Below are positions 1-34,519 of a stretch of DNA of 34,519 nt, piece by piece (position 1 is the stretch's first letter; every line of letters begins with the position of its first letter). The stretch lies in contig JACMQW010000053.1 in assembly GCA_014376785.1 (NCBI GenBank), positions 1 through 34,519 on the forward strand, read 5' to 3'. Origin of the DNA: Oligoflexia bacterium. Lineage in GTDB: Bacteria; Bdellovibrionota; UBA1018. The notes under the pieces are model-generated. The model made no database searches and had not been told where the DNA came from. It worked only from the letters and a program-made list of their open reading frames with translations. The position numbers and the translations under genes were made by a program.

Positions 1-6
1 TCCTTA

Positions 7-1059
7 GTGCTGCGCATGGTCACCGCCGGAAGCATGGTTTTTTTCGCAGGCTGCACGGACTCCCAAGCAAAACCCGCTAAACCAAATATCGTAACCAAAG
101 ACGGAACGAAGCCAGGCATTGTTGCGAAAATTGGTGAAGTGGAAGTCACCGAAGACGAACTCATCGGCGAAGCGCGTTCGGACATCTACGAACTCCATAA
201 ACGCGAATATGATTTGAAAATGGACCGCTTAAACAAACTGATGGAAGACAAACTCATCGGTGCAGAAGCGAAAAAGGCGAACTTGCCGACCGAGAAGTTT
301 ATCAGTGAAAAAATCGTGGGAAAACTCACGGTTTCTGATTCCGAGTTCAAGGCGTTCGTAAAGGAAAAGAAAATTCCTGAAGACCAGCTGAAAGAACATC
401 CTGAATACAAGCAGCGCATCACGGGCTACTTGGAAAATCAGAAGCGTCAAGAAAAAGTTCAGAAATACCTGGCTGATTTGACGAAAAAGACCCCAATCGA
501 AGTCTATTTCAAAAAGCCAACGATGGAACGTGTACAAATCGAACTCGGTGACTCTCCGATGCTCGGAAAGAAAGACGCAAAAGTTACGATCGTCGAATTC
601 TCTGACTTCCAGTGCCCTTACTGCTCCCGCGGTGCGGAAACCATGCATGCCGTCGTGAAGAAATACGGCTCCAAAGTGAACCTCGTCTTCAAAAACTACC
701 CGCTTCCTTTCCATGAACGCGCGCTTCCAGCGGCTGAAATGGGTCTTTGCGTGAAGAAACTCGGTAACGACGACAAGTTCTGGAAATTCCATGACCTTGC
801 ATTCAAAAACCAAGACAAGCTCGATGCTGACAGCCTCGTGAAATACGCCAAAGAGGCCGGCGTGAATGATGCAAAAGCAAAAGAGTGCTTGGAAAAAGGC
901 GAGAACAAAGCGGCTGTGACGAAAGACACCGAATACGGAAACAAAGTCGGCGTGCGCTCCACCCCTACTTTCTTCGTGAACGGTCAAATGGTCGCCGGTG
1001 CTTTGCCGATCGAACAATTCTCCGACATGATCGACGAAGAATTAGAAGCTAAGAAGTAA
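7..1059 (+). CDS. DsbA-family thiol-disulfide oxidoreductase lipoprotein with SurA-like N-terminal region
   Basis: This is a 350-residue exported protein. Residues 1-16 resemble a lipoprotein signal ending in FFAGC, with Cys16 as the candidate lipidation site. Residues about 38-165 are charged and helical and resemble the SurA/parvulin N-terminal chaperone region. Residues about 180-348 form a DsbA-like thioredoxin fold with the active site CPYC (Cys203-Cys206) after a VEFSDFQ strand and the cis-proline loop RSTPTF (Pro320). Family knowledge points to disulfide formation or isomerisation in substrates in the periplasm or at a membrane. The start is uncertain: GTG at 7 and ATG at 16 are both in frame, the codons before 7 are open, and the true start may lie outside the window. 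A strong terminator follows. Fold and active site are secure; the substrate is unknown. Confidence 0.88.
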   Translation: MLRMVTAGSMVFFAGCTDSQAKPAKPNIVTKDGTKPGIVAKIGEVEVTEDELIGEARSDIYELHKREYDLKMDRLNKLMEDKLIGAEAKKANLPTEKFISEKIVGKLTVSDSEFKAFVKEKKIPEDQLKEHPEYKQRITGYLENQKRQEKVQKYLADLTKKTPIEVYFKKPTMERVQIELGDSPMLGKKDAKVTIVEFSDFQCPYCSRGAETMHAVVKKYGSKVNLVFKNYPLPFHERALPAAEMGLCVKKLGNDDKFWKFHDLAFKNQDKLDADSLVKYAKEAGVNDAKAKECLEKGENKAAVTKDTEYGNKVGVRSTPTFFVNGQMVAGALPIEQFSDMIDEELEAKK

Positions 1060-1086
1060 TCCTCCCGCTCTTAAGCTGATTTCTTG

Positions 1087-1122
1087 AACGGTCCGAGGCA
1101 CCCGCTTCGGGCCGTTTTTTTT
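1087..1122 (+). terminator. Rho-independent terminator after the DsbA-like gene
   Basis: A stem of about 13 bp (two G-T pairs) starts with AACGG at 1087 and closes with CCGTT at 1115. It has an ACCC loop and is followed directly by a run of eight T. It lies 27 nt after the stop codon of the DsbA-like gene. Confidence 0.9.
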
Positions 1123-1156
1123 CGACTTACGGATGCACATTGGATAGTTCTGACGT

Positions 1157-1172
1157 AAGCCTGGGAGGCTTT
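1157..1172 (+). promoter_or_regulatory. Hairpin enclosing the ribosome binding site of the epimerase-like gene
   Basis: AAGCCT (1157-1162) and AGGCTT (1166-1171) form a perfect 6-bp stem with loop GGG. The Shine-Dalgarno sequence GGGAGG (1163-1168) lies in the loop and 3' arm, and the ATG begins at 1173. If it folds in the mRNA, it would hide the ribosome binding site. The sequence is seen directly; the regulatory role is inference. Confidence 0.5.
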
Positions 1173-2411
1173 ATGCTAAATTTTCTGATGCTACTGATCT
1201 CAACACCTGCTTTCGCGGCGACGACAGATGGCTATCGTTCCCTGCCCATAGCTAAGGACGCCGCTCCGGCCGACCCGGGCCAACAGCATCCGGTCCCGAC
1301 ACGGTCGGGCGAAGTTCACGGCGAGCCTGTGTGGACGATGCTGCGGCAAGAAAAAAAAGGGAAACAACCGAGTCTGAAGCCCGTGATGACGGAGTTTTCA
1401 GTAGCCCCTGGCTTGGGTGGAGCGACCCTTTCGTTGAAAGCGCGATTTAATGGTGAGGAGATCCAAGTCTTTCCCGAACGGAATATCGCGGAGTTCAATT
1501 CCGCCTTCGCGCAGGATCCGAATGCTCCGTTTAAATACTTTAACACCCCGCTCTTCCCCTTAACGAATCGGCTTTTGCCGAAAAATTTTTCAAGCGCAAC
1601 TTCGCTTAAGTTGGGTGAATCGTTCCAAGCCGATGTAGAGGGCATTTCCGTCCGAATGGTGGCGAATAATAAAAATCCCGCGGTCGGATCCATCGCTCAT
1701 CACCTGCATGGACTTTTATTTAGTGAAGCGACCAACGATGTTGATTTTCAGGCCGGCGAAAAATCTACGATTCGGTCTCGCTATCGAAATTTCTTTCGCG
1801 GGAATTGGGTCGGCGAGGCAGAGGTGAAAGTGGAGCAAGGAATTTTCGCCGATGGGGTATTTCATTACCAGATAAAAGCTAAAAACAACGGAAAGGGTTC
1901 CATCCCGATGGGGTTTGGCTCGCACTCCTACTTCTCTTTTCCCGGCGGACGACCGGAAAAAATTCGGTTAATCATCCCGGCGAAGCGAACCGCGGTCATC
2001 GATAATCTCGAAAATGTTTTGCCCACTGGAAATTTGAGAAAAATCGAAGCGAAGGATGACCCGCTGAACTTCAACCGAAACGCCCCAGGAAAGATCTCGG
2101 GAAAGTTCATCGACAATTATTTCATGCTCGAACCTGGCGAAGATGTTTACCTCGTGGATTCCGAAAAGGGATTGAAGTTCAAACTTCATCCTTCAACGAA
2201 AAACATCATCGGTGTGCAGGTCTTCTACCCGGCTAAAGGAAATGTGGTTGCGATTGAACTGGTCACAAACCATCCTGATCCACGAAGGGAACTCTGGGGA
2301 AAGGAACCCACTGGAATGCGAGTCTATGCGCCAGGCGAAGACGCGAGCTACGGTTACACGATTGAAATACTGCCTCTCGCTCCCGGCGATTTAATGCGGA
2401 ATCATTCATAG
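1173..2411 (+). CDS. Exported aldose 1-epimerase-like (galactose mutarotase superfamily) protein
   Basis: This is a 412-residue protein with a Sec signal peptide ending in TPAFA, so it is predicted periplasmic. The rest resembles the aldose-epimerase / galactose-mutarotase beta-sandwich. The stretch GFGSHSYFSFPGG resembles the family's conserved His-Pro-Tyr-Phe region (Ser replaces Pro), and a late YTIEILPL strand is also typical. Family members interconvert sugar anomers; some divergent ones act on other carbohydrates, so the substrate is open. I chose the ATG at 1173 because GGGAGG lies 4 nt upstream and the signal peptide then starts cleanly; a TTG at 1140 is also in frame. A small hairpin spans the ribosome binding site. 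Confidence 0.72.
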   Translation: MLNFLMLLISTPAFAATTDGYRSLPIAKDAAPADPGQQHPVPTRSGEVHGEPVWTMLRQEKKGKQPSLKPVMTEFSVAPGLGGATLSLKARFNGEEIQVFPERNIAEFNSAFAQDPNAPFKYFNTPLFPLTNRLLPKNFSSATSLKLGESFQADVEGISVRMVANNKNPAVGSIAHHLHGLLFSEATNDVDFQAGEKSTIRSRYRNFFRGNWVGEAEVKVEQGIFADGVFHYQIKAKNNGKGSIPMGFGSHSYFSFPGGRPEKIRLIIPAKRTAVIDNLENVLPTGNLRKIEAKDDPLNFNRNAPGKISGKFIDNYFMLEPGEDVYLVDSEKGLKFKLHPSTKNIIGVQVFYPAKGNVVAIELVTNHPDPRRELWGKEPTGMRVYAPGEDASYGYTIEILPLAPGDLMRNHS

Positions 2412-2480
2412 GCACTCATCTGTTACAAATAGATCCAAATGGACTCCAAAATGCCCTTTTCTAACCGAAAGAATAACCCT

Positions 2481-3152
2481 ATGAATATCGTCATCACAGG
2501 TGCCTCCCGCGGAATCGGAGCCGAGTTCGTTCGCCGCTACCTCGACATCGGCGCAACCGTTCACGCCGTATCACGAAACACCGACCGCCTAGCCCCTGTT
2601 GCTCGCGAAAACAAAAATCTGAAGCTCCACGCCATCGATTTAGAATCGGAGCGCGGTCCAGCGGAACTCGCGAAAGCGCTGGGAGGGGCGACCATCGACT
2701 TACTGATCAACAACGCCGGCATCTACCTCGACCACGATTCGGATTTCTCTCATCTGAGCCCGGAAAAAATCCGCAAAAGCTTCGAAGTGAACACTCTGCT
2801 CCCGATGCGCGCAACGGCTGCCCTCCTGCCACAGTTAATCGCCGCGAAGGGAACCGTAGCGAACATCAGTAGCCTCATGGGGTCTGTTTCTGACAATTCG
2901 AGCGGGGGAGCTTATGCCTACCGGATGTCGAAAGCGGCGCTCAATATGTTTACGAAATCATTTTCAGTCGACTATCCAAAACTGAAAACGGTTGCTCTGC
3001 ACCCAGGCTGGGTGAAAACGGATATGGGCGGCGAAAACGCGACTACGACGGTAGAGGAGTCCGTGAAAGGATTGATGAAAATCATTGCGGAATTGAAAGC
3101 TACAAAATCTGGTCATTTTTACGATTTCGAGGGCGATGAACTTCATTGGTAG
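2481..3152 (+). CDS. Short-chain dehydrogenase/reductase (SDR)
   Basis: This is a 223-residue cytoplasmic NAD(P)-dependent oxidoreductase of the classical SDR type. It shows the cofactor motif GASRGIG (residues 7-13), NNAG (77-80), Asn104, Ser130/131, and the catalytic pair Tyr147-x-x-x-Lys151 in YRMSK. The PGWVKTDMGG segment near the C-terminus is also typical. The Rossmann strand starts at once from the ATG at 2481, as in most SDRs. An in-frame ATG at 2439 would add 14 residues without a clear role, and neither start has a strong Shine-Dalgarno. The substrate cannot be read from sequence; distant C-factor (CsgA)-like SDRs share this compact length. Confidence 0.88.
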   Translation: MNIVITGASRGIGAEFVRRYLDIGATVHAVSRNTDRLAPVARENKNLKLHAIDLESERGPAELAKALGGATIDLLINNAGIYLDHDSDFSHLSPEKIRKSFEVNTLLPMRATAALLPQLIAAKGTVANISSLMGSVSDNSSGGAYAYRMSKAALNMFTKSFSVDYPKLKTVALHPGWVKTDMGGENATTTVEESVKGLMKIIAELKATKSGHFYDFEGDELHW

Positions 3153-3251
3153 CGCAATTGGGGCTTAGGACGCTCTTCGCTCGCAATCAAATCCGACACA
3201 TCTATATTAATGAGCAACATACGAGGTATTGTTTACTCTGTAGGACGTATG

Positions 3252-5582
3252 ATGCGAATCAAAAGCTTCGGTATTCCAGCGAACCTCCCAAATCTGAATC
3301 TCCCCTATTTTCCTCACGGAATGGGTTTGAAATTAGCATTCCTGCTCTTATCGGTGGGTTGCGGAACTCAAATCCGCGTTCTAACTCCCGTGCAGCAATT
3401 AAACTCCCGATCTACGTCGGCATTGAAAGTTCAAAGACAGCTTTCGTCGGGCGATAATCACACGTGTTTTCTAGACTCCGACGGGTCAGTCCATTGTTGG
3501 GGAAGTAATAATTCAGGGCAGATTCGCGCGCAAGCGAACTGGACGCCCTCACCCGTAAATGGAATCACCGCTGCCCCCCCTCCACTCGACCCTACCGGCA
3601 ATCTCGATGTCACTGGTATCGCTGCGGGAAACTTCCATGTGTGCGCCGTCGTCTCGGGAAGCCTCCAATGTTTGGGGTATAACGGCAAAGGCCAACTGGG
3701 GACGGGCGCAATCGGTCCAGACAAGATCACACCTTACATGTCGTTCTCTGCCGGAGTCACCGCCGTAGCCACAGGCGCGAATCACACGTGCGCGGTCGTT
3801 GCAGGGGCTCTCAAATGCTTCGGAGATAACACTCGCGGACAAATTGGAAATGGTTCTACAAGCGCTCAAGTCGTGACACCTTTCACTGCAATTGCGTCCG
3901 GAGTCACCGCGGTGGCTACGGGACTCATGCACACTTGCGCGGTGGTTTCTGGCGGTCTCCAGTGTTTTGGTTCGAATTTGCTCGGTGAATCCGGAACAGG
4001 GAGTGCAGGAGGAAACGTTCTTACTCCTTATACAGTCTTCGCGTCCGGAGTCACCGCGGTCGCTGGCGGAAGTTATTACACGTGCGCCGTGGTGTCCGGA
4101 AGCCTTCGCTGCTTCGGAGCAAACGGATACGGACAAATCGGAACTGGGAGCACAAGTTCGAACGTTTTAGTACCGTTCACCAGCATCGCTTCGGGAGTCA
4201 CCGCCGTCGCTACCGGGTTTGCCCACACGTGCGCAGTGACTTCGGGCGCGCTCAAATGTTTCGGGAGAAATGCCTATGGCCAAATCGGAAATGGAGGCGG
4301 TACCGGAAATTACACCGCTCCCCAAAACATCATAGTATCCGGCGTGACTGCTGTCGCCGCGGGAGAAAATCATACTTGCGCGATTGTTTCGAACGGCCTC
4401 CAATGCTTTGGAAGAAACAACCAGGCTCAGCTCGGGACCGGCGCCAGTGGTAAAGATGTTGCCGTCCCGCTTTCGATATTCGCGGCGGGAGTTACCGCAG
4501 TCGGAACGGGCCTGTTTACCACTTGTGCAGTCATCGATGGGATCTTGAAATGCTTCGGTAATAACGGAGAAGGCCAAGTCGGTAATGGCGAAATTGGCGG
4601 ATTTCAGTTTGCAGCTGCAGTCACTGTCGCAACCGGCAGAATGAGTGAAATCTCTGCAGGTTCAAACCACACCTGCTGGATTAAAGCCGGGGCTCTGCAG
4701 TGCTTCGGGAATAACGACTACGGACAAATTGGAAACGGCACTCGGCAAGATAATGTTCCTGCTCCTTACACGGTTATACCTTCCGGAGTGACGTCCATCG
4801 CTACAGGTTTGGGGCACACTTGCGCGGTGGTATCGGGGAGTCTCCAATGCTTCGGTCTAAACACGGACGGCCAGATCGGGGATGGCTCCACTTCTGGATA
4901 CTACCTCGCTCCTTTCACTTCGATTTCTTCGGACGTGGTTAAAGTCTACGCAAGTAGTTACACCACTTGCGCCTTGAAAAAAGACGGAAGCTTATGGTGT
5001 TTTGGTTCGGTGATGAAAGGACTCTTCAATGATGGGATCCAGGACTATTCAGACGTCTCTAGTCCTACCCAAATAAATTTACCGACTGGCGTACTTCTCT
5101 CATTTTCCATGGGCGCTTTTCACGCTTGCGGTATTTTCGACCAATCGAGCACAAAGAAACTCTACTGTTGGGGGCGAAACACAAGCGGCGAAATTAAAAA
5201 CGATTCAATCTTTGGGAGTGGCCTGATTTCTGAATTAGTCCTCACTAGTTCGACTCTGGAGTCTGTCGAAGTCGGAAACTTGTCAGATAATTACGGTGGC
5301 GGTCGCACCTGTTTCACCGACGCCGGAGTTCTGAAATGCCTGGGTAACAACGATTACGGCGAAATAGACTCCTCTCGAGTTTATACTGACATCCTGATTC
5401 CATTTGCGCTTTTGCCATCTGGAGTCACCACCTCAAGCGCAAGAGGAGGACCTCACACCTGCGCGCTGACCGGAGATGACGTGCTTTGCTTCGGTGAAAA
5501 CGATTACGGTTTACTCGGCACGACCATTCCCGACTGGACCGTAGGTTCCGCAGTCCAAATGTTCCATTCGACCGGCATCTAG
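3252..5582 (+). CDS. RCC1-repeat lipoprotein, about 14 repeats
   Basis: This protein of about 776 residues has a hydrophobic segment ending in LLLSVGC, a plausible lipobox with Cys37. The rest is about 14 RCC1-like repeats of 47-57 residues. The most regular run has 49-residue units of the form VTAVATG..HTCAVVSG.L.CFG.N..GQIGNG. With seven blades per propeller, 14 repeats would make two beta-propellers. Nearly every repeat has two Cys about 9-10 residues apart, which could form one disulfide per blade in an exported protein (inference). Family function is protein binding, sometimes exchange-factor activity; no partner is evident. ATG 3252 has AGGA six nt upstream; 3210, 3249 and 3321 are alternative starts. 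The last repeats are less regular. Confidence 0.85.
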   Translation: MRIKSFGIPANLPNLNLPYFPHGMGLKLAFLLLSVGCGTQIRVLTPVQQLNSRSTSALKVQRQLSSGDNHTCFLDSDGSVHCWGSNNSGQIRAQANWTPSPVNGITAAPPPLDPTGNLDVTGIAAGNFHVCAVVSGSLQCLGYNGKGQLGTGAIGPDKITPYMSFSAGVTAVATGANHTCAVVAGALKCFGDNTRGQIGNGSTSAQVVTPFTAIASGVTAVATGLMHTCAVVSGGLQCFGSNLLGESGTGSAGGNVLTPYTVFASGVTAVAGGSYYTCAVVSGSLRCFGANGYGQIGTGSTSSNVLVPFTSIASGVTAVATGFAHTCAVTSGALKCFGRNAYGQIGNGGGTGNYTAPQNIIVSGVTAVAAGENHTCAIVSNGLQCFGRNNQAQLGTGASGKDVAVPLSIFAAGVTAVGTGLFTTCAVIDGILKCFGNNGEGQVGNGEIGGFQFAAAVTVATGRMSEISAGSNHTCWIKAGALQCFGNNDYGQIGNGTRQDNVPAPYTVIPSGVTSIATGLGHTCAVVSGSLQCFGLNTDGQIGDGSTSGYYLAPFTSISSDVVKVYASSYTTCALKKDGSLWCFGSVMKGLFNDGIQDYSDVSSPTQINLPTGVLLSFSMGAFHACGIFDQSSTKKLYCWGRNTSGEIKNDSIFGSGLISELVLTSSTLESVEVGNLSDNYGGGRTCFTDAGVLKCLGNNDYGEIDSSRVYTDILIPFALLPSGVTTSSARGGPHTCALTGDDVLCFGENDYGLLGTTIPDWTVGSAVQMFHSTGI

Positions 5583-5716
5583 ACGCTGAGCGGGAGGTCT
5601 TTGTCGCAAGCAATTTCTGCGAACGCCACCCCTTCGACAACACCCCAACCCAGAACGTTCAGGGTTCGCTGCGTCAGCCCCCTGACGTCCGTGAGCAGGT
5701 AAATCGCATTCCCCAT
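5579..5716 (-). CDS. Possible small protein of 45 residues
   Basis: A short minus-strand frame begins at ATG 5716 (another ATG at 5719) with AAGGG four nt upstream. It ends so that its stop overlaps the RCC1 gene's stop in CTAG. The sequence begins MGNAIYLLTDVRGLTQ and ends FAEIACDKDLPLSV, a natural-looking composition with many G- and A-initial codons. I do not recognise a family. It may be real or a chance frame, and only homologues could decide. Confidence 0.35.
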   Translation of the reverse strand: MGNAIYLLTDVRGLTQRTLNVLGWGVVEGVAFAEIACDKDLPLSV

Positions 5717-5804
5717 CATACCCTTGTTCTCACCCCTTCCCCTCCCAGCCATAATCGGTGAAAATAAAAGTGCCGGGCGCATGGATGCGGCCGAGGGAGT
5801 GCTT

Positions 5805-7778
5805 ATGTCCATCATTGGATCCGATTACCCGCCTTCTGAACGCGAAAAGATTCGCGAAGCAAAATTAGAAAAAAACATGAAGGACGTCGTCCGCAAAAAA
5901 GACGCGGACGCGGAGAAGCTCGTCGCGAATTTGAAAGATCGCTATGAGTCCACGCTAGAACGTGAACGCGCCTCGGACCGAGAAGAGCGCGAACAACTGA
6001 AAGCGGCCACTTACAACCGAAGCGGCCGAAATGCAAAAAACGCGGTCGAAGAAACAAAAGCTGAACGGACGCGCGCGGCGGCAGCCGCCGCAAACGTCGA
6101 GTCGAAAAATAAAGACGCCACCGCGCAAACAGAGTCCTACTACGAGGAACGAGCGACCGAAGCGGCGGAGAAAAATTCCCACGAAAAAGAAGCGCTCATC
6201 GAGAATTACCGAAAACAAATTACAGAAGCGAATGAGAAATCAGAAGACGGTGAATCCCCTGCGGACTACCGTGCTAAAGTTCGCGCGGAAGCCGAAACGG
6301 CCGTTCGTATGGCTCGGGAAGATGCAGTTGCGACTCGCCGACAAGCGCAGTCCATGTCAGACCAGTACGAACAAACTTTAAAAGACCGAGATGAAAAAGC
6401 AGAATCTCACCTCAACAATCGGCTTTACGAGAAAGATAAAGCAAACCAAGCAGCCCTCGCAAATAACGCTGAAAGCTCGCGCAACTCACGGGCGCTCGAA
6501 CTGCAACCCTTGCGCGAACAAGTCATGGAAACTGCCGCCCAAGACCGCGACGTCAATCACGAAAAAAATCTCGCTCGCCAAGGCGCTGTCCGCGAACTCG
6601 AAAGCGACTGGAACACCCGTTACACCAATCAGACTCAGACCCACATCGCCGAAACAAATAAACTTCGCGAAGAAGTCGGCGATTCTGAGCGCGCGTTCGG
6701 CGAAAAACTCGGAGCGACATTAAAGGAAAAAGACGCGAAGATGGCGCAGGCGATTTCCCGCCAAAATTTAGAGAGCCGCGCAAACCAGGTCAGCCAGGCA
6801 CGAGAGTACGACCGTTCACTCGAACACGTGAAACTCGGGGCCGCACATGAGCAAGCGGCGTCGGCAGAGCAACTCGAACGGGAGCGCTCGAACGCATCTG
6901 AACGGCAAACGCGCGCGATGGAGAAACAAGCGACCACATTCCAAAAAGCTATGCGCAGCCAACGGACCTCCCAAGACGCAGAGATTAAAAACCTCGAGCG
7001 AGTCTTGAACGATAAAAATACCACGGCCGATGCAGGCGAGATATCTGCCGCGGCCGAGCAAAGCGTTCGCCTCGCCGTGACGAAACAATACGACAAAATC
7101 CACCAAGCCGAAACCGACCGCAATTCGCGCGCGCGCGATCACCTCCAACAAAGTTTCAACGAACGACTCGACGAATCCCGAGACACCGGGCAATCGAAAG
7201 TGGCCGATCTCACCCGGAAAAATATGTTGGATCAAACCGAGCAACGGGACGTCTTTGTCGAACACGTAGCGGACGTCGAAGAGAATAAGCGGCAGATGCT
7301 CGATCTGGCGAACGCTTCGAATCAACGCATGAGTGATGAATCCCTCCGCACCCACTCGCGCACCACCGGCGAGTTGCGTCGTCACTACGAAGACCTCATT
7401 GCGTCGCGGGACGTCGAAAATTCATCACGAATGCAAGACGTCAGAAATCAAAGCGAATTCGAGAAACGCACGATGCGTCGCGAGTACCAGGCCCAGACCA
7501 CGGACCTCATTCGGGACCAGAAGAAAAATCTCACCGATCAGAAGACGGTGAGTGATGACCAACTCCGCGATTTGAAAGCAAAACTTGACACGCAGAGCAG
7601 AGAATCAGATAGACAAATGAAACAGGTCCTGGCGGATCAAGCTCGCACCTACGAACATCGTCTCGCTGATTTAGAAGCGCAGGCGAAGGACCGCGAGAAA
7701 GTCGTCGCGAGAAACAACGAAGAAGAGATTGATAAGGTAAAAAAAGCAAATGCACTCCTCCTTTCCAAGAAAGGTTAA
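5805..7778 (+). CDS. Long cytoplasmic coiled-coil protein of unknown function
   Basis: This is a 657-residue, highly charged protein with no signal peptide, no Cys, one Trp and few Pro. From about residue 10 to the end it is dominated by Glu, Lys, Arg, Gln, Ala and Asn in heptad-like order, as in a nearly continuous coiled coil. I chose the ATG at 5805 because GAGGGAG lies 5 nt upstream; ATG 5781 and TTG 5724 are in frame without such a site. The 3' end overlaps pyk by 29 nt in another frame, so the two genes are probably translated together. Filament-like coiled-coil proteins (for example Ccp of Bdellovibrio) are a possible analogy only. No enzymatic motif is seen. Confidence 0.8.
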   Translation: MSIIGSDYPPSEREKIREAKLEKNMKDVVRKKDADAEKLVANLKDRYESTLERERASDREEREQLKAATYNRSGRNAKNAVEETKAERTRAAAAAANVESKNKDATAQTESYYEERATEAAEKNSHEKEALIENYRKQITEANEKSEDGESPADYRAKVRAEAETAVRMAREDAVATRRQAQSMSDQYEQTLKDRDEKAESHLNNRLYEKDKANQAALANNAESSRNSRALELQPLREQVMETAAQDRDVNHEKNLARQGAVRELESDWNTRYTNQTQTHIAETNKLREEVGDSERAFGEKLGATLKEKDAKMAQAISRQNLESRANQVSQAREYDRSLEHVKLGAAHEQAASAEQLERERSNASERQTRAMEKQATTFQKAMRSQRTSQDAEIKNLERVLNDKNTTADAGEISAAAEQSVRLAVTKQYDKIHQAETDRNSRARDHLQQSFNERLDESRDTGQSKVADLTRKNMLDQTEQRDVFVEHVADVEENKRQMLDLANASNQRMSDESLRTHSRTTGELRRHYEDLIASRDVENSSRMQDVRNQSEFEKRTMRREYQAQTTDLIRDQKKNLTDQKTVSDDQLRDLKAKLDTQSRESDRQMKQVLADQARTYEHRLADLEAQAKDREKVVARNNEEEIDKVKKANALLLSKKG

Positions 7779-9264
7779 GATCGTCTGTACACTGGGTCCT
7801 TCCTCCAAGACGGTCGAACAAATTCAAAGACTCATCGAAGCCGGACTGGACATCGCCCGATTAAACTTCTCCCACGGTGATCACGCTTTCCACCGCACCC
7901 TGATTGAAAATATTCGCGAAGCATCCAAACTTGCCGGAAAACCCGTGGCAATCATGCAAGATCTTCAAGGGCCTAAAATTCGCGCGGGTAAACTGCCGGG
8001 CGGCGTGCTCGAGTTAAAAGTCGGCGACGTTTGTGTCCTTTATCCGGAAGGATCGACTCCGAAGACTTCGCTTCAAGGACGCATCGCACTTCCGATTTCC
8101 GCAGAAATCGCGATGGCCGTCGCAACCGATACGAAAGTTGGAAACCGCATCCTTTTCGACGACGGGAAACTTTCTACGGTCATTAACGAAGTCTCTCCTC
8201 CGGAAATCGTCGTCACGGTCGAAGTCGGTGGAACCCTTACGAATAATAAGGGCATGAACTTACCGGGAACTCCCCTGACAATCCCTTGTTTGACTGAAAA
8301 AGACATTCGCGACATGGAATTCGGAGTGTCGATGGGAGTCGACGCGGTCGCACTTTCCTTCGTTCGCTCTGCTGAAGACGTCGAAGACTTGCGCATGCGC
8401 ATGAAAAAACTCACCGACCATCCCCCACTTATCGTGACAAAAATGGAACGCGAAGAAGCAGTCACTTTCATGGACTCCATCATCGAAGTCACCGATGCAC
8501 TCATGGTTGCTCGCGGCGATATGGCCGTCGAAATCGGCGCTGAACGAGTGCCCACCGTTCAGAAGCGAATGATCCACGCCTGTAACCAACTCGGCGTACC
8601 CGTCATCACCGCAACCCAGATGCTGGAGTCAATGGTGTCTTGCCCTTCTCCGACGCGCGCTGAAGCAAGCGACGTGGCAAATGCCGTGTTCGATGGAACG
8701 GACGCCGTCATGCTCTCTGCGGAATCCGCTTCTGGCCAATATCCGGTCGAAGCCGTTTCAACGATGGCGAGAATTATTCTTGAGAGCGAACGATCAAAAG
8801 AACTCTATTCACAAACGGCACAGATCCCCCTTCCGATGCCGGGATCGATCGTCGAATCGATCGAATTTTCTGCCTCTCGCATTGCGACCCACACGGGCGC
8901 GGTCGCCATTGCCTGCGTCACCCACTCGGGAGTCGCGGCAAAATCTCTGGCGAAATACCGTCCAGAAATTCCGATCATCGCGATCACTGAAAATGATGAT
9001 GTGGTTCGGAGACTTCAGTTCGTCTGGGGCGTTCGCGCGGTGAAAATTCCGAGCATCGTCGCGACCGACGATATTTTTACGATGGTCGAACGACTACTCG
9101 TGGAAAAATCACTCGCGGAGCCTGAAGACCTCATCGTAGTGACGGCGGGAATTCCCACGCTCCGCCGGGGCACGACGAACATGGTGAAAGTTCACCGCGT
9201 GAGTGTCGGAGCTGGAAAGCCGAAAGCGGATTCGAAACCGGGTTCAAAACCAGATTCCAAATAA
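7750..9264 (+). CDS. pyk: Pyruvate kinase
   Basis: This is a 504-residue enzyme catalysing the last step of glycolysis: phosphoenolpyruvate plus ADP to pyruvate plus ATP. Family motifs appear in order: KIVCTLGPSS at the N-terminus, RLNFSHG, the B-domain region ending KGMNLPG, TKMEREEAV (the active-site Lys segment, usually KIE), MVARGDMAVEIG and ATQMLESM. The C-terminal regulatory domain is complete and ends in a short tail rich in Lys, Pro, Asp and Ser (KPKADSKPGSKPDSK). The start at 7750 lies inside the 3' end of the coiled-coil gene. No strong Shine-Dalgarno is placed correctly, which fits translational coupling. mutS follows after 49 nt. Confidence 0.97.
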   Translation: MHSSFPRKVKIVCTLGPSSKTVEQIQRLIEAGLDIARLNFSHGDHAFHRTLIENIREASKLAGKPVAIMQDLQGPKIRAGKLPGGVLELKVGDVCVLYPEGSTPKTSLQGRIALPISAEIAMAVATDTKVGNRILFDDGKLSTVINEVSPPEIVVTVEVGGTLTNNKGMNLPGTPLTIPCLTEKDIRDMEFGVSMGVDAVALSFVRSAEDVEDLRMRMKKLTDHPPLIVTKMEREEAVTFMDSIIEVTDALMVARGDMAVEIGAERVPTVQKRMIHACNQLGVPVITATQMLESMVSCPSPTRAEASDVANAVFDGTDAVMLSAESASGQYPVEAVSTMARIILESERSKELYSQTAQIPLPMPGSIVESIEFSASRIATHTGAVAIACVTHSGVAAKSLAKYRPEIPIIAITENDDVVRRLQFVWGVRAVKIPSIVATDDIFTMVERLLVEKSLAEPEDLIVVTAGIPTLRRGTTNMVKVHRVSVGAGKPKADSKPGSKPDSK

Positions 9265-9313
9265 AATCTCCCCGTCTGAAATCCCACCTTTCTCGAAGTA
9301 AAAACAGTACCCC

Positions 9314-12007
9314 ATGACCCAAGCTTCTTCGGCCACCGATGTTTCACTGACTCCACTCATGCAGCAGTACTGGGATTTAAAATCTCAGGCGCCGGATGCG
9401 CTTTTGCTTTTTCGCATGGGGGATTTCTACGAACTTTTTGCGGACGACGCCGTCGCGGCCGCGAAAATTCTCGAGATCACGCTGACTTCGCGAGATAAGG
9501 GAAAAGAAAATCCAATGCCGATGGCAGGTTTTCCCCACCACGCCGTGGAACCTTACATCCAAAAACTCCTCGATCACGGAAAGAAAGTAGCCATCGGCGA
9601 ACAGACCGAAGATCCGAGTGAAGCGAAAAAGCGCGGAGCTAAATCGATCGTCCGTAGAGAGATTGTCCGCGTCTTCACACCCGCGGTCCAGTTCGGTGCA
9701 GAGGGCGCGGAAACCGCTTACCTTGCCACCGTCATCACGGTGGGTGAAAAACCTTTCCGCTACACGCTCGCTTGTCTCGATCCATCCACGGGTGAGACCA
9801 GGCTCAGTCTACCGCTTGACGAAAGAACGTTGCTTGAAGAAGCCTACACCCTCCCCATTCGGCATTTCCTGCGCGTCGGTCATCGCCTACCCGAAAGCGT
9901 GGCGGCATCTCTGATCGGTCGAACCGGCGTTCTCTTCGAAGAAGTGCCCGATCACCGGGTCGGGTCGGATTCCGCGCGAGAAATCATCACCGCCCAATTC
10001 GAAGTCGCAAGCCTGGAGCCTTATCTAGAGAGCGGCGCCGACCTCGAATCTTCCTCTCGGGCACTGGCGCTCCTTCTGCACTACCTCCGGAAGTCATCAG
10101 CGAAAGAAACCGAATCGGCGAGTGTGAAACTTTCGCATGTGAAACTTCCGACGGCGCTCCATGCGGCACGGTCGATGAAGCTCGGACCGAAAACAGCGAT
10201 CCATCTAGACCTCCTTCCTTCGAACGAACAAAACGCAGCCTCTTCACTTTTTTCACGAATTAATCACACAAAATCGAGCATGGGAGCTCGTCAACTGAAG
10301 CGCTGGATTTTAGAACCGCTTCGGACGGTGAACGAAATAAAAAATCGCCAATCTGGGGTGGCCGAATTTGCATCCGATGTGCGAACGAACGACCACATCC
10401 AGTCCGCACTCGGCCAGCTCTACGACCTTGAGCGGATTTTAGCTCGGGTGAATACGGGTCTCGCCTCTCCGCGGGACACGCATGCGCTTGGAAGATCCCT
10501 TTCGGCGCTTTCGATCTTGGGAACTCACCTCGGAAGGTTTTCGAGCGAAATCGCCGTGAACCTGAAAACCCGAATTCGCGCGTGTGATGAAGCGCTTCGC
10601 TCGCTCGCTGAAAAAATTCTCCGCACCCAGCGCGAAGACGCTCCCTTCACATCTCGAGACGGTGGAATTTTTTCTAAAAAAACCACCCCGGAACTTGACC
10701 ACCTGATCGACTTGACCGAAAACGGCCAGCGGTGGCTAATAGACCTCGAAATGAAGGAACGCGAAGCGACCGGGATCGGGAGTTTGAAAGTCCGGTATAA
10801 CCGGGTCTTTGGGTATTATATCGAGATCACCTCCACTCACCTAAAATCCGTGCCCGCCCATTACCAGCGAAAACAGACGACCGCGGGCGGAGAGCGATTT
10901 TTCACCGAAGAATTGAAAAAATTCGAAGATGAAATTGTGAGCGCCGGCGATCGACAGCGGGCGTATGAGGCCGAACTCTTCCGCGCGCTCCTCGGAGAAA
11001 TCCAACTGCACGCACGCGCTATTAATGAAGCGGCAGCGACCCTTGCTGATTTGGATGCCACGATTTCGCTCTCTCGCTTAGCGTGGGAATCCGGATGGAC
11101 TTTTCCCGTCGTCGATCACTCTCACGACTTCGAAGTAGAAGGCGGTCGCCATCCACTCGTTGATCAAGGGCGGGGAACGTTCGTACCAAATGACCTTCGC
11201 ATGCATGCGGCTCGAGCGACCACGCTCTTGATTACGGGTCCGAACATGGGCGGTAAATCCACCCTCTTGCGCCAAGCCGCACTCATCACGATCCTCGGCC
11301 AAATGGGTGCGCCCGTTCCCGCGACCTCCGCGCGCTGGGGAGTCGTCTCGAGCATTTACACGCGCATCGGAGCGCAGGACGCGATCATGCGCGGCCAATC
11401 CACTTTCATGGTCGAGATGACCGAGCTTGCGCACATTCTCCACTACGCCGATGCGCGGTCACTCGTCGTGCTCGATGAAATCGGTCGCGGAACCTCGACC
11501 TACGACGGAATCTCCGTGGCTTGGAGCGCGATTGAATGGATCGTGACGAAGCTCGGATGCCGAACGCTTTTTGCGACCCACTATCACGAGCTCACTCGCC
11601 TTCCGAACTTCCTCCCGAAAATTGCGAATTCGCACATGGCGGTTGAGAGCTCGAAATCCACTCTCCGGTTTCTCTATCAGCTACGCGACGGCCCCGCGAA
11701 TGAGAGCTTCGGAATCCAAGTCGCCAAACTCGCCGGACTCCCGAGCACGGTGGTTGCGAGAGCTTGGAAAGTTTTGGCCGAACTCGAACATGGATTTTCC
11801 GATACCGCCCAGCCTTCCCTTTTCGATCGCAAGGTCGAGATTCCTAATGATGGAACCCCTCTCCCAAATATTGCAGATCTCGATCTGGGGCCTACGCCGA
11901 CCGAACTCACTGTTCTAGAAAATTTACGACGCGTCGATCTGAACCTGCTGACTCCGCTCCAAGCCATGAACTGGCTTGCTGAAAATCAGCGGACGCTTGC
12001 CCCTTGA
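9314..12007 (+). CDS. mutS: DNA mismatch repair ATPase MutS
   Basis: This is an 897-residue protein, close to the usual bacterial MutS length, that recognises base mismatches and small loops and starts methyl- or nick-directed repair. The mismatch-reading Phe-x-Glu is present (Phe38-Tyr-Glu40 in MGDFYELF). The core and clamp domains follow, then the ABC-type ATPase with Walker A GPNMGGKST near residue 640, Walker B LDEIGRGTSTYDG near 720, and FATHYHELT shortly after. The start matches the family N-terminus, although no clear Shine-Dalgarno precedes it. It may be cotranscribed with pyk upstream and the FecR-domain gene 30 nt downstream. Confidence 0.98.
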   Translation: MTQASSATDVSLTPLMQQYWDLKSQAPDALLLFRMGDFYELFADDAVAAAKILEITLTSRDKGKENPMPMAGFPHHAVEPYIQKLLDHGKKVAIGEQTEDPSEAKKRGAKSIVRREIVRVFTPAVQFGAEGAETAYLATVITVGEKPFRYTLACLDPSTGETRLSLPLDERTLLEEAYTLPIRHFLRVGHRLPESVAASLIGRTGVLFEEVPDHRVGSDSAREIITAQFEVASLEPYLESGADLESSSRALALLLHYLRKSSAKETESASVKLSHVKLPTALHAARSMKLGPKTAIHLDLLPSNEQNAASSLFSRINHTKSSMGARQLKRWILEPLRTVNEIKNRQSGVAEFASDVRTNDHIQSALGQLYDLERILARVNTGLASPRDTHALGRSLSALSILGTHLGRFSSEIAVNLKTRIRACDEALRSLAEKILRTQREDAPFTSRDGGIFSKKTTPELDHLIDLTENGQRWLIDLEMKEREATGIGSLKVRYNRVFGYYIEITSTHLKSVPAHYQRKQTTAGGERFFTEELKKFEDEIVSAGDRQRAYEAELFRALLGEIQLHARAINEAAATLADLDATISLSRLAWESGWTFPVVDHSHDFEVEGGRHPLVDQGRGTFVPNDLRMHAARATTLLITGPNMGGKSTLLRQAALITILGQMGAPVPATSARWGVVSSIYTRIGAQDAIMRGQSTFMVEMTELAHILHYADARSLVVLDEIGRGTSTYDGISVAWSAIEWIVTKLGCRTLFATHYHELTRLPNFLPKIANSHMAVESSKSTLRFLYQLRDGPANESFGIQVAKLAGLPSTVVARAWKVLAELEHGFSDTAQPSLFDRKVEIPNDGTPLPNIADLDLGPTPTELTVLENLRRVDLNLLTPLQAMNWLAENQRTLAP

Positions 12008-12037
12008 TTTCGTGAAATCATCCGCTAACCTCTCCGC

Positions 12038-12727
12038 ATGCGCACTACTGTCTCCATTTCTCTGTTGGTTGTGACCCTTTTCGCATCGCAGGCTTTTGCC
12101 GCGAACGATTCCGGGATCGTAAAAATGATTTCTGTCTCCCCTTCGACGACGTTTGAGGGTCGGCATGTGGCGGAAGACGCAGTGATCGGCACCCTCGGCA
12201 CGATCAAAACCGGCGCGGATGGCGGCGCGGTGGTGAAGATTCTGAAAAACGGAGTGATCTTGAATATCGCATACGGAGCGGAGCTGAAAATCGTTCGCCC
12301 GTCGAGCGGTGATCCGAGCGACGTGATCGAACTCGTCGATGGCGCGGTTCATGTCGTGGTGCCAGAATTGAAAGTCGTGAAATCGGCAGCGCCGAAAATG
12401 CCTTTCACCCTCCGCACAAAAGCCGTCACCATGGGAGTGCGCGGCACCGACTTCCTCGGAATCGTGAATCCAGTTCTCGATGAATCTGAAATCATCGTCT
12501 TTAAAGGTAAAGTCGAGTTTAAATCGGCCGCGGACCCAAGCGACCTTCGCCTCGTGAACCCAGGTTACTGGGGCGGACTCGGTGGACGGTTCGGATCGAA
12601 GATTCACGAGCTGATCAAGCTGCCCGAAAGTGCTCTCGCCCACTACGCTAAAGTCGGCATGGATGTTCCTTCGTACTCTGAGCATAAAACGGGCGAACCC
12701 GCAAAAACCTCTGAGCCGTCTCGCTAA
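12038..12727 (+). CDS. Exported FecR-domain protein
   Basis: This is a 229-residue protein with a Sec signal peptide ending in ASQAFA. The mature part is one FecR-type beta domain: VIGTLGTIKTGADGGAVVKI, then NGVILNIAYGAEL and, later, MGVRGTDFLG, which is the conserved VRGT-D/E-F signature. A short tail rich in Lys, Pro and Ser follows. There is no anti-sigma N-terminal region and no transmembrane segment after the signal, so it is more likely a structural or ligand-binding periplasmic protein than a canonical FecR sensor. Its stop overlaps the convergent mutY stop (CTAA, 12724-12727). Confidence 0.8.
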   Translation: MRTTVSISLLVVTLFASQAFAANDSGIVKMISVSPSTTFEGRHVAEDAVIGTLGTIKTGADGGAVVKILKNGVILNIAYGAELKIVRPSSGDPSDVIELVDGAVHVVVPELKVVKSAAPKMPFTLRTKAVTMGVRGTDFLGIVNPVLDESEIIVFKGKVEFKSAADPSDLRLVNPGYWGGLGGRFGSKIHELIKLPESALAHYAKVGMDVPSYSEHKTGEPAKTSEPSR

Positions 12728-13809
12728 CTCCCCGCGCGGATCGCCGCGATCCCTTTTTTCGGAGCAGACCCGATTCCTACTTCAGGGTCGTTCATGGAAA
12801 TCCAGCGTCCTGGATAATCCCGTACCGCTCTCGATTCCGAGTCGACCACCCGCACTTCTAAAGCCCGCGTGATTCGGTGATTCGTCACGACATGCTTGGT
12901 GATGATTTCATCTCCGCGTTTTACTCCCACAAATTCCCCCCCCGCTTTCGGGAAATCCCACAGTCCCTCCCGCCACTCACCTGTGCGTGCTTGCTCGAGG
13001 TAAACTTTTTCTCGGATCACGTCCACGAGGGCGACACGGGATTCTTCGAGAATTTTTACTTCGGGTCTTTTCTTTTTTTCCGGAAGGAGTTCTGCGATGC
13101 CGGCTTTCAGCGCCTCACAGTCGATCGATATCGGACAAAGACCGCACTGAGGTTTCCGCGGCACACAAACCGTCGCGCCGAGTTCCATCCAAGCCTGATT
13201 TAAGTCGGAGGGAGATAGTCCGGCCGCGTGCGCCGTCGCGACCGCTTCACCTGAAAGCCACCAGAGCGAAGTTTTGTAAGGTGCGTCTCCGAGAGATCTC
13301 CGAAGAATGCGCAACCTCGCAAACACGCGTTCGACATTTCCATCCACGATCGGCTCCGGAAGCCCGAGCGCAATCGAGGTGATGGCGCCAGCGGTATACG
13401 GCCCGACTCCAGAAATTTCGAGCCATCCCTCTTTCGTTTTCGGAAAACCTTTTTGGGCGATCGTCTTCGCACCCTGATGGATGTTTCTCGCCCGGGAATA
13501 ATAGCCAAGCCCTGCCCATGCCTTCATCACCGATTCAGAATCGGCCCGCGCCAAGTGTTCGACACTCGGAAACTCCGCGATGAAACGCTCGAAGTACGGC
13601 ACCACCGTGACGACTTGGGTTTGCTGGAGCATGATCTCAGAAATCCAGACCCGGTAAAGGGTCGGCTCTTCTCGCCAGGGCAGTACCCGGTTTCCGCGGC
13701 GAAACCAGGCAACGAGCTTTGAAAGAGCGTCGAGCGGAATAGGCGTCAAGCTCGGTAAAGATTCGGCGGATGCTTTTTGGTTAGTACTCCCCACGCCCGT
13801 TCTTTTCAC
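12724..13809 (-). CDS. mutY: A/G-specific adenine glycosylase MutY
   Basis: This is a 361-residue base-excision repair enzyme that removes adenine mispaired with guanine or 8-oxoguanine. Numbered from GTG 13809, it has SEIMLQQTQV with catalytic Glu58 and the helix-hairpin-helix LEISGVGPYTAGA. Asp156 lies in VDGNV, and the [4Fe-4S] ligands Cys215, 222, 225 and 231 have exactly the family spacing (6, 2, 5). A C-terminal NUDIX-like region follows. I prefer GTG 13809, with AGGA three nt upstream; GTG 13842 would overlap the divergent amidase gene. About 30 residues precede the conserved core. Two repair genes, mutS and mutY, thus lie close together on opposite strands. Confidence 0.95.
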   Translation of the reverse strand: MKRTGVGSTNQKASAESLPSLTPIPLDALSKLVAWFRRGNRVLPWREEPTLYRVWISEIMLQQTQVVTVVPYFERFIAEFPSVEHLARADSESVMKAWAGLGYYSRARNIHQGAKTIAQKGFPKTKEGWLEISGVGPYTAGAITSIALGLPEPIVDGNVERVFARLRILRRSLGDAPYKTSLWWLSGEAVATAHAAGLSPSDLNQAWMELGATVCVPRKPQCGLCPISIDCEALKAGIAELLPEKKKRPEVKILEESRVALVDVIREKVYLEQARTGEWREGLWDFPKAGGEFVGVKRGDEIITKHVVTNHRITRALEVRVVDSESRAVRDYPGRWISMNDPEVGIGSAPKKGIAAIRAGS

Positions 13810-13823
13810 ATATCCTAAGACGG

Positions 13824-14699
13824 ATGAGCAAGCGCCACTCACAGGTTTTCACCATTGCGACTGTTTTCATGGGCGTACTGAATCCTCTCACTCCCTGCAT
13901 TGCTGCAGAGCTCCACCTCCCCATACGCGCCGCAGATTTTACGGTGGTGCTGGACCCCGGTCATGGCGGGACGGATTTAGGTGCGAGTTACCGCGAGGGA
14001 AAGACGAACGTCCGGTCGAAGTACTTCACTGAGAAAGAGGCCGTTCTGGGGTTGGCTAAGGAAACGAAACGGCAGCTTGAAAAGAAGGGTTACCCCGTTC
14101 TTTTAACCCGGGACCGCGACGCCGACATCGCGCTGAATGCTCGCACCGCGATTGCGAACCGGGCGGGGGCTAAAATCTTCGTCTCGATTCATATGAATTC
14201 CTTGCCCGGCGCTAAAAACCAGCGGGGCGCCGACGGCGTCGAAACCTACATCTTAAATTCCACTTCGGACCGTACTTCCACCCGGCTTGCCGAACTGGAA
14301 AACAAAGGCCTCAGCCCGACCAAGGGTTCGAAATCTGCAGGGGATGCGGAAGTGAACCTGATCCTAAAAGACATGACCTTAGACGGAAACCTGTCTGAAT
14401 CGAAGCGACTGGCCTGCGCGTTTCAGGGGCATTTGACGGATATTACCAAGCAGAAGGCTCGAGGCGTGAAGCAGGCGCTTTTCGTGGTTTTACTGGGAGC
14501 AGACATGCCGACCACGCTGATCGAAGCAGGCTTCGTGACGTCGGAGAACGACCGAAAGCTCATCTCGTCTGAGCACGGGGTCAGGGCCATGGGAGCCGCC
14601 CTGGTGCGCGCCATCGAACAGTTCAGAACCAACCAGGGAACCGATGCCGCCCGTCAGGAACTCACCAGGTGTCTAGTTTCTGAGCACTCGTCCCGGTAA
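13824..14699 (+). CDS. N-acetylmuramoyl-L-alanine amidase (Amidase_3, AmiC-like)
   Basis: This is a 291-residue periplasmic zinc hydrolase that cleaves the amide bond between N-acetylmuramic acid and the stem peptide of peptidoglycan. An N-terminal hydrophobic segment ending in CIAA is the signal peptide. The Amidase_3 motifs are VVLDPGHGGTDLGA (zinc His47), TEKEAV (Glu70), FVSIHMNS (His123) and TLIEAGFVTSENDRKLI (catalytic Glu234). No AMIN or LysM targeting domain is visible. It starts only 14 nt from the divergent mutY start, so at least one promoter must lie inside the partner gene. Related enzymes act in daughter-cell separation or wall remodelling. Confidence 0.93.
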   Translation: MSKRHSQVFTIATVFMGVLNPLTPCIAAELHLPIRAADFTVVLDPGHGGTDLGASYREGKTNVRSKYFTEKEAVLGLAKETKRQLEKKGYPVLLTRDRDADIALNARTAIANRAGAKIFVSIHMNSLPGAKNQRGADGVETYILNSTSDRTSTRLAELENKGLSPTKGSKSAGDAEVNLILKDMTLDGNLSESKRLACAFQGHLTDITKQKARGVKQALFVVLLGADMPTTLIEAGFVTSENDRKLISSEHGVRAMGAALVRAIEQFRTNQGTDAARQELTRCLVSEHSSR

Positions 14700-14762
14700 C
14701 CCTTATCGTGCTCTCCGGGTAAATTCGACTAAAAATCATATACTTAACTCAATAAGCTAAGT

Positions 14763-14777
14763 TGGCACTCTCGTTGC
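14763..14777 (+). promoter_or_regulatory. Sigma-54-type -24/-12 promoter
   Basis: TGGCAC (14763-14768) and TTGC (14774-14777) are separated by 5 nt, giving the invariant GG-N10-GC geometry of RpoN promoters. The expected start is about 14789, 38 nt before the lipoprotein ATG. Sigma-54 promoters need an enhancer-binding activator; the short inverted elements around 14741-14762 (ACTTA ... TAAGT) might be part of its site, which is inference. Confidence 0.72.
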
Positions 14778-14798
14778 TTTATCTAGTCATGAGAGATG

Positions 14799-14815
14799 CG
14801 ACTTACGATAAGTCG
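14799..14815 (+). promoter_or_regulatory. 5'-leader hairpin next to the lipoprotein ribosome binding site
   Basis: CGACTTA (14799-14805), loop CGA and TAAGTCG (14809-14815) form a perfect 7-bp hairpin. It ends one nucleotide before the Shine-Dalgarno GGAGG (14817-14821). It would lie about 10 nt from the 5' end of the predicted sigma-54 transcript. A role in mRNA stability or translation is inferred. Confidence 0.5.
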
Positions 14816-14826
14816 TGGAGGTATAT

Positions 14827-15381
14827 ATGAAAAATTCCAAGCCAGTCCTGTTCACTGTTCTCGTTCTGCTCGCTGTGCTTACCGGATGCGGTAAGTCGAA
14901 TAACAACTCAGGCATCGGCGCCGTCAGCCCTTACGCCGGAACTGCTTATCCAAACGGCCAATACCCAATCGGTACGAACGGCGGGGGCCAACTCCCGATG
15001 CAAATGGTCGGTCAAGGTTCCGATGGATACCTCGCTGTTCAAACCAGCGGATCCCAAGTCGGCATCGTCGGCAACATCCAGAATCAGTGCACGCCGATCA
15101 GCGCGGGCATCACTTTCTCGGGCGCGATGTACCTCGACTCTGCAAACTTAATCGCCGGCCAAGGCATTCGGGGGAACTCCTCTGCAAGCGGCCAGCTCCA
15201 ACTCAGCCAACTTTATGTTCAGACCATCATGACCCACTACGGTCAAGCATTCGGCGGACAGATGCCTTGCGCGACGGTCACCGGAATGGTGATGACCCAT
15301 TACAACACCCGCCTCTACGGTGGTTATGTGATGATCATGTTGAACAACAATCCTCAAATGACGATGCCGGTTTACTTCTAA
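14827..15381 (+). CDS. Lipoprotein of unknown function
   Basis: This is a 184-residue predicted lipoprotein. The signal MKNSKPVLFTVLVLLAVLTGC has a canonical lipobox LTGC. The mature part begins with a Gly-, Asn-, Pro- and Tyr-rich linker, then a beta-rich domain with Gln, Gly and Met and two Cys (in NQCTP and MPCAT), possibly a disulfide. Two similar segments occur, TIMTHYGQ and MVMTHYNTR. I do not recognise a family. The ATG at 14827 is fixed by GGAGG five nt upstream; an earlier GTG overlaps the ribosome binding site. The gene sits alone behind a sigma-54 promoter and a leader hairpin, so its expression is probably conditional. Confidence 0.8.
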   Translation: MKNSKPVLFTVLVLLAVLTGCGKSNNNSGIGAVSPYAGTAYPNGQYPIGTNGGGQLPMQMVGQGSDGYLAVQTSGSQVGIVGNIQNQCTPISAGITFSGAMYLDSANLIAGQGIRGNSSASGQLQLSQLYVQTIMTHYGQAFGGQMPCATVTGMVMTHYNTRLYGGYVMIMLNNNPQMTMPVYF

Positions 15382-15509
15382 GCCTCCGGTTGTCTTGATC
15401 TGAACGATGGCCTAATCCTCGATCCGGTCTTGATCTTGATTTAAGTCTAGTCTTCGAATGGATCCCTGCTTCTGATCTTGCAGGTTCTCTCCACGATCTA
15501 AAATAGGTG
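15382..15509. other. Intergenic stretch without a gene
   Basis: About 130 nt between the lipoprotein stop and the next terminator. It carries several GATCT/GATCTT words but no convincing reading frame. It may be the 3' untranslated region of the lipoprotein mRNA. Confidence 0.5.
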
Positions 15510-15560
15510 AGAGGCCTACGCATCCTACCGGCTTGGGGGATGCGTAGGCCTCTTTCTTTT
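15510..15560 (+). terminator. Rho-independent terminator with perfect long stem
   Basis: AGAGGCCTACGCATCC (15510-15525) pairs perfectly with GGATGCGTAGGCCTCT (15538-15553), giving a 16-bp stem with a 12-nt loop, followed by a T-rich run to 15560. It lies about 130 nt after the lipoprotein stop. The stem is symmetrical, but the T run makes it a plus-strand terminator. Confidence 0.9.
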
Positions 15561-15588
15561 TGCGTGAAAAGACGCGATCCTAATCAGG

Positions 15589-15996
15589 ATGCGATCAATT
15601 TCAGTTCTCCTCCAAACGTCGGTGCTCGGATTCGTCCTCAGTGCTTTCGCTTGTGGTTGCACCGGGAACTCGACGAGCGAACAGCCGCTCACCATTTTTG
15701 AAACGGCACCGGCTGCGCCTCGCGCGAAACAAATCAAACTGAAATCCTTCATCGTGACGCTCGAGCAGAAGTACCGGCGCGACGGACTCCGCAGTCCCGT
15801 GGAACTCCATTTCCGGGAAGGCGACGAGGGCCGCGTCCGTGTGATGCTCACTTACGACTCGCGAACCGATCCGACTACCGCGAATTCCATTGCGGAGGCG
15901 GCGGTCGAACTTGCGAAACGGCTGAAGCGGGAAGATCCCGAAATGGTGGGGGTTGAAGTCGCTTATGACCGAGAAGTCGTTCGCAGAGACGAGTAG
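15589..15996 (+). CDS. Small putative lipoprotein
   Basis: This is a 135-residue protein. The N-terminus MRSISVLLQTSVLGFVLSAF is hydrophobic and is followed by ACGCTGNS. Cys22 or Cys24 could be lipidated, but the lipobox is not canonical. The mature part has a basic segment (KQIKLKSFIVTLEQKYRRDG), strand-like VRVMLTYDSR, and a charged helical C-terminus with VEVAYDREVVRRDE. It has no recognised domain. It starts just after the strong terminator, so it probably has its own promoter. Its stop codon touches the first copy of the repeat that precedes the recombinase gene, and the two genes could be cotranscribed. Confidence 0.65.
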   Translation: MRSISVLLQTSVLGFVLSAFACGCTGNSTSEQPLTIFETAPAAPRAKQIKLKSFIVTLEQKYRRDGLRSPVELHFREGDEGRVRVMLTYDSRTDPTTANSIAEAAVELAKRLKREDPEMVGVEVAYDREVVRRDE

Positions 15997-16080
15997 CATG
16001 CGGAGAATAGCAGGATGCGAGAGCCAGTGGCCTGTGGAAGCCATTTGCATGCGGAAGGTAAAAGCATGCGGAAGGTAGTG
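15996..16080 (+). repeat. Short tandem repeats upstream of the recombinase gene
   Basis: Two adjacent 17-bp units, GCATGCGGAAGGTAAAA (16047-16063) and GCATGCGGAAGGTAGTG (16064-16080), match a first copy GCATGCGGAGAATAG at 15996. A weaker relative, GGATGCGAGAG, lies near 16013. The last unit supplies the GGAAGG that serves as a possible ribosome binding site for the recombinase. Confidence 0.7.
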
Positions 16081-16085
16081 CGCGG

Positions 16086-17024
16086 TTGAAAACTTTCATG
16101 TCTGCTCTCCACCTTTTTCTCGACGCGAGAAAAATTGACCGAGGGGCCGCGATGAATACCATCGACGCCTACCGGCGCGATCTTTTGCAATTCGCAGTCA
16201 CCCTGCCGAACTCAGGAGAGTGCGATTTAGCAAAGGTTACAGCTCTAAACGTTCATGAATTCCTCGGCGTTCTGAACGAACAGAAAATTAAACCCAGTTC
16301 GGTCGCCCGTAAAATTTCTTCTCTGCGCCAGTTTTTTAAATTCGCGATGCTAGAGCTCGACTTAGCGAGTGATCCGACCGATGGGCTCCGAACTCCGGTC
16401 ATGGCGAAACTTTTACCGAAAGCACTCGGTCATGATGCGATCGAAAAATTACTCGCGGCCGCCGGTGAGGGGCTTCCCTACCCGGAGACCACTCGAGAGA
16501 TGCTTCGCCTGCGAGACCAGGCGATGGTGATTTTGCTCTACGCTACGGGGTTGCGGGTGAGCGAGTTGGTGGGGCTGTCTACCCTCGAGGTTGACCACGA
16601 CCTTTCTTACGTGCGAGTACGCGGCAAGGGGGGGAAGGAACGGATCGTGCCATTTGCTCGGGCGGCGCGCGAAGCATTAGATCTTTACTTGGAAAACGCT
16701 CGCCCTTTACTCGTTTCTGAAAAAATAAAACAGGGAGACGATCCGAACCGGCTCTTCCTCAGTCGACGGGGGGACGGACTCACTCGCCAATCGTTCTGGG
16801 GAACTTTAAAAGACCTAGCCCGGTTAGCCGGGATCGAGGACTCCCTCTCGCCTCACCGCTTACGGCATTCGTTTGCGACTCACTTACTGCAAGCCGGGAT
16901 GAATCTCCGTTCGCTGCAAGCGCTGCTCGGTCATTCGGATGTTTCGACCACGCAGATTTACACCCAAGTGACACCGGAGCGATTGAAAGAACTGCATCGT
17001 AAGTTTCATCCTCGGGGAGAGTGA
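16086..17024 (+). CDS. xerD: XerC/XerD-type site-specific tyrosine recombinase
   Basis: This protein of about 312 residues has the usual Xer length and layout: an N-terminal SAM-like DNA-binding domain (residues about 5-95) and a catalytic domain. All catalytic residues are visible: Arg157 (ATGLRVSEL), Lys181 (RGKGGKERIVPF), His257 and Arg260 (HRLRHSFATHLL), His283 (LLGHSDVSTTQ) and Tyr292. The C-terminus, LHRKFHPRG, is more XerD-like than XerC-like. Xer proteins resolve chromosome dimers at dif; integrative elements also use them. The TTG at 16086 has GGAAGG 10 nt upstream; ATG 16098 is the alternative. Tandem repeats flank the gene on both sides, which is unusual. Confidence 0.93.
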   Translation: MKTFMSALHLFLDARKIDRGAAMNTIDAYRRDLLQFAVTLPNSGECDLAKVTALNVHEFLGVLNEQKIKPSSVARKISSLRQFFKFAMLELDLASDPTDGLRTPVMAKLLPKALGHDAIEKLLAAAGEGLPYPETTREMLRLRDQAMVILLYATGLRVSELVGLSTLEVDHDLSYVRVRGKGGKERIVPFARAAREALDLYLENARPLLVSEKIKQGDDPNRLFLSRRGDGLTRQSFWGTLKDLARLAGIEDSLSPHRLRHSFATHLLQAGMNLRSLQALLGHSDVSTTQIYTQVTPERLKELHRKFHPRGE

Positions 17025-17027
17025 GCT

Positions 17028-17099
17028 GCATTCGAGCATTCGAGCATTCGAGCATTCGAGCATTCGAGCATTCGAGCATTCGAGCATTCGAGCATTCGA
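17028..17099 (+). repeat. Nine perfect tandem copies of GCATTCGA
   Basis: The 8-bp unit GCATTCGA is repeated nine times without change from 17028 to 17099, starting 3 nt after the recombinase stop codon. Because 8 is not a multiple of 3, three units give an 8-residue repeat in any reading frame. The array is outside any convincing gene. Confidence 0.97.
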
Positions 17100-17366
17100 G
17101 CGATAAAGGGGCGACCCGTTAAATTTTCTCCGAACGAAAAATTATAAATTTATTTCGATTAGACTCATTATTTTCTTGGTGGCTTATCGAATTAAAATTT
17201 TGCGTGTCCGAGATGAGCTGACTCGTCTTCTCGGTAAAGCGCTTAGCGAGCGTGAGGAGAGCTAAATTTCGCATTTCACCTCGTTTGCTAAAAAATCCAA
17301 ATCGAGCTCACCCTGACCATCCTCGAGCGAAAAATTCTCCTCGAAAAGCGGGTGTATACCCTATCG
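17100..17366. other. AT-richer intergenic region before the HNH gene
   Basis: About 270 nt without a gene. The first half (about 17120-17200) is AT-rich and could hold a promoter, although I cannot fix -35/-10 boxes. Around 17208-17234 an imperfect stem has arms CCGAGA and TCTCGG, and a GCGCTTAGCGAGCG element follows near 17238. A small RNA or leader is possible but not supported beyond these stems. Confidence 0.45.
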
Positions 17367-18359
17367 ATGAACACACACGAAGAACTACACGAAAAAACTC
17401 TCACCGCCGCAAAACAAGAGAAGCTCGCGACCCTAGAGCTTCTAAAATTTCTATTAGAAGTCGAGGATCGCCGAACCTATGCCGTGCTCGGATTTCCTTC
17501 GATGTTTAAGTACGTCGAAGAAGGTTTAACCTATTCTCCTGCGCAGGCCTCCGACCGAGTTGCTGCCATGCGACTCTTGCGAAAAGTTCCAGAGATCGCG
17601 ACCCAACTAGAACGGGGTACGCAAACGCTCACATCGGTGGCGAAAATCGCGTCTCATGTTCGTCGGGAAAACTTAGATGGACCATCGGCACAAGCACTGG
17701 TTTTGGCCACTTCAAATTTCACCATCCAAAGTCTCGAGAAACACCTTCTTTCTCAGTCGCTCGTGGAACCACCCAAACTCGAACGTGCGAAAATTATTTC
17801 TGCGGAACTGACTCGGCTCACTCTCGATGTCGAAGAAGAATTCATGGCGCTCGTCGACCGGATTCGGGAGCTTCGCGGAAATCCTGCACTCCCGCTATCT
17901 GAAGTCTTTCGCCATGCCATGAAGGAAGAAATCAAAAAGAAAGAAGTGAAAGTTCAAGAATCCCGACCTGCGCCATTCACTACTTCGGTAACCGAAGTCC
18001 GTCTTGATCCCAATCCAAACGCCGGCTCTCCTCAACCAGAAGCAGTGCCTCAAACGAAAACGAGAACTCGTTACATTCGTGCGAAAGACCGAGCGATCAC
18101 TCGCAAGCGAGCCGAGAAAAAATGCGAGTACATTCACCGCAAATCGGGTAGGCGCTGTGGATCGCGATTTGGACCGCAAATGGAACATGTGATTCCCCAT
18201 GCGAAAGGAGGATCGAATACGCCAGAGAATTTAAAACTCTACTGCCCGGCCCACAATCGACTCGCGGCGATTGCAGAATTCGGAGAGGCAAAGATGGCGC
18301 CCTTTTTACGGATGCATCTGAGAGAGAATCAGACTAAGCCAGCAACACACTCAGTCTAA
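17367..18359 (+). CDS. HNH endonuclease-domain protein
   Basis: This is a 330-residue protein. Residues 1-190 are helical and hydrophilic (MNTHEELHEK..., VEDRRTYAVLGFPSMFKYV), a region I associate with HNH proteins of Bdellovibrio-like bacteria. A basic linker leads to a C-terminal HNH nuclease, CEYIHRKSGRRCG then EHVIPHAKGGSNTPENL then YCPAHN. Cys253, Cys264 and Cys293 are candidate zinc ligands, and His274, Asn288 and His296 are the candidate H-N-H residues. It probably cuts DNA; the target is unknown, and homing, phage and restriction nucleases share this fold. ATG 17367 is preferred, although no Shine-Dalgarno is obvious. The last codons lie inside a 22-nt-period repeat array. Confidence 0.85.
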   Translation: MNTHEELHEKTLTAAKQEKLATLELLKFLLEVEDRRTYAVLGFPSMFKYVEEGLTYSPAQASDRVAAMRLLRKVPEIATQLERGTQTLTSVAKIASHVRRENLDGPSAQALVLATSNFTIQSLEKHLLSQSLVEPPKLERAKIISAELTRLTLDVEEEFMALVDRIRELRGNPALPLSEVFRHAMKEEIKKKEVKVQESRPAPFTTSVTEVRLDPNPNAGSPQPEAVPQTKTRTRYIRAKDRAITRKRAEKKCEYIHRKSGRRCGSRFGPQMEHVIPHAKGGSNTPENLKLYCPAHNRLAAIAEFGEAKMAPFLRMHLRENQTKPATHSV

Positions 18360-18411
18360 GGCAGTAACTCCCGCAGACTAAGACAGTAAAATCTTCACAC
18401 TAAAACAGGAG
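18330..18411 (+). repeat. Four direct repeats with exact 22-nt period (iteron-like)
   Basis: Sixteen-nt cores start at 18330, 18352, 18374 and 18396: CAGACTAAGCCAGCAA, CAGTCTAAGGCAGTAA, CAGACTAAGACAGTAA and CACACTAAAACAGGAG. The 6-nt spacers differ. The first core and the start of the second are coding (the end of the HNH gene); the rest are downstream. Identical spacing of two DNA turns with conserved cores suggests repeated binding of one protein on one face of the helix. Confidence 0.75.
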
Positions 18412-18474
18412 CTGCCTCAGCGTGCTGAAGCAGAGTTACTCACATTACAGCGGCAGCTACTCATTGAGCACCGA
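18412..18474. other. Short non-coding stretch after the repeat array
   Basis: It contains small inverted elements: TCAGC-GT-GCTGA at about 18417, and GAGTTACT (about 18433), which is the complement of AGTAACTC inside the second repeat. No gene is seen. Confidence 0.4.
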
Positions 18475-18842
18475 TTAAATGTGAGCCGGGAGTCGGTCAG
18501 CGCGATCACAGGTCGCCGCCCCAGATTTTACCGGGATCGGGGCCTTTCGGTAATCCAAAGTCGAAGCGGCTGCAAATGCTCCGAACTGGTAATGAATCGG
18601 GTCAGACACACGCAGACCGCTCGCGTCGCCTTGCAAAGAAACAGCAACGTCCAAAACTTCTCCGCTCAAACTCAAATCAAACCTAAAATCTCCGTTCGGA
18701 GATTGGAAGAATGAACGCGCGCTCGCCTTCGGGTACGCGATGCGGTCAGCTGAGGTGCGCAGGAGAAGAGCGCAAAACTGACTGCTAAACACGCCAAACG
18801 AACGAACCGTCTTTGATTCGTGCTAAAGTGGCTATGGATCAC
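18475..18842 (-). pseudogene. Frameshifted lipoprotein gene
   Basis: Two minus-strand frames fit together. The first starts at GTG 18842, with AGGGGG a few nt upstream, and encodes a convincing lipoprotein signal (RRFVRLACLAVSFALFSC, Cys at residue 28). It soon becomes an Arg-rich shadow and stops near 18670. The neighbouring frame carries the natural-looking body: IAYPKASARSFFQSPNGDF, FDLSLSGEVLDVAVSL, IHYQFGAFAAASTLDY, ending at 18475. A single indel at about 18730-18765 would rejoin them into a protein of about 120 residues. It is either a decayed gene or a sequencing error. The family is not recognised. Confidence 0.6.
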
Positions 18843-18907
18843 GCGCCCCCTTGGTAAGTCAGAAGCTCATATTGATTAATCGATCCATTTCATGATCACT
18901 TAAGAGG

Positions 18908-19690
18908 ATGAACCTCCATTCAAAACTTCTGAACGCTGTCGTCGCCGCACTCCTCGCCACCCTCTGCACTTCCACGACCACTTTCGCCGAAGAAAAGGCG
19001 CCGACCGAAAAAGTCGTGAAAAAGAAGTACGGCCCGACTGCGACTCGGCTTTTCGATGCGCACGAGTACGTCCGAAAAAACGCAGCGCCGGATTATTGGG
19101 CACTCTCCCCTTACTACGATCCTCAAATGAACGGGGCCGCCTGCTCCCTCGCAAGCGTGACCATGGTCGTAAACGCCGCACGCGCGTCGATGCCACTCAC
19201 CGCTTCTGACGAACTCGCAACCCAACCGAATCTTCTGAAAAAAGTGAATAGTTCGGTTTGGAATGAGGGCGTCGCAAAGGGCACAACCGGCGTCGATCTC
19301 GACCAGCTCGGCGTTTTGGTCGGCCAGAGTTTGAAAGCTTACGGGCTAGAGCCGCTAAAAATCGAAGTCGTTCACGTCGACTCGACAACGGACGCGATGA
19401 TGAAAAAAGTCCGCTCGGTGCTTGAGCAAAACGAGAAAAATGCGAGCGACTTCGTCATCGCGAACTTCCAGCAAAGCGATTACACGGGTGATCCGGAAGG
19501 TGCGATCGGACACATCGCGCCGGTCGCAGCGTACGACCGCAAGGCGAAAAAAGTCCTCGTGATGGACGTTGATCGCCAGTACTACGAGCCCTACTGGGTT
19601 TCTGAAGAAACCTTCTTAAAAGGAATGGCTACGAAAGACTCCGGCGGAAAAAACTTTCGCGGATTCGTTTACGTGACTTTAAAAAAATAG
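18908..19690 (+). CDS. Secreted phytochelatin-synthase-like cysteine peptidase
   Basis: This is a 260-residue protein with a Sec signal peptide ending in TTTFA. The mature part shows the papain-like phytochelatin synthase core. DPQMNGAACSLASVTMVVNA carries nucleophile Cys79; AIGHIAPVAAYD carries His202; KKVLVMDVDRQYYEPYWV carries Asp220. The His-Asp distance of 18 residues equals that of known phytochelatin synthases. There is no C-terminal Cys-rich metal-sensing domain, as in bacterial forms, which mainly hydrolyse glutathione to gamma-Glu-Cys and make little phytochelatin. Export is notable because plant and cyanobacterial relatives act in the cytosol. An AAGAGG touches the ATG, closer than normal. 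Substrate is not proven. Confidence 0.82.
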   Translation: MNLHSKLLNAVVAALLATLCTSTTTFAEEKAPTEKVVKKKYGPTATRLFDAHEYVRKNAAPDYWALSPYYDPQMNGAACSLASVTMVVNAARASMPLTASDELATQPNLLKKVNSSVWNEGVAKGTTGVDLDQLGVLVGQSLKAYGLEPLKIEVVHVDSTTDAMMKKVRSVLEQNEKNASDFVIANFQQSDYTGDPEGAIGHIAPVAAYDRKAKKVLVMDVDRQYYEPYWVSEETFLKGMATKDSGGKNFRGFVYVTLKK

Positions 19691-19736
19691 CGGATCAGTC
19701 ATTTCGGATCAGTCATTTCGGATCTGTAATAAAAGA
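19691..19736 (+). repeat. Short 14-bp tandem repeat
   Basis: CGGATCAGTCATTT occurs twice head to tail (19691-19704, 19705-19718), followed by a partial third copy CGGATCTGT and then AAGATCAGT. It fills the gap between two convergent genes. Confidence 0.85.
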
Positions 19737-20018
19737 TCAGTAAGCGTTGTCGTTGATTGCGATGGCAATGACTTGCTTAACGCCCGCGCCATCGGTTTGT
19801 TTATTGAAACAAATTTCCCGTCCCATTTGGAAAGCAATGAGTAACGTCGTTTGCATGTTCCCCGTCAACGACACGGCCGCAGTCTCGCGATTCGAAGATA
19901 CGACGACGGCTCGCGTTTCCGTCAGAGTGGATACTATCCGAGTCGGCTTTCCACAAAACTCAGATCCGAAAGCAGAAAAAGTCAGTCCGAGGGCTAAGAG
20001 CGAAATGGAAACTTTCAT
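19737..20018 (-). CDS. Small secreted protein
   Basis: This is a 93-residue protein with signal peptide MKVSISLLALGLTFSAFG. The mature part has two Cys (22 and 70), which could form a disulfide, and alternating hydrophobic strands (RAVVVSSN, TTLLIAFQMG, QVIAIAIND). The start is well fixed by AAGGAG six nt upstream of the ATG. I recognise no family. It lies convergent to the phytochelatin-synthase-like gene across a 14-bp tandem repeat, and its promoter must be in 20019-20151, divergent from the site-2 protease gene. Confidence 0.75.
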   Translation of the reverse strand: MKVSISLLALGLTFSAFGSEFCGKPTRIVSTLTETRAVVVSSNRETAAVSLTGNMQTTLLIAFQMGREICFNKQTDGAGVKQVIAIAINDNAY

Positions 20019-20151
20019 GGCAAACTCCTTAAAGGTTTAAATTCGATTCCCCTCGACTGAATTCAAACCTGCTCTGCGTCAAACAAAAAGACTCACCCTC
20101 CCCTAAAGCGCCACTAGCCCCCGCGTCCCAAACGTGCGATTTTCGTTCGAC

Positions 20152-20832
20152 ATGGATACTGCCGCCCTCGAACTCCGCGTCCAGCAAATGATGATTCAAA
20201 TCGTGCCGTTCTTTGGGGCGATTGTGTTCCATGAATTTGGTCACGGCTGGATGGCAAAACGCTGGGGAGACCGCACTGCGACAGACGCCGGCCGCCTCAC
20301 TCTAAACCCCCTCGTCCACATCGATCCGATCGGCACCGTCGCGATTCCGATCATGAACATGGTCACTGGAATTCCGCTTCTTTTTGGCTGGGCAAAGCCG
20401 GTTCCGATCAATCCAAACCGATTCCGAAGTTACCGCCAAGGCCTCTTTTGGGTCTCGATGGCCGGGCCAGGGTCAAACATCATCCTCGGTTTTTTCTCCG
20501 CGATCCTCTTCTCGATTTTCTATAAATTCATCCCCGAAAACTTTTTCCTCTACGAACCACTCGTGAAAATGACGATCGCAGCCGTCCAGATTAATTTCGC
20601 TCTCGCGATCTTCAATCTCCTCCCCTTGCCTCCGCTCGATGGCGCAAAGATTGTCGAAAGCATCGGAAATCATCAGACAGCCCAAATCCTCAGACAAGTC
20701 GAAAGATTCAGTTTCATCATCTTGCTTGCCCTGCTTTGGTCGAATGCGCTTTCGTTTCTGGGTGGTCCGATCCTACTCATGACCCATTTTGCTTTGAACC
20801 TTTCGACCTCTCTGTTTGGAATTACGCTTTGA
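20152..20832 (+). CDS. Site-2 protease family (M50) membrane metalloprotease
   Basis: This is a 226-residue integral membrane protein with several hydrophobic segments. The zinc motif FHEFGHGW (His27, Glu28, His31) lies in the first membrane segment, and NLLPLPPLDG near residues 155-164 supplies the third ligand Asp163. It belongs to the short S2P class without a PDZ domain that often sits next to trpS or scpA in bacteria; its physiological substrate is generally unknown. ATG 20152 gives the typical start; GTG 20134 is in frame, and neither has a Shine-Dalgarno. Its stop codon overlaps the proposed trpS start in TTGA, so the two genes are translationally coupled. Confidence 0.92.
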   Translation: MDTAALELRVQQMMIQIVPFFGAIVFHEFGHGWMAKRWGDRTATDAGRLTLNPLVHIDPIGTVAIPIMNMVTGIPLLFGWAKPVPINPNRFRSYRQGLFWVSMAGPGSNIILGFFSAILFSIFYKFIPENFFLYEPLVKMTIAAVQINFALAIFNLLPLPPLDGAKIVESIGNHQTAQILRQVERFSFIILLALLWSNALSFLGGPILLMTHFALNLSTSLFGITL

Positions 20833-21836
20833 AAAAGGTCATGCTGTCTGCGGTACAGCCATCGAATCGCCTGACCATCGGAAATTATATCGGCGCCGTG
20901 ATGAACTGGGCAAAAATGCAGGCCGATTATGACTGCCTTTTTTTTGCCGTCGATCTGCACGTCATCACCGATACTCGCGGATCGAAAGAACTCCGCCGTC
21001 AAACCTACCAAGCGATCGCGACTTACATTGCGTGCGGGCTGGATCCCGATCTCTGCACGCTGTTTGTCCAATCGCATGTGAAGCAACACGCGGAACTCGC
21101 GTGGATTCTCACCTGCCATGCGACGATGGGCGAAGTTTCGCGAATGACCCAGTTTAAAGACAAATCCCAAAAACATGGGGAAAGCATCCCGATGGGGCTT
21201 TTTGCTTATCCAGTATTGATGGCTGCCGATATTCTGCTCTACCAAACGGACTACGTTCCGGTCGGCATCGACCAAAAGCAACACGTCGAGCTCACCCGCG
21301 ATCTGGCGGTTCGCATGAATAATGCCTACACGCCGAAACCCGAGGCACCGCTTTTTAAAATTCCTGAGCCCATGATCCCACCCCTCGGTGCGAAGATCAT
21401 GAGCTTGCAGGATCCTTTGAAGAAGATGTCGAAGTCTGACCCCGACTTGCTTGCGACTCTTTTTCTCGATGACAGCGATAAGGATATCGAAAAGAAGTTA
21501 AAGCGCGCAGTGACCGATTCGGGATCGGAAATTCTGGATGCCGATGACAAGCCGGGAGTCAGGAACCTGCTCACCTTGCAGTCCGTCCTGACGAACCGAC
21601 CGATCGCGGAAATTGTCGCGGGGTACGCCGGAAAACAATACGGACATCTGAAAGTGGACACCGCCGGAATTTGCATGGATGCGATTCGTCCGATTCGGGA
21701 AAAAACCGAACGCCTGATGGGAGACCTGTCCTACCTCGACACGATTCTTCAAAAGGGAGCCGAAAAAGCGAGCGAACGCGCCGCAGTAACGCTCGCCCGA
21801 GTGGCAGACAAAATGGGCTTCATTCCCCGTAGTTAA
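20829..21836 (+). CDS. trpS: Tryptophanyl-tRNA synthetase
   Basis: This 335-residue class I aminoacyl-tRNA synthetase charges tRNA-Trp with tryptophan. The HIGH-equivalent is NRLTIGNYIGA near the N-terminus, and KKMSKSDPD is the KMSKS loop. VGIDQKQHVELTRDLA and the DLHVITD region are typical of TrpS, and the length fits bacterial enzymes. I place the start at TTG 20829, giving MKKVMLSAVQPSN as in homologues and a 4-nt overlap (TTGA) with the site-2 protease stop. ATG 20841 is the alternative. The open frame extends further upstream, but those residues do not resemble TrpS. Confidence 0.96.
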   Translation: MKKVMLSAVQPSNRLTIGNYIGAVMNWAKMQADYDCLFFAVDLHVITDTRGSKELRRQTYQAIATYIACGLDPDLCTLFVQSHVKQHAELAWILTCHATMGEVSRMTQFKDKSQKHGESIPMGLFAYPVLMAADILLYQTDYVPVGIDQKQHVELTRDLAVRMNNAYTPKPEAPLFKIPEPMIPPLGAKIMSLQDPLKKMSKSDPDLLATLFLDDSDKDIEKKLKRAVTDSGSEILDADDKPGVRNLLTLQSVLTNRPIAEIVAGYAGKQYGHLKVDTAGICMDAIRPIREKTERLMGDLSYLDTILQKGAEKASERAAVTLARVADKMGFIPRS

Positions 21837-21908
21837 GGCTTTTTCCGAAAGGTCTGCTTCAACGCAGAAATCACTTCCCACTTTTTCTAAAATTTCTCAT
21901 ATCAAACC

Positions 21909-21936
21909 TTGCCCCACCCGATTCTTTCGATAGGAT
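21909..21936 (+). promoter_or_regulatory. Possible sigma-70 promoter of scpAB
   Basis: TTGCCC (21909-21914) and TAGGAT (21931-21936) are separated by 16 nt. The start would be near 21943, just before the scpA leader hairpin. The match is moderate. Confidence 0.35.
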
Positions 21937-21947
21937 ACCGTCAGGGA

Positions 21948-21969
21948 CTTGACTCAATTACGAGTCAAG
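21948..21969 (+). promoter_or_regulatory. Perfect inverted repeat before the scpA ribosome binding site
   Basis: CTTGACTC (21948-21955) and GAGTCAAG (21962-21969) are exact complements around AATTAC. The Shine-Dalgarno GAGGGAG begins 2 nt later (21971). It can be an operator in DNA or a leader hairpin in RNA; the sequence cannot tell which. Confidence 0.55.
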
Positions 21970-21985
21970 AGAGGGAGAAACTGGA

Positions 21986-23125
21986 TTGGCCTCACGCGTA
22001 CCGATTACTATCCGTGTTGATCGTTTCGAGGGCCCCCTCGATCTCCTGCTTTATTTGATTCAGAGCCATGAGCTCGACGTCTCTCAAATATCCATCGCGC
22101 GCATCACCGACCAGTACTTGGCGTACGTGCGATTGATGCAGGAATTGAATTTTGACATCGCCTCCGACTTCTTGCTGATGGCCGCAACCCTGATCCAGTG
22201 GAAGTCGAAATCGCTGCTTCCGGTAGAGGTGGATCCGAACGCGATGCTCGATGCCGAAGGCGATGACGTTCTGTCTCCGGAAGACCTCCTTCGCCAACTT
22301 CAGGAACACCAACGCTTTTTAGCTGCCGGACGCGAACTCGACCGCCTCCCCCTTTTAGGAGACGAAGTCTACGTCCGACCGAACCACCGAAAGCCGATCG
22401 AAAAAATTTGGAAACTCATGGATGTGACGGGACTTGCCCTCACCTACCAAGACCTTTTGGTGAAAGAGCGCAAACGCACCACCATTTTGAAAAAAGAAAC
22501 GGTTTCGCTTGCGGAAAAAATCCTCGATTTCGGGGACCGTATGGAAGTCGGAAAATTAACCGGACTTCGCGCATTGTTGCGTGATCCGACGTCGAACCCA
22601 GAGACCGTGGTGAGTTTTCTCGCGACTCTGGAACTCGGCCGCTTGAAAAAGATGAAGCTCTACCAAGAGGGGACGTACGAAGAGATTTATGTGGAACTTC
22701 TTGAGAGCATTAAAGGATTTGATACCGCATTGGCTTCGGGATTTGATTCCATCGAAGCTGCAATCGCTAAAGACCTCTCCGATCGAAACGAAAAGCGAGA
22801 ATCCGACCGAATCCACGAAGCCGACAGACTGGCAGGACTTACTGCCGGAATCGGAGCCGAGTCTGAATCTTCAGCCGACAATACAAACGGAGATGCCTCC
22901 GAAACTTTCGGAGCCCCTGGAGATTCTACTGAAGGTGGCGACACCGCTGGAGATTATACCGAGATACTCCTGGCCGCTGAGTTTGGAACTGAAGACGGCC
23001 CCGGCGCTCGAAATTCTGCTGAGGTTGAGCACGCCACGGAGCTGGGAACTGAAAACCGCCCCGGTCTTGGAAATCCTAGCGATCACGGACTGGCGGGACG
23101 CCATTCCGGAGTCGATCACGGTTAA
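21986..23125 (+). CDS. scpA: Segregation and condensation protein A (kleisin)
   Basis: This is a 379-residue protein. The first 245 residues are a complete ScpA: FEGPLDLLLYLIQSHELDV at the N-terminus, ARITDQYLAYV, FLLMAATLIQWKSKSLLP, and the C-terminal winged-helix region LATLELGRLKKMKLYQEGTY. ScpA bridges the SMC heads and with ScpB forms the condensin that organises and segregates the chromosome. The start is TTG 21986 with GAGGGAG eight nt upstream. After residue 250 comes an extra tail of about 125 residues rich in Gly, Glu, Asp, Thr and Ala with weak internal repetition. Codons in this frame are mostly G-initial, so the tail appears genuinely translated even though the scpB frame is also open there. 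Confidence 0.95.
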   Translation: MASRVPITIRVDRFEGPLDLLLYLIQSHELDVSQISIARITDQYLAYVRLMQELNFDIASDFLLMAATLIQWKSKSLLPVEVDPNAMLDAEGDDVLSPEDLLRQLQEHQRFLAAGRELDRLPLLGDEVYVRPNHRKPIEKIWKLMDVTGLALTYQDLLVKERKRTTILKKETVSLAEKILDFGDRMEVGKLTGLRALLRDPTSNPETVVSFLATLELGRLKKMKLYQEGTYEEIYVELLESIKGFDTALASGFDSIEAAIAKDLSDRNEKRESDRIHEADRLAGLTAGIGAESESSADNTNGDASETFGAPGDSTEGGDTAGDYTEILLAAEFGTEDGPGARNSAEVEHATELGTENRPGLGNPSDHGLAGRHSGVDHG

Positions 23126-23177
23126 TGAATTAACCGAAATCCCGTTCGAAACGATTCATGAGGAGTCTGTAGCCGCT

Positions 23178-24980
23178 ATGTGCCCGAAAAAAACCAAAAC
23201 CGAAACTTTATCCGAAACTGCTGCGCCCCACACGACTCCAATCGACGCGATCACAGACAATGAAAACACCCTGGAAACAGCGGCGCTTGAAACGGCTGCA
23301 TCTGAGTGGGCAACTGACGATTCAGAAGTCGAAGAAAACGACGAAAAGATGAACGAAGCGGCCGTGGAAGCGACCGGAAGTTTCAACTCTAAACCCGAAG
23401 CGGCACCTGAAGCAGACGATGAAGCGCGCGAAACTCCGATCTCACTGATGATGAATCCTTATCAATTGAACGACACCCGCGATATCTCCGCCGCTCAAAA
23501 CTCAGACGAGGAATTAGAGCTCGACGAAGTTCCCGGGCATGAAGCCGATGCCTATGAAGAAGCCGCCCTTGAAGCAGTCGCGGCTGAACTTGCCGGTGAC
23601 TGGATCGAAACCCCGCTCAGTGCAGCCACCGCATTCCGCGAAGAAGAGGCGGCTGGATTAGAAGCGAAAGCCGACGTGGTCACGGAACTGAATCAGTTGG
23701 CTCCTTCCGCCGAAGTGCTCGAAGCGGCCGGTTTAGAAAGCCCAGAGTCCGAGCAGGTAGCACAATCGGTCGAACCTGAATTCGCACGGGCACTCGATGA
23801 AGCAGAAGCAAACTTAGAAGACGACTTTGCAGAAGACTCTGAAGAAGATGCCCCGCTTGAACTCGCCGATGATGCGGAAATGGCAGAGACCCTCACCCGC
23901 CTCCAAAAGAAAATGGAACTCGAAGCAGCCGAAGGTGTGAAAGCGCTGGAAGCGGCAGCCGCATTGACCGCTAAAGACGCAAAACAACTGCTCGCTGACC
24001 AAATCGCCGAGGACGAGGCTCTCGAACAGGCCATGGCTGATGAGAACGCGGAAGAAATCGATCCGGAACTCCAGGCTGCCTTGCCCCGCGAACCCGAAGA
24101 AGATGAATCGGGAAATCTCGATCTCACCGAGATGGAAAGCTGCATCGAATCGATTCTGTTCATGTCGGAGAAACCTCTCAGCGCAAAAAAACTGCAAGAC
24201 CTTCTCGGTCCCGACTTAGCCCTCGAATATTTCGAGCAAGCCCTGGTGAACCTCGCCGCTCGATACCAAAAACGCTTTCATGGGTTCGAACTCCTCGAGA
24301 TTGCGAACGGCTACCAATTTCGAACGAAGATGGCGCGGGCGCCCCTCGCTAAGAAGTTGGCAAAAGTTCAGACCCAGCGTCTTTCGACGGGCGCGATGGA
24401 ATCACTTGCGATCATCGCCTATAAACAGCCAGCCCTGAAAGACGACATCGATCAAATTCGCGGAGTGGACTCCTCGCACTTTATTCGCGGTCTGCTCGAT
24501 AAAAAGCTCATCAAGATCGCAGGACGCTCCGAACTCCCCGGCCGTCCGATGCTCTACGCAACCACGAATGATTTTCTCGAGGTATTCAGCTTGAAGTCGC
24601 TGGATTCGTTGCCGGCACTGAAGGAACTGGAATCGATGATTCCGGGCAGCCAGTCCGGAAATCCAGAAGACCGCGACCCTCGCGTGGTGAAAATGCGTGA
24701 GCTGGTCGAAGAAATGAACTTAGATGACTCCGTCTCCCTTCTTTACGATCCGAAAGAGGACGAAGCGTTCTTGTCCGAAATTCGTGAGCGAGTGAAGTCG
24801 ATCGAGATCGTCACTCCGACGCTCCAAGCTCAGAATGACGAAGCCGACGCGGTGAAGGCCGCAGGTAAAGCGCGGGCGAAGGCAATCGCGAACGGAACGT
24901 TGGATGAACAGTCGGAATCCTTTGCGGCCGCTGTCACCAAAGCACCCGTGGGTGAAACGGCGGAAATGCCGATTGAGTGA
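23178..24980 (+). CDS. scpB: Segregation and condensation protein B with long acidic N-terminal extension
   Basis: This 600-residue protein is about three times the usual ScpB length. The ScpB core starts near residue 315 (LTEMESCIESILFMSEKPLS) with two winged-helix domains; LAIIAYKQPALKDDIDQIRG and GRPMLYATTNDFLEVF are diagnostic. ScpB dimers bind ScpA and support SMC. Residues 1-315 are dominated by Glu, Asp and Ala (for example EEEAAGLEAKAD, ALDEAEANLEDDFAEDSEED), probably disordered or helical. The frame is open upstream to 22689, inside scpA, but ATG 23178, 52 nt after the scpA stop with AGGAG 12 nt before it, is the first start after scpA ends. An Ala-rich tail follows the core. Confidence 0.92.
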   Translation: MCPKKTKTETLSETAAPHTTPIDAITDNENTLETAALETAASEWATDDSEVEENDEKMNEAAVEATGSFNSKPEAAPEADDEARETPISLMMNPYQLNDTRDISAAQNSDEELELDEVPGHEADAYEEAALEAVAAELAGDWIETPLSAATAFREEEAAGLEAKADVVTELNQLAPSAEVLEAAGLESPESEQVAQSVEPEFARALDEAEANLEDDFAEDSEEDAPLELADDAEMAETLTRLQKKMELEAAEGVKALEAAAALTAKDAKQLLADQIAEDEALEQAMADENAEEIDPELQAALPREPEEDESGNLDLTEMESCIESILFMSEKPLSAKKLQDLLGPDLALEYFEQALVNLAARYQKRFHGFELLEIANGYQFRTKMARAPLAKKLAKVQTQRLSTGAMESLAIIAYKQPALKDDIDQIRGVDSSHFIRGLLDKKLIKIAGRSELPGRPMLYATTNDFLEVFSLKSLDSLPALKELESMIPGSQSGNPEDRDPRVVKMRELVEEMNLDDSVSLLYDPKEDEAFLSEIRERVKSIEIVTPTLQAQNDEADAVKAAGKARAKAIANGTLDEQSESFAAAVTKAPVGETAEMPIE

Positions 24981-25052
24981 TAACGACCTCACTCGCGCTT
25001 GAGAAGGTAATTCCATTTTCCTTTGCGAAAGCATGTCGCTGATTGATCTCGA

Positions 25053-26318
25053 CTAAAATCCGTAAGCCGTTTGAACCAGGCGCAGGATTTCCGGTTTTTT
25101 TGAATTCACCTCGAGAAAGAGCTCTGAACCCTCGCGGCCACTCGCGAATGCATCCGTGCCCTCAACATAAATCCGCTCTAAGTTTGGAGATTTCACCGAT
25201 TTGAATTCAGCGTTCAACCGATGAAAGAGTTCGGCCCGAGCAGCTAACACATCGCGAATCTCGCCGAGCGTCGTTTTGCCTTTATTTTCATAACTGAGAA
25301 CGGTGGAGATCTTCGTACCTGAACGAGTTCGGTATCCATCGAGGTAGATGCCCTCAAAGTTCGAATGGATATTTTTCTGAATCCAAGCTGAGCTTTTCGC
25401 TTCCTGGGAGAGTTCCGAAAAAATTCGGGTTAATATCCGCGATCCTCGCGCCACCTCCACCATCCCAAGCGACATGCCGAGTAGTTTTGAACCTTTTTCG
25501 AGCGGGGCGAGCGCTCCATGACGATTCGCGGTTTCGGCATTCAGATCCTGGGCATTCGCGGCCCAAGTTTCCAAATAGGCGACCACTTCATCGACCGAGT
25601 AATAGCCTCTGTATTCCGGAGACACGTCCGCTTCACCCTCTAAGTATCCGTTGAACGGATGGATTTTATGGTCGAGTGTTTTCTGGGAAGAACGAAAATG
25701 AACCAGTTCGTGGCGAATCGTCGGAGTGGTTCGGTGGGTGTTCAAAAGCGTTTCCTCAAGGGCTCGGCTCCCGATCACGATCTGCCGAGCAGATCTAAAA
25801 AAGAGCGGGTTCACTCCCTTCGTAGCATCTCGGTGGCACATGGCTTCGAACGAATCAGAAAGCGCGTCTGGCCAGTAGACAAACTTCGCCCCTCGGTCGT
25901 GTAGATACTGCGCGATTCGATTCACCTGATGCCCTTTCCCTGGCAGAAACCGGATTCCCAGCTCCGAACGCCCCTCCGAAATGTCGGTCGAGACTTCGGC
26001 TGAGATTCCGATTCGGTTGAACTCTGCGCTGATCCTACGGTATTTCTCCATCGTCGCTGCATGGGCAAGCGGAGCTACATTTCTCGTGACGAAACCAAGT
26101 TCTTCACCTCGAATGCGCTCGATCAGCTTTGACGCTTCCTGAATTTTTTCTTGGTCTTCTAAAAGAGATTGGCAATCGGCGTAAGCACCCACGCTCAATA
26201 GAGTCGCAAGTGCGGACATCAGCGTCAGTACCAGAGTCATTGCCCGCACCAGTCTTCGTGCCGGATGCAGCGTCAAAATATTGCTCTCTTCTTTGAGACG
26301 CGAAAGCCTCTTTCCCAT
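25053..26318 (-). CDS. Putative exported zinc metallopeptidase (HELVH)
   Basis: This is a 421-residue protein. A hydrophobic segment (about residues 27-47, MTLVLTLMSALATLLSVGAYA) is a signal peptide or anchor behind a long basic n-region; an internal ATG would give a normal signal. The metalloprotease motif TIRHELVHFRS has His203, Glu204 and His207. EGEADVSPEYRGYY about 22 residues later could give the third ligand, as in gluzincins. The family is not recognised, so peptidase activity is inferred from the motif. It follows the larger metallopeptidase gene by 49 nt on the same strand; the two probably form an operon. ATG 26318 follows a weak AGGTG; GTG 26324 is also possible. Confidence 0.68.
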   Translation of the reverse strand: MGKRLSRLKEESNILTLHPARRLVRAMTLVLTLMSALATLLSVGAYADCQSLLEDQEKIQEASKLIERIRGEELGFVTRNVAPLAHAATMEKYRRISAEFNRIGISAEVSTDISEGRSELGIRFLPGKGHQVNRIAQYLHDRGAKFVYWPDALSDSFEAMCHRDATKGVNPLFFRSARQIVIGSRALEETLLNTHRTTPTIRHELVHFRSSQKTLDHKIHPFNGYLEGEADVSPEYRGYYSVDEVVAYLETWAANAQDLNAETANRHGALAPLEKGSKLLGMSLGMVEVARGSRILTRIFSELSQEAKSSAWIQKNIHSNFEGIYLDGYRTRSGTKISTVLSYENKGKTTLGEIRDVLAARAELFHRLNAEFKSVKSPNLERIYVEGTDAFASGREGSELFLEVNSKKPEILRLVQTAYGF

Positions 26319-26367
26319 CTTCACCTATCGGAAAAAACCCAGGCGGCGATGAATGAAAAGCGGGAGA

Positions 26368-28128
26368 TTACGGCGACCTCACATGGCAGTCGCGAAAGAC
26401 CTGACGATGACTGAGCTCTGGAAGCGAACGGCAAGCTTCCGGAAGCCCTCCCGTGTGAAGCCTTTCCGTATGGACCAACCGAAAAAGCGGACTGGAATGG
26501 AGATCGCCTCGATCTGGATTATCGAAAGAGAGGACATCGCTTGGGAATTGCCGAATCGGATGGCAAAATTGGTTTCGCTCGTTTGGTCGAAAGCTCGCAG
26601 AGATGAGATCGGCGAAATCTTCTTCGCCATATCGCTGGGCTTCAGCGTCGCTTGCTCCGAGCGCCCGGTGTTGGCCTGCTAGGCACCCCGTGGTCGCTGA
26701 AAAATCTTCTTTCACGAAATGTGAAACGTCTGAGCGGCTGATGGCATCACTCCAAGCATGACCCATTTCGTGTGCGGTGACCGCTTCGAACTCGTGCGCG
26801 GTGATTGATTCGACGCTGTGAACGATCTTCTTTTCGTTTCGATCAAAAAAATCCGCAAAATAGTCGGCTTGCTGGGGGTCGTTCCATCGTCTTCCAAGCT
26901 TCTCAAGCATAGGATCATCGATCGAATTCATTAATGTCGACATCGGATCTGCTCCCTCTTCGGGTGGCTGCGTTCGGTAAGCGATGTCATCTTCCATCCA
27001 CTCGATAAAACGCTGATGAACTTCAGCCGGCGTTGGAGGGAGTTGGTAAGTGGATTCGGTAAAAGAACTTTTCAATTTTTCGAAGTCGTCTGACTGGAAA
27101 ATACCGTGCGAGTAGTGACTCTGCATTCCTGCAAGCACGGCTTCGGCCGTTTCCCAGACTTGTGCCTGAAACTTAGGGACCTCGGACCCGCGAACGCCTA
27201 GGTGAAGACTCCGGCGGTACGCTGCACGCCAGGCCTTTTTTGATTCCTTTTGCTCAGCACGCGCATTTTTTATAAAATGCGCCGAAGTGAGCCGAGTGAA
27301 TACCGCTCGGTAAGTTCGGTTCCATTCCGCGTCTTTTTTTTCGCCGCGGAAATTAGCCACCATCTGCTTCAGCAAAATGGGGTGAGTCCGAAGTTCCTTC
27401 ACCCATTCGACTAAAAAGAATATTTTCTGAATTCGACGAAAGTCTTTCGGAAGCGGCGCTAAGCTTAAATCCAAATCGCGAAGGTAGCGAATTCCGCTCG
27501 GAGAAATCAGCACTCGTAATACGGAATCCCTCGCATAACGCCCGTAACCCTTCTTTAACCGCTTCGCAACTTCCCCGAAATTCCGGGGTGCGCGCCAAAA
27601 AGCCTCAGAGCTCAAAACATTTGCTTCCTGAACGATGGGAGTGAAAGTCGCCGCGTACTCCGGACTCGACTTCATTTCTAAAATTTTCAAAGCGATTTCA
27701 GGGCCCAGCAGAAGACTCACCCAGCCCTCCTCGGTGTAGGCCTCATTCGAGTTGAAGAGCAGCGAAACTGCGTATCCTTCATCGAGCCAACTCGGTTTAA
27801 AAGCTTCCTCAGATGTAAGGGACGCCAATGTCTCAGATTGGATCTTAAAACGCATGGACATCCAGCGATCCAGTAAGCGCTCGAACTCCACCAGCTGATC
27901 CGCTTTAGGAGACTGCCCGATAGAGAGTGAGGACTGATCCTCGATTTCCTCTTCCGGAGCATCTCCGCAAATGGCTGACAAGCAGGCGTTTAGCTCCGCC
28001 TGGGAAGCGGACCGCGCAAGCTCGGGCAAGTGGTCCGTTTTGGAGCACCCAATGAGAGTTAAGATCGCCAGGGAGGCAATGAGTAGAACCAACCCGCTTT
28101 CGCGTATGAAGAATAGGGGCCTGATCAC
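26368..28128 (-). CDS. Metallopeptidase lipoprotein, M13-like C-terminus
   Basis: This is a 586-residue predicted lipoprotein with signal LLIASLAILTLIGC (Cys28). The C-terminal third has the zinc motif TAHEMGHAWS (His453, Glu454, His457), then GEEDFADLIS, which matches the M13/neprilysin ExxAD motif (Glu503, Asp507), then LHSSPLFR, similar to the M13 C-terminal region. The 46 residues between His457 and Glu503 are somewhat fewer than in neprilysin. The N-terminal two thirds are helical and unassigned. M13 enzymes cleave peptides outside the cytoplasm; substrate here is unknown. The start is GTG 28128 without a clear Shine-Dalgarno. It is followed by the HELVH peptidase gene. Confidence 0.75.
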   Translation of the reverse strand: MIRPLFFIRESGLVLLIASLAILTLIGCSKTDHLPELARSASQAELNACLSAICGDAPEEEIEDQSSLSIGQSPKADQLVEFERLLDRWMSMRFKIQSETLASLTSEEAFKPSWLDEGYAVSLLFNSNEAYTEEGWVSLLLGPEIALKILEMKSSPEYAATFTPIVQEANVLSSEAFWRAPRNFGEVAKRLKKGYGRYARDSVLRVLISPSGIRYLRDLDLSLAPLPKDFRRIQKIFFLVEWVKELRTHPILLKQMVANFRGEKKDAEWNRTYRAVFTRLTSAHFIKNARAEQKESKKAWRAAYRRSLHLGVRGSEVPKFQAQVWETAEAVLAGMQSHYSHGIFQSDDFEKLKSSFTESTYQLPPTPAEVHQRFIEWMEDDIAYRTQPPEEGADPMSTLMNSIDDPMLEKLGRRWNDPQQADYFADFFDRNEKKIVHSVESITAHEFEAVTAHEMGHAWSDAISRSDVSHFVKEDFSATTGCLAGQHRALGASDAEAQRYGEEDFADLISASFRPNERNQFCHPIRQFPSDVLSFDNPDRGDLHSSPLFRLVHTERLHTGGLPEACRSLPELSHRQVFRDCHVRSP

Positions 28129-28170
28129 GCCACCGCAGTACCCTAAAATGACTCATTAAGTCAACGAAGC

Positions 28171-29671
28171 TTACGCCGCTCGGAGCTTCGGGCGTTCCTG
28201 GGCGGCTGAAGTAGATTCGGCTGGGGGCTGAGGGTTCATCTCATCATCCCGGTCGCCCTTCAACCCTCGCACTGCGCCTTCCAGTTCGCGGGCGACGCCC
28301 GATAGCGCGGTCACCTCGTTTGCTAAAGCTTCAGAGGATGACTGGCAAACTTTCGCCGCACGAGCGGTGACTTGGCTCGAAGAATAAATCTCGTGAATGG
28401 CGCGACTGATCTCCGTCACTCCGTTTGCAGATTCTTGGCTTCCGGAAGAAATTTCTCCCACCATCGCGGAGACATCGGTCGAAGCTTGAAGGATTTTAGT
28501 AAGCGCGCCGCTGCATTCATGGGTGACTTCTAAGCGTTCGTTTAGAAGGCTCGACGTTGTGGAGACCATCGAATCCACCCGCTTTTTGTTGTCATCTACG
28601 GTCGACTCGACTTGCTTCATGCTCGAGTCTAGCAGCAAGTTAATTTCGCGTGCCGCATCTCCCGACATCCGAGCTAAGTTTCCGACTTCTTCGGCCACGA
28701 CTGCGAAACCTTTACCATGCTCTCCTGCTCGTGCGGCCTCGACGGAAGCATTAAAAGAGAGCAACTTCGTTTGGAAAACAATGTCGTTAATCACGCGCGT
28801 TTTTCCAGCGACTTCTTCGATCACTTTTAGAATCTGACTGACTTTCTGGTTACTATCCATCAGTTCAGACGCCGAAGTTTCGTTCGCCTGTTTTAGCTTC
28901 TGCATCGATTCGGTTAATCGATCCATAATCTCTTTGCCGTGCTCGGCGGCTTGTTTCGAGTCGTTTGAGGTCATCTCGACCTGTGACGAACGTTCGGCGG
29001 ATTTATTTACCATCGAAGATATTTGTTCCAGCGCAGCGGAAGTCTGCTGGAGTGCAGCGGTCTGTTTTTGGGCAGCGTCGGTCACTTCCTGAGAAGCGTT
29101 CGAAACTAAGCCGACCGATACGCTGATACTGTCTGATGCGCTCCCGACCCCCACCGTTGCTCGCGTGAGTTTTCTCGTCAGTCGATTCGCAATTCTGAAC
29201 GAAACGAGCAAAAGAAGGACAATGACGGCAGAACTACTCGCGAGTAAAGTGATCGTCGATGATTTAGACTGCACTTCCGCGGCCGCCACCAAATGATTTG
29301 AAGCCTTGCCAACCTGCAGAGAACTTCGCATAAGCTTCCTTTTCCTCGGCGGTGTCCCAGAACTTTTCTGCGTCCTTTAACTCCGCTTCGAAGGCTTCGA
29401 TCGCGGCGGTCGATGTGTTGACATAATTTCGAATCTGCTCGGGAGTATTTCCTCGAAGCGGTATGGAGCGGACCTCGATTCGAATTTGACGGAACTTAAA
29501 AATGAGGTCTCCGAGAACTGCGGTGACCGGGAGACTGTCTTTGGCGATCGGTTGGTAAAGTTGGATGAGTTGATGGGTTTGATAGAGCCCCATTCCACTC
29601 ACTACCATCAGACAGAGTGACGCTCCGACCGTAATCAACAATAACTTCGCTTTAAGGGAAATATTTTCTAA
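28171..29671 (-). pseudogene. Methyl-accepting chemotaxis protein, broken gene
   Basis: Two frames together make one chemoreceptor. The upstream part (to about 29264) encodes LENISLKAKLLL, a first membrane segment and three helices of a 4HB-like sensor ending at [11 protein letters not shown], then becomes GGGRGSAV and stops. The other frame continues with [15 protein letters not shown], the second membrane segment, an adaptation region and the signalling hairpin ([37 protein letters not shown]) to 28171. About 40-50 residues of the last sensor helix also seem missing at the join. The N-terminus lacks a normal start in frame: the first TTG is at 29641, and ATG 29706 is in another frame. The signalling domain by itself is intact. 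Confidence 0.7.
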
Positions 29672-29901
29672 GGAAACGATCGTGCTTTCTCTTTCCGGAA
29701 CTGCATGAAGGAACTTGAGACCCTTATGGTTTTCTCTCTGCGCAGGTTTCGTCTTGAAATAGTGAGCGATTCCAGGGACTTGAGGTCGGGACAGTCTAAG
29801 TTAAAAAACTGCAACGCGAGATCGTCCAAAAAAGTTAGGAAGGCTATCTCCACATTTCTGGGAGACCCAAAACTTCCGGATCTACCAACGCCGGTCAAGA
29901 A
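29672..29901. other. Intergenic region upstream of the chemoreceptor remnant
   Basis: About 230 nt. It has open frames on both strands, but none looks like a protein. The start of the chemoreceptor gene should lie here; ATG 29706 opens a frame that ends at 29668, one shift away from the receptor N-terminus. Confidence 0.4.
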
Positions 29902-30714
29902 TCAGTAATGAATCACTTTGCAGTAGGCCGAGCTGCGACGGATTTTCAACGGCGAGACGCTTTGGACATCGATCATCGGAAAGTCGCCACTCTGTCCCTT
30001 CTCGATATCTCCAAGCGAGATCATGCGGGTCGCAAAAAGCGCCTGGGCGGTGAGGATCCATTCACCGCGGAATCCGACGGGATCTTTGGTATCGGTCTTT
30101 AGATTATAATTATAGAAAACTCCCCAGCCGACTGGTTGATCGATCGCGTCCCCACGCGGAGTCGTAATGCGAACCGAGTAGAGGTCCTTGTAAACGAGGA
30201 ACTCCAGACGAAAGTTTCCGAAAGTCTTGAAGTCTTCGAAGGCATTGCAGACGTACGCCGTAACCGGTTTACCTGGATCGGCGAAGAGACCATTTGAATA
30301 GGCGTAGCTTCGGTCGTCGAGACCCATGATGCTGAAATATTCATGGGCGACCAGTACGAGCTTCTTACGCGGATTACTGAGAAGTGCGTCCCAGTGAATC
30401 CTCCCCATGACGATTCGATGAAGCGACGGCGTATTCACGGCGTCGAGTTCTTGGCTCCCGAGGAAAACGCGCGGGCTCGAAAAAACTCGGGTCTGCGCGA
30501 CTGCTGCTCGAAAGGCCCGCAGATCGACGCCTTTTTTTGGGGACCTTGCGAGCATGTTCGCGACCTCTAAGCCGAGGTGAACGAACTCCGCGGAGTACGC
30601 ATCTCCGCCGCCACTGGAATTCCCGCCCGTCGCAAGGGCAGGCGAAGCGTTAAAGCCGAAGCTAGCAATCATAACCAAGAAAGGCATAAAACTGATAAAG
30701 CGGCGAAAAATCAT
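29902..30714 (-). CDS. Secreted protein with HEYFS motif
   Basis: This is a 270-residue protein with a Sec signal peptide ending in SPALA, then a Gly-Ser-rich start (TGGNSSGGGDAYSAEF). The centre holds KLVLVAHEYFSIMGLDDRSY, with His124-Glu125. It looks like a metalloprotease HExxH in which the second His is replaced by Ser128, so it may be an inactive or divergent zinc protein. I associate similar HEY-(F/L)-S segments with exported proteins of Bdellovibrio-like bacteria, with no known function. The C-terminal half is strand-rich. ATG 30714 has AAAGG eight nt upstream. A terminator-like hairpin ends right before this ribosome binding site. Confidence 0.72.
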   Translation of the reverse strand: MIFRRFISFMPFLVMIASFGFNASPALATGGNSSGGGDAYSAEFVHLGLEVANMLARSPKKGVDLRAFRAAVAQTRVFSSPRVFLGSQELDAVNTPSLHRIVMGRIHWDALLSNPRKKLVLVAHEYFSIMGLDDRSYAYSNGLFADPGKPVTAYVCNAFEDFKTFGNFRLEFLVYKDLYSVRITTPRGDAIDQPVGWGVFYNYNLKTDTKDPVGFRGEWILTAQALFATRMISLGDIEKGQSGDFPMIDVQSVSPLKIRRSSAYCKVIHY

Positions 30715-30724
30715 AAACTTGCCT

Positions 30725-30788
30725 TTAAAAAAGTGGGATTGATGTGGGGCTTATCTACTTGAAGATCGCGCCGACATCAATCCCGCTT
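30725..30788 (-). terminator. Terminator or attenuator between two secreted-protein genes
   Basis: On the minus strand, AAGCGGGATTGATGT (30788-30774) pairs with ACATCAATCCCACTT (30745-30731) over 15 positions with one G-T pair. The loop is 28 nt, and T residues follow to about 30726. It lies 34 nt after the stop of the 30822 gene and only about 11 nt before the ATG of the 29902 gene, so readthrough would control the latter. Confidence 0.75.
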
Positions 30789-30821
30789 AAAATATGAAAA
30801 AAAATAACAGATGAACCGAGA

Positions 30822-31202
30822 TTAACGATGGCGTGCGAACGCTTTTGGATTCAGCTCGTTACTGAGTCGCCCCGTAGTGACGTCTTTAAAACCGACCACG
30901 CACCCGAAACTATTGCTTCCATTCGAGCTTCGGAGTCGCATGCATCCGACTCCGCTCACAGAAGAAGTTCGGGTGTACATGACGTCACCATTACCTAGGT
31001 CCACCACTTGCGGACGAACGCGGTACATGTCCTGGTAGAGGTGCTCTGCAGAATCGCCCGAGGCGACGAGGATCGCTTCGCCCTGCAGGTTACCCGAATA
31101 GTAGAGGTTATCTTTAGCGGTCGTTTCCGCTTCAGCGAAAGCGCCGACCGAAGTAAGCGCACAGAGAGCAACGAGGACAGAAGAGATTTTAGGGAGAGAC
31201 AT
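30822..31202 (-). CDS. Small secreted protein
   Basis: This is a 126-residue protein with signal peptide MSLPKISSVLVALCALTSVG followed by AFA. The mature region has YYSGNLQGEAILVAS, then VDLGNGDVMYTRTSS and two Cys (87 and 101) around an Asn/Ser-rich loop, probably a disulfide-closed hairpin. I recognise no family. ATG 31202 is fixed by AAGGAA six nt upstream; the frame is open further 5' but those residues are not signal-like. It is divergent from the TIGR02147 regulator gene, which may control it, and is followed by a terminator. Confidence 0.78.
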   Translation of the reverse strand: MSLPKISSVLVALCALTSVGAFAEAETTAKDNLYYSGNLQGEAILVASGDSAEHLYQDMYRVRPQVVDLGNGDVMYTRTSSVSGVGCMRLRSSNGSNSFGCVVGFKDVTTGRLSNELNPKAFARHR

Positions 31203-31291
31203 GGGAATTTCCTTTGAAAATGCCGAATGATTTCGACTGACCCAGGGATAACCTCGTCGCTTCCCGCAGACTCTATCGTTATTATTCACTA

Positions 31292-31320
31292 TTGACGGTG
31301 TTGTTACTAAAAAATATACA
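31292..31320 (+). promoter_or_regulatory. Sigma-70-like promoter of the TIGR02147 gene
   Basis: TTGACG (31292-31297) and TATACA (31315-31320) are separated by exactly 17 nt. The predicted start (about 31327) falls on or next to the ATG at 31328, and no Shine-Dalgarno precedes that ATG. A leaderless mRNA would fit. Confidence 0.5.
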
Positions 31321-31327
31321 ACTCCCC

Positions 31328-32182
31328 ATGCCCCAGAGGACCACAGAGAAACCTACCGCTAGAACCCTTTACGATTTTGCGGATTATAAAGAGTTCTTGA
31401 AACACACGATCGCGGAAAACCACGAGATTTACGGCTTCCAGTCGAAACTCGCGGAGGCAGCCGGCTGCCAACGGTCCTTTTTCTCTCAAGCCCTTCGTAC
31501 GTCGATTCACCTCACCCCAGAGCACGCGATCCAAATCGCGAAGTACCTCGGGATGCCCGCGGATGAGCAAGCATACTGGCTTGATCTTATTAGTTTCGCG
31601 CGCGCGGGAACGGCTGAACTGCGCGATTTCCACAGAACGAAGCTCGATAAGCAACGCGTGCGGGTGCGTACCCTCGCGAAACGTTTTGCCGAGAAAAAGA
31701 TCACGTCTGCCGAGCAGGCGGCGGCCTATTACGAAACGTGGATGCCGTCCGCAGTTCACATCCTTGTGACGATCCCGGAATTCCGCACGGCCCAGGCGAT
31801 CGCCGCGCGGCTCGGCATCTCCCTCGATCAAGTCTCGCTGATCCTCGGACGCCTCCAGGGGATGGGCCTAATCGAACGCGCGGGAGACCGCTGGGTGGCG
31901 ACGAATCAAAACCTTCATTTACCGAAGGCCTCCGCGTTCACAGTCGCGAACCACCGAAACTGGCGCCAGTGGGCGATCGATGATGCCTCTGCTTCGCGGA
32001 GAGACTCGGTTCATTACACCTCCGTTCATTCGCTGAGCCGTGCAGATTACGAGATCTTTCAGAACCTGCTGCTTGCATTCCTCGACCAAAACCGAAAACG
32101 CATCGCGGAATCGAAAGAAGAGGAACTCTGCGTTTTTCTTTGTGACTTCTTCGTCGTCGATCGAAGCATCCGCCGCCAGTGA
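31328..32182 (+). CDS. TIGR02147-family putative transcriptional regulator
   Basis: This is a 284-residue protein with no signal peptide. The N-terminal part has the family pattern YDFADYKEFLKHTIAE, FQSKLAEAAGCQRSFFSQAL, LTPEHAIQIAKYLGM and DEQAYWLDLISFARAG. This includes a helix-turn-helix-like stretch at about residues 36-75. A second winged-helix-like region (LGISLDQVSLILGRLQGMGLIER) lies in the middle, and the C-terminus carries two Cys. The family is frequent in Fibrobacter and Bdellovibrio-like genomes and is presumed to regulate transcription; few members are tested. ATG 31328 is the first plausible start. The gene is divergent from a small secreted protein and ends 5 nt from the convergent GT87-like gene. 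Confidence 0.87.
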   Translation: MPQRTTEKPTARTLYDFADYKEFLKHTIAENHEIYGFQSKLAEAAGCQRSFFSQALRTSIHLTPEHAIQIAKYLGMPADEQAYWLDLISFARAGTAELRDFHRTKLDKQRVRVRTLAKRFAEKKITSAEQAAAYYETWMPSAVHILVTIPEFRTAQAIAARLGISLDQVSLILGRLQGMGLIERAGDRWVATNQNLHLPKASAFTVANHRNWRQWAIDDASASRRDSVHYTSVHSLSRADYEIFQNLLLAFLDQNRKRIAESKEEELCVFLCDFFVVDRSIRRQ

Positions 32183-32187
32183 AAAGA

Positions 32188-33429
32188 CTAAAGCGATAGA
32201 AGCAGCAGCGCCACCCAGTAGAGCGTGATCACACCCATCTCGTGCAAGTCCGTCCAATGAGAAAGACCGAGCACCCCCTTCACAAAGGGATTCTGCTGCA
32301 GGAGAAACAGAACGAGCACGCCGACCCAAAGTATTCCGCGGAGCCAGAGAAAACGTCGCCCCGGGCGGAAAGCAGCAAAACAGGATCCAAGGAGATAAAC
32401 GCTTCCCCATCGCCAGGAAAGGGGGTTCACCAGTTGGCCCATGATGAGCCATGGAGTGATCCAAGCGAAACTATCCTGGGCGGTCGGAGCATACGGGCGC
32501 CTGATCACAAGAATTCCGAGTAAGAGGCCGGAGATGACGCCCGCGATTCCGAGCGCCGCGAGGTGCGAATGGGCATAATGGAGTTCGACCCACCGGCCGA
32601 CCGAAGCCCAAAGGCTCTGATTGATGTTGTTCAGGAAGAGGTTTGCAGGTTGATCGCGAATCACCGCATACCAAGACTGCGAAAGTTTCAGCGCGCGATC
32701 TGGACCGAAAGCGAGCGACGGAAGACCCGCACCCCAGAAAACACTCGAGAGCAAAAATCCCGAGAAGAAAAGTTTCAATCGCCGAAGCGGCGGCTTCCCC
32801 CCCTCGCGCTCTCTCCTCGACGAGGCCAGAAAGAAAGGCACCAGCATGAAAAGAAGCGGGAGTTTGATCCAGGGAAGCATCCCGATCAAAACGCCGGCCA
32901 AGAGCGTTTGGCGCGTGTAAATCGAAGTGGCGACGATCAGAATCGGGAAAATAAAGAGTTCGACCTGCCCGTAATCGAGGCATTCTAAGATGCCCTTCCA
33001 AGCGAGCAGCACGCCGAGCATGATCGCCACGACGTCTTTCCACGTCCGATAACGGGCGCCGATCATCATGGCGAGAGCCAGTCCGCCGATGCAGATCGTG
33101 CTGAACGCAAACCAGGCGTCGGTCGGGGCCTGGGGTAAAACACCGATCAGCGCCAACATCCCCGGAGCGTATTTGAAAGCGAGGTACTCGCTCGCCACGT
33201 ACGGATTCTCGCCCTGGGTGTAGCGCTGCCAAGCCTTTACGTAGACCCCAAAGTCCTGGGGGATTTTCGAAGTATAGGTGTCAAACCGGCCCGGATAACG
33301 AAGGTAAAGAACGACCGCTATAGCCACCGCGAATATTAACGCGGCGAACCAGGGCTGCCATAAACGCGTAGATAAGCGTTTCCACGCCGGAATTTGCTGA
33401 AAAGCTTCGTACTCTTTTTCGGAACTCAT
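32188..33429 (-). CDS. GT87-like (DUF2029) polytopic membrane glycosyltransferase
   Basis: This is a 413-residue protein with about ten transmembrane segments. After the first one comes the extracytoplasmic loop KIPQDFGVYVKAWQRYTQGE followed by NPY. This is the GT-C signature of the DUF2029/GT87 mannosyltransferase family, where the Asp is the likely catalytic base (Asp59). YGQVELFIFPILI is also typical. Such enzymes transfer a sugar from a polyprenyl-phosphate donor to lipid-linked or cell-wall glycans. Only the first part of the family is clear to me, so the specificity is unknown. ATG 33429 is preferred because upstream residues are not membrane-like and overlap the divergent rluB. No Shine-Dalgarno is seen. 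Confidence 0.8.
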   Translation of the reverse strand: MSSEKEYEAFQQIPAWKRLSTRLWQPWFAALIFAVAIAVVLYLRYPGRFDTYTSKIPQDFGVYVKAWQRYTQGENPYVASEYLAFKYAPGMLALIGVLPQAPTDAWFAFSTICIGGLALAMMIGARYRTWKDVVAIMLGVLLAWKGILECLDYGQVELFIFPILIVATSIYTRQTLLAGVLIGMLPWIKLPLLFMLVPFFLASSRREREGGKPPLRRLKLFFSGFLLSSVFWGAGLPSLAFGPDRALKLSQSWYAVIRDQPANLFLNNINQSLWASVGRWVELHYAHSHLAALGIAGVISGLLLGILVIRRPYAPTAQDSFAWITPWLIMGQLVNPLSWRWGSVYLLGSCFAAFRPGRRFLWLRGILWVGVLVLFLLQQNPFVKGVLGLSHWTDLHEMGVITLYWVALLLLSL

Positions 33430-33445
33430 GCTAAAAGGATGCTCT

Positions 33446-34519
33446 ATGTCAATTGAACGGCTCCAGAAAATCCTAGCACAAGCAGGAATTGCATCCAGGC
33501 GAAAAGCGGAAGAAATGATCGAACAGGGCAGTGTGACCGTAAACGGTAAGCCCGCGAAACTCGGAGACAAGGCCGATTTCAGCGTCGACCACATCAAAGT
33601 CGACGGAAAACTCCTCCGCAAACTCGAAGATCCTTTTTACGTCGTCATGAACAAGCCTAAAGGTGTGATCTCGATGATGAGCGATCCCGAAGGTCGCCCT
33701 ACCCTCCTCGATTTCTTGGTGAAGTTAAAAGTGCGCGTGAACCCGATCGGCCGGCTCGACTTTAATTCCGAAGGACTCCTGCTCCTGACGAACGACGGCG
33801 CGATGGCCGAAAAAATTCAGAAGAGCGACGCTTTCCCTCGCGTGTATCACGTGAAACTGAAGGGACATATCACGACGGAGATGGTCGAACGCCTGAGCCG
33901 CGGTGTGCGCACGGTGAGTAAATTTGTGAAGCCGCTTTCGGTTCGCATCCACGAAGAGCTGAATAAAAAGACGAAAATCGAAATCTCGTTTTTGAACGCA
34001 GCGAACGTCGACGTGAAAACCTACTTCGAAGAAAAAGGTTTCTTAGTCGAGAAGATCACCCGCACCGGAATCGGGCACCTCACCCTCCATGGGCTAGAGC
34101 CCGGCCAATACCGAACGGTGCCGAAAACAAAATTCGAAGCCTTAGTCGCTCAGCCTGAACTCGGAGTGCGGGCGCTTGCGCATCGCCACGGAAAAGAACG
34201 AGAAATTCTTCCCCGCGATCAACGCATGCGAAATGTCGACGAACACGGAAAAGTGATTCCGAAAGTCGTGACCGGATTCCGCGTGAAGCCGCTGGAAGAT
34301 GGTGATGGGGACACAAAAGGTCTGAAAAAAGGCCTCGGCGCAAGCTCTCTCGGTAAAGACGATCGAATCGTTGTTCGCGCAACTGGTGACGAACCGTCTG
34401 CAAAGAAAAAGACCTACTCTGCGACGGTGGATATGCCGAAGTTTAAAAAGCGCACGAGCATCGGAGCCGGAAAAGGTTACGAAGCCCGCGGACCGAGAGA
34501 AGGCGCAGACTCCCGCGCA
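33446..34519 (+). CDS. rluB: RsuA/RluB-family 23S/16S rRNA pseudouridine synthase (3' end outside window)
   Basis: The frame runs open to the end of the window: 358 codons with no stop, so the gene is 3'-partial. It starts at ATG 33446 with AAGGA six nt upstream. Residues 1-55 are an S4 RNA-binding domain (RLQKILAQAGIASRRKAEEM). The synthase domain has FYVVMNKPKGVIS and the catalytic GRLDFNSEGLLLLTNDG with Asp105. The usual EGRNRQVRRMF segment is replaced by LNAANVDVKTYF (183-194), although the ITRTGIGHLTL that follows fits. A long basic C-terminal tail begins near residue 280. These enzymes isomerise uridine in large- or small-subunit rRNA; RluB is the likelier name, RsuA or RluE/F not excluded. 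Confidence 0.9.
   Translation, partial: MSIERLQKILAQAGIASRRKAEEMIEQGSVTVNGKPAKLGDKADFSVDHIKVDGKLLRKLEDPFYVVMNKPKGVISMMSDPEGRPTLLDFLVKLKVRVNPIGRLDFNSEGLLLLTNDGAMAEKIQKSDAFPRVYHVKLKGHITTEMVERLSRGVRTVSKFVKPLSVRIHEELNKKTKIEISFLNAANVDVKTYFEEKGFLVEKITRTGIGHLTLHGLEPGQYRTVPKTKFEALVAQPELGVRALAHRHGKEREILPRDQRMRNVDEHGKVIPKVVTGFRVKPLEDGDGDTKGLKKGLGASSLGKDDRIVVRATGDEPSAKKKTYSATVDMPKFKKRTSIGAGKGYEARGPREGADSRA

Follow-up and report, generated by a model that had tools for sequence, protein, structure and literature searches.

Most work on SMC-ScpAB has dealt with short forms of ScpB. In the 34,519-nucleotide stretch of DNA analysed here (hereafter the window), the initial annotation had described an acidic extension of about 315 residues on ScpB and a further acidic tail of about 125 residues on ScpA, raising the questions of whether these additions are translated and conserved, and of what such an arm could do for the complex. 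The window (contig C19 of genome G000) contains, in this order, an M50 peptidase gene, trpS, scpA and scpB; scpA occupies 21986-23125, with its TAA stop at 23123-23125. The parts of the scpA-scpB junction are as follows.

21986-22747, plus strand: ScpA core (PF02616, E 5.2e-26), single copy in the genome.
22748-23125, plus strand: scpA-frame tail of 125 codons plus stop, moderately acidic, of doubtful coding status.
22689-23177, plus strand: upstream open stretch in the ScpB frame, overlapping scpA from an ATG at 22689, rich in Pro and Leu, with ELKTAP-like repeats, and conserved at the protein level in three genomes of the genus; a possible extra N-terminal part of ScpB.
23178-24131, plus strand: the 318 codons of the acidic ScpB extension, N-terminal to the core and counted from the start with the best support (MCPKKTK...).
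24132-24980, plus strand: core of ScpB, its C-terminal part and the stop codon (PF04079, E 9.6e-49; TIGR00281; matches to PDB structures of ScpB).

Elsewhere in the window we observed a perfect 8-bp tandem repeat, GCATTCGA, at 17028-17101 (9.2 copies), a phytochelatin synthase-like gene at 18908-19690 (PF05023, E 1.7e-26) and, on the minus strand at 25053-28128, two ORFs without a Pfam match containing HELVH and HEMGH strings, which we take to be metalloprotease-like.

Domain models, fold and the neighbouring scpA identify the protein as an ordinary kite subunit ScpB of SMC-ScpAB. The core scores 165.5 bits against PF04079 (cut-off 27.4; residues 485-643 of the frame open from 22689) and 131 bits against TIGR00281 (cut-off 89.2), and Foldseek matched it to 3w6j_F with an E value of 1.1e-15, a TM score of 0.89 by target and an rmsd of 1.8, revealing the tandem winged-helix fold of solved ScpB. 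SMC is encoded at one locus in the genome (contig C103; an ORF of about 1,231-1,251 aa with both SMC_N domain halves) and ScpA is present in one copy, so the SMC-ScpAB complex of this organism appears to be the normal one. Solved ScpB proteins (3w6j, 4i98, 1t6s) resemble the core in both fold and sequence, and in both cases the gene follows scpA; however, the matched solved chains measure 162-219 residues, compared with 600 here, where a 318-residue acidic arm carrying conserved motifs stands in front. Long forms of ScpB as such are already present in annotation, as the NCBIfam model NF001106 ('SMC-Scp complex subunit ScpB, long form') spans 377 positions with about 190 ahead of the core. Only the core of our protein aligns to it (profile positions 198-366), at 76 bits and thus below the cut-off of 300, while the arm is without a match; an NCBIfam search with the arm matched no model up to E 1.

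The extension proved to be 318 residues long, close to the length first claimed, with 29% D/E, 5% K/R and 20% A and a net charge of -74. The ScpB frame is open from the ATG at 22689 to the stop at 24978-24980, and its first start after the scpA stop is the ATG at 23178; no stop interrupts this frame within the extension, whereas the two remaining forward frames contain 13 and 22. The codon score of the extension (0.124) is near that of the ScpB core (0.134), and a synonymous codon score model trained on 208 of the genome's own genes gave it 0.114 against an in-frame median of 0.103, inside the range covered by pieces of genuine genes. For each of the 11 genome pairs compared, pN was lower than pS in the extension, and dN/dS in unsaturated pairs was, for example, 0.025/0.24 (G028/G032), 0.067/0.88 (G038/G051) and 0.243/0.9 (G004/G027), with 0.078/1.22 in another close pair. 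Codon use and substitution patterns together indicate that the ScpB extension is coding and under purifying selection. The claim of a highly acidic arm on a condensin subunit was thus right, the coding extension being joined to a normal ScpB core.

Translation starting near 24100, close to the core, was the reading that the initial annotation itself had set against its claim. We looked for such a start and found that the scpB genes of relatives begin at the scpA stop: among the 42 members of families f1-f5 with scpA in view, the scpB ATG overlaps this stop by 4 nt in 25 and lies at most 30 nt from it in 36. The window's start at 23178 (MCPKKTK) corresponds to MSPKKTK in G001 and to MSKK in G022, G030 and G031. 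An in-frame ATG stands exactly at the core (24132), where a start codon is not kept in every relative. It was rejected as the main start, because the starts of the relatives, the coding signal and the excess of pS over pN, which points to selection on the extension as protein, make a main start in this region unlikely; a shorter second ScpB product may be made from it.

General acidity of the proteome was also rejected as the source of the charge, since the 304 ORFs sampled from 404 kb of the genome (the window and 20 further stretches) average a net charge per residue of about 0. When these ORFs were ranked by their most acidic 100-residue segment, ScpB came first of the 304 with -28, followed by -24 and -16, and a segment at or below -20 was found in only two ORFs, one of them ScpB. 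The second most acidic sampled ORF (L191:2448-3536, on contig C71 of G000; 362 aa, segment charge -24) has an acidic, Pro/Ser-rich N-terminal half with the string LLDDPFNAPLE, loosely resembling motif 2 of the arm described below.

ScpB was found in 231 of 241 genomes of the phylum (Bdellovibrionota), each at least 90% complete. Alignment of ScpB from related species, proposed in the initial annotation, revealed that the acidic extension is common to most of the measured genomes: an N-terminal acidic extension of at least 40 aa occurs in 89 of 115 genomes (87 plus 28), which were taken from those with ScpB hits according to what was fetched rather than at random, and in 30 of 31 within the window's own family, f1. 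The net charge is negative in all 89 (72 in the first batch and 17 in the second). For G020, G044 and G057, which are among the 87, scpA is out of view, so that the scpB starts called there are uncertain, and in G031 an unread base breaks scpA. Within f1 the extension ranges from 28 aa (G015) to 318 aa with a median of 151, that of the window being the longest in the family, and despite this variation in length its D/E content is mostly near 0.25-0.34. In families f20-f24 and in some small genomes the extension is mostly all but absent; as there are relatives without the arm, ScpB in general can function without it.

In families f9 and f11, N-terminal extensions of about 40-160 aa are accompanied by acidic C-terminal ScpB tails of about 180-300 aa. 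L084, L049, L055 and other f9/f11 loci have such C-terminal tails besides the N-terminal arm, together with ScpA tails that are acidic in the scpA frame, while in G099 of f9 (L278, L294) four ScpB-like matches lie on separate contigs. A scan beyond the phylum covered 79 measured loci, an eightieth having been left out for want of a start; of the 79, L105, L106, L107 and L115 were taken as Bdellovibrionota. Most extensions at the 75 others are shorter than 15 aa, start calls being unreliable at those without scpA in view; acidic extensions of at least 40 aa were seen in a few, for example at L139 and L148 of Myxococcales and L171 of Acetobacter, and planctomycetes are also among the few outside lineages with acidic ScpB extensions. 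By these comparisons the arm is characteristic of the family and of the phylum at large, which the earlier reading had missed.

Five short motifs occur in fixed order across 33 aligned extensions, whereas the spacers between them align poorly. For each sequence, a motif profile built without the query's genus was scored against shuffles of the extension (threshold p<0.05); the motifs were derived from related genera, and their similarity is thus partly common descent. In the window, the motifs and the helix predicted by AlphaFold2 lie as follows.

23286-23321, plus strand: motif 1, LETAASEWATDD ([LF]xxAAxEWxxD), p<0.05 in 12 of 33 sequences.
23439-23528, plus strand: motif 2, ISLMMNPYQLNDTRDISAAQNSDEELELDE (VTxIxDPFGL...EIxxAQ...ELDLDE), p<0.05 in 25 of 33.
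23883-23927, plus strand: motif 3, AETLTRLQKKMELEA, p<0.05 in 26 of 33, with p 0.37 for the window's own copy.
23979-24044, plus strand: motif 4, AKQLLADQIAEDEALEQAMADE, p<0.05 in 27 of 33.
24057-24131, plus strand: motif 5, IDPELQAALPREPEEDESGNLDLTE, immediately before the core, p<0.05 in 15 of 33.
23871-24047, plus strand: predicted single alpha helix, ScpB residues 232-290, covering motifs 3 and 4 (block pLDDT about 79-95).

Disorder, likewise suggested for checking in the initial annotation, is predicted for much of the arm: pLDDT is below 50 at residues 4-50 and 52-122, that is, at nearly all of residues 4-122, and in several stretches of 141-229. The predicted layout is thus a mostly disordered region up to about residue 230, a helix of about 59 residues (232-290) and then the winged helices, and the relative L105 is predicted to have the same layout with an equivalent helix at 164-219. 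The alignment behind the helix prediction held 41 sequences, only a handful of them with the arm, and Ala/Glu-rich helices may be over-predicted. A coiled coil in this helix is argued against by the finding that none of 28 sequences has amphipathic periodicity. Judged by alignment and predicted structure, the arm is more than a charge tail, combining ordered conserved motifs with a predicted long helix. Other families have stretches of their own immediately before the ScpB core: a different conserved motif, KQEDKLWQARTGL, at f9 loci (e.g., L054, L047 and L051), and a common TELxxFxSAxIExxEF-like stretch in f11, f17 and f18.

The second addition, on ScpA, fared less well. The scpA frame does stay open for 125 codons past the ScpA core with a net charge of -18, as had been noted, but the ScpB frame is open there too and is the better conserved of the two within the genus, which speaks against the tail being real coding sequence. 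Likewise, the statement that both extensions lie in coding-like frames holds for ScpB, but is not established for the ScpA tail, where codon use is split between G000 and G001. It is quite conceivable, if somewhat short of probable, that ScpB in this genus is longer still, being started inside scpA at the ATG at 22689 or produced by a +1 frameshift that links ScpA with the ScpB frame. The acidic arm would then be preceded by about 163 residues of Pro/Leu-rich repeat sequence, and the 'acidic ScpA tail' would be a less constrained reading of the overlap. The ScpB frame is open up to 22689, with an ATG at the same place in G001 and G002, and peptide similarity across the overlap in three genome pairs gave z values of 13.4, 12.3 and 14.7 for the ScpB frame, compared with 0.6, 7.8 and 8.6 for the scpA frame, so that the latter is conserved too in two of the three. 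In a six-frame test the ScpB frame was top among the forward frames in the overlap, as was the true frame in the scpA core, scpB extension and scpB core used as controls. Synonymous codon scores in G001 also favour the ScpB frame (0.199, the in-frame median, versus -0.066 for the scpA frame), whereas those in G000 weakly favour the scpA frame (0.063 versus -0.021).

Against the upstream start, G031 has stops in the ScpB frame upstream, and its ScpB must begin at MSKK, homologous to MCPKKTK; moreover, a GAGGAG lies 12 nt upstream of the ATG at 23178, and a stop-free +1 frame, given the scpA-frame peptides, is no more than mildly unusual (product P about 5e-4 by simulation over nine genomes, with G031 left out). 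Beyond the window's genus, neither frame of the overlap is clearly conserved. A repeat search of the ScpA-tail DNA returned no direct repeats, the ScpB-frame peptide having loose ones, and a search of the genome with the overlap peptide returned only itself and no second copy. In other families, a long ScpA tail accompanies stops in the ScpB frame (f9 except G074, f11, f14, f17, f18 and part of f15); because the ScpB frame is thus interrupted in most of the other families examined, the ScpA tail is real there. For the window's genus, the claimed acidic ScpA tail is doubtful and may be a shadow of coding in the ScpB frame, and the two open frames at 22689-23177 point to possible overprinting or an upstream ScpB start. 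We retain 23178 as the best-supported start of the acidic arm.

What might the arm do? ScpB sits on ScpA as a dimer close to the SMC heads, and for this reason two arms would surround the DNA-binding surfaces. We tentatively propose that this ScpB has a lineage-specific N-terminal regulatory or docking arm of SMC-ScpAB, a mechanism put together from sequence, predicted structure and analogy. Through their charge, the acidic spacers would make non-specific DNA contacts weaker, the motifs would bind a docking partner (SMC, ParB or a nucleoid protein) that relieves this masking, and loading or movement of SMC-ScpAB could then be restricted to the right place or stage. That the arm competes with DNA or binds basic proteins, as first suggested, is possible.

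Several described systems offer partial parallels. The N-terminal tail of the kleisin CAP-H is described as restraining condensin I loading (PMC9797191) and is likewise a tail on a non-SMC subunit that tunes loading of an SMC complex; the likeness is one of role, and CAP-H is a eukaryotic, phospho-regulated kleisin, unlike the bacterial kite protein ScpB. D/E-rich disordered tails, as described for DNA-binding proteins, autoinhibit them and can speed target search (PMC10250230). The ScpB arm, net negative and predicted to be disordered, resembles such autoinhibitory tails, including those of the HMGB1 type, in placing a large disordered negative charge beside a DNA-binding machine; however, some HMGB1-type tails are consecutive D/E runs, whereas the ScpB arm has acidic spacers between conserved motifs. 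Docking through a short motif in a disordered region is described for KIF4A, which binds condensin I in this way (PMC11790958). In the phylum itself, a review depicts chromosome organisation in B. bacteriovorus, whose SMC is Bd1158, as relatively little known (PMC11318664).

We consider it unlikely that the arm is instead a nearly neutral acidic linker, a low-complexity sequence that the scpA-scpB junction tolerates and whose charge is kept for solubility only. Such drift would fit the ten-fold variation in length within f1, the poor alignment of the parts between the motifs and the sporadic acidic ScpB tails and extensions in other phyla, but it sits badly with the ordered motifs in most relatives, with purifying selection on the extension and with a charge sign kept in 89 of 89 long extensions.

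A histone offers another target. The genome encodes a Bd0055-type histone (G000 C87:54061-54234, within L215 at C87:53900-54450; E 1e-30, and E 1.3e-15 against PDB 8cmp), and in B. bacteriovorus Bd0055 is described as the most abundant protein of the nucleoid fraction (PMC10627809). A first search of the phylum with PF00808 detected the histone in 44 of 241 genomes, and an alignment built from some of those hits raised this to 228 of 241. The arm could therefore act mainly on this histone in a chaperone-like manner, stripping or fending it off so that SMC loads on or passes along coated DNA. Among 99 genomes (the 115 minus those less than 90% complete), 70 have both the histone and an extension of at least 40 aa, 18 the histone only, 4 the extension only and 7 neither (Fisher p 0.005, uncorrected for phylogeny), which weakly supports an attractive and plausible link. 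With 22 exceptions in the 99, including f24 with the histone and no arm, and with G013 having a 106-aa arm and no histone found, we regard action mainly on the histone as improbable, even more so than a neutral linker. A bolder version, to which we give similarly little credence, is that the condensin arm of Bdellovibrionota is a built-in histone chaperone or charge gate that in the window's genus also grew upstream by overprinting the end of scpA. If this were true, the arm would allow SMC-ScpAB to load on and move along DNA sheathed by the Bd0055-type histone, and would be a bacterial equivalent of the tails and chaperones through which eukaryotic condensins can act on chromatin.

Returning to a regulatory or docking arm as our preferred, tentative reading, a literature search over titles and the beginnings of abstracts returned no description of such an ScpB arm, and it is a real, conserved and apparently undescribed variant of ScpB. 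Long acidic ScpB arms occur across the phylum, including in predators with extremely compact, histone-bearing nucleoids, and several lineages have acidic arms also on the C terminus of ScpB and on ScpA. The arm would thus serve as a natural experiment on the tuning of a bacterial condensin by disordered charge and short motifs, and may provide a route to finding condensin regulators.
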